Shown here one piece after another: positions 1 through 57,901 of a stretch of 57,901 nucleotides of DNA (positions are counted from its first letter, which is position 1; each line of letters begins with the position of its first letter). A program made the position numbers and the translations under genes. The notes beneath the pieces are model-generated. The model did not search any database. It had not been told where the DNA came from and was given only the letters and a program-made list of their open reading frames with translations. This DNA is from Candidatus Desulfofervidus auxilii (lineage in GTDB: Bacteria; Desulfobacterota; Desulfofervidia; Desulfofervidales; Desulfofervidaceae), in the NCBI GenBank assembly GCA_030262725.1, contig JAJSZS010000014.1:1-57901 (forward strand), in the 5' to 3' direction.

Positions 1-1
1 A

Positions 2-400
2 AAACAACCTTACGAAATTTTAGGAGTTGAAAAAGAATTTTGGGAAGATTTTGAAGACGAATTTTGTGAAGCTCTTGATAATTCAAAACATTTTCGGGAG
101 TTTTATCAACGTTGTCAAAAGTTTTCAGAGAATTTTTTAGCTATGATGTTAGCTGAATTTAGTGCTGGATTAGGTATTCTTGCCTTGCGTGAAGTTTATT
201 TAGAGGTTTATATTGTTTTGGGTAGTTGTTTTATGTTTGACCTTGAAAAATATCACCCTGATAGTGATTATATAGATTCTGCCTTTTTATTTGAAAAATT
301 AAAACGACTTCCTAAAGAACTTCTAATAGCTTTTTTGTGGTTCATGGTTGAAGCAATCGGACAATGTAATTTCAGTTTAAATAAAACCATAATTAATTAA
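2..400 (+). CDS. Hypothetical protein, 5' end outside window
   Basis: The reading frame is open from base 2 to the stop at 398-400, giving at least 132 residues, so the real start lies upstream of the window. A Met codon at 143 is internal: codons 2-142 continue without a stop and look coding (acidic and aromatic, with Cys residues, same style as the rest). No domain is recognised. The C-terminal half is hydrophobic and aromatic (around LLIAFLWFMVEAIG) but has charged residues nearby, so a membrane segment is possible and not certain. A good ribosome binding site for the next gene follows 10 bases after the stop, indicating an operon read to the right. Confidence 0.6.
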   Translation, partial: KQPYEILGVEKEFWEDFEDEFCEALDNSKHFREFYQRCQKFSENFLAMMLAEFSAGLGILALREVYLEVYIVLGSCFMFDLEKYHPDSDYIDSAFLFEKLKRLPKELLIAFLWFMVEAIGQCNFSLNKTIIN

Positions 401-418
401 GGATGGTAGGAGGAAAAA

Positions 419-616
419 ATGGATTTGAAAGAAAAGTTAGAGAAAGTTTGTGAGATTTGTGAAAGGATAAGAAAAGAAATGTTGGTTAAATGGGTTGAAA
501 GCATAGTTTATGATAAAGAAGAAGAATATTTAGAATTTATAAAAAATGTAGTTTGTGGTTTGAGTGATGAGGAATTAAAAAAATTTTATAATAAATATTT
601 TGGAATAATAAATTAA
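419..616 (+). CDS. Small charged hypothetical protein
   Basis: A 65-residue protein starting at an ATG preceded by GGTAGGAGG at good distance. It is mostly helical in appearance, rich in Glu and Lys, with Cys residues at the start (CEIC motif near residues 11-14) and one near residue 46. No family recognised. It lies 18 bases after the partial gene at the left edge and is probably in the same operon. Confidence 0.6.
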   Translation: MDLKEKLEKVCEICERIRKEMLVKWVESIVYDKEEEYLEFIKNVVCGLSDEELKKFYNKYFGIIN

Positions 617-715
617 TTGGGGGAAAGTCATGCATATCCTATGCTTATGATGCTGAAGGGCTTTTTTTAAGATTTATTGAAGAAGTAAGACGTCATGCTG
701 AAGGTGAGAGAGATA

Positions 716-1342
716 ATGGAAGCGATTAAATCAGGTATTGATGCAGCTAAAGAGGATTATTATAACTGGATAGCCAATTTTTTCCCTGAATATAAACCTT
801 ATTTAAAGTCGCCATCTAGGTCGGAAGTATTAAGTGCTTTTTCTGATACAATAAAGAAGATTTTACCTGAAAAAATTAAAGAGTTGAAAAAGCGTCAAAA
901 AGAATTTGAAAATAAGTTAAAAAGATTACCTCCTCCAAGAAATGAATATGAATTTGTGGCAAGGAGAGCAATTTTGAATTTTGTCATTGAGGAGTATGAT
1001 AAAAAAATAAGAGAGTTGTATAGTTTTTTAAAGCCTAAAAAAGTAAAAAAACAAAGAGAAAAAGAAAAAATTACAGAATTTGATATTGAAAGAGCAAAAG
1101 AATATCCCATTGTCACTTTAGCTGAAGAACTTGGTTTTAGCCCTAAAAGAGTTGGACAAAATTATTTTATTAAATGCCCTTTTCATGAAGAAACACATCC
1201 AAGTTGTTGCCTTAATCCTGAAAAAAACATTTTTTACTGCTTTGGATGCCAAAAAGGTGGTAATGTAATTACATTTTATATGGAAGTTACAGGAAAAACG
1301 TTTAAAGAAGCAGTTGAAGATTTAGCATTTGACAAATTTTAA
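716..1342 (+). CDS. CHC2 zinc-finger protein, DnaG-primase-like, no TOPRIM
   Basis: I choose the ATG at 716 over the in-frame ATG at 695 because AAGGTGAG sits just upstream of 716; the product is 208 residues. The N-terminal two thirds is charged and probably coiled coil. The C-terminal 75 residues are a DnaG-type CHC2 zinc-binding domain: Cys154-Pro-Phe-His157, a His-Pro-Ser-Cys stretch, then Cys175-Phe-Gly-Cys178 followed by Gly-Gly-Asn and the usual helix. In primases this domain recognises template DNA. The TOPRIM catalytic domain that normally follows is absent, so this is either a template-recognition subunit of a split primase or a regulatory derivative. It lies next to a recombination module, which supports a DNA replication role. 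Confidence 0.75.
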   Translation: MEAIKSGIDAAKEDYYNWIANFFPEYKPYLKSPSRSEVLSAFSDTIKKILPEKIKELKKRQKEFENKLKRLPPPRNEYEFVARRAILNFVIEEYDKKIRELYSFLKPKKVKKQREKEKITEFDIERAKEYPIVTLAEELGFSPKRVGQNYFIKCPFHEETHPSCCLNPEKNIFYCFGCQKGGNVITFYMEVTGKTFKEAVEDLAFDKF

Positions 1343-1377
1343 AAAATGAGCTATATATCCCAAAAGGAGGTGAGAGA

Positions 1378-1551
1378 ATGGCTAAAGAGAAAAAAGTAAA
1401 TCCAAGGGTTGATTTTTTGTTAAGGATTCCACCAGAATTGATGAAGGAAGTTAATGATTATTCAAAGAAATTGGGTATCACAAAAACTGAGCTTATCAAA
1501 ATAGGAATCGAAAGGTTATTAAGAGACCTTAAAAAAGAAGATAAAAAATAA
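1378..1551 (+). CDS. Ribbon-helix-helix (Arc/CopG-like) DNA-binding protein
   Basis: A 57-residue gene preceded by a near-perfect AAAAGGAGGTGAGAG site. The sequence has the layout of a ribbon-helix-helix repressor: a short beta strand (VDFLLRIP), then helix (PPELMKEVNDYSKKLG), turn, and second helix (TKTELIKIGIERLL). Such proteins bind as dimers to operators with the strand pair in the major groove. Its stop TAA shares bases with the ATG of the next gene (TAATG at 1549-1553), so it is translationally coupled to the nuclease and may regulate this recombination operon. Target sites are not identified. Confidence 0.8.
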   Translation: MAKEKKVNPRVDFLLRIPPELMKEVNDYSKKLGITKTELIKIGIERLLRDLKKEDKK

Positions 1552-2339
1552 TGGTGGTTAGTTACTCTAGATTAAACAGGTATAGAACTTGTGGTATTTC
1601 TTATTATTTTTACTATATCGTTGGTAAAAAATATCCACCAACTATTGGTATGATTTTAGGCACTGCTTTCCATGATACTTATAAACTAAATTTCAAACAA
1701 AAATTGGCAATCAATGAAGACATGTCTGTTGAGAATCTTCAAAAGATTTTTATAAAAAAATATGATAAGTTAGTTAAAAAAGTCAGATGGTCACCAAGTC
1801 AAATAGGTAAGGAAGAAGAGCTTTTAGAATTTCATAAAAATAAAGGTCTTAAGTTAGTCAAATTGTTTTACCCTATTGCTCAAAAGCTTATTCCTCTCAG
1901 TGCTGAAGATAAATATAGAGTGAAAATACCAAAAGAAAATCTTGAAATTATTATCAAACCTGACCTTATTGTTTATGATGGTATTATTGACTTTAAAACT
2001 AAAACAAGAAAATCTGTCCCTGATTTTAATCAACTTTTACTTTACTCTTTTGCTTATAAAGAACTTTGTAAAAAACCTCCTAAACATTTAACTTTTTATG
2101 ACCTTATTTACACAAAAACTAAAGAATATATTTTAAAACATAGCATTGATGGAAATGTAGATGCACAGCCAGAAATACTGATTCAAGAAGTAAAAGCTAT
2201 ATTAAAAGCGATAGAAAATAAAATCTTTTTTCCTGCACAGCCTAACTCATGGAAATGCAGTGCTGAGTATTGTGAATATTATGATGAGTGCCTTTATGGG
2301 AAAAGAAGACATGAAACCTACCAAAGAATCGAAGAATAA
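1551..2339 (+). CDS. PD-(D/E)XK nuclease of RecB/Cas4 type with probable Fe-S cluster
   Basis: 262 residues. Seen: an N-terminal S-Y-S-R-L-x-x-Y-x-x-C motif with Cys14, His41 in LGTAFH, Asp138 (KPDLIVYDG), then Asp147-Phe-Lys149 in IIDFKTK, and Gln161 in the following helix; these match the RecB-like nuclease motifs in order. Three C-terminal cysteines, Cys236, Cys241 and Cys247, with Cys14 give the 1+3 pattern that holds a 4Fe-4S cluster in Cas4 and AddB. Inferred role: 5' or 3' end resection producing single strands for the RecT-like protein encoded just downstream, a viral Red-type recombination pair. Translation is coupled to the preceding ribbon-helix-helix gene. No CRISPR locus is nearby, so a Cas4 role is unlikely. 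Confidence 0.85.
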   Translation: MVVSYSRLNRYRTCGISYYFYYIVGKKYPPTIGMILGTAFHDTYKLNFKQKLAINEDMSVENLQKIFIKKYDKLVKKVRWSPSQIGKEEELLEFHKNKGLKLVKLFYPIAQKLIPLSAEDKYRVKIPKENLEIIIKPDLIVYDGIIDFKTKTRKSVPDFNQLLLYSFAYKELCKKPPKHLTFYDLIYTKTKEYILKHSIDGNVDAQPEILIQEVKAILKAIENKIFFPAQPNSWKCSAEYCEYYDECLYGKRRHETYQRIEE

Positions 2340-2451
2340 AAAAGAAATTAAAATACCTAGCTTGTTATTTAACCTTTTAACTCCAGAAGAAAAAAGAAAA
2401 ATCTTTTTAAAGAAAGAAATTAAATTAATTAAAATAAAAAAGGAGGAATAG
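2296..2451 (+). CDS. Small basic protein overlapping nuclease end
   Basis: A 51-residue, very Lys-rich reading frame that starts inside the last 44 bases of the nuclease gene; in-frame ATGs at 2260 and 2311 are alternatives. It ends in KKEE just before the RecT-like gene, whose own AAAGGAGG site lies in this frame's last codons. Composition is coding-like (long run without stops in an AT-rich region) but no family is recognised. Nucleic-acid binding is possible from the charge alone. Confidence 0.45.
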   Translation: MGKEDMKPTKESKNKKEIKIPSLLFNLLTPEEKRKIFLKKEIKLIKIKKEE

Positions 2452-2453
2452 TT

Positions 2454-3332
2454 ATGGATTATAAAGAAGTCCTTGAAATTGCAAATATTTTAGTGCAGAG
2501 TGGTCTTTTTCCTAATGCAAAGAATAAAGAAGGTGCATTTGCAATACTTGAGTATGGTAGAGAACTTGGAATCCCACCTGTAGTAGCCTTACAGAATATT
2601 TCAATTGTGAAAGGAAGGCTTTGTTTATCAGCACAATTAATGTTAACGTTAGCAATTAGAAATAATGTGATCTATCAAATTGAAAAAAATGATGACCATG
2701 AATGTATTATCAAATTCACAAGAATAATTAGAGATAAAGCCGTAAGTTATATAAGCAGATTTACAATAGAGGAGGCTAAAAAAGCACAATTGATAAGACA
2801 GGATAGTAATTGGTTGAAATATCCAAAGGATATGCTTTTTCACAGGTGTGTCAGTAGAGGGTTAAGAAGAGTAGCTCCTGATATTATCATGGGTGCTTTA
2901 TTACCTGAAGAGGCAAGTGAAATCAAAGAAATAGAAGCAGAAGAAGCAGTAGAAGAAGAAAAAATAGAACCTTTAGAAAAAGCACCAGAAGCTTTAGAAA
3001 CAAAGAAAGGTAAGGTAATTGAAATACCTAAAGAAAAAGAAGAAGAGAAACCTTTAGAAACACCTTTATTATTAGATGGAGTAGCTCAAGAAGAAGAAGT
3101 TGAGGTTATAAAGGAAGAAGAGGAAGAAAAAAAGGAAGAAGAGGAAAAAGAAGTAGGTAAAGAAGAAAATTTATTTGAAAGCTTAAAAAAAGAGATAGAT
3201 GAAATTGATACTATAGATAAACTTGTTGATTGGGTGTCAAATAAAAGGTCTATTATTGATAAAATGAAGCCCAACGAAAGAGACGAAATTAAACGTTATT
3301 ATCAGAATAAATTAATTCAACTTTCTGAATAA
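2454..3332 (+). CDS. RecT-like single-strand annealing protein
   Basis: 292 residues. The first 165 residues follow the RecT family plan: an N-terminal helix ending in GLFPNAKNKEGAFA, the GRELGIPPVVALQ segment, a VKGRLCLSAQLM strand-helix, a central beta region, IEEAKKAQL, a Trp-Leu-Lys-Tyr-Pro patch followed by a conserved HRCVSRGLRR helix, and PDIIMGALLPEE. RecT-type proteins form rings or filaments on single-stranded DNA and anneal complementary strands. The rest is a long Glu/Lys-rich linker and a short folded tail, possibly for partner binding. Start preceded by AAAGGAGG at 2438-2446. It follows the RecB-like nuclease, as expected for an exonuclease-annealase pair. Confidence 0.85.
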   Translation: MDYKEVLEIANILVQSGLFPNAKNKEGAFAILEYGRELGIPPVVALQNISIVKGRLCLSAQLMLTLAIRNNVIYQIEKNDDHECIIKFTRIIRDKAVSYISRFTIEEAKKAQLIRQDSNWLKYPKDMLFHRCVSRGLRRVAPDIIMGALLPEEASEIKEIEAEEAVEEEKIEPLEKAPEALETKKGKVIEIPKEKEEEKPLETPLLLDGVAQEEEVEVIKEEEEEKKEEEEKEVGKEENLFESLKKEIDEIDTIDKLVDWVSNKRSIIDKMKPNERDEIKRYYQNKLIQLSE

Positions 3333-3341
3333 CTTTAAAGA

Positions 3342-4268
3342 ATGCAACAAAAACAACAAATTGCTAAGTGTCTTGGAATGTTTTATTTTCTGAATGGAGA
3401 AGAAATACCTCATAAATGGAGAAGACAATTAGCAGAAATGTTCATAATAATGTGTTTATTTTCTTATGATACTACAGTGGATGATTTGTTATATAAACAT
3501 GGCTTGTTAAAAAAAATAGAAAAAAGAAAAAATGATCCATTATGGAAAGATATATTTGAATTACTGGCAACTTTTACTGAAAAAGAAATAAATCCAATAT
3601 CAGTTTGTAAGAATTATATATGGTTTCATTATTGTTGTAGCACAGATATGCAAAAAACATGTCCTGTTGCAAAAATGTTTCATTTTAGAGAGCTTCCTAA
3701 TTTTAAAATAATTAAAATATATCGTAAGCAGGGTCCTGATATTTTTTATGATATTAAATTAAATAGTCATTATAAAATACTTAAAAATGTGACATCAAAA
3801 AATTTATTAAATTTTTCATCAATAGAAAGTCTTTTTTTAGATTTTTTTGGTTTTGTTCCAGTAAAGCCACAATCACCAAAATGGAGAGAAATAGTTAGAT
3901 TTTTAATTGATACAGTAACTGAAGTTATTCCTATGCCAAAAGATCAATATGAACAAAGAGAATATGGTAGAATAGAAAAAGTTTTAAGACAGTTAGCAAC
4001 TAGAGTTGAAGCTGAATATACACTAAAACAATGGAAAAGAGATTTACCTGTTTATCATCCTGAAAAAGCAGTATTTTGTTTCCCAACAGATTCTATCATA
4101 AATGAAATAAAAGCAAGAAAAATTGCCTTTCCTAATGAAAAAATCTTCCAAATTCTTCAAGAATTTCATCATTGGAAGCTAGAAGATATAATTATTGAAG
4201 GCAAAAAAGTAAAAGCTTGGGTAGCTCCTTTTGGTTTAGATGTTTTTAAGGAAGAAACTAATGTCTAA
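3342..4268 (+). CDS. Hypothetical protein beside candidate origin
   Basis: 308 residues, start nine bases after the RecT-like gene with a weak ribosome binding site. Not recognised. Visible features: a Cys-rich stretch around residues 88-110 (CKNY...HYCC...CPVAK) that could bind a metal or Fe-S cluster, and a C-terminal region (about 215-300) ending in a short strand pair (IIIEGKKVKAWVAPFG) that resembles the wing of a winged helix. It is the last gene before the 956 bp repeat-rich non-coding region, a position typical of replication initiators, so an origin-binding role is a reasonable but unproven guess. Confidence 0.55.
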   Translation: MQQKQQIAKCLGMFYFLNGEEIPHKWRRQLAEMFIIMCLFSYDTTVDDLLYKHGLLKKIEKRKNDPLWKDIFELLATFTEKEINPISVCKNYIWFHYCCSTDMQKTCPVAKMFHFRELPNFKIIKIYRKQGPDIFYDIKLNSHYKILKNVTSKNLLNFSSIESLFLDFFGFVPVKPQSPKWREIVRFLIDTVTEVIPMPKDQYEQREYGRIEKVLRQLATRVEAEYTLKQWKRDLPVYHPEKAVFCFPTDSIINEIKARKIAFPNEKIFQILQEFHHWKLEDIIIEGKKVKAWVAPFGLDVFKEETNV

Positions 4269-4288
4269 AATTATAGCTATCACTTCTC

Positions 4289-4339
4289 TTATTATAATAT
4301 ACAAAAACCCCCTTTTTTTCCGCTGTTCAAATGGAATAT
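4289..4339 (+). repeat. Left arm of 51-base inverted repeat
   Basis: Pairs with 5119-5169 in opposite orientation across a 779-base spacer. The inner 20 bases, CCGCTGTTCAAATGGAATAT, are identical to the reverse complement of the right arm; next come matching C5 and T6-7 runs and an AT-rich flank that differs at only a few positions. Just inside the arm, GGAATAT and ATATTCC form a small palindrome around 4333-4356. Confidence 0.9.
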
Positions 4340-4584
4340 GAAATGTTCCATATTCCAATGAGTATTTCTTTTAATAATATATAGGGCACTTAATAACAAC
4401 AAAGAGATTGGAACATAAAACTTCATATCCTAATGGAATATGGTTATTTTTTTAATTTTTTTATAATATATAGGATAGTTATTTACTGCAAAAAAACCGA
4501 CTACCAATAAACTCTTTGGAAGAATGCATTAATATATATTTAATTTTTAATAACATATACGATACTTAAAGCATATATCTCTCC

Positions 4585-4618
4585 ATTAAAAAAATACATT
4601 CCATATGTATTTTTTAAT
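4585..4618. repeat. AT-rich hairpin in candidate origin
   Basis: Arms ATTAAAAAAATACAT (4585-4599) and ATGTATTTTTTAAT (4605-4618) pair over about 14 bases with one unmatched base and a five-base loop. The loop and flank contain the recurring ATTCC half-site. It lies between two candidate iteron copies, so it could be a protein-binding palindrome instead of a terminator. Confidence 0.6.
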
Positions 4619-4721
4619 AAATATCCTATTTATAGTATAAAATTAAATATGGATTAAACACCACATATATATTCCATTCGCACTGCTGTGAAAACAAAAG
4701 TTGCGGGTTTAAGTAAATGTC

Positions 4722-4773
4722 TAAATGCCCAATAAATCAATAAAATTTGTAAATACCCAATAAATCAATAAAA
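4722..4773 (+). repeat. Two-copy 24-base direct repeat
   Basis: TAAATRCCCAATAAATCAAT followed by AAAA occurs at 4722-4745 and 4750-4773, a period of 28 bases. Only two copies are present and the sequence does not recur elsewhere in the region, so this is a local duplication or a paired binding site and not an array. Confidence 0.8.
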
Positions 4774-5118
4774 AAAGTATAGTCCAAAGTAATTTTTGAA
4801 ATAACTTACCTATATTTTATAGGAAATTGATATATATAGAATTTAGTTATGGAAGTATATAGTTTGTTAGAATGTTTTTTATAAAATATAGGAGATTTAC
4901 GTAAAAATGAAATTATTGCTATATATAAAAAAGGCATATGCCAAATTAAGTATATATTCCGTATTTTTTGCAGAATGTAAGTTTCGGATATTTTGTAATA
5001 TTTTTAAAAAAAAGGGTGTTAAAAAGAAGGAGATGATATTTTACATTCCGATATGGGAGAATAAATAAGTTATGTATAAATCATTAAAAGTGGAAATATT
5101 TGGAATATTGCCCATAAA

Positions 5119-5169
5119 ATATTCCATTTGAACAGCGGAAAAAAGGGGGTTTTTTATATAATATAATAA
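5119..5169 (-). repeat. Right arm of 51-base inverted repeat
   Basis: Reverse-complement partner of 4289-4339. Immediately inside it, GGAATATT (5102-5109) and AATATTCC (5118-5125) make an eight-base stem with an eight-base loop, the counterpart of the palindrome inside the left arm. The outer end lies nine bases before the TTGACA box of the promoter for the zinc-ribbon gene. Confidence 0.9.
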
Positions 5170-5177
5170 GGAGGGGC

Positions 5178-5206
5178 TTGACAAAGTTATTGAAGTATTA
5201 TATATA
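5178..5206 (+). promoter_or_regulatory. Candidate sigma70-like promoter for 5225 operon
   Basis: TTGACA at 5178-5183, 17-base spacer, then TATATA at 5201-5206. Transcription would start near 5213, right at the AGGAGGTGG ribosome binding site (5212-5220), leaving almost no 5' leader. The promoter abuts the right arm of the inverted repeat, so origin-binding proteins could also control it. Confidence 0.5.
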
Positions 5207-5224
5207 TAAACAGGAGGTGGTAAG

Positions 5225-6244
5225 ATGTTTTACAAGGAGCTTGACCGTCATGTGATGTGTATTTTGTATTTTAATAAGGATGAGTATAAAGAAATAATAA
5301 AGAAAATGGCTGAAGATTATGGGATTGATTTAGAAGAAATTTTTTTAAGGTTTTGTAGATGGCTTTGTTTAGAGCAATTGGATAAAGAAAAATTACTTAA
5401 AGGTAAAATTGAGAAAATGGTAGACCCAGTTATTCCATATTTTTATAGTCTACCGATAGATGTTCGTGTTGCTTTAAAGTGGGTTTATGATGTTGATGTT
5501 GAAGACCCTTCTCGTTTGAAGAAGATCTTATTAGGGTTAATTACTTCAAATCCTGAAGTGCAAAAATATTTGATTGATGTTGAAAAAATTGAACTTAAAA
5601 ATATTTCAGAAGATAAGTTAAATAAAGCTATAAAAGATCCAATAGTTTCATATTTTTCTACTTTACCTAATCACATTCGTGCTCTTATAAAAGCTATTTA
5701 TAAAGTGGATATTGAAAATCCTGCACATTTAAAAGAAGTTTTATTGAAATTAATTACTTTTCCTTTAAAACAACATTTATTTAAACCTATAAAAGAAATA
5801 ATTAAACCAAAAGAAATTCGTCATCAAAGATATGGTTATTTATCTTGTCCATTTTGTGGGAAAAATCATAATTTATCAAAACAAAAAAGTGATCGTGCTG
5901 GTATTTATGTTACTTATTGTTATTTAAGGAAGATAAAGTTTGTTTTACATAGAAAAAATTTAAGGGGTTTGAAAGAATATGGAATTTTCCCTTATAAAAA
6001 AGATCATTGTGAAACTTTTACAAGAAGATTTGATATTAAGGATTTAAAGTGTGTAGTGCCTTTAACTTTAGTAAAAAATCTTTCGTTTTATTGTCCTTTT
6101 TGTAAAAAGAAACATGATGTGGAGTTTAAAAAAAGTAGGAGTGTGCTTAAGGTATTTTGTAAAGATGCTGAAATGGATATAATATTTTATGATATTGAAG
6201 ATGTTGTTCATGGTAATCCTTTTTTTGTAAGATGGGAGTTATAA
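5225..6244 (+). CDS. Duplicated-helix and double zinc-ribbon protein
   Basis: 339 residues, start preceded by AGGAGGTGG. Residues 66-107 and 138-178 are an internal duplication (DP-x(3)-YF-x-x-LP ... D-x-E-[DN]-P followed by a Leu-rich helix). The C-terminal third carries two related zinc-ribbon-like units opening with CPFCGKNH (about 208) and CPFCKKKH (about 294), each followed by strands and a later Cys. No known family is recognised. It is the first gene after the candidate origin and overlaps the helicase gene by 13 bases, suggesting a DNA-binding replication or regulatory factor. Function inferred from position only. Confidence 0.65.
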   Translation: MFYKELDRHVMCILYFNKDEYKEIIKKMAEDYGIDLEEIFLRFCRWLCLEQLDKEKLLKGKIEKMVDPVIPYFYSLPIDVRVALKWVYDVDVEDPSRLKKILLGLITSNPEVQKYLIDVEKIELKNISEDKLNKAIKDPIVSYFSTLPNHIRALIKAIYKVDIENPAHLKEVLLKLITFPLKQHLFKPIKEIIKPKEIRHQRYGYLSCPFCGKNHNLSKQKSDRAGIYVTYCYLRKIKFVLHRKNLRGLKEYGIFPYKKDHCETFTRRFDIKDLKCVVPLTLVKNLSFYCPFCKKKHDVEFKKSRSVLKVFCKDAEMDIIFYDIEDVVHGNPFFVRWEL

Positions 6245-7824
6245 AATATTTTGGTCCCCCAGGCACAGGTAAAACTAGAACATTAATAGGTATATTAAAT
6301 AATTTAGCGAAGAAGTATGCTCCAGATAAGATTGGTTTTTATTCATTTACAAGAGCAGCGGCATATGATGCAAAGAAAAGGGCTGTAGCTGTGACAGGAA
6401 AGGAGTGGAAGGATTTTTCTCATTTTGGCACTATACATTCAGAATGTTTTAAGCAACTCAATTTGGATAAAGCTCAAGTGCTTGATGAGCATAAATTTGC
6501 TGAGTTTTGTGAGAAAAATGGTTATGAATATAAATTGAGAAAAACTATGGTTGAAGAGGCACTTGAATTTGGCATGGATATTTATGATGTGGTTAATATT
6601 GATAATACAACAACAAAAATGTATGCACTTTATCAATTGTCAAGAGAATTGATGGTGCCTCCTGAAAAAACTTTACATGAATATTTAAACTATTTCCCAG
6701 AGCCAAGTTATGGTATTAATGTTGTTAAATATAGGGACTTTATAAAAAAATACAATTTATATAAAGAAAAGAATGGTTTATTTGATTTTAGTGATTTTGT
6801 TGAGATATGTTTAAAAGAGGGTTTGGTTCCAGAGCTTGATGTTGTATTTATTGATGAGTGTCAGGATTTGACAAGGCTTGAGTGGGAATATGTTAAGCGT
6901 TTGATAGCGAATGCCAAGATAGCTTTTATTGCGGGAGATGTGGATCAAACTATTTATGTATGGAGAGGTGCAGCACCACAATATTTTCTTAATTTTCCTG
7001 GTAAGGATAAGATGTTGACTGATAGTCATAGAGTGCCAATTGCGGTTTGGAAGAAGGCTTTTAATTTAATTAAAAGGAATCATATTAGAAAGCAGGATTT
7101 AATTTATTTACCTAAAAATGAGAAAGGAGAATTTAAATATATTAGGGATATTAATTATTTAGATTTTGACCAGTTATTAAATGAGAAAACCTTTATTTTA
7201 AGTAGAAACTGGTTTTTTTTAAAAGAAATAGCAAAAACTTTAGAAAAGTCAGCTATACCTTTTGTAACTATTGGTTTAACTTCTTTATATAAAAAAAGTA
7301 TAGTTGATGCAATTATGGCTTTAGAAAAAATTAGAAAAAAAGAACCAGTTGTTACAAGTGATTTAAAAGCATTATTTAAATTGATTAGTGCAAAACCGTG
7401 GCTGGTGTTGGGTGCAAAAACAAAAATTCAAAAAGAGAAAAAAGAAAAATTTTATAATTTTGATGAGTATAAACAATTTATGACAGAATTGTTTTTAAAT
7501 AAAATTAGTAAATTAGAAGATGCTTTGGATGTTCTTAAAATAGATGCAAGTTATAAAAATTTTTATTTAAAACTTATTAAAAAAGGTATTGAATATTTGC
7601 AAAAAGAACCAACGATTACACTTGCAAGTATTCATTGGTCAAAGGGTCTTGAAGCAGATAATGTTATTTTAGTTTCTAATATTAGTTATAAGACTTTAAT
7701 TTCAACCAAAGTATATCCAGAGGATGAAAGAAGAGTTTTTTATGTTGGTATGACTAGGGCAAAAAAAAGATTATATATTTTAGAGCCAAATTATGAATAT
7801 TTTTATGAGGAGTTGTTCCGATGA
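6232..7824 (+). CDS. UvrD/Rep-type SF1A DNA helicase
   Basis: 530 residues, shorter than cellular UvrD (about 720). Motifs in order: Walker A GPPGTGKT (8-15), motif Ia SFTRAAA (about 38), motif II DECQD (208-212), motif III GDVDQTIYVWRG (235-246), motif IV-like SHRVP, motif V SIHWSKGLEADNVIL, and motif VI VFYVGMTRAKKRLY near the C terminus. This is a 3'-5' ATP-dependent DNA helicase of superfamily 1A, reduced in the 1B/2B accessory domains as in viral versions. The start lies inside the last 13 bases of the upstream gene, and the next gene overlaps its stop by four bases, so all three are co-translated. Likely role: unwinding during viral replication or recombination. Confidence 0.92.
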   Translation: MGVIKYFGPPGTGKTRTLIGILNNLAKKYAPDKIGFYSFTRAAAYDAKKRAVAVTGKEWKDFSHFGTIHSECFKQLNLDKAQVLDEHKFAEFCEKNGYEYKLRKTMVEEALEFGMDIYDVVNIDNTTTKMYALYQLSRELMVPPEKTLHEYLNYFPEPSYGINVVKYRDFIKKYNLYKEKNGLFDFSDFVEICLKEGLVPELDVVFIDECQDLTRLEWEYVKRLIANAKIAFIAGDVDQTIYVWRGAAPQYFLNFPGKDKMLTDSHRVPIAVWKKAFNLIKRNHIRKQDLIYLPKNEKGEFKYIRDINYLDFDQLLNEKTFILSRNWFFLKEIAKTLEKSAIPFVTIGLTSLYKKSIVDAIMALEKIRKKEPVVTSDLKALFKLISAKPWLVLGAKTKIQKEKKEKFYNFDEYKQFMTELFLNKISKLEDALDVLKIDASYKNFYLKLIKKGIEYLQKEPTITLASIHWSKGLEADNVILVSNISYKTLISTKVYPEDERRVFYVGMTRAKKRLYILEPNYEYFYEELFR

Positions 7825-8213
7825 AGTTTTTAGTAATTAAAGGTTCTTTTTTTAAAATTTGTAAGGATGGTAATATAGAAATTGGTAACATGGCAGATGA
7901 GGATGGTTATTTAATCAAGCATAATGATAGATTTAAATTCATACCTGCAACATGGGATGAGAAAGTTGATGTTTTATTGGAGAGGAATGCGCATATTAAA
8001 GGAATGATTTTATGTCCTGTTTTTCGTCCTTTTGAGGTAGTAATAGTTGATGATGATTTGATAGAAATTCCATATCCCCATAGAAAAGTATATAAGTGGG
8101 CAGTGACTTATGAAGTTTTTGATGACTTACAAAAAGCAATGGAAAGGTCAAGAGAATTAGGGGAAAAATTTTTTGATGGTGAAGTTGATTTTTATAAAAG
8201 GAGAAAAAGATGA
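7821..8213 (+). CDS. Hypothetical protein after helicase
   Basis: 130 residues; ATG overlaps the helicase stop by four bases (ATGA). It is mixed alpha/beta, opens with MKFLVIKGSFFKIC, and ends in a basic KRRKR tail. No family is recognised. The strict overlap with the helicase and with the next gene places it in the replication operon. Confidence 0.6.
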   Translation: MKFLVIKGSFFKICKDGNIEIGNMADEDGYLIKHNDRFKFIPATWDEKVDVLLERNAHIKGMILCPVFRPFEVVIVDDDLIEIPYPHRKVYKWAVTYEVFDDLQKAMERSRELGEKFFDGEVDFYKRRKR

Positions 8214-8518
8214 AAATAAAAGTAGATCAAGTAAGTGATAATGTAGTTAATATAAGAGTTTTTGAAGAAAATAAAACATTAGTTGATGCTCATATTAGCT
8301 TTGATTTTTTGTTAAAAGTTTTAAATTTTCTTTTAAAGGGGTGTGGTAATGGGGAGACCATTTTATCTAAGAAAGAATATGATAGATTGGGATGCAATTG
8401 CGTGGATAGAAGGTTATGTGGATGCGAGAGAAATGCTAGAAGATTTGTATGTTATAAAAAAAATGTCGCTTCGTGCTATTGGAAAAAAACTGGGGTTATC
8501 TGGAAAAGCTGTTGCTGA
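8210..8518 (+). CDS. Small hypothetical protein, anomalous overlap
   Basis: The ATG at 8210 overlaps the previous stop (ATGA) and the first 44 or so residues look like a normal small protein (strands followed by a Leu-rich helix FDFLLKVLNFLLKG). From about 8345 on, the frame runs for 170 bases through the next gene, and this part is Cys- and Trp-rich (RLGCNCVDRRLCGCE), unlike other proteins here and typical of a frame shadow. Either the protein truly extends over its neighbour, or the gene lost its stop, or a frameshift once joined it to 8349-8753. I trust the first third only. Confidence 0.5.
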   Translation: MKIKVDQVSDNVVNIRVFEENKTLVDAHISFDFLLKVLNFLLKGCGNGETILSKKEYDRLGCNCVDRRLCGCERNARRFVCYKKNVASCYWKKTGVIWKSCC

Positions 8519-8753
8519 TAAGGTAAAGGAATTAGGATTAGAAAGAACTTATTGGAGACCGTGGCGTAAAAGAGAGAAAGAGCTGGCTTTTATAGAACAG
8601 GAATTAGAAAAAGGAAAGACATTAACAGAAATATTAAAAGAGCTTGGATATGCTGGTAGGTTTAATATGTCACTTTATAAAACAATTAAGAAAAGAGGGT
8701 GGGTAAAGAGGTGGAAAGGAAGAAAAGTTTTTTGGGTTAAAGAGAATGGATAA
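8349..8753 (+). CDS. Helix-turn-helix protein
   Basis: 134 residues from the ATG at 8349, which has AAAGGGGTG upstream; an in-frame GTG at 8343 is possible. Residues about 30-65 (LYVIKKMSLRAIGKKLGLSG...) form a helix-turn-helix like those of Hin/homeodomain-like or small terminase proteins, and a second possible HTH follows around 80-105. The C terminus is basic (RWKGRKVFWVKENG). It is probably a DNA-binding regulator or DNA-packaging accessory. It overlaps the next gene by eight bases. Confidence 0.65.
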   Translation: MGRPFYLRKNMIDWDAIAWIEGYVDAREMLEDLYVIKKMSLRAIGKKLGLSGKAVADKVKELGLERTYWRPWRKREKELAFIEQELEKGKTLTEILKELGYAGRFNMSLYKTIKKRGWVKRWKGRKVFWVKENG

Positions 8754-9012
8754 AGATTTATTTAAAAAATGGTTAAAAATTCTTCAAGTATTTGATGGTG
8801 TTTTATTAGTGCGTAGTCGTATTTTAGGTGAGACAATTGCTTTTTGTGTAAGGGAGAAAATAAATGAATATAGAAATAAAGGATATGTGGTTTATGCTCC
8901 AAGTGAAGTAATTTATTTAGTTTTAAAAAAACCTAATAAAGAGGCTTTAATAACAATTCATAATATTAAAAAATTTTTGGGGGGTGTTATCGTTGAGAAG
9001 AGAAGCGACTAA
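8746..9012 (+). CDS. Hypothetical protein
   Basis: 88 residues, ATG inside the last eight bases of the HTH gene. Alternating strands and helices with no Cys cluster and no recognised motif. Its end overlaps the next gene by 20 bases. Real coding is supported by the continuous overlapping layout of this operon. Confidence 0.6.
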   Translation: MDKDLFKKWLKILQVFDGVLLVRSRILGETIAFCVREKINEYRNKGYVVYAPSEVIYLVLKKPNKEALITIHNIKKFLGGVIVEKRSD

Positions 9013-9283
9013 GGAGGAGTTGGAAAAATTTATTGAGGTTTGTAGAAAATTGTTGGATAAATTAGAAAAAGAAAATCCTGAAAAATTTTTATCTGGTTTA
9101 TGTATTATTGCATATAAAGATGGTTTTATTGAATGTGTTCCACTTGGTTATGGTAACAATTTGGTTGCGATGTGTTTAGAGTTTTTCTATAATGCGAATA
9201 TTTTACCTGAAGATATGTTAATGAGATGGAAAGAGGATGTATTGAGTTTTTTAGAAAAGGCGCAGGAGGTGAATGTCCATTGA
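8993..9283 (+). CDS. Hypothetical protein with TTG start
   Basis: 96 residues. I choose the TTG at 8993 because GGGGGGTG sits eight bases upstream; a GTG at 8984 in frame is the alternative. The protein is a helical N-terminal half (KEELEKFIEVCRKLLDKLEKE) followed by a GLCIIAYKDGFIECVPLG strand pair. No family recognised. An AGGAGGTG near its end serves the next gene. Confidence 0.55.
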   Translation: MRREATKEELEKFIEVCRKLLDKLEKENPEKFLSGLCIIAYKDGFIECVPLGYGNNLVAMCLEFFYNANILPEDMLMRWKEDVLSFLEKAQEVNVH

Positions 9284-9798
9284 TGTTTGGGCTTGATAAA
9301 GAGACTATTAAATTAATTTATGAATTATCAGAGCAGTATGGTGTGAGAAAGGTGGTAAAGATTTTAAATCAAAAAGGTGTGTTAAGTAAGAAAGGTAAGC
9401 CTATATATAAAAGGATGATTCAGGAGATTTTAAAACAGGATTTTGATTTTATTGACCCAGAATTAAAAGAAAGAGTAAAAAAAGCACAAAAAGACCGAGT
9501 TAGAAATATGTTTAAAGATGCATTTAAGACTACTGCAATTATGACATATTGGTGTCCAAAATATGATTGTTTTTTTACTAATCCAGAGACATGTTTTTAT
9601 AAAATCTATAAAAAAGGATGTATTGAAAATTGTAATGTGGGTAAAAAACTTGTTGAAAAATTTCCTAAAAAATTTAAAGAAGTTAAACGAAAACTTGAAG
9701 CGTTAAGTAAAAAAGTATTTATGCCTCAAGAACCAATTTTAGATGTCAGTTTAGTTGAAGAAATACCTTTTAGCCAGTTGGATGAGTTAGAAATTTAA
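9283..9798 (+). CDS. Recombinase-domain-like / Cys-rich hypothetical protein
   Basis: 171 residues from the ATG at 9283, which overlaps the previous stop (TGATG); a TTG at 9280 is possible, and AGGAGGTG at about 9265 serves either. Residues 1-50 (ETIKLIYELSEQYGVRKVV...LNQKGVLSKKGKP) resemble the helix-turn-helix of the resolvase Recombinase domain. The middle has a Cys group (CPKYDC, then Cys, GCIENCNVG) that may bind zinc. No serine-recombinase catalytic domain is present, so this is a DNA-binding protein at most. Confidence 0.55.
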   Translation: MFGLDKETIKLIYELSEQYGVRKVVKILNQKGVLSKKGKPIYKRMIQEILKQDFDFIDPELKERVKKAQKDRVRNMFKDAFKTTAIMTYWCPKYDCFFTNPETCFYKIYKKGCIENCNVGKKLVEKFPKKFKEVKRKLEALSKKVFMPQEPILDVSLVEEIPFSQLDELEI

Positions 9799-9808
9799 GG
9801 AGGTAAGT

Positions 9809-10021
9809 ATGAAGAGTTTTTGGCGTATTTTTAAAGGTTTTCTTTTAGCTATTTGTTGTATAGTTTTTTTGTTAAGTTCAGCAGGGTTGATGAGTCTGGG
9901 AGTTTATAAATTGATAATGTTTTTTGAAATTAGTGTAAGAGATTTAATTTTAATTTGGGCAGTAAGTTGTTTGTTGTTAATTTTTGAATTTTGGAGAGAT
10001 GAAGGGCAAGATAGATTGTGA
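9809..10021 (+). CDS. Small two-span membrane protein
   Basis: 70 residues with AAGGAGG upstream. Two hydrophobic segments, residues about 8-34 (FKGFLLAICCIVFLLSSAGL) and 43-62 (SVRDLILIWAVSCLLLIFEF), separated by a short loop. It could be a holin-like protein but it lies 8 kb from the amidase, so I do not assign that role. It overlaps the next gene. Confidence 0.6.
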   Translation: MKSFWRIFKGFLLAICCIVFLLSSAGLMSLGVYKLIMFFEISVRDLILIWAVSCLLLIFEFWRDEGQDRL

Positions 10022-10205
10022 AAACTTTGGCACGGAGAAATGTGCTTTTAAAAATATAGAAGATCCTGATTTTAAATTTTACTGGAGTTATGATAAGGGT
10101 GATTTTTGGGAAGTGGAAATAGTGTTTGATTGCAGAGAGATTTGTCCATTTTATAAACCAAAGAAAAAAGGAGAAGAAGATGCAAATAAAAAATCTAACA
10201 ATTAA
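9999..10205 (+). CDS. Small Cys-containing protein
   Basis: 68 residues from the ATG at 9999 (a TTG at 9984 is an alternative). Two cysteines near the start (DCENFGTEKC) and two later (DCREIC) could form a zinc site or disulfides. It ends in a basic KKKGEEDANKK tail. It overlaps genes on both sides, in keeping with this compact operon. No family recognised. Confidence 0.5.
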   Translation: MKGKIDCENFGTEKCAFKNIEDPDFKFYWSYDKGDFWEVEIVFDCREICPFYKPKKKGEEDANKKSNN

Positions 10206-10716
10206 TGATAAGATAGAACTGTTTAATTTGTTGGTTATTGGATTAAAATTGAAAATTGTCACTCCTAAAACAGCGTGGAAATTGCTTTATCCTATTTTAA
10301 AAGATTATAAGAAAAGCATTCAGGAAGCAGGAGTTAAAGCTGTTAAAAAAGATGGGGTTGTTGTTTTAGAAAGTTTAGCTGGAAAAATTATAAGAAAAGA
10401 AATGTGGAGTGATGATTTTCTTTATTTTAATAAGGAATTTTTTGAAGAAGAAGTGCCATTAGAAATTGGCGATCTTTATCTTTCAAAGGATTTTAGTATT
10501 ATTGGTGAGGTTGTTGCAAATTTTAATTTAAAATTAGTTGATATTTATGGAGAAAAAGAGGCTATAGAAAATTATTTAACATTTTTGAATAAGGTAAAAG
10601 AGGAATTTTTGAGTTTTGTAAATAAAAAAGGAGAAATAAAAGGAGAAAAAATAATTGATTTCTTAAAAGAGTTGAAGGGTTTGTTTGAAGCTGTTAAATG
10701 TGATAAAATAAGTTAA
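10180..10716 (+). CDS. Hypothetical helical protein
   Basis: 178 residues. The ATG at 10180 is chosen because AAAAGGAGAAGA precedes it; an upstream in-frame ATG at 10126 lies inside the previous gene with no ribosome site. Largely helical, Lys/Glu-rich, no Cys until the last residues, no motif recognised. It is the last gene before the protease, from which it is separated by 22 bases with a separate ribosome site. Confidence 0.55.
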   Translation: MQIKNLTINDKIELFNLLVIGLKLKIVTPKTAWKLLYPILKDYKKSIQEAGVKAVKKDGVVVLESLAGKIIRKEMWSDDFLYFNKEFFEEEVPLEIGDLYLSKDFSIIGEVVANFNLKLVDIYGEKEAIENYLTFLNKVKEEFLSFVNKKGEIKGEKIIDFLKELKGLFEAVKCDKIS

Positions 10717-10738
10717 AAATTATAAAGGAGATGATAAA

Positions 10739-11977
10739 ATGCAAGAGACAGAAAGATTATTATTAATTAATGAAGTAATGCGTGTTACAGCCAGAATAAT
10801 GGCAAAAAATGCAATTGGTTCAGCTACTATTGTTTATTCTAAAAATGGGAAGACATATTTACTGACAAATCACCATGTGATTGAAAATAATATTGAATAT
10901 AAGCAGGTATGGGATACTGTGATTAAAAAAGATGTGAAAAAAGATTTTACAAGTCCTGTTGAGGTTCATACTTATAGATTAGATGACACTGGAAGAGTTT
11001 TAGGTTTGCAGTCAGTTTTAGCTCATATTGCGGATTATAATAAAGAACAGGATATTGCTCTTTTAGTTATAGATGACCCAATGGAATATCCAACAGCAAA
11101 ACTCTATCCTAAAGAAATGGCTGATAAAGTGCCTTTAATGGTGCCGCTTGCTTGTTGTGGTGCTGCTTTGGGGCAGAAACCTATTATTACGTTTGGTCAT
11201 TTAAATGGAATACAAATAGAGATAGATAATTATGAGTATTACCTCAGCTCAGCTCCTGCTATATTTGGTAATTGTCTACCCAGTGATACGTTAATATCTA
11301 TGTATGATGGTTCTGTTAAGAAAATATCAGAAATTAAAGAAGGTGATTGTGTTTGGTCTCTTGGTTATTATGGTTTAAAAAAATCTTATGTTAAACGTCT
11401 TATTAATAGTGGTAAAAAAACTATTTTAGAAATGAGAACAAAAACAAAAAAATTAAGAGCGTCTGATAATCATCCTGTTTTATGTCTTGAAAAAGTGTGG
11501 TCAGTGGATAATGAGGCTTCTTATACTCTTATTTGGAGAAAGCTTGGAAGTCTAAAAGAAGGAGATACTGTTATTACTTTAAATTCAAATAATATTAATT
11601 TTGAAAGAATTAGAAAAATAGAAACAGTAAGTGAAGAAGAAACTTATGATATACAGTTAGATAATATTCATAATTTCTTTGCTAATGGAGTTTTGGTCCA
11701 TAATTCTGGCGGTGGTATTTTTACTCCAATTAATAATCACTGGTATTTCTTTGGCATTCCAAGTCGTGTTTCAGTAACTTTTCTAGGATGGGCAGCTAAT
11801 GCTATTACTCATATGAGTTATTTTATGCCTATCAGTCGTATTTATAATTGGCTGGATGAGATTTGTTATCAATTTATTTATGATCCTAATTATACACCAG
11901 AACAGTGTGAAGAGCTAAGAAAGGAAAAGAAAGAAAGAGAATTGGCTATGTTTGTAAGAACAAAAAGTAGAGAGTAA
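10739..11977 (+). CDS. Trypsin/HtrA-like serine protease precursor with embedded intein
   Basis: 412-residue precursor, start preceded by AAAGGAGATG. The host protein is an S1-like protease: LLTNHHVI gives catalytic His46, DIALLVI gives Asp105, and the catalytic serine should lie in a G-N/D-S-G-G motif. That motif is split: Gly177-Asn178, then a 144-residue insertion, then Ser323-Gly-Gly-Gly. The insertion has the blocks of a mini-intein, so splicing would create the 268-residue active protease and the serine that acts as the +1 splicing nucleophile is the protease nucleophile. No signal peptide is visible. Possible roles are virion maturation or cleavage of the structural proteins encoded downstream. 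It could also process host proteins. Confidence 0.9.
   Translation: MQETERLLLINEVMRVTARIMAKNAIGSATIVYSKNGKTYLLTNHHVIENNIEYKQVWDTVIKKDVKKDFTSPVEVHTYRLDDTGRVLGLQSVLAHIADYNKEQDIALLVIDDPMEYPTAKLYPKEMADKVPLMVPLACCGAALGQKPIITFGHLNGIQIEIDNYEYYLSSAPAIFGNCLPSDTLISMYDGSVKKISEIKEGDCVWSLGYYGLKKSYVKRLINSGKKTILEMRTKTKKLRASDNHPVLCLEKVWSVDNEASYTLIWRKLGSLKEGDTVITLNSNNINFERIRKIETVSEEETYDIQLDNIHNFFANGVLVHNSGGGIFTPINNHWYFFGIPSRVSVTFLGWAANAITHMSYFMPISRIYNWLDEICYQFIYDPNYTPEQCEELRKEKKERELAMFVRTKSRE
11273..11704 (+). other. Mini-intein inside the protease
   Basis: 144 residues (precursor 179-322). Block A starts with Cys179 (CLPSDTLISMYDG), block B is ASDNHPVLCLE with the expected His, block F is YDIQLDNIHNFFANG and block G ends in VLVHN followed by Ser. 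The length leaves no room for a homing endonuclease, so it cannot home by itself. All residues needed for splicing (Cys1, block B His, penultimate His, terminal Asn, Ser+1) are present, so it should be active. Confidence 0.93.
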
Positions 11978-11995
11978 ATGGAATTTTAGGAAAAC

Positions 11996-12634
11996 ATGGA
12001 GAAATTAACAAAATATTTTGATTTCTTTTGTCTATTAGGGGATTCAAAAAGGCATAGATATGATGAAGAATTAAGACAAATTTTTATTCAAAAAAAACTT
12101 TCTAAATATTTTAAAAATGAATATGAAAGAATAGCATTTTTACGACTTGTATTTTCTTCTTGTTTTAAACATTCTTTTATTAACCCTTTTTTGATTGCTT
12201 TATTGGGATTAGCAAAAATTGAAAAACCGACTTTATGTGAGGAGTTTGTTGAAGAAATAAATGAAGAAATTGTTGAGCGACTTGCAAGGTATGATTATAT
12301 GATTAAGGTTAATTATGAGCGTTTATTTAATTATACATACTATGGAGAGGTATGTGCAGATATGATAGGTGAAATTGAAAATAATGGTATAGATTTTGAT
12401 TTTTATAAATTTGGAAATATTTGTTGTGAGATAGTAGAAAAAGTTTATTTTGATAAAAAAACTGGAAAAATTTGTTTAAAAATGGATAGTTTAACACTTC
12501 CAGAAAGATTTGTTGTAGGTTTAATATATCCTAATCTAAATTTTTTAGGTGATATGGTATTTAGGTGTGAGCAAGAATTGGAAAAAGATTTAGAAGATGA
12601 TACTCGGCGTTATTATATTCCTTTGGAAGAATGA
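11996..12634 (+). CDS. Paralog family member with C-terminal extension
   Basis: 212 residues. Starts MEKLTKYFDFFCLLGDS and carries the family hydrophobic motif INPFLIALLGLAK internally at about residues 61-73. Other members end at this point; here an acidic 140-residue domain follows. It is a close duplicate of the gene at 12843-13589, with near-identical first 22 residues and the same motif, but lacks that copy's zinc ribbon. Nothing outside the window family is recognised. The next gene overlaps its stop by four bases. The motif could insert into a membrane, which would make this a two-part protein with a soluble domain on each side. Confidence 0.75.
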   Translation: MEKLTKYFDFFCLLGDSKRHRYDEELRQIFIQKKLSKYFKNEYERIAFLRLVFSSCFKHSFINPFLIALLGLAKIEKPTLCEEFVEEINEEIVERLARYDYMIKVNYERLFNYTYYGEVCADMIGEIENNGIDFDFYKFGNICCEIVEKVYFDKKTGKICLKMDSLTLPERFVVGLIYPNLNFLGDMVFRCEQELEKDLEDDTRRYYIPLEE

Positions 12635-12842
12635 AAGAAATCCTTTATTTAATTGAAAAAGTTAGAAAAGAAAATCCATATCCTGAAAGTGTTTTTCCTG
12701 AAATAAGTTTAGAGGAATATAAAAAAATAAATGAATTGCTTATAAAACATTTAGGATTTCCTTTAGATAGGCTTTCAGGTAATATTGGAAGAAAGATTTG
12801 GAATATTTGTTTAGATCAAATTAAAAAATACTTAAAAGAAAC

Positions 12843-12855
<13 letters not shown>
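12631..12855 (+). CDS. Small helical hypothetical protein
   Basis: 74 residues between two members of the paralog family, overlapping both (ATGA at 12631; 13 bases at its end). Helical, with PYPESVFPEISLEEY near the middle. No family recognised. Its end encodes KETWRN from the same bases that start the next gene. Confidence 0.6.
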
Positions 12856-15039
<2,184 letters not shown>

Positions 15040-15113
15040 ATGCTTTTGAAACGTGCTTATAAGCCAAATATGAAGGTGTTTGGAATAATTTTAAATTAAA
15101 AAGGAGGTAAAAG

Positions 15114-15326
15114 ATGAGAATTATTGAAATTGAATATGGTAAATTAATTAGTAGTGATTTTAATAACGAAAAAATCACAGTTAGGGCAGTTGTAGAGGAA
15201 GGAGAAAATCCTGAGGAGGTTTGTGATAAATTGAAAGAATTTGTTGAAAGGCAATTTGGAAGGGATATTAAAGAAATGGCTAAAAGAGAATTGTTAGAAG
15301 AGTTAAAACAGAGGTTGATGGAGTGA
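15114..15326 (+). CDS. Small hypothetical protein
   Basis: 70 residues preceded by AAAAAGGAGG. A strand-rich N-terminal half (RIIEIEYGKLISS, KITVRAVVEEG) and a charged helical C-terminal half ending in LLEELKQRLME. No family recognised. Its stop overlaps the GTG start of the first gene in the four-gene paralog run. Confidence 0.65.
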   Translation: MRIIEIEYGKLISSDFNNEKITVRAVVEEGENPEEVCDKLKEFVERQFGRDIKEMAKRELLEELKQRLME

Positions 15327-15646
15327 AAAAATTTAGTAGTTTTTATCAAGAAAAAAAAGATATAAGTGATGTAAAGATTGCGTCTTATAAAAAGATAAAG
15401 AAGTATTTTGTTTTATCTACAACAGTTGACCCTGTGTTAGCAGAAGATTTTTTATTAACTATTTTAAGATCTTATTCAAAATTTCCTCTTGATGATGCGA
15501 TTATTTTGAGAAAGAAAGTTCCTTTTTATACAGCAGAAGTTAGAGATTTTATAGAGTGGAGAACATTAGATTATCTTAAACAAATTCCCATATTTTGTTG
15601 GATTTTTGTTTTTGCTTTGTGTGGGGTAACTGATGAGAAAATTTAG
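15323..15646 (+). CDS. Paralog family member, run copy 1
   Basis: 107 residues with a GTG start that overlaps the previous stop. N terminus MKKFSSFYQEKKDISDVKI, central RKKVPFYTAEVRDF and hydrophobic end FCWIFVFALCGV. The last four codons (DEKI, stop) are read from the same bases as the start of the next copy. Not recognised outside this window. The C-terminal segment is about 12 hydrophobic residues and could be a tail anchor or a buried strand. Confidence 0.75.
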   Translation: MKKFSSFYQEKKDISDVKIASYKKIKKYFVLSTTVDPVLAEDFLLTILRSYSKFPLDDAIILRKKVPFYTAEVRDFIEWRTLDYLKQIPIFCWIFVFALCGVTDEKI

Positions 15647-15938
15647 TGCCATTTTTCAAGAAAAAGAAAATATAAGTAAAGTAAGAATTATACATAAAAA
15701 AGGGATAACAGATTTGTTTTTTTCAGTTAAAGGTTATGACCCTAAGCGTTTTTCAAAATATATATATGAAATTTTTAAGGGTAGTCCTAAATTTTTTGAT
15801 ATAAAACTTTTTAGAAAGAGAATTCCTTTTTATTCAATAGAGATACGTGATTTCTTAGCATTAAATATTAAGAAAATTCCTATATTTTTTTGGATTTTTA
15901 TTTTTGCCTTATGTGGAGTAGCTTATGAAAAAATTTAG
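15633..15938 (+). CDS. Paralog family member, run copy 2
   Basis: 101 residues; overlaps both neighbours by 14 bases. N terminus MRKFSAIFQEKENISKVRI is nearly that of copies 1 and 3, centre RKRIPFYSIEIRDFL, end FFWIFIFALCGV. Residues between these blocks differ widely from the other copies, so the ends are conserved and the middle varies. No ribosome site of its own beyond the overlap, so translation is likely by re-initiation. Confidence 0.75.
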   Translation: MRKFSAIFQEKENISKVRIIHKKGITDLFFSVKGYDPKRFSKYIYEIFKGSPKFFDIKLFRKRIPFYSIEIRDFLALNIKKIPIFFWIFIFALCGVAYEKI

Positions 15939-16209
15939 TGCCATTTTTCAAAAAAAAGATAATATAACTAATGTAGAAATTGAATGTAGTAAAGGATCGC
16001 TACATTTATTTTTATATGAACTATATGATATTTATTTAAGAACCCGTTCCTTGTCGATTATAAAATCTTATAAAACCTTTCCTTTAAGGAAGGTAGTTGT
16101 TTATAGAAAAAGAGTGCCTTTTTATCATGGAGAGGTTATTTTAGGAATTGCGGAAGCTCCAACATTTTGTTGGATTTTTGTTTTTGCTTTATCTGCTTTA
16201 AAAAAATGA
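15925..16209 (+). CDS. Paralog family member, run copy 3
   Basis: 94 residues, the shortest of the run. N terminus MKKFSAIFQKKDNITNVEI, centre RKRVPFYHGEVILG, end FCWIFVFALSALKK, which finishes in Lys-Lys directly after the hydrophobic stretch. The next copy starts in its stop codon (ATGA). Confidence 0.75.
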   Translation: MKKFSAIFQKKDNITNVEIECSKGSLHLFLYELYDIYLRTRSLSIIKSYKTFPLRKVVVYRKRVPFYHGEVILGIAEAPTFCWIFVFALSALKK

Positions 16210-16553
16210 AGAAATTTACTTCTATTTTTTATAAAAAAGAAAACATAACTAAAGTGATATTGAAGTATATTAAATTAAAAGAACATCAGCTTTTTGATTG
16301 TTTTAAATTTAAAGAATCTGTATCTAGTAAAAAATATATTTTGCTTTTAAGGGAATTTTCACCACTTTTTCCTCTTAAGGAATTAGTAATAAGAAGAAAA
16401 AAAGTAATTTATCATTCTTCTTTATTTAAATCTTTCACATTCAGTCATGCTGCTGTTTTTAAAATTCCTGAATATGAAAGTAAATATTTAAATTTTTGCA
16501 CTATTTTTGTTTTTGCTTTAAATGCAATAAAAAAAGGAGGTAAACGATCATGA
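16206..16553 (+). CDS. Paralog family member, run copy 4
   Basis: 115 residues from the ATG at 16206, which overlaps the stop of copy 3. N terminus MKKFTSIFYKKENITKVIL; the central RRKKVIYHSS is a diverged form of the RKK-V-P-F-Y motif; end FCTIFVFALNAIKKGGKRS. The last codons include an AAAAAGGAGG site and the stop overlaps the next gene. Confidence 0.75.
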   Translation: MKKFTSIFYKKENITKVILKYIKLKEHQLFDCFKFKESVSSKKYILLLREFSPLFPLKELVIRRKKVIYHSSLFKSFTFSHAAVFKIPEYESKYLNFCTIFVFALNAIKKGGKRS

Positions 16554-16729
16554 ATGTTTACGACCTTGATTGGCTTGGGGATACTATTCGTTATTTATTA
16601 AGGTTGTGGGAACATGCGCCTGATTCTATTAAACCTTATTATGAAATCGGTGTGTTTGTTTTAAAAGTGAATGTGGTAGATGGAAAAATTGAATTTGTCA
16701 TTGAAAAAAAGCAAGATGTTAGTAGCTAA
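16550..16729 (+). CDS. Small acidic hypothetical protein
   Basis: 59 residues, ATG in the stop of the last run copy and with AAAAAGGAGG upstream. Aromatic and acidic (NVYDLDWLGDTIRYLLRLW), followed by a strand pair VFVLKVNVVDGKIEFVIE. Not part of the paralog family. No function recognised. Confidence 0.6.
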   Translation: MNVYDLDWLGDTIRYLLRLWEHAPDSIKPYYEIGVFVLKVNVVDGKIEFVIEKKQDVSS

Positions 16730-16889
16730 ATATGAAGTTTGTGAGATATTTTCTATAAGTCTATTAAGTAAGAATAATTCATGTTTTATCAAAATAGAAA
16801 TTTTTAAAAAGTTAAATAAAGAACAAGAAAAAGAATTAATTGAACATTTAAAGGATTTTTTAGAATGGTTATCTTTAAAACTGAACTAG
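16716..16889 (+). CDS. Small hypothetical protein
   Basis: 57 residues from the ATG at 16716, overlapping the previous gene by 14 bases; an ATG at 16680 would extend it deep into that gene without a ribosome site. One beta half (KYEVCEIFSISLLS) and one helical half (KEQEKELIEHLKDFLEWL). Overlaps the methyltransferase start by 25 bases. Confidence 0.5.
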   Translation: MLVAKYEVCEIFSISLLSKNNSCFIKIEIFKKLNKEQEKELIEHLKDFLEWLSLKLN

Positions 16890-17611
16890 GTGTTTTATAT
16901 CAAGGTGATGCTTTAAAAATTTTGGCAAAGGTTTCTGATAATAGTGTTGATTTAATTTTAACTGATCCGCCATATGGTTTAGAAAATGTTTCTGTTATTA
17001 AAAGGAATGGTGGTAAATTTGGTAAGGCTAAAGCTATTGGTGCTAATTTAGATAAACAGGTGATTTCAGGAATTTCTTATAAAGATTGGATTCCTCTGGC
17101 TTATAAAAAATTAAAACCAGCAGGTGTTTTGATAACTTTTTGTCAGAAAATGGATATTTCAGATATAGCAAAGTTTTTAGAAAAAGAGTTAGGTATGGTT
17201 GTGAGACATATTGGAGTGTGGCACAAAACAAATCCTCCACCACAGGCAAGAAAAGTTCAATGGATGAATGCATGGGAGCCTTTTATTATTGCTACAAAAA
17301 ATAAAGGTAGTGGGCATCATTATAATTATAAAGAAGGGCAATTTGGTGATGTAATTTCAACACCTATCTGCATGGGAAGTGAAAGAACAGAACATCCTAC
17401 TCAAAAACCATTAAAACTTTTCTATCCTTTAATTAAATGGTGGTCTTTTGAAGGTGATTTGGTTTTAGACCCATTTATTGGAAGTGGAACAACAGCCGTA
17501 ATTTGCGAAAAATTGAAAAGAAAATGGATTGGTATTGAAATTAACGAAAAATTTTGTAAAATTGCAAAAGAGAGGATTTTAAATGAAGCAAAACAATTAA
17601 AACTTTTTTGA
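16865..17611 (+). CDS. DNA adenine methyltransferase, beta-type, DPPY motif
   Basis: 248 residues. TDPPYGL (33-39) is motif IV, typical of N6-adenine enzymes; HPTQKPLKLFYPLI and DPFIGSGTTA with WIGIEINEKFCKIAKERI form motifs X/I at the C terminus, the beta order. It is compact, without the zinc inserts of its relative at 13586, but shares its first 37 residues' pattern (FKTELGVLYQGDALKIL), so one probably arose from the other by duplication. It may methylate viral DNA against host restriction. The next gene starts in its stop codon. Confidence 0.93.
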   Translation: MVIFKTELGVLYQGDALKILAKVSDNSVDLILTDPPYGLENVSVIKRNGGKFGKAKAIGANLDKQVISGISYKDWIPLAYKKLKPAGVLITFCQKMDISDIAKFLEKELGMVVRHIGVWHKTNPPPQARKVQWMNAWEPFIIATKNKGSGHHYNYKEGQFGDVISTPICMGSERTEHPTQKPLKLFYPLIKWWSFEGDLVLDPFIGSGTTAVICEKLKRKWIGIEINEKFCKIAKERILNEAKQLKLF

Positions 17612-18006
17612 TGTTAAGCGAAATAATTAAAATAAGAAGGTTATTAGAAAAAGGTAAAGTAGAAAAGGCAATTGAATCAATTTATGGGTTGGAAAGTAAG
17701 CTTTTAGCCAATAAAAAGACTAAATATTTTATTGGAGGAGTTGATTGGAGTCTTTGTGTTATTTATGGAGGGGTGATTTTAACTCTTTATCCTGAAAGTG
17801 AACCTATTCTTCTATTTTGGTTTTCTAATTTTAATAGCATTTTGGAATTTGCTCATAAAATAAAAGGGCTTAAAGGGAAGAAAGAATATGCAATAATTGA
17901 AAATAGAAATGATAGGTTGTTGTGGAAGGTGGTTGTAGGTCAAAAATATTTAAAAAGCATTGCTGATGAGATTATTATTTCTAAAGAACAGTTGAGTGTG
18001 TTTTAA
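17611..18006 (+). CDS. Hypothetical protein
   Basis: 131 residues from the ATG at 17611, sharing a base with the methyltransferase stop. An N-terminal helical hairpin (KIRRLLEKGKVEKAIESIYG) is followed by a mixed alpha/beta region. No family recognised. It overlaps the next gene's ATG by one base. Confidence 0.6.
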   Translation: MLSEIIKIRRLLEKGKVEKAIESIYGLESKLLANKKTKYFIGGVDWSLCVIYGGVILTLYPESEPILLFWFSNFNSILEFAHKIKGLKGKKEYAIIENRNDRLLWKVVVGQKYLKSIADEIIISKEQLSVF

Positions 18007-18422
18007 TGCAAAGAAATTATTTATGTCCATTTTATTCTACCTGTCTTACAGAATGGGCTAAAAAAGGTATTGCGCCTACTTGTTCTTTTTGTAAATTTAA
18101 AGATTTAAAAGTAGAAGAAGAAATTGATTTAACATCACTTCTTAGATTGTGGGCGGCAGTTTTAAAAAGAGCAGTTGATGATTATAAAGAAGCTTTAACA
18201 GGTAATAAAAAAATGACTCTCTTATCTTTAAAAAGATGGTTTTATAATAAAAATAATAATGTTGGAACTTTTAGATGGATTTGTGATTTGTTAAATATAA
18301 ATCCTGAATGGTTTTTAAAAAAATTAGAAAGTCAACTTTTTGATGAAATTAGTTTTGAAATTCCTGAAAAAGATAAAATTAAAAAATCAACTCCAACTTT
18401 AATAATAAAAGAAGGAGGATAA
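18006..18422 (+). CDS. Cys-rich hypothetical protein
   Basis: 138 residues. The first 30 residues hold four cysteines (CPFYSTC, then CSFCKF) that could coordinate zinc or an Fe-S cluster; the remainder is helical, with a Trp-rich middle. The stop lies just before the amidase start, and its last codons contain the AAGGAGG site for that gene. Function unknown. Confidence 0.6.
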   Translation: MQRNYLCPFYSTCLTEWAKKGIAPTCSFCKFKDLKVEEEIDLTSLLRLWAAVLKRAVDDYKEALTGNKKMTLLSLKRWFYNKNNNVGTFRWICDLLNINPEWFLKKLESQLFDEISFEIPEKDKIKKSTPTLIIKEGG

Positions 18423-18423
18423 A

Positions 18424-18966
18424 ATGAGGATTGTTTTAGACCCAGGGCATGGGGGTAAAAAAGTAGGAGCATCATATTATGGTTTACATGAAAAAGATGT
18501 AGTGCTTGATATTGCTTTAAAAGTGCATGACAAATTTATTGAAAGACAAGATGTTTGGATTGCGCTTACAAGAATGTCTGATATTCATGTTAGTTTAAAA
18601 AATAGATGTATTATGGCTAATGCATTAATGGCAACTCATTTTATCAGTTTGCATTGTAATGCCTGTAGAAGCCATAATGTAAGTGGTGCAGAAATTTTTC
18701 ATTATAAAGGTTCTAAAAGAGGTAGACAATTGGCAGAACTCTTTGAGCCTTATGTGAGGAAATTTCTAGATCAACCTTTTAGGGGTATTAAAGAGAGTGA
18801 TAGACTTTATGTTTTAAAGCATACTGAAATGCCAGCGATTTTGATTGAAATAGGATTTATAGACTATAAAGAAACTAATGAATTATTAAAAAAAGAAGAA
18901 GTTAGGCAACATATTGCTAATTTAATTGTAGAAGCTTTAAACGAATTGATAAAGAAAAAAGTTTAA
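18424..18966 (+). CDS. N-acetylmuramoyl-L-alanine amidase (Amidase_3), endolysin
   Basis: 180 residues, the whole length being one Amidase_3 domain: LDPGHGG with His9, Glu23 in LHEKD, His77 in ISLHCNA, and catalytic Glu142 in ILIEIGFID. These are the three zinc ligands and the general base of this family, which cleaves the amide between MurNAc and L-Ala in peptidoglycan. No signal peptide, so release to the wall would need a holin or similar. The tiny membrane peptide gene 10 bases downstream is a candidate partner. A structural lytic transglycosylase is encoded separately at 46235, so this one is probably the lysis enzyme. Confidence 0.93.
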   Translation: MRIVLDPGHGGKKVGASYYGLHEKDVVLDIALKVHDKFIERQDVWIALTRMSDIHVSLKNRCIMANALMATHFISLHCNACRSHNVSGAEIFHYKGSKRGRQLAELFEPYVRKFLDQPFRGIKESDRLYVLKHTEMPAILIEIGFIDYKETNELLKKEEVRQHIANLIVEALNELIKKKV

Positions 18967-18976
18967 GGAGACATAA

Positions 18977-19048
18977 TTGGTTATAAAATTAGTTTTATTA
19001 GCCATTTATGTATTAATTTTTTTTAGTGTTTTGTATTTAATATTTTAA
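18977..19048 (+). CDS. Tiny single-span membrane peptide
   Basis: 23 codons from a TTG with AAGGAG seven bases upstream: MVIKLVLLAIYVLIFFSVLYLIF. Almost all residues are hydrophobic with one Lys near the start, so this is a complete transmembrane helix and little else. It directly follows the endolysin gene, the position of a holin or spanin component. It is too short for automatic gene calling. Confidence 0.5.
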   Translation: MVIKLVLLAIYVLIFFSVLYLIF

Positions 19049-19072
19049 ATAAAAAATTATGGAGGGTAAAAA

Positions 19073-19339
19073 ATGGAGAAAATGGATTTAGCAATTTATG
19101 TAAGAGCTGTTTTGCATTTAACTAGAGCATATCACGAAATTCATAAGTTAGCAGCTTTTTTAAGCGATTGTCAATATGGCACACAGATAAGAAGAGAAGT
19201 TCCAAGCAAATTATATGATAAAGTTGTTAAAATTCAAACGACAATTAGTGCTGAACTATCTAAATTAATAAGGGGTTCAACTAACGATTATCTGATGCAA
19301 TTGTTGGAATCTTTTGTTTTACAGGAAGAAGATGAGTAA
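19073..19339 (+). CDS. Small helical hypothetical protein
   Basis: 88 residues, preceded by a GGAGGG site. Helical throughout, with LTRAYHEIHKLAAFLSD and ISAELSKLIRGS segments that could dimerise. No family recognised. Its last three codons overlap the start of the next paralog-family gene (GATGAGTAA). Confidence 0.6.
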   Translation: MEKMDLAIYVRAVLHLTRAYHEIHKLAAFLSDCQYGTQIRREVPSKLYDKVVKIQTTISAELSKLIRGSTNDYLMQLLESFVLQEEDE

Positions 19340-19706
19340 ATTAACTGATTATTTTAGAGGGATAATTTCTTTTAAATATTGTTGGGGTGAACCTAATTTG
19401 ATAGTAGATAGTTTAGAAGTAGGGGAATATCCTATAAGAGGTAACTTGTATTTATCTTTTATTTATCACTATTGTGTGCCGAGTTCTTTTGTAAAGGGAG
19501 AGAAAATTTATAACTTAGCACGTAAAAAAATTTTTCATAAATTGTCTGGGTTAAGGTATAGTATTTTTTCAAGAGATCTTCCATTGATACATTATGAACC
19601 AGTTAAAATTTTTGAAACAGGATTTAAAATTAGTAGAAATTTTTTAGGTATTATGCCAATGATAATAGCTATTTATGGAATAAGAGATGTTTTGAAGGAG
19701 GTTTAA
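19332..19706 (+). CDS. Paralog family member
   Basis: 124 residues from the ATG at 19332, overlapping the previous stop by eight bases. N terminus MSKLTDYFRGIISFKYCW, centre ARKKIFHKLSGLRYS, end FLGIMPMIIAIYGIRDVLKEV. Closest to the gene at 19926, with which it shares the KLTDYF-type start and the FHKLxGL centre. Unknown function. It appears beta-rich apart from the hydrophobic tail. Confidence 0.75.
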   Translation: MSKLTDYFRGIISFKYCWGEPNLIVDSLEVGEYPIRGNLYLSFIYHYCVPSSFVKGEKIYNLARKKIFHKLSGLRYSIFSRDLPLIHYEPVKIFETGFKISRNFLGIMPMIIAIYGIRDVLKEV

Positions 19707-19707
19707 G

Positions 19708-19923
19708 ATGAATTGGCTTTTATTAAGCTTATTAGGTTTAGGCGCTTGGTATTTTCTTAAAAAATCAGGAAAAGGACTAGCAGGAATTGAAACAGGTTTA
19801 GGTGTAAAGGGTAGACCGAGGATGGGAAGACCAAAAACTGAAGCTGAAAGAAGATTAACGCATAAAAGAAGATTTGGAACAGAAACTTTGCCTCCAAGAG
19901 GAAGTGGATTAAGGCGGTTTTAA
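19708..19923 (+). CDS. Small membrane protein with basic tail
   Basis: 71 residues with AAGGAGG upstream. N-terminal membrane helix (NWLLLSLLGLGAWYFL), then a Gly-rich linker and a strongly basic C-terminal part (KTEAERRLTHKRRF) that could bind nucleic acid. It sits between two paralog-family genes. It resembles the single-span virion-type proteins of the minus-strand block in architecture, so it may also be a virion component. Confidence 0.65.
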   Translation: MNWLLLSLLGLGAWYFLKKSGKGLAGIETGLGVKGRPRMGRPKTEAERRLTHKRRFGTETLPPRGSGLRRF

Positions 19924-19925
19924 AG

Positions 19926-20291
19926 ATGAAAAAAATTACAGATTATTTTTATGGCTATTTTACTTTTTCTTCCATAGCAACTATTTCTTTAAGATGTGAA
20001 TATTTAGATATAACTAAGTGTCCAATAAACAAGGAAATTCATAATTGTTTTGTATATGGCTTTGGAGTGCCGTCAAAATTTATTAGTAATGCACTTCCTA
20101 GTATTGATCGTGTAGCTTTTCATAAATTGGCTGGATTGAAATATACTTTTTATTTTTTTATTGAAACAACAAAATATATGAAATATTTTATTCATGGGAA
20201 TTTTATAAAGATTAAAAGAAGTTTTTTAAATTTAATTCCTTTTTTAATTGCGATTTATGGATTGAAAAAAGAATTTAAAAATAAAGCTTGA
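19926..20291 (+). CDS. Paralog family member
   Basis: 121 residues. N terminus MKKITDYFYGYFTFSSIA, centre DRVAFHKLAGLKYTFY, end LNLIPFLIAIYGLKKEF. It shows the clearest form of the C-terminal motif P-F-L-I-A-I-Y-G-L-K-K. The TnpB gene starts nine bases after its stop, so the transposon inserted immediately downstream. Confidence 0.78.
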   Translation: MKKITDYFYGYFTFSSIATISLRCEYLDITKCPINKEIHNCFVYGFGVPSKFISNALPSIDRVAFHKLAGLKYTFYFFIETTKYMKYFIHGNFIKIKRSFLNLIPFLIAIYGLKKEFKNKA

Positions 20292-20299
20292 GGTTAATA

Positions 20300-21529
20300 A
20301 TGAAACTAACAAGAGTTTTTAAAATACCTTATAGAAAAGATTTAATTGAACTTTTTAGAGCTTCTAAAGAATTATATAACCAAGCTCTTTCTTTAATTAA
20401 AAACCATTATAAAGAAACTAAAAAAACTTTAAATTATCTTGCTCTTTATAAAATTATTAGAAATAACTATCCAAATCTTTATAAATCTCTTCCTTCTCAA
20501 ACAGCTCAACAAATTTTAAAGCTTGCTGTTCAGGATGTAAAAAGCTTTGTTAAAAAACTAAAGAAAAGAGAAAAAGCAAGTTTTCCTTCTTTTAAAAAGA
20601 GTTTAAATCTTTTAATTTTTACTAATCAAACTTCTAAAATTACCAATGATGGTAAAATAAAACTTTGTAAGATTTCTCAGCCAATTAATATTCCTAAAGG
20701 AGTTTATATAGATGACTTTAAAAATTTTCAACAAATAAGACTAATTCCTAAAAAAGATTATGTTCAGGTTGATGTGGTTTATAATAAAGAGTGTGAAAAT
20801 AAAGAGCTTAATTATGACCTTTATGCTTCAATTGATTTAGGAGTGAATAATTTAGTAGCTTTAGTTGTAAATGCAGATATTAATCCTATCCTTATTAATG
20901 GGAGACCTTTTAAGTCTTATAATCAATTTTATAATAAAAGAAGAGCTTATTTACAATCAATTAAAGATAAAATGAAAATTAGAGGTAATACAAAAAGACT
21001 TAACAAGCTTGAGAAAAAAAGAAAAAATTGGTTTAAAGATAAATTTCATCAAATTTCTAAATACCTTATCAGATTTTTGGTTAAGAATAAAATAGGAAAT
21101 CTTGTTATTGGGTATAATAAAGATTGGAAGAACAAAGTAAATTTAGGAAAGAAAAATAATCAAAGTTTTCAATATATTCCTTTTAGAATGCTTGTAAATT
21201 TTTTAAGATATAAAGCAGAACTTGTAGGAATAAAAACATATTTAGTTAAAGAAAATTATACATCAAAAGTTGATGCATTAGCATTAGAGCCATTTCCTTC
21301 TGAGGAAGCCCCTCAGAAGGAGTTTAATGGTAAAAGAATTAAAAGAGGATTATTTCAATCATCAATAAGAGTTTTAGTGAATGCAGATGTGAATGGAGCT
21401 TTAAACATTTTAAGAAAAGTAATCGGGGATGCCTTTTTAAGGCTACCCGATAGAGGGCTTTGGTGTAGCCCAGTAAAGATAAGGGGTATAGACCCAAACT
21501 CTTTACAAATGGAGCTATTAAATGTTTAA
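20300..21529 (+). CDS. tnpB: TnpB RNA-guided nuclease-type protein of IS200/IS605
   Basis: 409 residues from the ATG at 20300 (a TTG at 20288 is less likely). RuvC-like residues are present: Asp179 in IDLGVNN, Glu318 in KENYTSK, Asp363 in NADVNGALNI; the IGYNKDWK and LRYKAELVG motifs are typical of this subgroup, which lacks the Cys4 zinc finger near the last Asp. No tnpA is adjacent, so this is a solitary TnpB (IS1341-like), immobile by itself. TnpB proteins use an RNA from the element's 3' end to cut DNA. A 10-base perfect hairpin lies inside the gene at 21296-21320 (CCTTCTGAGG / CCTCAGAAGG), a place where such RNAs begin. It sits within the paralog cluster and probably damaged the start of the next gene. 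Confidence 0.9.
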   Translation: MKLTRVFKIPYRKDLIELFRASKELYNQALSLIKNHYKETKKTLNYLALYKIIRNNYPNLYKSLPSQTAQQILKLAVQDVKSFVKKLKKREKASFPSFKKSLNLLIFTNQTSKITNDGKIKLCKISQPINIPKGVYIDDFKNFQQIRLIPKKDYVQVDVVYNKECENKELNYDLYASIDLGVNNLVALVVNADINPILINGRPFKSYNQFYNKRRAYLQSIKDKMKIRGNTKRLNKLEKKRKNWFKDKFHQISKYLIRFLVKNKIGNLVIGYNKDWKNKVNLGKKNNQSFQYIPFRMLVNFLRYKAELVGIKTYLVKENYTSKVDALALEPFPSEEAPQKEFNGKRIKRGLFQSSIRVLVNADVNGALNILRKVIGDAFLRLPDRGLWCSPVKIRGIDPNSLQMELLNV

Positions 21530-21535
21530 AAGTTC
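21296..21535 (+). ncRNA. Candidate omegaRNA at 3' end of tnpB
   Basis: RNAs that guide TnpB come from the 3' end of the gene and run past the transposon end. Here the interval holds a 10-base hairpin (21296-21320) and two further small stems near 21431-21472 (GCCT/AAGGC and GGGCT/AGCCC), the usual look of a right end. The exact 3' limit and guide are unknown; the element appears to end close to the TnpB stop. Inferred from family knowledge. Confidence 0.4.
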
Positions 21536-21821
21536 CGAACACCTTTTATGCACGGGAATGTTTCAAACAAGTTCTTATGTTTATTTTTACACTCGTTTTC
21601 CATCAGAAGGATTTCTTAGAAAACGTTTGTTTCATGTGTTAGTGCCATTTCCATTAGGGAGTGAGATAAAAGAAAGAGAAAAATATTTAAGAATTCGCCA
21701 TTATTCTTTTGTTTTTAAGGCTCATTTTAAAGCTGATAGAAAAGTTTTGTCTTTATGTCCTTTTTTAGTGGCTGTTTTAGGTGTAGGTAAAAAGAGATGG
21801 ATGTTGAGGGAAAATGATTAA
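21522..21821 (+). CDS. Paralog family member, start probably altered by TnpB insertion
   Basis: 99 residues. Centre LRKRLFHVLVPFPLGSE and end LSLCPFLVAVLGVGKKRW fit the family well and match the next gene's LFHGLVPFPLAS. The start, MFKSSEHLLCTG, overlaps the TnpB stop and lacks the usual M-x-K-[LI]-T, as if the first codons came from the transposon end. An ATG at 21558 would give a shorter form. It is likely still translated by coupling. Confidence 0.65.
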   Translation: MFKSSEHLLCTGMFQTSSYVYFYTRFPSEGFLRKRLFHVLVPFPLGSEIKEREKYLRIRHYSFVFKAHFKADRKVLSLCPFLVAVLGVGKKRWMLREND

Positions 21822-22188
21822 ATTGACAAATCTTTATCAAAAACATAATTTATTCATATTTCGTGATTTTAAAACTGGACCAAAGGTTTTAACTGTATCA
21901 CAGCTAGGTTATTCAATCGTCCGTATGGGGACATTGCGTGGAGTTGAATTGCCGCATAGTAAACACATTGATAAATATATGATTAAAAGAAATAATCTAT
22001 TTCATGGATTAGTTCCTTTTCCGCTTGCTTCTGGTTTTGCTTATGGTGATAATGCTATTGATGTTTCGCATGAAATAAACGATGTAACTGATATTTTTCC
22101 ATGTAGTTTAAAAGCTCTTTTTTTAAACCCTTTTTTTGTAAGTATTTTGGGAAGTTGTAGATTTTGGTTGCTTAAAGGGGAAAAATAA
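21814..22188 (+). CDS. Paralog family member
   Basis: 124 residues, overlapping the previous gene by eight bases. N terminus MIKLTNLYQKHNLFIF, centre IKRNNLFHGLVPFPLAS, end LFLNPFFVSILGSCRFW followed by Lys. The SNF2 helicase ATG shares the last base of its stop codon. Confidence 0.75.
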   Translation: MIKLTNLYQKHNLFIFRDFKTGPKVLTVSQLGYSIVRMGTLRGVELPHSKHIDKYMIKRNNLFHGLVPFPLASGFAYGDNAIDVSHEINDVTDIFPCSLKALFLNPFFVSILGSCRFWLLKGEK

Positions 22189-24056
22189 TGAAGATTGAAG
22201 TGGTTGAAAATCAAATAAAAATTTTTGTAGATCCTAAAGAAATTCCATACAAAAAAATTGATAAGAGAGAATTAAATAAAATGATCAAAGAAGGTCATAA
22301 GCATATAATATGGTCGCCAGTTAGTAAGCTTTTTGAAGGTTATGATTTTGCAATTTATAATAAAAATGAAAAAAGCTGGTTATTGCCTCCAACTTATGAT
22401 AATATTTTTAAACTTGCAGATTTTTTGAAAGATAAGAAAGTAGAATATTTAAATGGTGCTAAGCAATTTTTAAATTATTTGAGTAAACAATTTCTTTTAA
22501 TTGAAAAAATCAAAAAAGATAAAATCATAACTAAATATTATACAAACAATCCACCTCCTTATGAACATCAAAAAATTGGAACCACATTAGCAATCTATTT
22601 GCCAAGAGTTGCTTATTTTATGGAGCAGGGAACAGGTAAAACAAGAATTATGATTGATGCTTTTTGTCATCTTTTTAGTGAAAATGAAGTAAGGAGAGTT
22701 TTAATTATTTGCCCATTATCAGCTATAAGGAGTGCATGGTTAAATGATATTAAAAAATTTGCGACTGTTAAACCTTTGGTTTTGGTTTTAGATAAAGGCA
22801 GTGTAAAGAAGAGGAAAGAAAAGTTATTAAATTTAATTTATAGAACATCTCACACATTTTTCTCTTTTCTTAGCGTGGTTATTATAAATTTTGATGTGGT
22901 GCATAAAATGCTTGATGTTTTAAAAGAATTTAGACCTGATATGACTATTATAGATGAAAGTCATAGAATTAAAAATCCAAAAGCTAAAAGAACAAAAGCT
23001 ATTTTAGAACTGGCAGATTATAGTAAAAGAAGGTATATTTTAGCAGGAACTCCAATTATTAATACACCACTTGATTTATATCCTCAGTTTAAATTTCTTG
23101 ATAAAATCACTTTTTCATATAGTCTTTTAGAATTTCGTGCTAAAATTACAGCAGATAATGAAGGTAAACAATTGCAAAAACTTGTAGAAGCTTATTCTTA
23201 TAAAAAATCTAAAAAAGAATGTTTGGATCTTCCTGATAAAGTTTATAAAAACATTTATCTTGAGATGGGTTCAAAACAACGAAAAATGTATAATAAAGTT
23301 AAAAAAGAAATTACTGTAGCCATTGATGAATATGAAGATATTATTATCAAAGCAACAAAAAAAGAAAAGATACTTAAAAGAATTATTGAAGAATATGGAG
23401 ATAGAATTCCACCTCATTTTAAATATAAATTTGAGAAACTTTTAGAAAAATATAAAGAAGAAAGAAAGAAAAGGATTTTATTTATCAGTAATTTATTTGT
23501 AAAACTTAATAAATTAAGTCAGATTACAAGTGGTTTTGTATATTCAAAAGATACAATTTTTGAATTTGAAAATCCTAAACTTAAAGAACTGGAAGAGATA
23601 ATTTATGACCATATATTCAGTTTCAAAAAGAAATTAATAATCTGGGCAAGATGGATATATGATATAAATAAAATTGCTGAACTTTGTAAAAGAATGAAAG
23701 TGCATTATTTATTGCTTTACTCTAAAACAAGTAAGAAAGCTGATTTAATTCAAAAAAGATTTCAGGAAGCAATTGAACCTATGGTTTTGATTGGACATCC
23801 TTTAAGTGGTGGATTGGCTGTTACTTTAACAGCAGCTTCTGATGTTATTTACTATTCTTTAAGTTATTCTCCTGAACAATACTGGCAATCACAGGATAGA
23901 TGTCATAGAATAGGACAGGAGCAGAAAGTTACATATTTACATTTTTTAATGAAAGGAACAATTGATGAAAATATTTTAAAAAGCTTGGAGAGAAAAGAAA
24001 GAATTGCAAAAAATATTTTAGGTTTTGCTAAAGAAGTGGTTAAATATAAGTCTTGA
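22188..24056 (+). CDS. SNF2-family SF2 helicase/ATPase
   Basis: 622 residues. Helicase motifs: Q-like PYEHQKIGT, Walker A GTGKT (148-152) in YFMEQGTGKTRI, motif Ia VLIICPLSAI, DESH box (256-259) in IIDESHRIKN, motif III LAGTPIIN, then the C-terminal lobe ending in SQDRCHRIGQ with the arginine fingers. This is the SNF2/RapA class, an ATP-driven double-stranded DNA translocase. Similar stand-alone versions are common in large bacterial viruses, where they may remodel protein-DNA complexes or act in replication or anti-defence. The ATG overlaps the stop of the upstream paralog gene, so it is in the same operon. No nuclease domain is fused. Confidence 0.93.
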   Translation: MKIEVVENQIKIFVDPKEIPYKKIDKRELNKMIKEGHKHIIWSPVSKLFEGYDFAIYNKNEKSWLLPPTYDNIFKLADFLKDKKVEYLNGAKQFLNYLSKQFLLIEKIKKDKIITKYYTNNPPPYEHQKIGTTLAIYLPRVAYFMEQGTGKTRIMIDAFCHLFSENEVRRVLIICPLSAIRSAWLNDIKKFATVKPLVLVLDKGSVKKRKEKLLNLIYRTSHTFFSFLSVVIINFDVVHKMLDVLKEFRPDMTIIDESHRIKNPKAKRTKAILELADYSKRRYILAGTPIINTPLDLYPQFKFLDKITFSYSLLEFRAKITADNEGKQLQKLVEAYSYKKSKKECLDLPDKVYKNIYLEMGSKQRKMYNKVKKEITVAIDEYEDIIIKATKKEKILKRIIEEYGDRIPPHFKYKFEKLLEKYKEERKKRILFISNLFVKLNKLSQITSGFVYSKDTIFEFENPKLKELEEIIYDHIFSFKKKLIIWARWIYDINKIAELCKRMKVHYLLLYSKTSKKADLIQKRFQEAIEPMVLIGHPLSGGLAVTLTAASDVIYYSLSYSPEQYWQSQDRCHRIGQEQKVTYLHFLMKGTIDENILKSLERKERIAKNILGFAKEVVKYKS

Positions 24057-24106
24057 TTTTAATGTTTTTTTTAAAGTATAATTGAAAAAAAATAGGAGGT
24101 TTGAAT

Positions 24107-25120
24107 ATGACTGTAAAAGAAGCAATGGACAAATGGGATAAAATGACTTTAGAAGAAAAAGAAGAGTTTTTAAAAGAAGTTTTAAGAGCCATGTCGTGGA
24201 TAGATTTAGCAGATTTAGAAGAACCAGAACCTGCTTATTCATTAGAAAAAATTGAAGAGTTTAAAAATTTAAGAGTGCCAGTTAGGATAGCAGAAATTTA
24301 TGAAGAAAGAAAGAAAAGAGCTAAAGGTTGGACTGAAGAAGAGATAATTTCATTTTTAAGGTGGTGGTTCTTTGTTATTGTTACTCCAGCACCGTATTTA
24401 TATCGCATGTTTTTAATTAGAGCTCTGAAAAGAAGAGGTATCTGGTTAGCTGATGCTGAAAGAATAGTTCCTCAAGTGCAACTTTCTGAAAGAGAAAATT
24501 TATTCCCTCTTAACTGGTCATTACGTGGAGCACCAGATCCTGAATTTACTGAGAAAGATTTGATTTTATTTAGAGAAATGGAATCTACTTTAAAGCAGCC
24601 AAAGCTTCATATAGAGCCTTTGCCTGAATATAGTGATTTTGGAGCTGTTGATTTAGAGGAGCATTTGATAAGTAATGGAGAAGATACAGGAGATTATAGG
24701 TTCAGGTCTATAGCTGAATGTCCAAACTTTTTTAATAAAATTCCTGGAATTGATGTTGAAGATGAGTTAGATAAATTAGGAATTCCTTATTGGAGTTCTA
24801 ATCCCAGTGAGTTAAAGAGGGCTGAAGATGTATACTGGAAGGCAATCAGAAAAGAAATTGAGCAATATAGAGAAAAAATACCAGGGTTAAAAGAAGATCT
24901 TTATGAAACTTATGCTGAATGTCAGGCAAGAATTGCATATGATGAGGCTTATGGACAACTTTATCATTTCTTTAAAGAAAACTTGAGTTGGGCATTTGAT
25001 CAGATGGTTGAGATGGTTGAAAGAGTTTTAGGAAAGTCTAAGAGTGATGCCGAAACATGGGTTAAGGAACAAATTGAAAAGGCAGTTTTTGACCTTGTAA
25101 AGAAATTTGAAATAAAATAA
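24107..25120 (+). CDS. Hypothetical protein upstream of peptidase-MoxR pair
   Basis: 337 residues from the ATG at 24107 with ATAGGAGG upstream (a TTG at 24101 is possible). Mainly helical and acidic; a Trp-rich patch (ISFLRWWFFVIVTPAP, about 78-93) could be a membrane or hydrophobic contact. The middle is Glu/Pro-rich. No family recognised. The next gene, a predicted metallopeptidase-VWA protein, starts 11 bases later, and the MoxR ATPase follows, so the three probably work together, this one perhaps as substrate or adaptor. Confidence 0.65.
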   Translation: MTVKEAMDKWDKMTLEEKEEFLKEVLRAMSWIDLADLEEPEPAYSLEKIEEFKNLRVPVRIAEIYEERKKRAKGWTEEEIISFLRWWFFVIVTPAPYLYRMFLIRALKRRGIWLADAERIVPQVQLSERENLFPLNWSLRGAPDPEFTEKDLILFREMESTLKQPKLHIEPLPEYSDFGAVDLEEHLISNGEDTGDYRFRSIAECPNFFNKIPGIDVEDELDKLGIPYWSSNPSELKRAEDVYWKAIRKEIEQYREKIPGLKEDLYETYAECQARIAYDEAYGQLYHFFKENLSWAFDQMVEMVERVLGKSKSDAETWVKEQIEKAVFDLVKKFEIK

Positions 25121-25130
25121 AAAGGAGCTG

Positions 25131-26582
25131 ATGATGAATTTTGGTATAATTGAAGAGCTTGAAATAAAATTTACTACTATGTTTGACCTATCAAGAACAG
25201 ATCCTGAATTCTGTGATGAGATTATGGAAGCAGCAAAAAAATGTGATGAGAAATATTCAGAAAATGCGCTTGAATTTTTAAAAGGAGATTGTTGGCTTGC
25301 TATTGCTGAACATCCTAATATAAGAAAATATACAATGGCTATAGCTTATTTTAGGTCTTTGCCTATTAATTTAGCTAAGGGAGAGTTAGGTGGATTTGTT
25401 CTTTTTATAAATAAAAAATTTTGGGATGCTTTTCCTAATGTTGAGCATAGAGCTTTTTTTATAGCGCATGAGTTAAGTCATGTTGATTTAAAAGATTTAT
25501 GGCGTGAAATAGAAGGGTTAACTCCACTTGAGGCGAATATTGTTGAAGATGTGACTATACATGAAATGATTAAACCTCCTGAAGAAGTTATGGAGAAAAT
25601 GAAACCTGCAACTGTAGAAACTGTATTTTATCCAGCAAAAATAGATGCAGCAAGACATGGTAGTTGCGAATATTATGCAAATTTATATTTAAAATTAAAA
25701 GAAAAATTGCCACCTGTTGGACCAGGTGGTTTACCTGTTCCAACTGGCGGTTCTCCTTCTGAAGAATTGGCAAGACAAGCAGCAGAAAACATAAAAGAGC
25801 AATATGAAGGTGAGGAGGAAGTGTGGGGTAAAATTGCTGAAGAAATTGCTAAAAAAATTGAAGAAGAATTAGAAAAAGAAGGTATAAAAATTGATAAAGA
25901 GCAACTTGAAAAAATAAAGGAAGATATAAAGGAAGAATATAAAGAGCCTATTCCAGAAGGACCATTTAAAAAAGCTGGTAGAGGTAGGGTATTACAGAAA
26001 TTTGGATATAAACATGGTGATAGAATTATTTTAACAGTATATGATTGGTCAGAAATTTTTAATACAGTATTTGGTCAGAGTTTAGAAAAAAGTAGAAGTG
26101 AATATATCTGGACAAGACCATGGAAGAAAACTGGTTTTCCTCCTGGAACAATTGAAGTGCCAAGTTATAAAGTTGGGATTTTGTTTGATGTTTCTGGTAG
26201 TATGACTGGTGTAGCTGAAGAAATTGCAAGAGTTTTAAGAGGTTTATTTCATCAATATATAGATGAAGCGGAATTTTGGGTTGTGGAGGTTGATGAGGTA
26301 GTTCAAAAGGGACCATATAGAATAGATGAAAATTGGGAAAAATTTAGTCCAGAAACAGGAGGGGGAACATATTTAGACCCTGGAATTGTAGCATTAAATG
26401 AATATGGTCCTTTTGATATTTTCATATTTGCTACTGATGGAGAGACATATCCTTTAAAAGAATACCCTAATGCTGATACAATAGTTGCTCTTTATCCTGA
26501 ATATTATAAGAGTCTTAAGGAATATTATCCTGATATTATTGAAATAGTAGTTAAGAAAGAAAAAGTTTTTAGAGTGGTATAA
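25131..26582 (+). CDS. Predicted metallopeptidase with VWA domain (DUF2201-like)
   Basis: 483 residues; ATGs at 25131 and 25134, with AAAAGGAG upstream. The N-terminal domain has a zinc-peptidase HELSH motif (His113-Glu114-Leu-Ser-His117) and an acidic segment after it (NIVEDVTIHEM) that can supply a third ligand. A Gly-Pro-rich linker and a Glu/Lys coiled coil (about 190-275) lead to a C-terminal VWA-like domain with the MIDAS motif DVSGS (353-357) and a later ATDGE. This two-domain layout is that of the DUF2201_N/DUF2201 family, which usually pairs with a MoxR ATPase, as here. The pair is known as a chaperone or remodelling machine; in the archaeal virus ATV a MoxR-VWA pair acts in virion maturation. 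Confidence 0.85.
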   Translation: MMNFGIIEELEIKFTTMFDLSRTDPEFCDEIMEAAKKCDEKYSENALEFLKGDCWLAIAEHPNIRKYTMAIAYFRSLPINLAKGELGGFVLFINKKFWDAFPNVEHRAFFIAHELSHVDLKDLWREIEGLTPLEANIVEDVTIHEMIKPPEEVMEKMKPATVETVFYPAKIDAARHGSCEYYANLYLKLKEKLPPVGPGGLPVPTGGSPSEELARQAAENIKEQYEGEEEVWGKIAEEIAKKIEEELEKEGIKIDKEQLEKIKEDIKEEYKEPIPEGPFKKAGRGRVLQKFGYKHGDRIILTVYDWSEIFNTVFGQSLEKSRSEYIWTRPWKKTGFPPGTIEVPSYKVGILFDVSGSMTGVAEEIARVLRGLFHQYIDEAEFWVVEVDEVVQKGPYRIDENWEKFSPETGGGTYLDPGIVALNEYGPFDIFIFATDGETYPLKEYPNADTIVALYPEYYKSLKEYYPDIIEIVVKKEKVFRVV

Positions 26583-26609
26583 AAAAATAAGTATTATTAG
26601 GAGGATAAG

Positions 26610-27929
26610 ATGGCTTGGCAACTTCAAATAGGTAGAGAAAATATTCTAGATGTCGATGAAACGATAGGACTTTTAGATAGATTAGTTTATACTCCTTTAT
26701 TTAACGATTGTTATAAATATTTTGGTGAAAAATTGATGCCTGCTGTGCCAATGATTATTTCTCCTCCTGGTTGGGGTAAAACAAGTATTATAAAAGATTT
26801 GGGGAGGAGGACGGCTGAAAAACTTAAGAAGAGATTTGAACCGATAGTAATTGAGGTTGCAATATATAGTGTAGGAGATCTTCTAGGATATGGTCGTTTA
26901 ATGCCTAGTGTAGAAGCTCCAGAATATACACAATTTTTCCCTCCTGAACCGTTTAACAGGCTTTTTGAAAAAGGAGAGCAATATATTTTGGTATTTCTTG
27001 ATGAGTTAAATAGAGCTAAGAGAGATGTATTGAATCAATTATTAAGGCTTGCATTAGAGAGGGTGTTTGCTGGTAGAAAATTAAGAGAAAGGGCAGCAAT
27101 TATTTCAGCTATAAATCCTGTGGCATTTGGTGCACAGGTTCAGGAAATTCCTGAAGCATTACTTGAAAGATTCTTCCCTGTTTTTGGGTTAACTCCTGAA
27201 GCTGAAGAAGTATACAGGTATTTTACAACATTATTTGAAACATATGAGGGATATGGAGAGGAAGAAAGTATTGAAGATAGGGCTATTAAGGCATTTAAAT
27301 TTGGATATGGATTAATTAAAGATTTTTTAGCTTACTGTATATTAGTTAAGGAAGGGATTTTAGCTAAGAAAAAAACAATTAGGGTTAGGTTGAATGGTAA
27401 AGAAGAAGTTATTGGTAGAGAAATTTGTGTTAAAAAAACTGAAGGAGTGCTTCTTGATATAGGTTTTGAGCCTGAAATTGCCAAGAAGATTGCTGAAAGA
27501 AGGTTTGCAGTAGAACATCAGGAACAATCAATTAGTGGAACTTCATATTATCAAATATATAGTCGTATTCTTAGTTTGATGAGAGAGGCAAGACCAGAAG
27601 AAATGAGAGCAGCAAAGTATAAAAAACATATAAGTCCAAGAAACCTTGAATTTACTGGTAGAGCTATTGCTTTGTGGTGTTTTAGTTCAGGTATTGAAGA
27701 TTTTATAAATGCTGTTATAAAATCTTGGGAAGCAGAGTTAACAGCAAAAACAACAGCAATGGGAGTGATGTTAAGAGGTAGTTTGGGATCAACTGAGGTT
27801 ATACCTGGGCGTCCAGTTGGCACTCAATTTTTTGACTGGCTTTATTATCAATTTAAGGAAGTTGGAGAATTAAAATTTGTATTAGGATTGCCTAGAGCAA
27901 AAAAGAGAAAAATGGATGTTGGACTATAG
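26610..27929 (+). CDS. MoxR-family AAA+ ATPase
   Basis: 439 residues with AGGAGG upstream. Walker A SPPGWGKTS (about 51-59), Walker B VFLDELNRA, sensor 1 ISAINP, and an arginine finger region in ALLERFFPV; the ELNRA after Walker B is typical of MoxR/RavA proteins. MoxR hexamers remodel or load cofactors onto a VWA partner, and that partner is encoded directly upstream. Probable role here: ATP-dependent maturation of a virion or host complex. It has no features of a DNA-packaging ATPase, which would be needed for genome encapsidation but is not found in the window. Confidence 0.9.
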   Translation: MAWQLQIGRENILDVDETIGLLDRLVYTPLFNDCYKYFGEKLMPAVPMIISPPGWGKTSIIKDLGRRTAEKLKKRFEPIVIEVAIYSVGDLLGYGRLMPSVEAPEYTQFFPPEPFNRLFEKGEQYILVFLDELNRAKRDVLNQLLRLALERVFAGRKLRERAAIISAINPVAFGAQVQEIPEALLERFFPVFGLTPEAEEVYRYFTTLFETYEGYGEEESIEDRAIKAFKFGYGLIKDFLAYCILVKEGILAKKKTIRVRLNGKEEVIGREICVKKTEGVLLDIGFEPEIAKKIAERRFAVEHQEQSISGTSYYQIYSRILSLMREARPEEMRAAKYKKHISPRNLEFTGRAIALWCFSSGIEDFINAVIKSWEAELTAKTTAMGVMLRGSLGSTEVIPGRPVGTQFFDWLYYQFKEVGELKFVLGLPRAKKRKMDVGL

Positions 27930-27937
27930 TTGGTGAG

Positions 27938-28240
27938 ATGTTGCAAGAAGAATTAATAAAAGAAAAATTAAAAGAGCTTAAACAACAATCTATTTATGAA
28001 AAGCTGCGTATTATTGAGAGAGAACTTAAAAAAGAAATAAAAGATTATCATGTTTATGCATTTTTATTTGGGTTTTTTATTGGAGCTTTACCAATTCCAG
28101 GTGCTTTAAGTGGTTTGCTTCTAAGTGGTGCATACTGGTTACTTCCTAGACCACCAGAAAAAAAAGAGGAATATTATTTAGCTAAAAGTATTGGGCTTGG
28201 ATTGGCTTATTTAGTTTTTAGAAAAATAATGAAGAGGTAA
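27938..28240 (+). CDS. Small membrane protein
   Basis: 100 residues. An N-terminal charged helix (about 1-38, coiled-coil-like) is followed by a hydrophobic hairpin YAFLFGFFIGALPIPGALSG and LLLSGAYWLLP, probably two spans or a re-entrant loop, then LAKSIGLGLAYLVFRKIMKR. Follows MoxR by eight bases and so belongs to the same operon. Might anchor the MoxR machine to a membrane. Confidence 0.6.
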   Translation: MLQEELIKEKLKELKQQSIYEKLRIIERELKKEIKDYHVYAFLFGFFIGALPIPGALSGLLLSGAYWLLPRPPEKKEEYYLAKSIGLGLAYLVFRKIMKR

Positions 28241-28243
28241 AAA

Positions 28244-28474
28244 ATGCAGGATAAAGATTTATTAAAAAGCCTTTTAAAAGAAACTCTTAAAAGCTATTTA
28301 TCAAATTTATCTCCATCAGATATGGTTAAATTAAGAGATACAGTTGAAACTGGAATTAAAATCACTATCTTATTGAAAATGATAAAAGAAGGACAGGTAA
28401 GTTTAAATGAAATAGTTGATAGTTTACTTGAAAGATATATGAAAAAAATTGAGGAGAAAAGAAACAAAACATGA
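28244..28474 (+). CDS. Small helical hypothetical protein
   Basis: 76 residues, Lys- and Leu-rich, all helical (DKDLLKSLLKETLKSYL). Lies three bases after the previous gene and overlaps the next by four (ATGA). No family recognised. Confidence 0.55.
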   Translation: MQDKDLLKSLLKETLKSYLSNLSPSDMVKLRDTVETGIKITILLKMIKEGQVSLNEIVDSLLERYMKKIEEKRNKT

Positions 28475-29040
28475 AGAAAAAAATTTTTTTAATAATTTTA
28501 TTTCTTTTAATACCAGTTGTTGTTCAATGTGAGATAAAATCATTTAAATTCTGGATTGAAGGTGATAATTTTAAAGGAAGAGTTGTTACTACAAATAATT
28601 TTTTAGCTTATCATATTGGATTTGATTCTGATAATAATCCTGAAACAGGTTATAATGCCTGTGGCTATCCAGGAATTGACTATGAAATTTCTTTTTCTTA
28701 TCAAGGAGGAAAGTGTGACCCTGTTGTTTTATTTCACGATTATTCAAATCATTCTTGTAGTCCTTTAAACTCTTTAAATGGAGCACAATGGAATTTTGAA
28801 GAGAATGGGAAAGTATTTAATTTTACAATTCCACTTAATATAATTTATAAAGGAACATTTCACATAAATATTTGTCTCTCTTATTTTGAAAGAATTGTTA
28901 TTTCTGGTGCCATGTTAGCAGATGACCAAATAATTGATACTTTAAACTTAGATATAAGATGTGATTTTGATAAAGATTGTGATGTTGATGGTTCAGATTT
29001 GGCAATTTTTAGCACTAGCTTTGGTAAACTTTTTAAGTGA
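28471..29040 (+). CDS. Secreted beta-rich protein with EF-hand/dockerin-like end
   Basis: 189 residues. A clear signal peptide (MKKKIFLIILFLLIPVVVQC), possibly lipoprotein-like since Cys20 follows directly, then a beta-rich domain with Cys pairs. The last 25 residues, CDFDKDCDVDGSDLAIFS, have Asp spacing like a dockerin or EF-hand calcium loop. Products of this type act outside the cytoplasm, so it may be displayed on the host surface during infection, perhaps for superinfection exclusion or lysis. Only the signal and the calcium loop are clear. Confidence 0.65.
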   Translation: MKKKIFLIILFLLIPVVVQCEIKSFKFWIEGDNFKGRVVTTNNFLAYHIGFDSDNNPETGYNACGYPGIDYEISFSYQGGKCDPVVLFHDYSNHSCSPLNSLNGAQWNFEENGKVFNFTIPLNIIYKGTFHINICLSYFERIVISGAMLADDQIIDTLNLDIRCDFDKDCDVDGSDLAIFSTSFGKLFK

Positions 29041-29222
29041 GGCTTTTCCTTGTTAAGAAAGAAGATAATTGGAAGCTATATATGGAATATGAATCTGTGA
29101 GAATACATGGGCTTAAAGAAGAAAAAGTTTTAGAGCTTATTACAGAAGGCACTAAAAAAGAATGTGAGAGCACAATACGTTTATTGAAAAAATATTTTGA
29201 GGTTGAGGTTATAAAAAAATAG
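29037..29222 (+). CDS. Small hypothetical protein
   Basis: 61 residues with a GTG start inside the previous stop (GTGA). Strand-helix-strand (LFLVKKEDNWKLYMEYE, then KKECESTIRLLKKYFEVEV). No family recognised. Confidence 0.5.
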   Translation: MRLFLVKKEDNWKLYMEYESVRIHGLKEEKVLELITEGTKKECESTIRLLKKYFEVEVIKK

Positions 29223-29224
29223 AG

Positions 29225-29506
29225 ATGATAGTAAAAGTTTTATTTAATATGATAAATGTGAACCAAAGAGGAAAAAAATTAGAAATTGTATTTCCTTATG
29301 ATAAACATTGGTATAGGCTTGATTGGGAAAAAGTGCCAGAGAAATTTAAAATATTATATGTAGCTGGTTTAAAATTACAAGGTCATAAAGTTCCTGATTA
29401 TTTAAAAGAATTTGAAAAAGATGTTATAGAGATTTCTGACCTTAATATTGAAATAAAATTTGATGAATGTGAAAAAATACCAGTTAAATATCCTTTAGGT
29501 TTCTAA
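29225..29506 (+). CDS. Small hypothetical protein
   Basis: 93 residues, ATG two bases after the previous stop. Strand-rich N terminus, Trp-Tyr pair, then a helix and an acidic end. No family recognised. It precedes the adhesin-like gene by one base and is the last gene with the local low-GC style on this strand. Confidence 0.5.
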   Translation: MIVKVLFNMINVNQRGKKLEIVFPYDKHWYRLDWEKVPEKFKILYVAGLKLQGHKVPDYLKEFEKDVIEISDLNIEIKFDECEKIPVKYPLGF

Positions 29507-29507
29507 T

Positions 29508-31004
29508 ATGCCCATTACATATGATTCAGGAACTAATACCATAACCGTAATTGGTTTTAGCGAAGCCTTTCCCTGCACGTTTGAAGACATCTATAATGCC
29601 TCAGTTACCAATGGTTGGGGGGTAGTAGATAAGCCTACTGATAATAGCTATGTGTTTGAAGCTAAACTGGTAATAGGCGATAGCTCTACATGGACTTATT
29701 TTGCGGATAAGCTGAAAACGGTCATGTTCAAAGATATTGAGCCAGATTGGAATAGAGGGGCTATTGAAATTACAAGGCATGCCTATTTTTGGATTGGGGA
29801 AGGAGATGAAGCGACTAGAACGGGATATGACGGGTGTATTTTCTTGTGGGAACTTGCCCTAAACGATAGATGGGTCATGTTCATTTATGGATTAAATGAA
29901 AGCGATGTCAGACTGTATGGGAGTATAATACAGACTAATTATGGGACTGTATTGGGGCAAGATAGACCAGAAGGTGTCCATCTCAAAGGCACGATTGCAA
30001 GGGTTTGGAGCTGTTATTTACAACACATTTATGTAGGTTTTCTTCCAGAATCTACTACCGATGCCAATGATGTTCACATCATTGGTTGTCCTTGGGTGGG
30101 CATGTATCCGCAGGCTACCCCGCAATACCTTAATCTGATATTTGTCGAGCATTGTGATACAGCGGTTTACTACTGGGCGGGGTGGAAGGCGGACATATTT
30201 AATGGAGTTTTTTTGAAGAACAATAGAATGGTTGAGTGGTATAATGCCGACACCATTCAAAGGTTAACTGATTGTGAGTCAGATAACTGGAACATTATTT
30301 GGAGTGGAACTCCAACAGCTAATGCAAAACTTGAGCGAGCGTATACATTAAAGATAAAAGTTACCGATAAAGATGGAAACTCAATTCAAAACGCCTTGGT
30401 AGAGCTTTATGACAAAAACAGTAATTTAGTATTTGCAGAGTTAACCAACTCAAATGGGGAAACTTCAGAACACAGTATAGTTAGTATCACTTATACACCC
30501 ACGGAAACTATTGATAACAACCCCTATACCGTCAAGATAACCAAAGATGGATATACTACATTAGAAGTCCAAATTACGATAGACAGAACAATGAAAAACC
30601 TCGTGTGGCAGTTAGATGCTTTAGATTATACACTTGATAATATATATAATTTTCTCAAAGGTAGCTATGGCATTTTGAATAGAGAAACCATGCATAAAAC
30701 TGGTTCTAAGATTAAAGTGAGGTTCAAATCAAAAAGTGGTGATAAAGTTAAAATCTATGTGTATAAACCAGATGGAGCTGAAGTAGTTAATATAGAAATG
30801 GCAGAAATAGGAAATACAGGAATATATTATTATGATTTAACTTTTTATAAATCATGGGGAGTGGGTGATTTTTTAGTTAAATGTGTTGATGTAACAGATA
30901 ATATAGAAGATGCAATGACAATAACTATATTATCAGAAGATGATTGGTTTGCAACCCATTCAGATATTGAAAATATAAAAATTCCAAAGGTTATTGAACT
31001 CTAA
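29508..31004 (+). CDS. Beta-helix / carboxypeptidase-regulatory-like adhesin
   Basis: 498 residues. Residues 1-270 look like a right-handed beta-helix of the kind found in surface and tail-spike proteins (repeated short hydrophobic strands with Gly/Asn turns, for example VRLYGSIIQTNYG, AVYYWAGWKADIFNGVF). About 283-365 is an immunoglobulin-like CarboxypepD_reg-type module (KVTDKDGNSIQNALVELYD ... DGYTTLEVQI). The C-terminal part (390-498) is another small beta domain. Base composition is plainly different up to about 30600 (more G+C, different codons) from the flanking genes, a sign of recent transfer. It ends in a four-base convergent overlap with the first minus-strand gene. Likely a receptor-binding or surface fibre protein. 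Confidence 0.75.
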   Translation: MPITYDSGTNTITVIGFSEAFPCTFEDIYNASVTNGWGVVDKPTDNSYVFEAKLVIGDSSTWTYFADKLKTVMFKDIEPDWNRGAIEITRHAYFWIGEGDEATRTGYDGCIFLWELALNDRWVMFIYGLNESDVRLYGSIIQTNYGTVLGQDRPEGVHLKGTIARVWSCYLQHIYVGFLPESTTDANDVHIIGCPWVGMYPQATPQYLNLIFVEHCDTAVYYWAGWKADIFNGVFLKNNRMVEWYNADTIQRLTDCESDNWNIIWSGTPTANAKLERAYTLKIKVTDKDGNSIQNALVELYDKNSNLVFAELTNSNGETSEHSIVSITYTPTETIDNNPYTVKITKDGYTTLEVQITIDRTMKNLVWQLDALDYTLDNIYNFLKGSYGILNRETMHKTGSKIKVRFKSKSGDKVKIYVYKPDGAEVVNIEMAEIGNTGIYYYDLTFYKSWGVGDFLVKCVDVTDNIEDAMTITILSEDDWFATHSDIENIKIPKVIEL

Positions 31005-31414
31005 CGCAATGCAAACACTCTAGCTATTGTTGTTAATCCAGGATCTGTCCAAAGCCAAATTTTATCAATAGCTTTTTTAGTTAAGCGAATTCTTAAAGAT
31101 TCATTCTGTTTGAGTGGCGCTGTTTGAGAATATAACTTATTACTAACATATAAATCATTTGTTCCATCATTTAATATTGTCATACTGACCCATTTATAGC
31201 TTAAAACTCTAATTTCTACTCCACTATCAGTAACATTATAAACAAAACTTTCAATGTCTCCATTTACCTGCTCTCGTTTTAATAGTTCTGCAATATCTTC
31301 TAGCCTTTCTGCTATTTCATCTAAAAGAATTATTTGAAAAATTTCTGGAGTTATTTTTAATTGTTTTGGATTTATAATTTTTTTAAGCCTATCAAAAGGT
31401 TCAATTTTAACCAT
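31001..31414 (-). CDS. Beta-rich virion-type protein
   Basis: 137 residues, last gene of the minus-strand block. N-terminal helices (PEIFQIILLDEIAERLEDIAELLKRE) are followed by a beta domain (SFVYNVTDSGVEIRVLSY, VSMTILNDGTNDLYVS ... SLRIRLTKKAIDKIWLWTD). This pattern of aligned strands is common in viral capsid decoration proteins. No specific family. Its stop overlaps the end of the adhesin on the other strand, so transcripts of both blocks meet here without an obvious terminator. Confidence 0.6.
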   Translation of the reverse strand: MVKIEPFDRLKKIINPKQLKITPEIFQIILLDEIAERLEDIAELLKREQVNGDIESFVYNVTDSGVEIRVLSYKWVSMTILNDGTNDLYVSNKLYSQTAPLKQNESLRIRLTKKAIDKIWLWTDPGLTTIARVFALR

Positions 31415-31416
31415 CT

Positions 31417-31611
31417 TTAATAATGCAATTTAACAATTCTTTTAACAGTTATCTGTCTTCTTCTTCCTTTGTAATCTATCCATTCCCATGTTTCAGTGTT
31501 TTCTGCTAATTTTGGAAGTTTGAGACCTTCTAAAGCACTTACAAATTTAAAACCTTTTATTATTAAAATTGCTGCTAATGCTCCTAGGCTTATAAGTATT
31601 AAGTCTCTCAT
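31417..31611 (-). CDS. Small single-span membrane protein
   Basis: 64 residues. Residues 4-20 (LILISLGALAAILIIKG) form a membrane helix at the N terminus; the rest is soluble and ends basic. Lies two bases from the next gene of the block. One of the many one-span proteins of the minus-strand block. Confidence 0.6.
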   Translation of the reverse strand: MRDLILISLGALAAILIIKGFKFVSALEGLKLPKLAENTETWEWIDYKGRRRQITVKRIVKLHY

Positions 31612-31623
31612 TTTATTTTACCT

Positions 31624-32868
31624 CTAAATGTCTTCAGTTGGAATTCTTTTTTGTTTTAAAAAAGCACTAAACTCCATTCCTGCTGAAACACATACAATAT
31701 CTGATAAATAACCAGTGCCATCTTCATTTTTTACTTTAACAGGTGTATGTCTATTTGTATATGTTCCATCTCCTAATTGACCATTATTGTTTCTTCCCCA
31801 TGCATATACGCTTCCATCTGATTTTACTGCAAGAGAATGTGATGAACCTGCTGCTATGTATATAATATTTGTTAAATTTTTTACTCGCACAATTTTATAT
31901 CTATTTGTTGTTGTTCCATCGCCTAATTGACCGTCATTGTTTCTACCGCATGCATATACTGTTCCATCTGATTTTAAAAATAAGGTATGTTCCCATCCAG
32001 GTGCAATTTGTATTACGTCTTTTAAATCTGATACACCATCAACATCTTTTACTTTTGTTGGATAATCTTTAGTAAGGTCAGTTGAATTGATACCAAGTTG
32101 ACCATAGTAATTGGCTCCCCATGCATATACGGTTCCATCTGATTTTATTGCAAATGCTGTATTGCCACTAGCAAAAATATTTGTCACATTATATAAATAT
32201 CCAGAACCTCCAGGTCCAGGTTGGATACGTGGTGTAGTATAATAATTAGCAAAATCTTCAAATTTAAGCCCCCAACGCAAAACAAATCCGTCTTCTGTTA
32301 AGGCAAAAGATGATCTGCCGCCTGCTACAATCTTTATGATATTGCATAAATATCCATTTCCATTTATTCCTTTAACTCTTACAGGTAAATATCTATCTGT
32401 TGTTGTTCCATCGCCTAATTGACCACTAAAGTTCCATCCCCATGCCCATACACAACCATCAAAATCAATTACTAAACTATGGCTACCACTTGTCATAACT
32501 GCTATTTTTTTAATATTGCTTAAATGTCCAGTTCCAGAGGGATTTTTTACATATATAGCAGAACAAGCTTTTTCTGTTGAGCCATTACCAAGTCTTCCAG
32601 CTCCTCCAACTCCCCAAGCCATTACTTTATTATCTTTTGTCAATGCTAATGTATGGTTACTACCACATGATATAAATGTAACATCTGTCACATATCCTAT
32701 TGGGTCTTTAACAACTATTGATGGTAAATTTCTATTGAGAACTTCACTACCTATTCCTAAATTACAGAAACCATTATTATAACCACATGTGTATATTGAA
32801 TTATATAAGTATAACTCACTTTTTGGTATTGATTTTTCTCGTTTTATTGATTTTAATATGAGTCCCAT
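31624..32868 (-). CDS. RCC1-type beta-propeller protein
   Basis: 414 residues with about seven RCC1 repeats of 50-55 residues, each with an H-[ST]-L-[AV]-x(3)-[DS]-G-x-V-x-[AC]-W-G-x-[ND]-x-x-G-Q-L-G-x-G consensus, for example WGRNNNGQLGDGTYTNRHTP. RCC1 repeats fold into a seven-bladed propeller. The N-terminal leader (SIKREKSIPKSELYLY) matches the leader of the gene at 36191 (NLKREKLHPPPEYKI), so both probably attach to the same partner. In a viral context a propeller of this kind is a plausible receptor-binding spike. Confidence 0.88.
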   Translation of the reverse strand: MGLILKSIKREKSIPKSELYLYNSIYTCGYNNGFCNLGIGSEVLNRNLPSIVVKDPIGYVTDVTFISCGSNHTLALTKDNKVMAWGVGGAGRLGNGSTEKACSAIYVKNPSGTGHLSNIKKIAVMTSGSHSLVIDFDGCVWAWGWNFSGQLGDGTTTDRYLPVRVKGINGNGYLCNIIKIVAGGRSSFALTEDGFVLRWGLKFEDFANYYTTPRIQPGPGGSGYLYNVTNIFASGNTAFAIKSDGTVYAWGANYYGQLGINSTDLTKDYPTKVKDVDGVSDLKDVIQIAPGWEHTLFLKSDGTVYACGRNNDGQLGDGTTTNRYKIVRVKNLTNIIYIAAGSSHSLAVKSDGSVYAWGRNNNGQLGDGTYTNRHTPVKVKNEDGTGYLSDIVCVSAGMEFSAFLKQKRIPTEDI

Positions 32869-33150
32869 TTAGGCTTTTAATTTTGCTTTTAATTCTTTTA
32901 TTCTTTTTAAATGTTCTATATATTCCTTCAAAGCCTCCGCCTTCTTTTTTGCTTTTTCTGCTTGCTCTTCATATCGTTTCATTTTTGCAATTAACCCTTT
33001 AATCCCTTTTTTCTTTAATAAGAGAAAAACAGCAACTACACCACCAAGAGCAAGCCAGACCCACATTGGGATTGTTTTTATATCAATGAATTCATAATTA
33101 TAAGCATAACCATAGTGCCTGTATTTGGGTTTTTCTTCCAAAATTAACAT
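32869..33150 (-). CDS. Membrane protein with C-terminal coiled coil
   Basis: 93 residues: a short Tyr/Gly-rich N terminus (KPKYRHYGYAYNYEFID), one membrane helix (MWVWLALGGVVAVFLLL, about 29-45), and a Lys/Glu/Ala coiled coil (about 54-93). Separated by one base from the RCC1 gene. Architecture suits a virion-membrane protein projecting a helical stalk. Confidence 0.65.
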   Translation of the reverse strand: MLILEEKPKYRHYGYAYNYEFIDIKTIPMWVWLALGGVVAVFLLLKKKGIKGLIAKMKRYEEQAEKAKKKAEALKEYIEHLKRIKELKAKLKA

Positions 33151-33179
33151 TTTTCACTCCTTTTAAATTATTTTAAAAA

Positions 33180-33701
33180 TTATGTTATTTCAGCTTCTCC
33201 CCCTCCTGCTGTCAAGGCTAAAATTCCTGCTCCTATTAAAAATGGCAAAATTTTCTTAAGGTCTTCTTTTTTAACTGGTTTTGGTTTTTCAACTTTCTTT
33301 TCTTCTGGTTTTTTAACTACTAAAGGAGGAGCTGGTCTTCTATATTTTGGAGGAGGAAGAAGCTCTCTTACAGGCTCCAAGCGAACTGGTTCAAGTGGTC
33401 TTAGATGATAAATTAAAGGCATAGGTTTTACTTTTTCTACAACTTTTTCTTTTATTACTTCTCTTACAATTTTTTCTTTTGGAGGTGCTTTAACAATAAC
33501 AGGCTTTGGTGGTGCAGGTGAAACTCGCCTTAGCTTTCCGACCACTTTAACTTTTGGTGTTACTACATAACGACCTTTTTCCCATATTCGACGTGGACGC
33601 CGAGCAACTCGTGGAACACGTCTAACTGTCCATGCTCCAACTTTTGCTCGGACTCGCCCAAAAGAATCATCATAACTTTCTAAATTTTTAAGAAAAAACA
33701 T
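33180..33701 (-). CDS. Basic Pro-rich membrane-anchored protein
   Basis: 173 residues. An Arg/Lys-rich N-terminal half (VRRVPRVARRPRRIWEKGR), a Pro-Lys-Val-rich middle without obvious fold, and a C-terminal membrane helix (ILPFLIGAGILALTAGG). Tail-anchored proteins with basic tails facing the DNA are known in membrane-containing viruses; here that role is an inference. Followed by a second basic gene at 33703. Confidence 0.62.
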   Translation of the reverse strand: MFFLKNLESYDDSFGRVRAKVGAWTVRRVPRVARRPRRIWEKGRYVVTPKVKVVGKLRRVSPAPPKPVIVKAPPKEKIVREVIKEKVVEKVKPMPLIYHLRPLEPVRLEPVRELLPPPKYRRPAPPLVVKKPEEKKVEKPKPVKKEDLKKILPFLIGAGILALTAGGGEAEIT

Positions 33702-33702
33702 T

Positions 33703-33957
33703 TTATACTCCTGCTTTTGGCACTCTTGCTAATATTTGACGTGAAATTCTTTCTGCTATTGGCTTAGGTAAACGTCCTATATATTCTAACATACTACCAT
33801 ACCAAACTTGTTCCCATCTTCTTTTTGACCTTAAAGCGCCAATAAACCATTTAGGTAATCTTCGTCTTACTAAAACTTTTTTTCTTCTCCACCACCATGG
33901 CACATGTGAAACCCTATACCTATATGGCATTCTTCTTGGTCTTTCTACTAAAATCAT
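33703..33957 (-). CDS. Arg-rich small protein
   Basis: 84 residues with about one quarter Arg or Lys and many Trp/Tyr (RVSHVPWWWRRKKVLVRRR). AGGAGG precedes its start. It could be a nucleic-acid-binding core protein. No family recognised. Confidence 0.6.
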   Translation of the reverse strand: MILVERPRRMPYRYRVSHVPWWWRRKKVLVRRRLPKWFIGALRSKRRWEQVWYGSMLEYIGRLPKPIAERISRQILARVPKAGV

Positions 33958-33959
33958 TT

Positions 33960-34157
33960 TTACCTCCTCCCATTTAATTTATTTAAAGCATCTTTTAATG
34001 TTGGATAAAATTCATTTTTACCTTCTTTGTTTACAAGCATAACTTTACCACTTGCAAGTAAAAATAATCCTAAATAACCTGTTTCATTTAATTTTTGTGT
34101 TAGCCAGTTTTTAATTGGTTCACTCCATATTTCTAAAACTTGTTCTGTTATTTCCAT
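33960..34157 (-). CDS. Small hypothetical protein
   Basis: 65 residues, a helical start (ITEQVLEIWSEPIKNWL) followed by a strand pair with GYLGLFLLASGKVMLVNKEG. Lies in a run of four genes separated by zero to two bases. No family recognised. Confidence 0.5.
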   Translation of the reverse strand: MEITEQVLEIWSEPIKNWLTQKLNETGYLGLFLLASGKVMLVNKEGKNEFYPTLKDALNKLNGRR

Positions 34158-34691
34158 TTATTCTTGACCTACCAATAAAAGAGTGCTGCCTATTAAAAAA
34201 CTAAAAATGAGCTTCTTTTTTTCTTTTTCAAGTTTAATTTTACTTTCTTTTTTAGCTTCTTCTTTTATTTTTAATTCAATTTTTTCTAATTTTGATTTTA
34301 ATTCAGCTATTTCATTTCTTAATTTAGTTTTTTCATCAAATAGTTTTAATATGGTGTCTTGATGTTGTTTTATTTTTGATTTAACTTCTTTTTTTCTTCT
34401 TTTGATTTCTTCTGGTAAATTAAGTTCTTTTTTTATTAATTCTTTGAGTTTTCTATCCAATTCAACATTTGTAGGATCTTTTTCTAATTTTTGTAAAACA
34501 GCTTTTTTTTCTGCTGTTATTTTTTGTAATTCTTTTGTGTATTTAGGACCTAAAGATATTAATTCTCTGCCTAATATATCCATTTGACGGGAATGCCATG
34601 CTATTAAAGCAGGAATTTTATTAAGTCTTGTTTCTTTTTTATTAATTTCTGAAATAATGTTGTCTCTTTCTTTTAAAATGTCGGGCTTCAT
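34158..34691 (-). CDS. Coiled-coil protein with C-terminal membrane anchor
   Basis: 177 residues, nearly all charged helix of Lys/Glu heptads, ending in a hydrophobic segment (LIFSFLIGSTLLLVGQ). A tail-anchored rod. Start preceded by a weak ribosome site. The 55 bases upstream, to the end of the next RCC1 gene, show nothing recognisable. Confidence 0.6.
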   Translation of the reverse strand: MKPDILKERDNIISEINKKETRLNKIPALIAWHSRQMDILGRELISLGPKYTKELQKITAEKKAVLQKLEKDPTNVELDRKLKELIKKELNLPEEIKRRKKEVKSKIKQHQDTILKLFDEKTKLRNEIAELKSKLEKIELKIKEEAKKESKIKLEKEKKKLIFSFLIGSTLLLVGQE

Positions 34692-34746
34692 CTTAATTAT
34701 TTTTTACCATAAAAATATATTAAAAGGCAAGATTTGAAAGATAATT

Positions 34747-35916
34747 TTAAGTGGTTATCGCTAAAGAATGATGATAGCCTGCGGCAATATCTATTACTGC
34801 TCCTTCAATATCAATTAAAACTGGAGTTTTTCTATTTTGTGTAGTTCCATCACCTAGTTGTCCATAATAATTATGACCACATGCATAAAGAGTGCCATCA
34901 TTTTTTAAAAAGAATGTATGTTCCCATCCTGAGCTAATTTTAGCAACATCGTTTATATTTGGATTTAACTTAGCTTTTGTATAGGTTCCTAGTGTTTCTA
35001 ATCCTAATTCACCATAACCGTTTTTACCCCAGCAATAAACTTCTCCATTTTCTGTTATGGCAAAACTACACGTTCCTCCAACAGCAATGTGTTTTATATT
35101 TGTTAAAGGAGTTCCATCTTCTTTTATAACCTGAACTGGTAATGTTTTATAAGCTTCAGTGTCTCCAGCACCACATTGACCATAAGCATTATAACCCCAT
35201 GCCCAAACAGTTCCATCAGATTTTAAAACTATAGTAGCGTTATAACCTGCTTGCACTGAAATTACATCAGTTATATTACATAAAACTGGAACATGTTCTT
35301 CACCAGCTCCTCCATTTTCTCCTAATTCACCATCATAGTTACGTCCCCATCCAGCTAAAGTATTATCTGCAAGAATTGCCAAGCTATGACCAGCCGTTGA
35401 ACATGCAATAGCTTTAACGTTTTCTAAATAACCACTTCCTCCTATGCCTAATGTTTGAGTGAATTCACTTTTATTTTCTTCTGTGCCATCACCAATTTGC
35501 CCATAAACATTATAACCTGTTCCCCAAACTGTGCCATCAGCTTTTAAAATTAGTGAATGATTGGCGCAAGTTATTTGTAAAATATTTTCTTGTCCACTTA
35601 TTTTCTGTGGTGTTTTATAATAGCCAACACCATTAGCAAAACCTAATTGACCATATTGATTTCGTCCCCACCCCCATAAATAGCCAGCCATAGTATATCT
35701 AGAAATGATGTATTTATTGCTATAACTTATAAGACCTTTTGGAATATGTAATTTATTATAAACAGAAACATCTAATGAAGTTATATTATTAAAATTTTTG
35801 CCATCCCATTGATAAATTTTGTTTTTAATTCCTCCACTAGTCAATAAAATAGAAATGTAGTGTTTTGCAGGTATCAGTTTTTGAAAATGTTTTAAGCTAC
35901 GACTAATTCTTCTCAT
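34747..35916 (-). CDS. RCC1-type propeller with shared N-terminal module
   Basis: 389 residues. Residues 1-76 form a module that is strongly alike to the start of the WD40-type protein at 38125 (LKHxQKLIPxKHY ... IYQWD ... NITSL ... KYIISRYT). From there on it changes to six or seven RCC1 repeats (for example WGWGRNQYGQLGF, CGHNYYGQLGDGTTQNR). The same attachment module carrying two different propeller types is like receptor-binding proteins with exchangeable heads. Nucleotide repeats inside the propeller would allow recombination. Confidence 0.88.
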   Translation of the reverse strand: MRRISRSLKHFQKLIPAKHYISILLTSGGIKNKIYQWDGKNFNNITSLDVSVYNKLHIPKGLISYSNKYIISRYTMAGYLWGWGRNQYGQLGFANGVGYYKTPQKISGQENILQITCANHSLILKADGTVWGTGYNVYGQIGDGTEENKSEFTQTLGIGGSGYLENVKAIACSTAGHSLAILADNTLAGWGRNYDGELGENGGAGEEHVPVLCNITDVISVQAGYNATIVLKSDGTVWAWGYNAYGQCGAGDTEAYKTLPVQVIKEDGTPLTNIKHIAVGGTCSFAITENGEVYCWGKNGYGELGLETLGTYTKAKLNPNINDVAKISSGWEHTFFLKNDGTLYACGHNYYGQLGDGTTQNRKTPVLIDIEGAVIDIAAGYHHSLAITT

Positions 35917-35918
35917 TA

Positions 35919-36179
35919 TTAATGTTTGTTCAAAATAAATTCCTCGTGAGGAGGTAATATTTTCTCCAACCTATTAAAAAACTCATCTCTTTCCTTTGCT
36001 GAATTAAACCTTATAGCTAACTGTCCTCCACCTTTTAAATAAATTATAATAGCTGGATTTGATATGACCATAGGACCAGCAATACCTTCTACACCTGGTG
36101 AAGCAATTGATACTTCTAACTTACCATAAGCAATTATTTCATCTGTATCAAAAATTATGTCTTTTACTTTGAGTCGCAT
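35919..36179 (-). CDS. Small beta-rich protein
   Basis: 86 residues between two propeller genes. It is beta strands followed by a final helix (AKERDEFFNRLEKILP), resembling a PH-like or bacterial PH domain fold. AAGGAG precedes its start. Could be a capsid-spike linker. Confidence 0.5.
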   Translation of the reverse strand: MRLKVKDIIFDTDEIIAYGKLEVSIASPGVEGIAGPMVISNPAIIIYLKGGGQLAIRFNSAKERDEFFNRLEKILPPHEEFILNKH

Positions 36180-36190
36180 AGTCTGCTCCT

Positions 36191-37351
36191 TTATAAATTA
36201 TTTAAAAATTTTATACCATATTTTAAATGTGTGTCACTAGTTTGACAAATATAGTATAATTGACCATTTAAAAAATGGTATATATGTAGTTGGCAACCGA
36301 TAACAACTGCAAAATAATTTTGATCTTTTGAAAAACAAGGGCGTTGAAAGTAATCACCAACATTAGGCGATTGATATTTTAAATTTAAAGATGTGCCATC
36401 CCATTCAAAAATTTGGATATACCACTTATTTTCATATGCTTCTTTTTTACCAAAAGCAATGTAATTACCATCAGGAGACCATGCACAAGCATTTGACATT
36501 CCATTAGATCCATAAGTAGTAATATGTGTTAAATGACTTCCATCGAAATTGTATATTTGCAAATTTTTATCGTAATCAACAAATGCTATATACTGACCAT
36601 CAGGAGAAAATTGAATGTCCCAGCTTAGGCTTGTGTTACCAATTGTTGTTATTGGCGTTAAGGTTCCATTATCAAATTCGTAAATTTGTGAATCTCCTAA
36701 ATAAGAAACTATAAAATAATTTCCATTTGGACTAAAAGCACCACTTTTAGCTAAATTTCCTGATGGCACATCATATTGATTTACTAAATTTAATTTATCG
36801 TCTTCTATTTTTAAAACTAATATATGTGGAGAAGAATATTTTAAAACTATTAAATAATTTGAATCTGGACTAAAAATACAACTAATAGGACTATCGTTAG
36901 TGGATAAAGTATCTAAAATTGTAAAATCTTCTCCATTCCATCCTAAAAATATAACATTAGGAACAGTTGTTGGAATAGCAATGTATCGGTCATTATTTGC
37001 TACTCCTATTGGTCGTCCTGTTACATCAGTTAATTTATCGAATCCTTCTGTATAGAATGTTTTAACTGTTCTTAATTCTATTTCATTAAAACTTAAAATG
37101 TGCATTTCTGAGTCAAACATTGTAATCCACTGCCCATCCGAATACCTTGCTATAATGTTTTTATTGTTATTTATTAATCCCTTTGCTCTATATGCATGAT
37201 TAAAAACGGTCATATCTCTTGAAGTTAATTGAGATAAAGTAGTTCCATTCCATTTATATACCTTTGTTTTTAAACTTTCCTCACACATTACTGCTATTTT
37301 ATATTCTGGTGGAGGATGAAGTTTTTCTCTTTTTAAGTTGGGTATTATCAT
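36191..37351 (-). CDS. WD40/TolB-like beta-propeller protein
   Basis: 386 residues. The N-terminal 75 residues are a diverged copy of the module in 34747 and 38125 (YKWNGTTLSQLTS ... KGLINNNKNIIARYS). The rest has about seven propeller repeats with F-S-[PK]-[DN]-x-[NQ]-Y-[IF] motifs (for example FSPDGQYIAFVDYD, WSPDGNYIAFGK). Overlaps the next propeller gene by four bases. Probably part of the same spike set. Confidence 0.85.
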   Translation of the reverse strand: MIIPNLKREKLHPPPEYKIAVMCEESLKTKVYKWNGTTLSQLTSRDMTVFNHAYRAKGLINNNKNIIARYSDGQWITMFDSEMHILSFNEIELRTVKTFYTEGFDKLTDVTGRPIGVANNDRYIAIPTTVPNVIFLGWNGEDFTILDTLSTNDSPISCIFSPDSNYLIVLKYSSPHILVLKIEDDKLNLVNQYDVPSGNLAKSGAFSPNGNYFIVSYLGDSQIYEFDNGTLTPITTIGNTSLSWDIQFSPDGQYIAFVDYDKNLQIYNFDGSHLTHITTYGSNGMSNACAWSPDGNYIAFGKKEAYENKWYIQIFEWDGTSLNLKYQSPNVGDYFQRPCFSKDQNYFAVVIGCQLHIYHFLNGQLYYICQTSDTHLKYGIKFLNNL

Positions 37352-38082
37352 ATGTCTATAACTTCTTCTTTTTTTTCAAATATAGTAACTCCAGCAGCGT
37401 GAATTCCTATGTTTTCTGTTTTTAATAAAGTTAAAGTTTGCCCATCAAAATTATATAAATGCAAATTACCATCGTGAGTTGTTACTGCTATTAATTGACC
37501 ATCTATGGATGCCATATCTGAAATATAACCTGTTAGTGTTGCTTTGGTTATAAATTCTAAGGAAGAGCCATTAAAACGATAAATTAATAATTCTTTATTT
37601 ATCGTATCACATGCGATATAATTATTGGTTAAATTAGTCATACTTCTAATATTAATGGCAACTGAGGATAGCTTGCTTATTGTGTTTTCAAATTTATAAA
37701 GTTCTAATGATCCAGCTCTATAGACTAAAAAATATGGATAGGTTAATCGTAATACTTTTGAAATTGGATAACCAATATCGTAGGAATCTATTAAGGATAA
37801 ATCAATAGTTCTCATTTCAATTGTTGTGTAATTACCAACAATAAGATATTCTGAAGATAAAAAAGCGCTAATAATTGGTGAGTAATAAATTATTTCTCCT
37901 AATTTTGAACCACTTAAATTAAAAATGCTTAATGCATATTCACTGGGGCTTTTTCTTGTAGTAACTGAAATATAACTAGCAATTGTATCAAAAGAAAGAA
38001 TTGGATAGGTAATGTCATAAGATATTTCAGCAATTTTACTGAGTTGTTCTTGTTCATATTTTAAAATTTCAATAACTGGCAT
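37348..38082 (-). CDS. Propeller-like protein, paralog of inverted 40020 gene
   Basis: 244 residues. Starts MPVIEILKYEQEQLSKIAEI, like MALIEILKFENQTLSKVCEI of the plus-strand gene at 40020, and keeps the same length and repeat rhythm (IYRFNGSSLEF, LYNFDGQTLTLL). It looks like a shortened propeller of weakly conserved blades. There is no ribosome site before its ATG. It overlaps the next gene by four bases. Confidence 0.75.
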   Translation of the reverse strand: MPVIEILKYEQEQLSKIAEISYDITYPILSFDTIASYISVTTRKSPSEYALSIFNLSGSKLGEIIYYSPIISAFLSSEYLIVGNYTTIEMRTIDLSLIDSYDIGYPISKVLRLTYPYFLVYRAGSLELYKFENTISKLSSVAINIRSMTNLTNNYIACDTINKELLIYRFNGSSLEFITKATLTGYISDMASIDGQLIAVTTHDGNLHLYNFDGQTLTLLKTENIGIHAAGVTIFEKKEEVIDI

Positions 38083-38124
38083 TTGTCTATTTTTTTATCA
38101 AAAAATATTTTTAAAAGCAAGTTT

Positions 38125-39315
38125 TTAATAAAATTCGCAATCATGGCTTTCACCTGGTAAGGTATAATCATCTAACCTGGTCAAGTTAGTTCCATCCCAT
38201 TTAAAAACGCTTAAGAAAGGACTTCTAGTGTAAGTAACAACTAAGTATTGACCACTTATATCAAAAGAACATGCTTTTGATGGATAATTTACTGGTAAAT
38301 TGTTTTCAGCCACTTTTGTTAAATTAGTTCCATCCCATTTTAATAGTGTAAAATAAGGAGAATCAGCATGTGCACATGCTATATATTGACCATCAGGAGA
38401 AAATGATACACCAAAGCAAATATCAGGTAGTGTATAGTCAGCTACTTTTGTTAAAGTGCTTCCATCCCATTGAAGTAAAGCAAAATATGGACTGTTATTA
38501 TGTCCTGTAGCTATATATTGACCATCTGGGCTAAATTTTAATTTACATTCAGAGTTACCCCCTAAATCATATTCAGCCACTTTTTTTAAATTAGTTCCAT
38601 CCCATTCTAATAAAGTGATACATGGAGAGTATATATGAGCACAGGCAATATATTGCCCATTTGGACTAAAATTTATTCCATAACAGTCTCCACCAATGTT
38701 GTAATTATCTAGTTCTGTTAAATTTGTTCCATCCCATTTTAATATAGATACATAAGGATAATTTCCATAAAAGTTTTGGTATCCACATACAATATATTGA
38801 CCATCTGGTGAGAAATCAACACTATAACAATTATGATTTGCATTATTTGGTAAAGTATATTCAGCCACTTTTGTTAAATTAGTTTCATCCCATTTAAGCA
38901 AGTGAACATTAGGATGTCCTTCAGTGCCACATACGATATATTGTCCATTTGGAGAAAAAGCAACTCCATATGCACTATTACCTAAATTATATTCAGCTTT
39001 TTTAATTAATTGAGTTTCATCTTTCCATTCTAATAAAATAAAATATGGTGAACTTATATCAGCAACAGCTATCCATCTACCAACTCCTGTATATCTTGAG
39101 ATTATATATTTATTTTGATAAGTTTTTAGCCCTTTAGGAATATGCATTTTATTATAAACAGAAACATTTAATGAAGTTATGTTAGTTAAATTTTTAGTAT
39201 CCCATTGATAAATTATATTTTTAACAGTTGAGCCATTGGTTGATAAAAGTGAAAAATAATGTTTGGGAGGTATTAATTTTTGAGAATGTTTTAAAGGTGT
39301 CAAAATTTCTCTCAT
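38125..39315 (-). CDS. WD40/TolB-like propeller with shared N-terminal module
   Basis: 396 residues. The first 76 residues are the module shared with the RCC1 protein at 34747. The remainder has seven very regular repeats of about 45 residues with FSPDGQYIACAHxxSPYF and LLKWDGTNLTKVAEY, so regular that the gene shows clear nucleotide repeats. Such regularity suggests recent internal duplication or repeat homogenisation. Overlaps the next gene by four bases. Confidence 0.88.
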   Translation of the reverse strand: MREILTPLKHSQKLIPPKHYFSLLSTNGSTVKNIIYQWDTKNLTNITSLNVSVYNKMHIPKGLKTYQNKYIISRYTGVGRWIAVADISSPYFILLEWKDETQLIKKAEYNLGNSAYGVAFSPNGQYIVCGTEGHPNVHLLKWDETNLTKVAEYTLPNNANHNCYSVDFSPDGQYIVCGYQNFYGNYPYVSILKWDGTNLTELDNYNIGGDCYGINFSPNGQYIACAHIYSPCITLLEWDGTNLKKVAEYDLGGNSECKLKFSPDGQYIATGHNNSPYFALLQWDGSTLTKVADYTLPDICFGVSFSPDGQYIACAHADSPYFTLLKWDGTNLTKVAENNLPVNYPSKACSFDISGQYLVVTYTRSPFLSVFKWDGTNLTRLDDYTLPGESHDCEFY

Positions 39316-39584
39316 AATTCCACTTCTATTTCAGAAAGTTTATTATTTGTATTAGGAGCAAAATTGTCTAAAATTTTAGTAAAAACGATACTCAAAAAAG
39401 CTATTAATATACAATCTATAAGTTGATAACCTTTAAGTAAAGAAATAAAAAAACCATACCAGAAAGATAAACAAATTTGGCAATTAAACGGTTTGAAGTT
39501 TAGTTTTTTTGCTAATTTAAAATAGCGAATTAACTCAAAAAATCCTAAAGTAAATCCATAAGATGATAGAGCTATCCAGAACAT
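39312..39584 (-). CDS. Small membrane protein with CxxC
   Basis: 90 residues with two or three hydrophobic segments (WIALSSYGFTLGFFELI and LLKGYQLIDCILIAFLSIVF) around a central CQICLSFWYGF. The C-x-x-C-x-x-F-W-x-G signature is seen in small phage membrane proteins (DUF1360-like). No direct role known. Confidence 0.6.
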   Translation of the reverse strand: MFWIALSSYGFTLGFFELIRYFKLAKKLNFKPFNCQICLSFWYGFFISLLKGYQLIDCILIAFLSIVFTKILDNFAPNTNNKLSEIEVEL

Positions 39585-39585
39585 T

Positions 39586-39918
39586 TTATTGCTCTTCTGG
39601 TTTTTCTTTATCTTCGAGTTCTTTATCTAAACTAATCTGACATGCATTTAATTCACAACAGGTTTTATCAATTGGGACTTCTTTTTTGATTACTTCAACT
39701 ATTTCTGGATCTGCTTTAACTTCCTTAGCAATATCTTCTAAAGTAGCCTCACATCTGATATATTTTTTAACAAGTTCTTTTCTCTGTTCTGGTTCAGCCT
39801 GTGATAATAAAATTTCTAATGCTCCTGAAAGCTTACATGGTAAACATTCATCTTTTTCTTTTGTTTCTTCTTTTTTTTCTTTTATTTCTTCTTCATAATC
39901 TTTTACTTCTAATTCCAT
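39586..39918 (-). CDS. Acidic hypothetical protein
   Basis: 110 residues from the ATG at 39918, which has GGAGGTC eight bases upstream; the ATG at 39933 overlaps that ribosome site and is less likely. Strongly acidic ends with central Cys pairs (CLPCKL, CCELNAC). Helices in the middle (EQRKELVKKYIRCEATLEDIA). First gene after the minus-strand promoter in the 39934-40019 gap. Confidence 0.6.
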   Translation of the reverse strand: MELEVKDYEEEIKEKKEETKEKDECLPCKLSGALEILLSQAEPEQRKELVKKYIRCEATLEDIAKEVKADPEIVEVIKKEVPIDKTCCELNACQISLDKELEDKEKPEEQ

Positions 39919-39947
39919 ATTTTTGACCTCCATTATTTTGCTAGCCT

Positions 39948-39975
39948 ATTTTACCATTATTGTTTTTTTTGTCAA
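39948..39975 (-). promoter_or_regulatory. Sigma70-like promoter, minus strand
   Basis: TTGACA at 39975-39970 (reverse strand), 16-base spacer, TAAAAT at 39953-39948. It would start transcription near 39941, upstream of the AGGAGG of the acidic gene, and could drive the propeller genes. Its -35 box lies nine bases from that of the plus-strand promoter. Confidence 0.65.
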
Positions 39976-39984
39976 ATCAAAATA

Positions 39985-40012
39985 TTGACAATTACTTTTA
40001 GAAGAGTATTAT
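39985..40012 (+). promoter_or_regulatory. Sigma70-like promoter for the inverted propeller gene
   Basis: TTGACA at 39985-39990, 16-base spacer, TATTAT at 40007-40012. The predicted start of transcription, about 40019-40020, coincides with the ATG of the gene at 40020, and no ribosome binding site is present, so a leaderless mRNA is expected. The two -35 boxes form TGTCAA-N9-TTGACA. Confidence 0.65.
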
Positions 40013-40019
40013 AAAAAAA

Positions 40020-40751
40020 ATGGCTTTAATAGAAATACTTAAATTTGAAAATCAAACTCTCAGTAAAGTATGTGAAATAGATACTGGTGTATTAAGTTCT
40101 GTTACATCATTTAGTGTGAGAAATGATGTTGTAATTTTTACTCAAAAAAGCACTTTATATAAATATGATTTGCAGGGTAATTTATTAGCTCATATAACTT
40201 TTGATAAAGATGTTTTTGCATGTTTTCTTACTGATGACTTGATAGCGATTGGTTATGGGAATACAATAGAAGTTCGTGATATTTATTTTACTGAATTAGC
40301 TAGTGTTACAATAGCAGGAACTGTAGAAAATATTGAAAGAATATCTGAAGACCATTTTGCAGTATATCAGGGTGGGAATATATCTGTTTATAAATATGAT
40401 GGAGTTATTAATCATGTTATAGATCAAGCATTAGCGAATGTAAATGGTTTGGTAAATTTAATAGATAATTACTTGGCTGCTACTGTTGTTAATAATCTTT
40501 ATATATACTATTTTGATGAAAATGCAGGTAGTTTGGTTGAAAAAGTATCTAAAACAATAGGAGCAAGAATAAGTGATATTTCTTCATCAGATGATATGTC
40601 CTTAATAATTATTTCAAGGCAGGATGGATATGTGGAGCTATATAAATTTGATGGTGCTAGTTTGTCATTATTACATTCAGAAAAAGCGAATGGAGATTTA
40701 GCAGGATGTAGTTATGTTTTATATTCACCGCAACAGGTGCATGATGTTTAA
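40020..40751 (+). CDS. Propeller-like protein on opposite strand
   Basis: 243 residues, the only plus-strand gene within the 25 kb minus-strand block. Paralog of 37348 (see its N terminus and the repeated VYKYDG, LYKFDGASLSLL units). It has its own promoter and probably a leaderless transcript, while all neighbours are in a polycistronic block of the other strand. Its stop overlaps the stop of 40748 by four bases. It may therefore be expressed at a different time than the rest of the spike genes. Confidence 0.75.
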   Translation: MALIEILKFENQTLSKVCEIDTGVLSSVTSFSVRNDVVIFTQKSTLYKYDLQGNLLAHITFDKDVFACFLTDDLIAIGYGNTIEVRDIYFTELASVTIAGTVENIERISEDHFAVYQGGNISVYKYDGVINHVIDQALANVNGLVNLIDNYLAATVVNNLYIYYFDENAGSLVEKVSKTIGARISDISSSDDMSLIIISRQDGYVELYKFDGASLSLLHSEKANGDLAGCSYVLYSPQQVHDV

Positions 40752-41287
40752 TCGCAAAACCATTCACTCATGCATTGCCAGAATTTTTCTAATTTCTTCC
40801 CTTTCTTTTCAATTTTTAAAGCCTTAACTCGTGCCCAGCATGTTCTGACTGCTTTTCTAAAATTCATTATTCTCTCTTTTAACCTTTCTGAAGTTTTATG
40901 AACGATTCCTTTTTTACAATATTTCTTAATCTGCTCTTCAGTTAAAGCTCCTATAATTCCTTTAGAAAAACAAAGCTTTTTTCCTTCTCCTATATCATAA
41001 CAGGTGCATGGATAAAGTTCTGCTTTGGCTTCATCAATAACAAGACCACCATAACCCTCATCAATTTCAACCAGTCCTTCAAGTTCTAGGTCACTGTATC
41101 CTATAATTCTTCTTAATGCCACTTCTTCACCAAGGTAACGTTCAACTATATTTTTCACATCACCTGGTGTTAATTCTGTCCTTAATAAAAAATCAATTAA
41201 ATCTTCTATTTCATGTGCTTTTTCAACAAAAATTTTAGCTTCTTCTGGTGTTTCTGGTTGAATGACTATTTTAATTGGCTTTGGCAT
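40748..41287 (-). CDS. Hypothetical protein with Cys cluster
   Basis: 179 residues. N-terminal helical part with KNIVERYLGEEVALRRIIGYSD, a middle EIDEGYGGLVIDEAKAELYPCTCYD, and a helical basic C terminus with more Cys (GKKLEKFWQCMSEWFCD). No family recognised. Its C-terminal helix and Cys residues could be structural. One base is shared with the next gene. Confidence 0.55.
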   Translation of the reverse strand: MPKPIKIVIQPETPEEAKIFVEKAHEIEDLIDFLLRTELTPGDVKNIVERYLGEEVALRRIIGYSDLELEGLVEIDEGYGGLVIDEAKAELYPCTCYDIGEGKKLCFSKGIIGALTEEQIKKYCKKGIVHKTSERLKERIMNFRKAVRTCWARVKALKIEKKGKKLEKFWQCMSEWFCD

Positions 41288-41631
41288 TACTTAGCTCCTT
41301 TTTTAAAAGTTTTATAAGCATATAAACCTAAAGCGCCTAAACCTAATAGAAAAATAACTTCAGTTATACTTAAAGGTTTTTTCTGAATTTCTTTTACAAC
41401 AGCTTCCTGAGCTATTTTATATCTTTCTAAACATATTCTATTTGCTTTTTCAGGGCTATAACCTTCTTCTTGCAATTCTTTAGCACATTTTTCTATTTTT
41501 GATGCAACAACCTCTGCTGGTTTTTTAGGGTGAGTAATGAAATAGGTGGCTAAAGCTCCACTAATTCCTGTAATACCTAAAGCTATTGGAATTAATGGTA
41601 TAAAGCCAAATTCTTCGTATGTTTCTAACAT
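41287..41631 (-). CDS. Two-span membrane protein
   Basis: 114 residues from the ATG at 41631, which has AAAGGAG six bases upstream; the ATG at 41637 touches that site. Begins LETYEEFGFIP then membrane helix IALGITGISGALATYFI, a charged helical loop with Cys, and a second span (VIFLLGLGALGLYAYKTF) near the end. Part of the membrane protein set of this block. Confidence 0.62.
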   Translation of the reverse strand: MLETYEEFGFIPLIPIALGITGISGALATYFITHPKKPAEVVASKIEKCAKELQEEGYSPEKANRICLERYKIAQEAVVKEIQKKPLSITEVIFLLGLGALGLYAYKTFKKGAK

Positions 41632-41771
41632 TGGCATCTCCTTTCTTCTTTAACTAATAAATCACCAAGTATTGTTTTTTTAATAAACCAGTATTTACCA
41701 AATAATGGATGATAATATATATGCCATCCGTTTTTTACTCCTTTATATTGAGTTCCTGCTGGTAACTTCAA
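41625..41771 (-). CDS. Small basic protein with TTG start
   Basis: 48 codons from a TTG at 41771, reading LPAGTQYKGVKNGWHIYYHP and ending at 41625 inside the next gene. It fills an otherwise empty 130 base gap in a block with no other such gap; coding-like Gly/Tyr/Trp content supports it. The ribosome site (AAAAGGGA) is weak. Confidence 0.45.
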   Translation of the reverse strand: MKLPAGTQYKGVKNGWHIYYHPLFGKYWFIKKTILGDLLVKEERRCQC

Positions 41772-41772
41772 T

Positions 41773-42192
41773 TTATTTCCCTTTTTTACCAAATAACTCT
41801 TCATATATCAACTTCATTACTGAAGCAAAACCAATAATTGTTAATCCAATTAAAAGCACTCCAAGAGTAGGAGCATACTGGTCAAACCAAGTTGGTTTTA
41901 ATAAATCCATAGTTAATGGCACTCTTCTCATTTTTTCTTTAGCAAATGGATTTACTTCATATGCTTTACCTTCTTTTAAAAAAATAATTTTTGGTGATAA
42001 TAATTTAGATAATATAGAAGGTTTTTCTTTTGGTTTAGGTTGTATTAACTTACTAACATCAATTGTAAAATCTGGTAAAAGATTTAATTTAATACGAATC
42101 TTTTCAGGAATAATAGTCTCCTTTAAAAGAGCTAATACATCAGGTAATTGACCGTAACCTTCTAATCCTTTAACCTCAACAATTTTAGCCAT
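41773..42192 (-). CDS. Membrane protein, single C-terminal span
   Basis: 139 residues. N terminus VEVKGLEGYGQLPDVLALL, a Pro/Lys linker, and a membrane helix (APTLGVLLIGLTIIGFASVM, about 108-127) before a short charged tail. The LEGYGQLP start recalls GYGQ in the membrane protein at 47481. Overlaps the next gene by eight bases. Confidence 0.62.
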   Translation of the reverse strand: MAKIVEVKGLEGYGQLPDVLALLKETIIPEKIRIKLNLLPDFTIDVSKLIQPKPKEKPSILSKLLSPKIIFLKEGKAYEVNPFAKEKMRRVPLTMDLLKPTWFDQYAPTLGVLLIGLTIIGFASVMKLIYEELFGKKGK

Positions 42193-42397
42193 TTTTTCTA
42201 CTTGTAATAATATCTAAAATAATAGTTTCAAAACGTTCTATTTTATTTTCTAAATTTCTTATTCTTTCTTTAAAATCATTTATTCTTCTATCTAAAAAAT
42301 AAATATATACAAGTATTCCAATACTTAGACCTGTTGGTGCAATATGAACCAATTCATTAGTTAAAATATGCTTCAAAAAATCCCAAATGTTAATCAT
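42185..42397 (-). CDS. Small membrane protein with coiled coil
   Basis: 70 residues: a hydrophobic segment (LVHIAPTGLSIGILVYIYFL, 16-35) and then a charged coiled coil (RRINDFKERIRNLENKIERF). Similar architecture to holins of the XhlA/BlyA kind, but located in the virion block. Either is possible. Confidence 0.58.
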   Translation of the reverse strand: MINIWDFLKHILTNELVHIAPTGLSIGILVYIYFLDRRINDFKERIRNLENKIERFETIILDIITSRKNG

Positions 42398-42406
42398 CGT
42401 TATCTC

Positions 42407-42913
42407 CTATTTACTGGAATAATAATATAAAATTCCATTTGTTGTTCCACTTGCATTTGGGCATATAAATTGAATACTATAAACATTTAATAAATCGTCA
42501 ATTGTTTGTCCTTCATCAAGGTATATTATATCAACATCATCATATGTTTTACCATTAATTTTGTCTTTAACTGTTAACACTTTAATTTGCCAGTCAAGTT
42601 GTTTTGAATGTAAGCATATATATTCACTTCCTTTCAATATAACTTCCTGAGGAGTGCTGTCACTTGCTTCAATTTTTCCTGATTTATATGTTTCTGCCAT
42701 AATTAACTCCTTATGTTTATATTTTTTTATCCTTTTTCTCAATCTTTTTGCAATAACAGGAATGTAACTTTCTTTAGCTTCATATTCAGCATTAAATATT
42801 AAACTTATATTTGCTATACATTCTCCAATATGTAAATCTGTATATATCTCGTAACATATATTTCCTAATACATGTATATTTAGTTGACAATCTGTTATTC
42901 GTATTTCGCTCAT
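42407..42913 (-). CDS. Virion-type protein with internal start
   Basis: 168 residues. The C-terminal 97 residues begin at an internal ATG (42700) that has its own AAGGAG site, so a second shorter product (42407-42700) is likely. That part is beta-rich (AETYKSGKIEASDST, ending NGILYYYSS) and resembles small capsid-surface proteins. The upstream part is another strand-helix unit with a basic end (AKRLRKRIKKYKHKE). An in-frame fusion of two genes or a dual-product gene are both possible. Confidence 0.55.
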   Translation of the reverse strand: MSEIRITDCQLNIHVLGNICYEIYTDLHIGECIANISLIFNAEYEAKESYIPVIAKRLRKRIKKYKHKELIMAETYKSGKIEASDSTPQEVILKGSEYICLHSKQLDWQIKVLTVKDKINGKTYDDVDIIYLDEGQTIDDLLNVYSIQFICPNASGTTNGILYYYSSK

Positions 42914-42933
42914 TTTTAACTGCCATATTTTTT

Positions 42934-44352
42934 CTAATAAAGGATAATTTTAATATTTTCTATATATAAGCTTTGACCATCCTTTACTGTTACATCATTT
43001 CCATTATCAAATTCAATATACATTACTATCGTGTCATCTGATGTATCATCGTCATATACTATCGCTCCAGGCGTTACTAAGTCTCCTCCAGATGCTTGCC
43101 AACCAATGTCATCCCAACTAACAACACATCTATCATTAACATCATCTTCTTGAACTTGAACATTTTGTAATGTCTTGCCACCTTGAGTATAACCATTACC
43201 TGTAGGTAACTCATAAGATGATACATCAGACCATGTTGCATGGTTATCTTTATCAAAGGTAAATCCACTTTGCATTAAGCAAATCTTGAATGTATGGACA
43301 TCAAAGTCTATATCTCCTGACATTAATTTAAATTTAAAATGATTACTTGCAGTTATGGAACTTGCAGTTTTTGATTCTTCTTCACTTGCTGCTGAAGAAA
43401 AACTTGGCTCTGGATCAACACGTTTTCTTATTCTTACCCAGTCACATATAACTTTGCCATCAACTGTATCGCTTTTCCATGTGCGAGTATGAAACACTAT
43501 TGGTAAATTTATTGTTGGTATATTAGATGTTATTTCACAATCAAGATTAAAATCTGCATAAAATTTTACTAATGATGAATCTTTCCACCAAATTCCATAA
43601 ATATGATAATCTTCTGGATCTACTGATATATCACAATATGATTCATTCCCATTTGAAAAACAACGATACCTTTTAATAATATTAATTGCATTCCAAGCTG
43701 CTGTTTTTATTTGATTATTAAATTCAGTGCTATATTCATCAAATCCACTACCACCATATTGACCATCTTTTATCTTATAATTTGGAATTTTTAATTTTAA
43801 CTCTAAAAATTTATTTAAGTAATTTAATTTTGAGTATACTTTATAAACGCTTTCAGTGCTTTGAGGAGTTTGTATTACTATCAATTCAGAATTACTTACC
43901 GAATGATAACCTCCTGAACCACTAAGCTGTATAGAATTCCACTTATTTGAATCAAGAGCTGTTCCTTCAAAATCATCAAAAAAGTCAAATGTATCATCTC
44001 CATTGCTTACATTACTAGCACTACTGTTCCCATAATAACAATATATATCAACATTACTATCCAAGTTGTCAGAAACTTTAACCCAAACATAAGCAACTCT
44101 ATTTGGAGATGTGCCTTCTACAGCTTCTACCCATATTGGTAACTCTGTTATTCCATCACTTTTAGTAAATCTTAAATCTCCACTATCATTTTTGCCAGAT
44201 GGGAAAATTGCAGAGTGTCCTTCAACGTGAAAATCATATCCTGAAGCTCCTGAACTTTCTCCAACTTTTAATAAAACCTGATAGCCACTGCCTGCTCCAC
44301 TTTGCCCCTGTATTGTTATTTTCTTTCTATATTGCCAGCCAGTTAACCACAT
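42934..44352 (-). CDS. DUF2341 + LamG-like multi-domain virion protein
   Basis: 472 residues. Starts MWLTGWQYRKKITIQG, the DUF2341 signature, with its DLRFTKSDGITELPIWVE and VDIYCYYGNSSA motifs (1-115). A concanavalin-like region follows (DDFEGTALDSNKWN, 130-310). The C terminal 130 residues (FKLMSGDIDFDVHTFKICLM, GNGYTQGGKTL, IVYDDDTSDD) match a module common in phage structural proteins. Such proteins sit on the outside of virions and bind carbohydrate. AGGAG precedes the start. Confidence 0.8.
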   Translation of the reverse strand: MWLTGWQYRKKITIQGQSGAGSGYQVLLKVGESSGASGYDFHVEGHSAIFPSGKNDSGDLRFTKSDGITELPIWVEAVEGTSPNRVAYVWVKVSDNLDSNVDIYCYYGNSSASNVSNGDDTFDFFDDFEGTALDSNKWNSIQLSGSGGYHSVSNSELIVIQTPQSTESVYKVYSKLNYLNKFLELKLKIPNYKIKDGQYGGSGFDEYSTEFNNQIKTAAWNAINIIKRYRCFSNGNESYCDISVDPEDYHIYGIWWKDSSLVKFYADFNLDCEITSNIPTINLPIVFHTRTWKSDTVDGKVICDWVRIRKRVDPEPSFSSAASEEESKTASSITASNHFKFKLMSGDIDFDVHTFKICLMQSGFTFDKDNHATWSDVSSYELPTGNGYTQGGKTLQNVQVQEDDVNDRCVVSWDDIGWQASGGDLVTPGAIVYDDDTSDDTIVMYIEFDNGNDVTVKDGQSLYIENIKIILY

Positions 44353-44360
44353 AATTTCTC

Positions 44361-45191
44361 CTATTGATAACTAAGATATTCAACTATATAACTCGTTGAA
44401 GCACCTGCTGTAGTAGATTTAACTGATACAGTAACTTTTTGTAAATTTTCAAGATTTATCTTCATTTTTTCTCCTGGTGCTAAAACTTTGCTATCTTCTT
44501 CATAATCAATTGTTCCAGAATATCTTACATATGATTTTATTTTAACATCCATATCATTTGTATCCCCATTGTTTTTAACAAAGATAGTTACTCCTTTTTT
44601 ATTTCTTAAATCAATTGTTGCTACAACAGTTTCAGAATCAGTTGTAGTTCCACTACTACTACCTTCTGTTTTATCAGGCTTTTGCACAACTTCTAAATTA
44701 CCACTTGTATTTACTAAAACACGCCTATAATTTGCTCCATCGTATCCATATAGTAATGTAACAGCACCTAAAAAATTGGCTGGTGATATGGTGGCTCCTG
44801 GAGTGCCAATTATCCTTGGACAAATAAATGAACTTCCATCATATCCATATATAATAGAGCAATTATGTAAACAATTTGATGGAGTAATGCTTTCACCTGG
44901 TGTTGCTTCTACATTTAGTCTTCTAAAATTTGTGCCATCAAATGCGTATAATAATGAAACAACATTTAAAGCATTTATTAAATTTGCTGTTGATAAACTA
45001 TCATCTATAGATGGAGTTAAAGTGAGTTTTTTATATTCTGAACTGGCAACATCATAGGCATAAAGGTTAGCAGTTGTTCTAAGACCATTATCAATTACAT
45101 AAACTGGATATATTGTGTCTTCAGTTTGATTCCAGCCCCATAGTGTTATCATTAATGCAGGACCAACATCACCTTTTAATTGCAAAGCCAT
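44361..45191 (-). CDS. Repeat-containing virion surface protein
   Basis: 276 residues. Contains at least three units of about 40 residues with an aromatic-YDG-aromatic core: LYAFDGTNFRRLNV, IYGYDGSSFICPRI, LLYGYDGANYRRVLV. The last 90 residues (TVVATIDLRNKKGVTIFV, TVSVKSTTAGASTSY) form a separate beta domain with the NNGD-type turn frequent in capsid accessory proteins. This arrangement is typical of phage baseplate or spike proteins; here it lies between the DUF2341 gene and the jelly-roll candidates. Confidence 0.68.
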   Translation of the reverse strand: MALQLKGDVGPALMITLWGWNQTEDTIYPVYVIDNGLRTTANLYAYDVASSEYKKLTLTPSIDDSLSTANLINALNVVSLLYAFDGTNFRRLNVEATPGESITPSNCLHNCSIIYGYDGSSFICPRIIGTPGATISPANFLGAVTLLYGYDGANYRRVLVNTSGNLEVVQKPDKTEGSSSGTTTDSETVVATIDLRNKKGVTIFVKNNGDTNDMDVKIKSYVRYSGTIDYEEDSKVLAPGEKMKINLENLQKVTVSVKSTTAGASTSYIVEYLSYQ

Positions 45192-45200
45192 AACTTACTC

Positions 45201-45677
45201 CTAACAAATATCAAATTCCATAATTCTTACTTCAATTTGTTCTGATAAAGCTTCTGCACAAATACCATAAAGAATCAAATTAGGCTCTAAACCAAAAGGA
45301 ATAATATTTCCTGGACCAACAGGAAAAGCTTCTCCCACTTTTAAAGTAGGCTTAAAATCTACCCATAAAGTTTTGGCTTCAGCTATATCATTATTGTATA
45401 CCCATAAAATCTTAAAAGTGCTTACAGGACCTGCTAAAACAGTGGGAGATGGTGTAACAGTTATTTTGTAAGTTCTTGGAGAAGCAATTACACCATTCAT
45501 TGCTGCTATTTGAGCGCATGAAAGACATATATTAGCCAGAAGTTCAAGTTTTAAGATTTCTCCTTCAAGTAAAAGAATATCTACTCCACTTAATTCTTTT
45601 TGATATTTGCGTATATAATCTCTTACTCTTGTTATCCAGCTAATAATTAATGCTCTTTCTGGTCTAATTCCATTCAT
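45201..45677 (-). CDS. Candidate jelly-roll / capsid-associated protein
   Basis: 158 residues. Helical N terminus (RALIISWITRVRDYIRKYQ and LLEGEILKLELLANICLSCAQI) then a beta region (YKITVTPSPTVLAG, STFKILWVYNN, LYGICAEALSEQIEVRIMEFD). The beta part and its adjacency to 45687 and 46834 suggest a minor capsid or vertex protein. No homology is recognised; this call is by pattern and position. Confidence 0.45.
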   Translation of the reverse strand: MNGIRPERALIISWITRVRDYIRKYQKELSGVDILLLEGEILKLELLANICLSCAQIAAMNGVIASPRTYKITVTPSPTVLAGPVSTFKILWVYNNDIAEAKTLWVDFKPTLKVGEAFPVGPGNIIPFGLEPNLILYGICAEALSEQIEVRIMEFDIC

Positions 45678-45686
45678 AATTTACCT

Positions 45687-46187
45687 CTATGCTGTTGCTG
45701 GTTCTTCATAACCAATAAGGACAAAATATACGTCTATGGCATTGCTACTATCCAGATTTTTAATTTCTACACTTATTGTTGTTCCTCCTAAAAACCTGTA
45801 TGGATAAGGCATGTTATAAGGTCTCTTACCACTACCTGTGATACACTTTGCATGAACTGGATCTTTGGTTAAGTCTTGAGATGTAAATTCATCCCTGATA
45901 AGAACAGTAAAATTCATGTTTTCGGTAGTTGTTCCATGATTTACACCATAAGCATTTATCTGTAAAGCTACAAAATGAAATCCTGTAGATAAGGTGTATC
46001 TCTTTTTACTTGTGCCACTTGCTGCAATGTTACTGAAATCAAAAGGTATAGCAGTAAATCTTTTACCTGGAACAACACTTACTGCATACCCTGGTGGGCA
46101 AGCTTCATAACCTTTATATTCAGGATTACCAGCATATTCAATATTAGTAACTTTTTGTGGACTTCTAGCTATTTGCCTCTTTAACAT
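45687..46187 (-). CDS. Candidate jelly-roll capsid protein
   Basis: 166 residues. Pattern of strands FTAIPFDFSNIAAS, RYTLSTGFHFVALQINAYG, NFTVLIRDEFT, then YPYRFLGGTTISVEIKNLD and AIDVYFVLIGYEE; the P-Y-x-F-x-G-G-T-T-I-x-V-x-I-x-N-L followed by V-x-F-x-L-I-G is the usual end of single jelly-roll capsid proteins. GAGGGGGTTG precedes its start. If confirmed it would be a major or minor capsid protein of a membrane-containing virus. Confidence 0.5.
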   Translation of the reverse strand: MLKRQIARSPQKVTNIEYAGNPEYKGYEACPPGYAVSVVPGKRFTAIPFDFSNIAASGTSKKRYTLSTGFHFVALQINAYGVNHGTTTENMNFTVLIRDEFTSQDLTKDPVHAKCITGSGKRPYNMPYPYRFLGGTTISVEIKNLDSSNAIDVYFVLIGYEEPATA

Positions 46188-46234
46188 TTTTCAACCCCCT
46201 CATTTATTTACTTTTAATTTAACATAAAATCACC

Positions 46235-46765
46235 TCAAAACGCAACTCTTTTATAGACATAATAAGCACCGATAACTTTATTAACATAAGCTTGATTTAT
46301 AAAACAGCCTTCTTTTGTATATCTTGGTGAGCCTGCATTGTATGCAGCAATACCTTTATAAAAGCCATATTTTCTAATTCTATTTGCTAAATATTTTACA
46401 CCATAATTAATGTTAATTTCTGGATCATAAAGACCTTGAGGTTTACCATAATAGCCCATTTCTCTGGCAGTTCTATATAAAATTTGCATTAATCCTCTGG
46501 AAGCATCTTCTATGTGTCGCTCGTATCTATATGCTTTAGGATTACCATTACTTTCTGTATGAATAATGGCTAAAATTAATGCAGGGTCTATGTTATATCT
46601 TCTACCATATTTAATAGCTAGATTTTTCCATCTTAATACTTTAGTAGATGGAGTTATTTTAGCAGGTCTTAAACAAAAAGGATGGGCTAAAGCTTTCCTG
46701 TGTAAAAAAACAAGACTTAATAATGCACTACTAGCACCTAAAATTAAAAGTGTTTTAGCAGACAT
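46235..46765 (-). CDS. Membrane-anchored lytic transglycosylase (SLT)
   Basis: 176 residues. Residues 3-22 are an N-terminal membrane anchor (AKTLLILGASSALLSLVFLH). The rest is a Slt-type domain: catalytic Glu71 in IIHTESNGNP, then ASRGLMQILYRTAREMG, the INYGVKYLANRIRKYG helix and IAAYNAGSP. It cleaves the MurNAc-GlcNAc bond. Encoded among capsid genes and not beside the endolysin, it is probably carried in the virion to open the cell wall during entry. Preceded by a terminator and without a clear ribosome site. Confidence 0.9.
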   Translation of the reverse strand: MSAKTLLILGASSALLSLVFLHRKALAHPFCLRPAKITPSTKVLRWKNLAIKYGRRYNIDPALILAIIHTESNGNPKAYRYERHIEDASRGLMQILYRTAREMGYYGKPQGLYDPEININYGVKYLANRIRKYGFYKGIAAYNAGSPRYTKEGCFINQAYVNKVIGAYYVYKRVAF

Positions 46766-46776
46766 TGGCTAGAAAA

Positions 46777-46816
46777 CCCCACCATCTTTGAAATTAGCAT
46801 TTAAAAGATGGTGGGG
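46777..46816 (-). terminator. Terminator after the 46834 gene
   Basis: A 13-base-pair perfect stem, CCCCACCATCTTT (46777-46789) with AAAGATGGTGGGG (46804-46816), 14-base loop, followed on the minus strand by TTTTCT. It lies 18 bases after the stop of 46834. The plus-strand side is also followed by a T run, so it could stop both directions. It would give that gene its own high-level transcript, which is typical for major capsid genes. Confidence 0.85.
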
Positions 46817-46833
46817 ATTTTTGCTATTTTAAA

Positions 46834-47457
46834 TTACCCACCTACAACTTCTCTGCTGAGCATTCCTTCTAAGCAGACCCACAACTTCCTTTCAGCTTGT
46901 AATGTCTTTCCAGTGGCAAATGAGAGCTTGAATGTGAAGGTTCTACCACCAACCAAGATGATAGGAATTGGTAATACCATAACAGAACCAGCACTTGGTA
47001 AACCATTGCTCCAGCTAGCTAAAGCAGGAGCGTCTGTGCTGTCAGCAGTTGCTAATGAAGCTACAGGTCCGCAACCTGCTCCAAAAAGAATTAATGGAGC
47101 ACGCCATACTTCAATATCACCTTCTCTTAAGAAGCTTAAAACACCATAACTGAAAATGGTATCAATGTCTTTCATTAAGTTTACAGCATCAGTGCTAGCA
47201 CCATAGGACATAAAGCGTGGAATAATACGAATCTTATTGCATACAAACTGCCAGCCTACCTGTAAGGTGCTGAATTGCTTTAAGTTGGTATCAATGATTG
47301 TCTTATTGTCACTTCCCTCAGGAGATTGGAATACGTATGTGTCGGCTAAACTTGTGCTTAAAGTAGCAGTATCATAAATCCAGTATGGGCGTGCATCTGT
47401 TAATTTTTTCTTAGTAATTACTTTTCCTGTAGGGCTCTTTACAGTTACAACAGCCAT
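46834..47457 (-). CDS. Candidate major capsid protein
   Basis: 207 residues. Beta-rich with a C-terminal pattern IPIILVGGRTFTFKLSFAT ... LWVCLEGMLS that resembles the last strands of single jelly-roll capsid proteins; N-terminal KLTDARPYWIYDTATLS and a Gly-rich loop (IGAGCGPVA-like LILFGAGCGP). It has the best capsid-gene context: strong AGGAGG site, a hairpin terminator directly after it, and base usage less AT-biased than its neighbours, as in highly expressed genes. No HK97-type pattern (E-loop, spine helix) is visible. Alternative: a minor structural protein. Confidence 0.5.
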   Translation of the reverse strand: MAVVTVKSPTGKVITKKKLTDARPYWIYDTATLSTSLADTYVFQSPEGSDNKTIIDTNLKQFSTLQVGWQFVCNKIRIIPRFMSYGASTDAVNLMKDIDTIFSYGVLSFLREGDIEVWRAPLILFGAGCGPVASLATADSTDAPALASWSNGLPSAGSVMVLPIPIILVGGRTFTFKLSFATGKTLQAERKLWVCLEGMLSREVVGG

Positions 47458-47480
47458 TTTATTGACCTCCTTATTAAATT

Positions 47481-47993
47481 TTAATATTCTTCAACTAAAA
47501 TTTCTTCTTCTTGTCCTAATCCTTCACTTGCTTCCTCATATGGCTTTTCATATTCAGTCATTGTTAAAATGCCATATGGTGGTGTCTCCTCAACAGTAAC
47601 CTCAGCTTCCTCTGGAGCTACCTCTTCCTCTTCTGCCTGACCATAGCCTCTTAACGCTGGCACAGTCACAACTTTACCTAACATGTGCTGAACGATTTTA
47701 TAAGCACAAATTGAACCACCACCTAAACCAATTCCAACTCCCAAATCAGTTTGCCCACGTCTGTATAAGTAAGCTCCAAGAATTCCAGTTCCAGCTAACA
47801 TTGCAACATTTCTCATAAGTGGAGATAATCTGTTAATAACTGGAATTTTAGGAATAATCATGTCTAATAATGTTACACCACCAGCACCTATAGCTCCACC
47901 TTTAAAAAAGTTCATTAACATTGTGCGATCAATTGCTGCTGCTTGTCCAAACATGTTTGACCCTCCTCCTTCATATACTAATACTTTTGCCAT
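47481..47993 (-). CDS. Virion membrane protein
   Basis: 170 residues with AGGAGG upstream and its own promoter (48012-48041). Two or three hydrophobic Gly-rich segments (MNFFKGGAIGAGGVTLLDMI, MLAGTGILGAYLYRRG, GVGIGLGGGSICAYKI) and a strongly acidic C-terminal tail with GYGQAEEEE. Its placement next to the capsid candidate and separate promoter suggest an abundant membrane protein of the virion. Confidence 0.65.
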   Translation of the reverse strand: MAKVLVYEGGGSNMFGQAAAIDRTMLMNFFKGGAIGAGGVTLLDMIIPKIPVINRLSPLMRNVAMLAGTGILGAYLYRRGQTDLGVGIGLGGGSICAYKIVQHMLGKVVTVPALRGYGQAEEEEVAPEEAEVTVEETPPYGILTMTEYEKPYEEASEGLGQEEEILVEEY

Positions 47994-48011
47994 TTTTATA
48001 CCTCCTATTTA

Positions 48012-48041
48012 ATTTTACATAGTGCCATTTAATTTTGTCAA
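48012..48041 (-). promoter_or_regulatory. Sigma70-like promoter before 47481
   Basis: Reverse strand TTGACA (48041-48036), 18-base spacer, TAAAAT (48017-48012), upstream of the AGGAGG of the membrane protein gene. It would transcribe this gene and the capsid candidate up to the terminator at 46777-46816, making a two-gene late unit. Confidence 0.6.
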
Positions 48042-48045
48042 TACT

Positions 48046-48585
48046 TTAAGTTCTTTTAGCAATAATATAAACCACTACAAAAATAACACCAGCCAATGTT
48101 AAAATTGGCATTACTTTTGCTAACATAGGTTTTTCTTCTACTACAACACCAGGACGACGAGGACGTCTACGAGGCGCAGTGGGCACAATAATCTCAACTT
48201 TACCATTTTTCATTGTAGGAGTTACCGCTTTTTTACTCATAAGTCTAATTTCTTCCACTTGCCTCCATATGCCCAGTCCAGTTTTAGCTGTTTCAGTAAG
48301 ATGTTTTATGAAGTTTGATAACCCTTTGCCCAATGTTTTTTCTTTCTTTTCTTCTTCAACAGTATAAACTGCATCATCAAGAGCCGCCCAGGTTTTGGGA
48401 CCAACTATGCCATCAACTTTAAGACCATAATCGCTTTGAAATTCTTTAACTGCCCTTTCTGTTTTAGGACCAAAATGACCAGTAATATCGGCAGGGGATA
48501 ATAAACCTAAATTATAAGCTAAAATTTCTTGTAATTTTTTAACATCAGGACCGCTCATTCCTCTTTTTAAAGTTCTTCTCGCCAT
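48046..48585 (-). CDS. Peptidoglycan-binding membrane protein
   Basis: 179 residues. Residues 3-72 are a PG_binding_1 domain (RTLKRGMSGPDVKKLQEILA, GHFGPKTERAVKEFQ, KVDGIVGPKTWAAL). A helical linker and an Arg-rich stretch (APRRRPRRPG) lead to a C-terminal membrane helix (LTLAGVIFVVVYIIAKRT). So the wall-binding domain is tethered by its C terminus. The homologous gene at 48640 has the same plan. Likely virion proteins that hold the particle to the cell wall on entry. Confidence 0.88.
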   Translation of the reverse strand: MARRTLKRGMSGPDVKKLQEILAYNLGLLSPADITGHFGPKTERAVKEFQSDYGLKVDGIVGPKTWAALDDAVYTVEEEKKEKTLGKGLSNFIKHLTETAKTGLGIWRQVEEIRLMSKKAVTPTMKNGKVEIIVPTAPRRRPRRPGVVVEEKPMLAKVMPILTLAGVIFVVVYIIAKRT

Positions 48586-48613
48586 AAGTTGCCTCCAAAA
48601 CCTTCCTATTTAA

Positions 48614-48643
48614 AGAATATCAAATTTAAGTGGAATCTGTCAA
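48614..48643 (-). promoter_or_regulatory. Sigma70-like promoter before 48046
   Basis: Reverse strand TTGACA (48643-48638), 18-base spacer, TATTCT (48619-48614), placed over the end of the 48640 gene and upstream of the GGAGG site of 48046. Similar in spacing to the promoter at 48012-48041. Confidence 0.55.
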
Positions 48644-49116
48644 CGTTTTAACAGTATTAAACCAGAAATTGCTAAACCAACTCCTAAAATAGCTAAAAGT
48701 TCAGCTATGGATGGTTGTGTAACAGCTTTAATTGCTTTTCTTTTTGTCTTCTTTCTTTCTAAAATTAAAGCTTGAGTTAAAGCTGCCCAAGTTATTGGTC
48801 CCACTATTCCATCAACTTTAATACCAGCATCTACTTGAAATTGCCTGACAGCCCTTTCAGTTTTTGGACCAAAAATACCGTCATCTTCTCCCTTACCTAA
48901 ATAGCCAAGAATAATTAAAATCCTTTGTAAATTTGCAACCTCTGGTCCCCTATTAGTTCTTCTTAATAAAGGTCTTTTTATTTTTTTAATTAATTCTTTT
49001 TTAATTTCTTCTCTTTCTATCGCTTCTTCTTTCTTTACTTCTTCAGGTTTTTTCTCAGCCTTTTTCATTCCTAATTTTCTTTTGATCCAATCAATTATAC
49101 CTTCATACTCATACAT
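48640..49116 (-). CDS. Second peptidoglycan-binding membrane protein
   Basis: 158 residues from the ATG at 49116, which has AGGAGG directly upstream; the ATG at 49140 lies before that site. N terminus MYEYEGIIDWIKRKLG, then Lys/Glu helix, PG_binding_1 domain (LLRRTNRGPEVANLQRIL, GIFGPKTERAVRQFQ, GIKVDGIVGPITWAAL) and a C-terminal span (IAELLAILGVGLAISGLIL). Paralog of 48046 with the domain moved toward the middle. Confidence 0.88.
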   Translation of the reverse strand: MYEYEGIIDWIKRKLGMKKAEKKPEEVKKEEAIEREEIKKELIKKIKRPLLRRTNRGPEVANLQRILIILGYLGKGEDDGIFGPKTERAVRQFQVDAGIKVDGIVGPITWAALTQALILERKKTKRKAIKAVTQPSIAELLAILGVGLAISGLILLKR

Positions 49117-49126
49117 TTTTAGCCTC

Positions 49127-49750
49127 CTAAATTTCTTCACTTTTTCCTAAAAGTAATGCAGTTAAAGCAGCACCACCAATAATTAAAGGAGAGTATTTTT
49201 TTATAGTTTGTATTGTTTCTTCCTCTTCTCTTCTTCTTATTTTTCTAATTACATATCTCCTTCGTGCTTCAGCAAGTCTTTCTTCCTCTGTGGCATAAGG
49301 CTCTAAATATTCAGTATATTCTTCTGCTGCTCTGGCTGTGCCTGCTCTTTGTGTTGTTCTAACAGTATTATCTGCATATCTGTATACATATTCAACTGTT
49401 TGTTTAGGAGGTGGCTTTCTGGCTGCTTTAAGCGCTTTAATTTGAATAACAGCAGGTAATATAACACCAGCAGCCTGAAGAGTTGTTTGCATTGTTTTTG
49501 AACCTACAACTTTATCTATTGTGGAAGCTACGCCTTTAGTAATATTCCATGTTGTTTTACCAACTTTTTTAACAGCACCCCATATAGACCTAAAAATTCC
49601 ACCTTTAGAAGTAGTTTTAACAGCAGCTTTAACTGGGCTAAATTTTTTAGGAGTTTCAGTTAAATAATGTATACCTTTTGTTAAATAAGGAATAGCACCA
49701 TAATTACTGAAAGGTTCATATTCCTTTTTTAATTCTTCCAATTCAAGCAT
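49127..49750 (-). CDS. Membrane-associated virion-type protein
   Basis: 207 residues. N terminus ELKKEYEPFSNYGAIPYL, an amphipathic Gly/Val/Thr helix region (GGIFRSIWGAVKKVGKTTWN), a helical basic middle (AEARRRYVIRKIRRREEEE), and a C-terminal membrane helix (SPLIIGGAALTALLLG). Seen architecture only; no family recognised. Follows the transglutaminase-like gene in the same transcript. Confidence 0.6.
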   Translation of the reverse strand: MLELEELKKEYEPFSNYGAIPYLTKGIHYLTETPKKFSPVKAAVKTTSKGGIFRSIWGAVKKVGKTTWNITKGVASTIDKVVGSKTMQTTLQAAGVILPAVIQIKALKAARKPPPKQTVEYVYRYADNTVRTTQRAGTARAAEEYTEYLEPYATEEERLAEARRRYVIRKIRRREEEETIQTIKKYSPLIIGGAALTALLLGKSEEI

Positions 49751-49759
49751 AACTTCCCT

Positions 49760-50269
49760 CTATTCAAATATTATTTTAAAATCTTTTTTTTCTACATACA
49801 CAGGCTCCCAACCAACATAACTCTGAGCAAAAGTAGCATCGAGAGGATACCAGCTAGGTCTATCAGGTGGTATTCCAACCAGAGGGTATATATGATGAAA
49901 AGTCTTTTTTCCTTTTGCTCTTACTATTCTTATTAAAACGGGATAGCCAATAGATGTTAATAAAGCTCCTAATAAAATTGTAAAATCATCACAATCGGCA
50001 CTTTTTAAACTTAATATTCTTCTAGCAGTATGATAACTGTCGGCAAAATATACATCTTTTACATATCTTATATTTTTCTTTACCCAATTAAAAATTTTTT
50101 CAACTTCACAATGATAATCTTTAGGTGGGCAGGAACGAACTATTTTAACAGCAAATTCTCTAATGTATGGATCTTTACCACCTTCTTCTATAAGGTCTGC
50201 AATAATTTGAACTCTTGCCCAATCTGCTGTTTCTCCCCATCCTACTTCATGTTCAGCTCTTAATCGCAT
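49760..50269 (-). CDS. Transglutaminase-like cysteine protein
   Basis: 169 residues. A transglutaminase-core fold with Cys93 in SADCDDFTILLGALL, His126 in FHHIYPLVG and Asp144 in YPLDAT, the Cys-His-Asp triad of the superfamily, which acts as protease or acyltransferase. Similar proteins occur in many phages among head/tail genes. Here it directly follows the coiled-coil protein at 50270 with no gap, so it could cleave or crosslink virion proteins. Confidence 0.82.
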   Translation of the reverse strand: MRLRAEHEVGWGETADWARVQIIADLIEEGGKDPYIREFAVKIVRSCPPKDYHCEVEKIFNWVKKNIRYVKDVYFADSYHTARRILSLKSADCDDFTILLGALLTSIGYPVLIRIVRAKGKKTFHHIYPLVGIPPDRPSWYPLDATFAQSYVGWEPVYVEKKDFKIIFE

Positions 50270-52093
50270 TTATCCTAAAACTTTTTCTTTTAATTCTTTA
50301 AGTATAAACTCTGTTAAAGCATAAGCCTCTTGTTCATTAATTTCTAATACTTTCATTATTGATTTTCTCATATCATCTTTTAAATTGTCAAGGTTTTCAA
50401 TGCCATGTTTAAAACTATTAAGTAAGTTTTCATTTTTTAATAATTCTTCTGATACCTCTTTGATTAAAATACCTCCTAGGTCTTCAAGAGTAATTCCTTT
50501 TTCAGTTATCACTCCTGAAAGCCCAGCAACTATATCAATAAGTGTTCTATCAAAATATTCTTTGAATAAACCATCTAACTTTTCTTTTTCAACTTCTGTT
50601 TCTTGAGGTTGAGGTTGTTGAATTTCAGGTTGAGGTAATTCACCATATTGCTGGACTTGTCTTAAATAAGAAGGAGGAATCATTCCAGTTTTTTCTATAA
50701 TTTGTCTTTCAAGTTCTATTTGTTTTGTTTTTACCCATCCATCAACTATGTATTGAATAGATGGGCTTAAATGTTGAAAAGCTTTACTTAAAACATCAGT
50801 GGCTATTGTTATAATACTTGCTAAATTACTTTTACCACCAAATATTGCTTTTAATTTTTCAATTTTTTCAACATTTTCAAGAAGTTGGTCAATGGGGTCT
50901 TTTGTCTCTTCTTTTACTTCTACAGGTGGCTTTTCATTTGGTGGATTAAATATTTTTTGAAGTGTTTCAAATTTTTTGGCTTGTTCAACTAATTCATCTA
51001 AAGGATCAGTTTTTGGTTGAGATTTAATTTCATCAAGTTGTTTTGATAGTATTTCAACTTGTTTTTCTAAAGCATCTTTACCTGAAAATTTGTTGACTAT
51101 ATCTTCAAGTTTATCTGGATTAGAGAAAACATTCTCAATGAATTTTTCTACAATAGATTTTTCTTCTTTTTTAGCAGATGCTTCTTTTAAAGTTTCAATA
51201 AGTTTTTCAAATTTTTCTGTTTGTTTATGTCCTATGTCCATAATTTTTGTCATAACATCAACAGTTTCTTTAAAAACATTTTCTTTAGGTTCTTTTTTCT
51301 CGATTAATTTTTGAATTACTGGGGATAAAAGAGGAGTTAAAACTTTAACCCATTCAGCACTTCTATCAACATTGGTCATTTCTCTTTTTAAATTTTCAAT
51401 TTGATTTTGAAGCATAAAAATTAAATGTTCGTTTCCTGGTTTTTCTGATAACTCTTCTATTTTCTTTTGCAGATGATTAATCTGCTCATCATAAATTTTC
51501 TTAATAACATCTGCTTTTTGTTCCTGTAATTGGAATAAATGTTGTTGGACATCATTCATTAGTTTTACGACATTAACACTTTGTTGGATTACTTCTTCTG
51601 TTGGAGGTTTTTCTTCTTTTTTCTCTTTTATTTCTTCTTTTGTCTTTTTTTCTTCTTCCTTTTTAGGTTCTCTACCTGTATCTATTTCTATTTTTTTCAA
51701 TATAGACCCATCATCAGCAATTACCTCAGCTATATAAAGACCTCGCCCTTCTTTTGGAACAAGAAATTGTAAAACATATTCTTCAAGACTAGAATATTGG
51801 TCTATTTCAGACTTACTCAAAACAACAATTGGTGTGTGTTTGCCATATTCCTCATCTACTTTTTTGAATTTAATTTTAATACTATCACCTAATAGATGTT
51901 TAATTGATTCAAGTTCTTTTACCACCTTTCTTTTAGTAAATGCTTCAAGAGTTTTTGCAGCAGGAGAAGGAGCAGATAGAGGTGCTTGCTTTTCTTTTTT
52001 GGCTTTCTTTTCTTCAACACTTTCAAGAATTTTTTCAATTTCTCCTAATTCGTCTGTTGTTGGGTCTTCAAAGGGTGTTACTTTTTTTGCCAT
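50270..52093 (-). CDS. 607-residue coiled-coil protein
   Basis: The largest minus-strand protein. Acidic and Lys/Glu-rich, with several coiled-coil stretches (about 180-250 and 320-400) joined by Pro-rich linkers, and a helical C-terminal domain (DEGYFDRTLIDIV-like segment through LNEQEAYALTEFILKELKE). No membrane segment or catalytic motif. It could be a scaffold, internal core or spike-support protein. A tape-measure role is unlikely because no tail genes are present and there is no hydrophobic part. AGGAGG precedes its start; the 49 bases upstream hold a weak TTGACT box only. Confidence 0.6.
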   Translation of the reverse strand: MAKKVTPFEDPTTDELGEIEKILESVEEKKAKKEKQAPLSAPSPAAKTLEAFTKRKVVKELESIKHLLGDSIKIKFKKVDEEYGKHTPIVVLSKSEIDQYSSLEEYVLQFLVPKEGRGLYIAEVIADDGSILKKIEIDTGREPKKEEEKKTKEEIKEKKEEKPPTEEVIQQSVNVVKLMNDVQQHLFQLQEQKADVIKKIYDEQINHLQKKIEELSEKPGNEHLIFMLQNQIENLKREMTNVDRSAEWVKVLTPLLSPVIQKLIEKKEPKENVFKETVDVMTKIMDIGHKQTEKFEKLIETLKEASAKKEEKSIVEKFIENVFSNPDKLEDIVNKFSGKDALEKQVEILSKQLDEIKSQPKTDPLDELVEQAKKFETLQKIFNPPNEKPPVEVKEETKDPIDQLLENVEKIEKLKAIFGGKSNLASIITIATDVLSKAFQHLSPSIQYIVDGWVKTKQIELERQIIEKTGMIPPSYLRQVQQYGELPQPEIQQPQPQETEVEKEKLDGLFKEYFDRTLIDIVAGLSGVITEKGITLEDLGGILIKEVSEELLKNENLLNSFKHGIENLDNLKDDMRKSIMKVLEINEQEAYALTEFILKELKEKVLG

Positions 52094-52142
52094 AATTGCC
52101 TCCTTTAGTTTTTTAATAGTTTGATATATTTTTCATTAAAAG

Positions 52143-52802
52143 TCAATCACCAAAATACCTCACAAATTTTTTCTTAATTAAAGAAATTAAAGCAATAAAA
52201 TATGGCGCAAGTTCAATCATATAATCCAGCCCTTTATCAAGCTCAAAACATTTAGGCAATCGATTTATAAATCGTCCAATAACAGCTTCCACAGCTACTT
52301 TATCAAAAAAGTCATTAAGCCAAATTAAAACACCTTTTTTGTTACCATAAATAATTTCTTTTGCTATACCTGTAAATTTTCCAAATTTTCTTTTATAAGA
52401 TTTTCTACCCCAGAAGTATATTAGTAAAGCTGGCTCAATTTTAAATCTCTTATTATCAATTTCAAAAACAGTGGCATATTTAAAAACTCCACAATATTTT
52501 GGTATAAACTTTACCCAGTATAATTTATCAAGGAACATACACATTGCATTTCTTGTTGTTGCAGTAAGATAACCACCATTATTCAGCGTCAAAATTCTCC
52601 TCTTATAATAGCTGTAGTTATTTTTATAAGGCTCAAAAATACATATATTAGTCCAGTAAAGTGTATAAATTAACGCACCATTTTCCTTTGATAATACATG
52701 GACAGGTAAATCAGGTTCAACGTATCTGTATTTAACTGATTTTCTTTTACCAGTTAAAAATTCTTTAATAAGTTCTCCAATACCTCCAAAATTTTCACTC
52801 AT
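52143..52802 (-). CDS. Paralog family member, long form
   Basis: 219 residues. C-terminal end LAPYFIALISLIKKKFVRYFG fits the family motif. The N terminus differs (SENFGGIGELIKEFLTGKR), with an added 40-50 residues, so it is a distant member. A block WLNDFFDKVAVEAVIGRFIN is nearly shared with the next gene (WVGDFFDTVAIRTFIGSFIN), so these two are a pair. Overlaps it by eight bases. Confidence 0.68.
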   Translation of the reverse strand: MSENFGGIGELIKEFLTGKRKSVKYRYVEPDLPVHVLSKENGALIYTLYWTNICIFEPYKNNYSYYKRRILTLNNGGYLTATTRNAMCMFLDKLYWVKFIPKYCGVFKYATVFEIDNKRFKIEPALLIYFWGRKSYKRKFGKFTGIAKEIIYGNKKGVLIWLNDFFDKVAVEAVIGRFINRLPKCFELDKGLDYMIELAPYFIALISLIKKKFVRYFGD

Positions 52803-53421
52803 TTTTTCTTCCCCTTATTGCTAAAATTGCTATAAAATATACAGCAATTTTATTAACAAAAAAAGGAGGTGGAAAGAAAATTTGGTTTATAAAGCTGCCA
52901 ATAAATGTTCTAATGGCAACTGTGTCAAAAAAGTCACCAACCCAAATTAAAATGGTATTTGATTGATTATAAACAATTTTATTAATTATATCTGTAAACT
53001 TTTCAATTCTTCCTTTTTTATGAGGCTTTAACCCCAAGAAAAAAATAGATGAATGTTTATTAAGCTTAAATTTTTTTTCATTTACATAAAAAAATCCTTC
53101 TGATACGAGATAATTTAAATCTGGTAAAAACCCCTCATTTTTTAACGCTGTTATAAAATAATTTATCAAAAGTTCTGTTTGTGGATCTGGATCTCTTTCT
53201 AATGTTAAATATCTCCTTTTATGAAATTCTAAAAAACTAATAATAGATTCAAGTTTGCATATATTTTTTGATAAATATATCAACGATATAGCTTCAGGCT
53301 CTCTTTTTATAGTGCAATATCGATGAGGTTTTTCAGTAGCAACAATATTGTGTAAAACATTTTTAATTGCATTATAAATTTTATTTAAATCTCTTTGAGA
53401 AAACTCAAGCCTTTTTGACAT
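52795..53421 (-). CDS. Paralog family member, long form
   Basis: 208 residues, partner of 52143. Start SKRLEFSQRDLNKIY, a shared GDFFDTVAIRTFIGSF block, and hydrophobic end NKIAVYFIAILAIRGRKNE. Its start overlaps the end of the next copy by 17 bases, again re-using bases for stop and start. Confidence 0.68.
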   Translation of the reverse strand: MSKRLEFSQRDLNKIYNAIKNVLHNIVATEKPHRYCTIKREPEAISLIYLSKNICKLESIISFLEFHKRRYLTLERDPDPQTELLINYFITALKNEGFLPDLNYLVSEGFFYVNEKKFKLNKHSSIFFLGLKPHKKGRIEKFTDIINKIVYNQSNTILIWVGDFFDTVAIRTFIGSFINQIFFPPPFFVNKIAVYFIAILAIRGRKNE

Positions 53422-53812
53422 TCATGACTCCTTTAATTGCTGTTGTAAAAACTTGGCAAAATATTACTTGTTTTTCATGATATATTCCTGAAATTACATT
53501 GCATGTCAAAAAATTTTTTACTGTATCAAAGAAAAGCAAATAAGGCATAATTGAGAAAAAAAATAAATAACGAATAGGCATAACATCTAAAAGGGGCTCC
53601 ATGTAAAATCTACTAATAAACTGTTCAATGAATTCTTTGTGTTTAGGATCTTCCCTTTCAAAAACTATTTGTTTTTCTTGTGTTAAACTTCGACGATAAG
53701 TCCGTGTGCTGTAAATACATGGTTCAATACCTGCAATGTCTCTTTTAAATATTGCAAAGACGACCCGTCCATCTTTAAATCGAAATTTTTTACTGATTTT
53801 TTTAATCGCCAT
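53405..53812 (-). CDS. Paralog family member, tandem copy
   Basis: 135 residues. Nearly duplicate of 53802-54203: starts MAIKKISKKFRFKDGRVVFA against MGIEKISEEFQFENGQIAFA, same RFYxEPxLDVxPIxYLFFFS centre, same QVIFxQxFTTAI end. The divergence within a shared frame indicates a recent duplication. End GVMNVKKA. Confidence 0.74.
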   Translation of the reverse strand: MAIKKISKKFRFKDGRVVFAIFKRDIAGIEPCIYSTRTYRRSLTQEKQIVFEREDPKHKEFIEQFISRFYMEPLLDVMPIRYLFFFSIMPYLLFFDTVKNFLTCNVISGIYHEKQVIFCQVFTTAIKGVMNVKKA

Positions 53813-54203
53813 TTATAACTCCTGCAATTGCTGTTGTAAAAATTTGGTGAAATATTACTTGTTTTTTGTGATATTTTCCTGAAATTAGATTATATATTAA
53901 AAGACTTTCTACTGCATCAAAGAAAAGTAAATAAGGCATAATTGAGAAAAAAAATAAATAATGAATGGGTATAACATCTAAAATGGGTTCTGTGTAAAAT
54001 CTGCTAATAAATTTTTCAATAAATTCTTTGTGTTTAGGATGTTTCTCTTCAAAAACTATTAGTTTCCCTTGTGTTAAATTTTGATGATAAACTCGTGTGC
54101 TGTAAATAGATGGCTCAACACCTGCAATCTCTTTTTTAAACATTGCAAAGGCGATTTGTCCATTTTCAAATTGAAATTCTTCACTGATTTTTTCAATGCC
54201 CAC
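53802..54203 (-). CDS. Paralog family member, tandem copy
   Basis: 133 residues, twin of 53405. Start MGIEKISEEFQFENGQ, IEKFISRFYTEPILDVIP in the centre, hydrophobic end IFHQIFTTAIAGVINGD. Overlaps both neighbours by 11 bases. Confidence 0.74.
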   Translation of the reverse strand: MGIEKISEEFQFENGQIAFAMFKKEIAGVEPSIYSTRVYHQNLTQGKLIVFEEKHPKHKEFIEKFISRFYTEPILDVIPIHYLFFFSIMPYLLFFDAVESLLIYNLISGKYHKKQVIFHQIFTTAIAGVINGD

Positions 54204-54576
54204 CTTTAACTGCCCCTAATGCCGTTATAAAAGTTTCTAGAAATAGTATTTGTTTTTTAATTTTTTCATCTAAGAAAATAATATTATGTATATCAGATTG
54301 TGCTTTTTTAAAAAATAAAAGAAAAGGCATACTTGAATAAAAAAAAGGATAACCACGAGGTATTACTATCCAAACACCTTCCAAAGTAGGGTCCTTTAAA
54401 AATGTTTTAATAAGTCTTTTATGTTTTGGTTTTTTTGGATTTAAAAAAATTGCTTTTTCGTGTGTATAGGTTAAAGAGCCAGAAACATATGGGGTAATTG
54501 TCATGGTTTCAAAAAAAAGTAATGCGACCTCTATTATTTGAAACGAATACTTATAATTTTCACTAAATTTTCTCAT
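54193..54576 (-). CDS. Paralog family member
   Basis: 127 residues. Start MRKFSENYKYSFQIIEVAL, a KPKHKRLIKTFLK centre that parallels KHPKHKEFIEKFIS of the next copy, hydrophobic end ILFLETFITALGAVKGGH. The gene begins one base after the stop of the coiled-coil-barrel gene. Confidence 0.74.
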   Translation of the reverse strand: MRKFSENYKYSFQIIEVALLFFETMTITPYVSGSLTYTHEKAIFLNPKKPKHKRLIKTFLKDPTLEGVWIVIPRGYPFFYSSMPFLLFFKKAQSDIHNIIFLDEKIKKQILFLETFITALGAVKGGH

Positions 54577-54577
54577 A

Positions 54578-55486
54578 TTAAAAATTAGTTGTTATACCAA
54601 TTCCAAAATCTATATTACCATCAAATGCTGTTCCTATTTCAGACCATATCCATAAATCACTAAATAGTGGTAATTTATTACCCAGATTATATCCAATTGG
54701 TCCAAAAGTCAATCTGGTTTTTTTATCAGCAAAGCGTCCAATTCCTATTTTTAAAAAACCAAAATCTAAATCTTTTTTCGTTCTACCATAATTTAGAGCG
54801 AAAACACCAACTTCTATACCAAAATTATCTATCCAGCTAACTCCACCTGCCAATTTAGGGTTAAATAAGTAAAATTTTTTTTGTTTTCTTTTTAATACCT
54901 TCCATTTAACGTCTTTTACTTTTAAAGGGAATCGTTTATCTCTTGTTTCTTTATCCATTGGGTTGGTAAATTCAAGTTGCACATAATAATTGTAATCGCC
55001 TTTTTCTGTTTCTGTTTGAACAATAGTTGTGTAAAAATCTAAATCATATGTTCCAGTCTTCCATTTTTCTAAATGAGGATAAAACATTGCCCAAGCAGTT
55101 GGCACTTTACCTTTTTCTGTTTTTTGATAAATTTTTTTAAAATGATATTCTAATTGAGGATGTCTTTTTGAAACATAATGCTTATCACTTTCTTGCCATA
55201 ACTCCACTGTTGCTTTTAAAGTAGCAGTGATCTCTCCTATAGCTCTTAATTGCTCTTTATTTTCTTTTATTTGTTTTTGTATAATTTCACTAACTTTACT
55301 TAACTCTTTCTCCAATTCCTTTTTAGAAACAAAAGAAGCAGTTACTTTAGCAATATTTTCACTAAGTTGTGTATAAATCATTTGAGTTTGCTTTTGTATT
55401 GAATAAAAACAATAGGCAAAATAAACAAATCCAAGTATTGTTAAAATTATAAAAGTTGTCATTGCAATTGTTTTAATTTTTTGCAT
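54578..55486 (-). CDS. Membrane-anchored coiled-coil protein with beta-rich C terminus
   Basis: 302 residues. N-terminal membrane helix (IAMTTFIILTILGFVYFAYCFY, 6-27), a coiled coil (about 30-100), a beta middle and a C-terminal series of alternating strands with aromatic ends (FGIEVGVFALNYGRTKKDLD, FLKIGIGRFADKKTRL, FGIGITTNF) resembling an outer-membrane barrel or other beta domain. The architecture suits a protein crossing the periplasm. Not a family member although located between them. Confidence 0.65.
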   Translation of the reverse strand: MQKIKTIAMTTFIILTILGFVYFAYCFYSIQKQTQMIYTQLSENIAKVTASFVSKKELEKELSKVSEIIQKQIKENKEQLRAIGEITATLKATVELWQESDKHYVSKRHPQLEYHFKKIYQKTEKGKVPTAWAMFYPHLEKWKTGTYDLDFYTTIVQTETEKGDYNYYVQLEFTNPMDKETRDKRFPLKVKDVKWKVLKRKQKKFYLFNPKLAGGVSWIDNFGIEVGVFALNYGRTKKDLDFGFLKIGIGRFADKKTRLTFGPIGYNLGNKLPLFSDLWIWSEIGTAFDGNIDFGIGITTNF

Positions 55487-55861
55487 TTATATCCCCCTTT
55501 TAAAAGTCATTAAAGCAATTATAAAAGGATAGGTAAAAAAAACTTTTCTTTTTAAAGTTTTACTACCCATCCAGAAAAACAATTTTTTTAAATCTGTTTC
55601 AATAATGGCATAAGTGCTTAACTCAACATAATCATCGGGTTGAGTTACTTTTTGAAGCATTGAAAAACGCACAGATGTGTTTAAAAGTGGCGTAAATTTT
55701 GTATAAAACCTCTCTCTATATATTTCTTGTTCTTTTTTTACTTTAGGATATGCATAAATTATAGTGGAAGCTCCTAAAGCTTTCCATATAATTGGTCTTA
55801 TTTTACTGTATGTGAAAATTATTGAGCAATCTCGTCGTTTTAAATCACTAATTTTTCGCAT
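55487..55861 (-). CDS. Paralog family member
   Basis: 124 residues from the ATG at 55861 (an upstream ATG at 55900 would overlap the next gene). Start MRKISDLKRRDCSIIFTYS, centre YRERFYTKFTPLLN, hydrophobic end FFTYPFIIALMTFKRGI. The PFIIAL-x-x-F-K-R end is the standard form. Confidence 0.76.
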   Translation of the reverse strand: MRKISDLKRRDCSIIFTYSKIRPIIWKALGASTIIYAYPKVKKEQEIYRERFYTKFTPLLNTSVRFSMLQKVTQPDDYVELSTYAIIETDLKKLFFWMGSKTLKRKVFFTYPFIIALMTFKRGI

Positions 55862-55863
55862 TT

Positions 55864-56238
55864 TTATTTTTCTAACCCTTTTAAAGCAACCAAAAAACAA
55901 AACACAAAAAATATATTTCTATAAACACTAATCTCTTTCGCAATTGGGGGAGAAACACTTTCTAAAGGCACCACATTTATAATATTTGCAAATTTCACAT
56001 CCTCTTTTATTAAACAATATTCACAATAGAGCGCAACATGATAAATATTAAAAAAAGGAGTAAATTTGTTATATAAGTTATTTCTAGCAATTATCTGCTC
56101 TTCTAATTGCCAATCTTTTGGGCAATCGTATTGAATAAAGCGACTATTTAAAATAGAAGTTTCTAATTTTTTTGTTTCAGCAGGAAGAAAAACCAAGCCA
56201 TAATAATCTTTCAATTTCAATTGACTAATTTTCCGCAT
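55864..56238 (-). CDS. Paralog family member
   Basis: 124 residues. Start MRKISQLKLKDYYGLVFLP, centre ARNNLYNKFTPFFN (compare RERFYTKFTPLLN in the next copy), end NIFFVFCFLVALKGLEK. The 14 base overlap with the upstream copy again re-uses the start codons as the stop. Confidence 0.76.
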   Translation of the reverse strand: MRKISQLKLKDYYGLVFLPAETKKLETSILNSRFIQYDCPKDWQLEEQIIARNNLYNKFTPFFNIYHVALYCEYCLIKEDVKFANIINVVPLESVSPPIAKEISVYRNIFFVFCFLVALKGLEK

Positions 56239-56569
56239 CTTTTAAAGCAATCATGCTAATAAAAAAACTTGATAGATTATAAATTGTTCTTTTAAAGCGA
56301 GGTTTAATAGGTCCAGTTTCAAAATAGATGTGAGTAGGTCTATAAAAACTCCAATAAACAAAAAGCAAATTAAGCAGTGCGCAGTAATATCTTTTATTAA
56401 GCCTACTAATATTTTCTCCTAAAAAATCAACTTCAATCAGCCTTCCAGTTATAATTTCGTTTTGTTTAACCTTTCTATTTGTTATGCCTCTAAGTATTCC
56501 AAATGCGCTTTGAAAAATTTTTATTTGCCATTTATCTTTTTTAATTAAAATGTCAGTAAACTTTTCCAT
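56225..56569 (-). CDS. Paralog family member
   Basis: 114 residues. Start MEKFTDILIKKDKWQIKIF, centre LNKRYYCALLNLLF, end NLSSFFISMIALKDAEN. It begins one base after the stop of the methyltransferase remnant. The end motif is weaker here. Confidence 0.7.
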   Translation of the reverse strand: MEKFTDILIKKDKWQIKIFQSAFGILRGITNRKVKQNEIITGRLIEVDFLGENISRLNKRYYCALLNLLFVYWSFYRPTHIYFETGPIKPRFKRTIYNLSSFFISMIALKDAEN

Positions 56570-56877
56570 CTAAAAAACAAAGTCAGTTTTTCTTAAATTA
56601 TAAACTATTTTTTGTTTTTTTAAATAATTTTCAAATATAAGCTGATTATCCTTTTTATAAACAACCCACTTATGTGAAGGATTAAGCCAATTGGGCAATT
56701 GCCAAAGCTTTGGAGTAACAATTATTACAAATTTACTTATTTTGTGGGCTTCTTCTATTGCTTTTAATGGGTTGTTCAAATGCTCCAATACATGACTTAA
56801 GATTATTACAGAAAATTTTGAAGAAAATTTCTTTGATAAATTTTGAACATCACAATATTTTACAAGTTTTTTCAGCA
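56570..56877 (-). pseudogene. 5'-truncated SAM methyltransferase, cut by IS
   Basis: The frame reads VIILSHVLEHLNNPLKAIEEA, the acidic motif after the SAM-binding motif of Methyltransf_11/23 enzymes, then IVTPKLWQLPNW. The N-terminal GxGxG motif is missing: reading upstream, the frame passes directly into the palindromic end of the IS element at about 56880, and the residues there (SSHTLKGRAFLL) are transposon sequence. So the IS removed or displaced the first part of the gene. The remaining product would not bind SAM. Confidence 0.75.
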
Positions 56878-56880
56878 AGA

Positions 56881-56908
56881 AAGCCCTACCCTTTAGGGTA
56901 TGGGATGA
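56881..56908 (+). repeat. Subterminal hairpin of the IS element
   Basis: AAGCCCTACCCTTTAGGGTA then TGGGATGA. CCCTA pairs with TAGGG and CCC with GGG around small loops, an imperfect palindrome of the kind bound by TnpA at IS200/IS605 ends. It marks the left end of the element. Confidence 0.7.
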
Positions 56909-56952
56909 ATTGCTTTTTTTAATATAACATTTTTTAAAATTAATTTCAAGTA

Positions 56953-56981
56953 TTGACAAAAAAATTATTTTTAATTATCCT
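56953..56981 (+). promoter_or_regulatory. Promoter of tnpA
   Basis: TTGACA at 56953-56958, 17-base spacer, TATCCT at 56976-56981, 20 bases upstream of the tnpA ATG. No clear ribosome binding site follows, which agrees with low transposase expression. Confidence 0.6.
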
Positions 56982-57001
56982 TTATATTAAAGGCATTAAT
57001 T

Positions 57002-57415
57002 ATGGAAATAAAAAATAAAGAAAAAAAATATAAATCTACTAAACACATGGTTTATAGTTGTCAATATCATGTTATATTTTGTCCTAAATATAGAAGAGCA
57101 GTTCTTAAAGATGAAATTGCAAAAAGGTTAAAAGAGTTAATATTAGAAAAACAAAAAGAATATGGTTATGAAATTCTTGATATGGAAGTAATGCCAGACC
57201 ATGTGCATTTATTATTAGATGTTAATCCTAAAATTGGAATATACCGTATTGTAAGTAAAATTAAAGGCTATACATCAAAAACTTTAAGAGAAGAATTTCC
57301 TAAACTTAAAAGTCGTCTTCCTTGTCTATGGAGTGGTTCAAGATTTATTTCAAGTGTTGGTGCTGTAACTCTTGAAGTTGTTAAAAAATATATTGAAGGT
57401 CAAAAAGGTAAATGA
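57002..57415 (+). CDS. tnpA: IS200/IS605 Y1 transposase TnpA
   Basis: 137 residues, full length for the family. HUH motif His67-Val-His69 in PDHVHLLLDV and catalytic Tyr130 in VVKKYIEGQ near the C terminus. Tyr attacks DNA at subterminal hairpins to move the element as a single-strand circle. Its stop shares bases with the tnpB start (ATGA). Confidence 0.95.
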   Translation: MEIKNKEKKYKSTKHMVYSCQYHVIFCPKYRRAVLKDEIAKRLKELILEKQKEYGYEILDMEVMPDHVHLLLDVNPKIGIYRIVSKIKGYTSKTLREEFPKLKSRLPCLWSGSRFISSVGAVTLEVVKKYIEGQKGK

Positions 57416-57901
57416 AAATTTTAAAAATTAAATTATATCCAAAAGCAAAACAGGAAGAATTATTAAGACAATTTTTGGGTAATACTCGTTTTGTGTGGAA
57501 TAAACTTGTTGAAATGAAGGTTTATAGTTTTATTAAAGGCTGTAAAAAAATAACTGAACTTAAAGAAAAATATGAATTTCTGCAATTATCTCCATCTCAT
57601 ACACTTCAACAAATGGCAAGAAAATTAAATCAAGCATATAAAAATTATAAAAAAGGATATACTAATAAGCCATCTTTTAAAAGAAAGAAAAATTTTGATG
57701 GCATATTAATTTTTCCTGAACATTTTCAAATTTTAGATAAAAAAATAAAAATACCTAAGCTTGGTTGGATTAAATTTAAAGACAAAATATCTTCTAAAGA
57801 AAAATTTAAATATATACAACAACATACAAAACAAATATGGATAAAAGAAAATGCTCAAGGTTTTTTTGCTTATCTTGTTTTTGATGATAGCTCTTCTCAA
57901 T
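57412..57901 (+). CDS. tnpB: TnpB, 3' part outside window
   Basis: At least 163 residues visible, starting MKILKIKLYPKAKQEELL, which is the typical TnpB N terminus, with FVWNKLVEMK and a Lys-rich PSFKRKKNFDG motif. The RuvC domain lies beyond the window. It differs from the TnpB at 20300 in its N terminus, so the two come from different elements. Confidence 0.9.
   Translation, partial: MKILKIKLYPKAKQEELLRQFLGNTRFVWNKLVEMKVYSFIKGCKKITELKEKYEFLQLSPSHTLQQMARKLNQAYKNYKKGYTNKPSFKRKKNFDGILIFPEHFQILDKKIKIPKLGWIKFKDKISSKEKFKYIQQHTKQIWIKENAQGFFAYLVFDDSSSQ

Follow-up and report, generated by a model that had tools for sequence, protein, structure and literature searches.

The protease gene and its intein

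The window analyzed here, a stretch of 57,901 nucleotides, is a phage contig, identical in extent to contig C14 of a 2.27-Mb assembly, and encodes a primase, an exonuclease, RecT, UvrD, DNA methyltransferases, an endolysin and tail-type proteins. On its forward strand, positions 10,739–11,977 hold an open reading frame, preceded by a good Shine-Dalgarno sequence (AAAGGAG; AAAGGAGATGATAAAATG), whose domain matches and translation indicate a 412-residue precursor composed of a trypsin-like (Trypsin_2/HtrA-like) phage protease and an intein. The N-extein (residues 1–178, positions 10,739–11,272, + strand) ends in IFGN and carries the catalytic His46 (codon 10,874–10,876) and Asp105 (codon 11,051–11,053), both conserved among 108 homologues. 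The mini-intein follows, on the same strand, at positions 11,273–11,704 (Cys179, whose codon starts at 11,273, to Asn322, whose last nucleotide is 11,704), and the 90-residue C-extein (positions 11,705–11,974, + strand) opens at nucleotide 11,705 with the +1 residue, Ser323, the serine of the GNSGG motif. The junctions thus read IFGN178/C179 and HN322/S323GGG, that is FGN-intein-SGGG; each of the two patterns has a single match in the window, and none of 100 shuffled sequences contains either.

In a preliminary description of this DNA, residues 179–322 had been read as a 144-residue mini-intein. This reading agrees with the junction residues, with the Pfam Intein_splicing model (PF14890; 3.8e-14, 53.2 bits versus a cut-off of 35.8), and with the NCBIfam models of the intein C-terminal splicing region (TIGR01443, 3e-6) and of the intein N-terminus (TIGR01445), while the nearest structures by sequence are the PDB mini-inteins 4o1r and 1mi8. 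Block A reads CLPSDTLI, block B LRASDNHPV and blocks F/G EETYDIQLDNIHNFFANGVLVHN, and the segment shows the class 1 hallmarks: Cys179 at position 1, a terminal His321-Asn322 and Ser323 at +1. Together with four allelic inteins described below, these matches confirm, at the level of sequence, residues 179–322 as a class 1 mini-intein. Its 144 residues contain no LAGLIDADG domain, and it is the sole intein in the host assembly. As Asn occurs at both junctions (GN/C...HN/S), the spliced product alone would fit an intein spanning N178–H321 or C179–N322 equally well; the limits were set as C179–N322 on the basis of intein chemistry and of the four homologous alleles.

The trypsin-like nature of the host protein, also proposed in the preliminary description, is borne out once the intein is removed: excision lifts the Trypsin_2 match from 24.5 to 37.3 bits (5.7e-9), above the cut-off of 27.6. 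In the resulting 268-residue protease, the triad His46/Asp105/Ser179 (extein numbering) is found in 107, 108 and 108 of the 108 homologues, respectively, the single missing His being a gap in an aligned sequence whose N-terminus is trimmed or truncated. Over the same 108 homologues, conservation among the 32 Cys/Ser/Thr sites of the spliced protein is highest at the catalytic Ser, and among its pentapeptides at GNSGG. An AlphaFold2 model of the intein-free homologue L227 (pLDDT 93) has an HtrA-like fold, with DegQ, DegS and DegP as top PDB matches (Foldseek E 4.5e-12). Assignment of Ser323 as the catalytic serine of an HtrA-like protease is thus secure by homology. While the phage protease has the fold and the TNxHV, D and GNSGG motifs in common with HtrA, DegQ and DegS (Pfam Trypsin_2), it differs from them in being phage-encoded, in forming a separate sequence family and in having a long C-terminal helix, and, in contrast to these enzymes, no PDZ domain was found in its 268 residues.

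Allelic inteins and empty sites

Searches with the extein as a single sequence returned no relatives in the IMG/VR, phage, plasmid, relatives and genome sets. The first ones, L013 and L056, were obtained by running on IMG/VR a DNA pattern combining intein block G with SGG. A profile built from three spliced proteases (window, L013 and L056) then yielded 168 IMG/VR relatives, of which 80 were kept, and later profile scans enlarged the family and added the intein alleles L374 and L420, leading to an alignment sample of 108 distinct phage homologues. When the block-G pattern was run GTDB-wide, its matches were, by reading, mostly inteins of ribonucleotide reductase, DnaE and RtcB, with no trypsin-like protease among them. 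Profile matches in bacterial genomes of the phylum were partial and at the level expected of HtrA-like proteins; these are not members of the phage family. One protease homologue, on L404 (IMGVR_UViG_3300033149_004619, ~2339–3220), has its frame broken just upstream of the active-site motif.

Five alleles, all on phage contigs, occupy the identical site: those of the window, L013, L056, L374 and L420. The four other inteins are 353–359 residues long and each has an endonuclease region, matched by Pfam LAGLIDADG_3 in L056, L374 and L420. The L013 intein bears an insert of endonuclease length which aligns with the other alleles without a Pfam match, and its second endonuclease motif reads LDSNGY instead of the DG form; judged from these residues, endonuclease decay is visible in this allele. 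The window intein is 41–44% identical to the four others (34–52% identity among all five inteins) and, among all the open reading frames gathered up to that comparison, is most similar to the inteins of L056 and L013. In the TxxH motif of block B, the window has SDNH and the other alleles SANH or SGNH, so that His is kept and Ser stands in five out of five for the Thr found in most inteins. The other 103 of the 108 distinct homologues are intein-free, including the closest one, L227 (65% identical), whose empty site reads FGNSGGGVY without interruption, the exact joined product. Collectively, these inteins are a new allelic family of a known general type. As in other class 1 active-site inteins (phage terminase, TOPRIM, RNA polymerase), Cys1, a His-Asn end and a C/S/T +1 residue are present, insertion is at a conserved site, distribution is scattered and alleles occur with or without an endonuclease (PMC5050341, PMC5784728, PMC3359363, PMC1635734); in contrast to these, the inteins described here reside in a phage protease of the trypsin type, whose catalytic nucleophile doubles as the +1 residue.

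On the extein tree, the five intein bearers are scattered, and the starred branches force five state changes (gains or losses), although this tree alone cannot separate gained from lost alleles. On the intein tree, the L374 and L420 inteins group together (98/99); this grouping is rejected by the exteins (AU p = 0.0001), which place L420 with the window. Grouping of the window with L420 is itself not rejected on the intein tree (AU p 0.18), and transfer of the window's own intein is consequently indicated, not proven. The best explanation for the scattered inteins appears to be homing into empty sites followed by decay: a LAGLIDADG homing lineage would target the most conserved codons of the protease gene, and an imprecise loss of the intein at GNSGG would kill the protease. 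Comparison with the other alleles shows that the window intein has lost its endonuclease and kept its splicing residues; this copy looks like the endonuclease-less remnant of a homing element lodged in an irreplaceable codon. With the endonuclease present, decaying or absent among the five alleles, and with the empty sites, the family sets out the stages of a putative homing cycle at a single phage codon.

Splicing and the double role of the catalytic serine

A route by which the precursor would be processed can be proposed from its conserved residues and from the usual chemistry of class 1 inteins. Cys179 would attack the carbonyl of Asn178 (N–S shift), and Ser323, the later protease nucleophile, would receive the N-extein as an ester. 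Cyclization of Asn322 would release the intein, and an O–N shift would then yield the native ...FGNSGGG... sequence. The preliminary description had identified the +1 nucleophile used for splicing with the catalytic serine of the protease, and this position is indeed Ser in 108 of 108 homologues. As read from the alignments, the coincidence is real and recurrent, being found in five alleles, and one serine hydroxyl would serve in turn two unrelated reactions, protein splicing and then peptide hydrolysis. It follows from this anatomy that the active site would be assembled by splicing. Since the oxyanion-loop residues Gly-Asn would be separated from the Ser, each on its own segment of the precursor, the latter is predicted to be inactive, and there are sound grounds to expect that it should be proteolytically dead. 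In the AlphaFold2 model of the precursor, the junctions fall below pLDDT 50, and no active-site geometry is claimed for it on this account.

The intein is very probably a selfish class 1 element which sits at the catalytic serine of the protease and has to be removed by splicing, and no sign of a regulatory role was seen. Inteins are known to favor conserved positions near active sites (PMC3359363, PMC5784728), and phage inteins in active centers have already been described (PMC5050341). Most homologues are intein-free, while the inteins themselves have a scattered distribution and, for the most part, homing-endonuclease regions; this favors a selfish element lodged where conservation is high. 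Moreover, the residue after an intein has to be C, S or T, and the best conserved of these in the protease is the catalytic Ser, so that the coincidence of the two nucleophiles needs no regulatory purpose.

The temperature- or redox-sensitive switch put forward in the preliminary description did not find such support. In its general form, this reading holds that slow or conditional splicing delays the activation of a protease whose immediate activity would be harmful, which would make the intein the source of a zymogen. It draws on the insertion position, which breaks the active site by construction, on the loss of the endonuclease while the splicing residues are kept, and on precedents for conditional splicing among other inteins, as reviewed in PMC7765530. 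Such a role is nonetheless unlikely: a purely parasitic intein would equally need its splicing residues, the closest homologue L227 and, in all, 103 of the 108 family members do without an intein, and the cysteines do not point to redox control. Cys204 and Cys249 of the window intein are missing from the four other alleles, Cys1 alone being common to all, and on the extein side, Cys139/140 are poorly conserved and at least 38 residues away from the junction, close to which the extein has no conserved Cys. We consider it quite improbable that the His-Asp dyad of the host protein, or a pre-formed N-extein fold, polarizes Ser323 and aids transesterification, so that splicing would take place only after folding of the protease; if true, this would be a fold-checked, intein-made zymogen in phages.

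Two other readings dispute that splicing occurs at all. Asn at –1 is a poor residue for some inteins, and this residue, along with the replacement of the block B Thr by Ser and the mini-intein size without an endonuclease, might point to a dead or partly dead remnant which would not splice and would leave a defective protease encoded. Both the block B Ser and the –1 Asn are, however, common to the four other alleles; Cys1, the block B His, the penultimate His, the Asn and the +1 Ser are all present, and the long open frame, the intact triad and the good Shine-Dalgarno sequence make this reading very improbable. Weak matches to Hint and Vint could likewise evoke a Hint domain, of the bacterial-intein-like (BIL) or another type, that cleaves instead of splicing. 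The probability of this is close to nil, as the top match is Intein_splicing, the +1 Ser is present, the C-extein completes a conserved protease and the sequence expected after joining is found, residue for residue, in homologues with an empty site. A selfish, splicing class 1 intein thus remains the reading that we favor.

Lon and ClpP have folds unrelated to that of trypsin. Inteins in these serine-type proteases are known, namely the Pyrococcus abyssi Lon intein and the Chlamydomonas eugametos ClpP intein (PMC4031507, PMC1635734), the latter ending in Gly-Asn (PMC1635734). If either +1 residue were the catalytic Ser, there would be a precedent, and uniqueness of the coincidence between splicing and catalytic nucleophile is not claimed. 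In the open-access literature searched, no paper was found to describe an intein inserted at the catalytic Ser of a protease of the trypsin type. Protease activity could serve here as a direct read-out of splicing, and the set of alleles provides material for asking whether active-site inteins ever exceed parasitism.

Phage context and further observations

The protease has no conserved gene neighbor across the family and is accordingly an accessory gene. The window and the 70-kb contig of L227 have in common the protease and a phrog_644 protein, with weak methyltransferase and helicase matches. Directly downstream of the protease, two adjacent paralogous genes (11,996–12,634 and 12,843–13,589) start alike at the N-terminus and have no PHROG match. 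An IS605 OrfB/TnpB-like gene is located within the phage contig at 20,288–21,529, and two phage RCC1-repeat proteins, with weaker tail-protein matches, are encoded at 31,624–32,868 and 34,747–35,916.

In L002 (G014) and L003 (G051), the whole ORF encodes a single protein in which Hint/intein-like domains, three or four in number, follow each other in tandem with nothing between them but HNKGGG(G)C linkers, where the +1 residue is Lys, not a nucleophile. With a signal-like N-terminus, a Tim44-like C-terminal domain and PT-HINT matched four times, this protein is a tandem BIL-like array. Finally, in the host assembly (G000), contigs C21, C17, C4 and C8 contain four strong Lon_C matches within long frames (679–813 codons).
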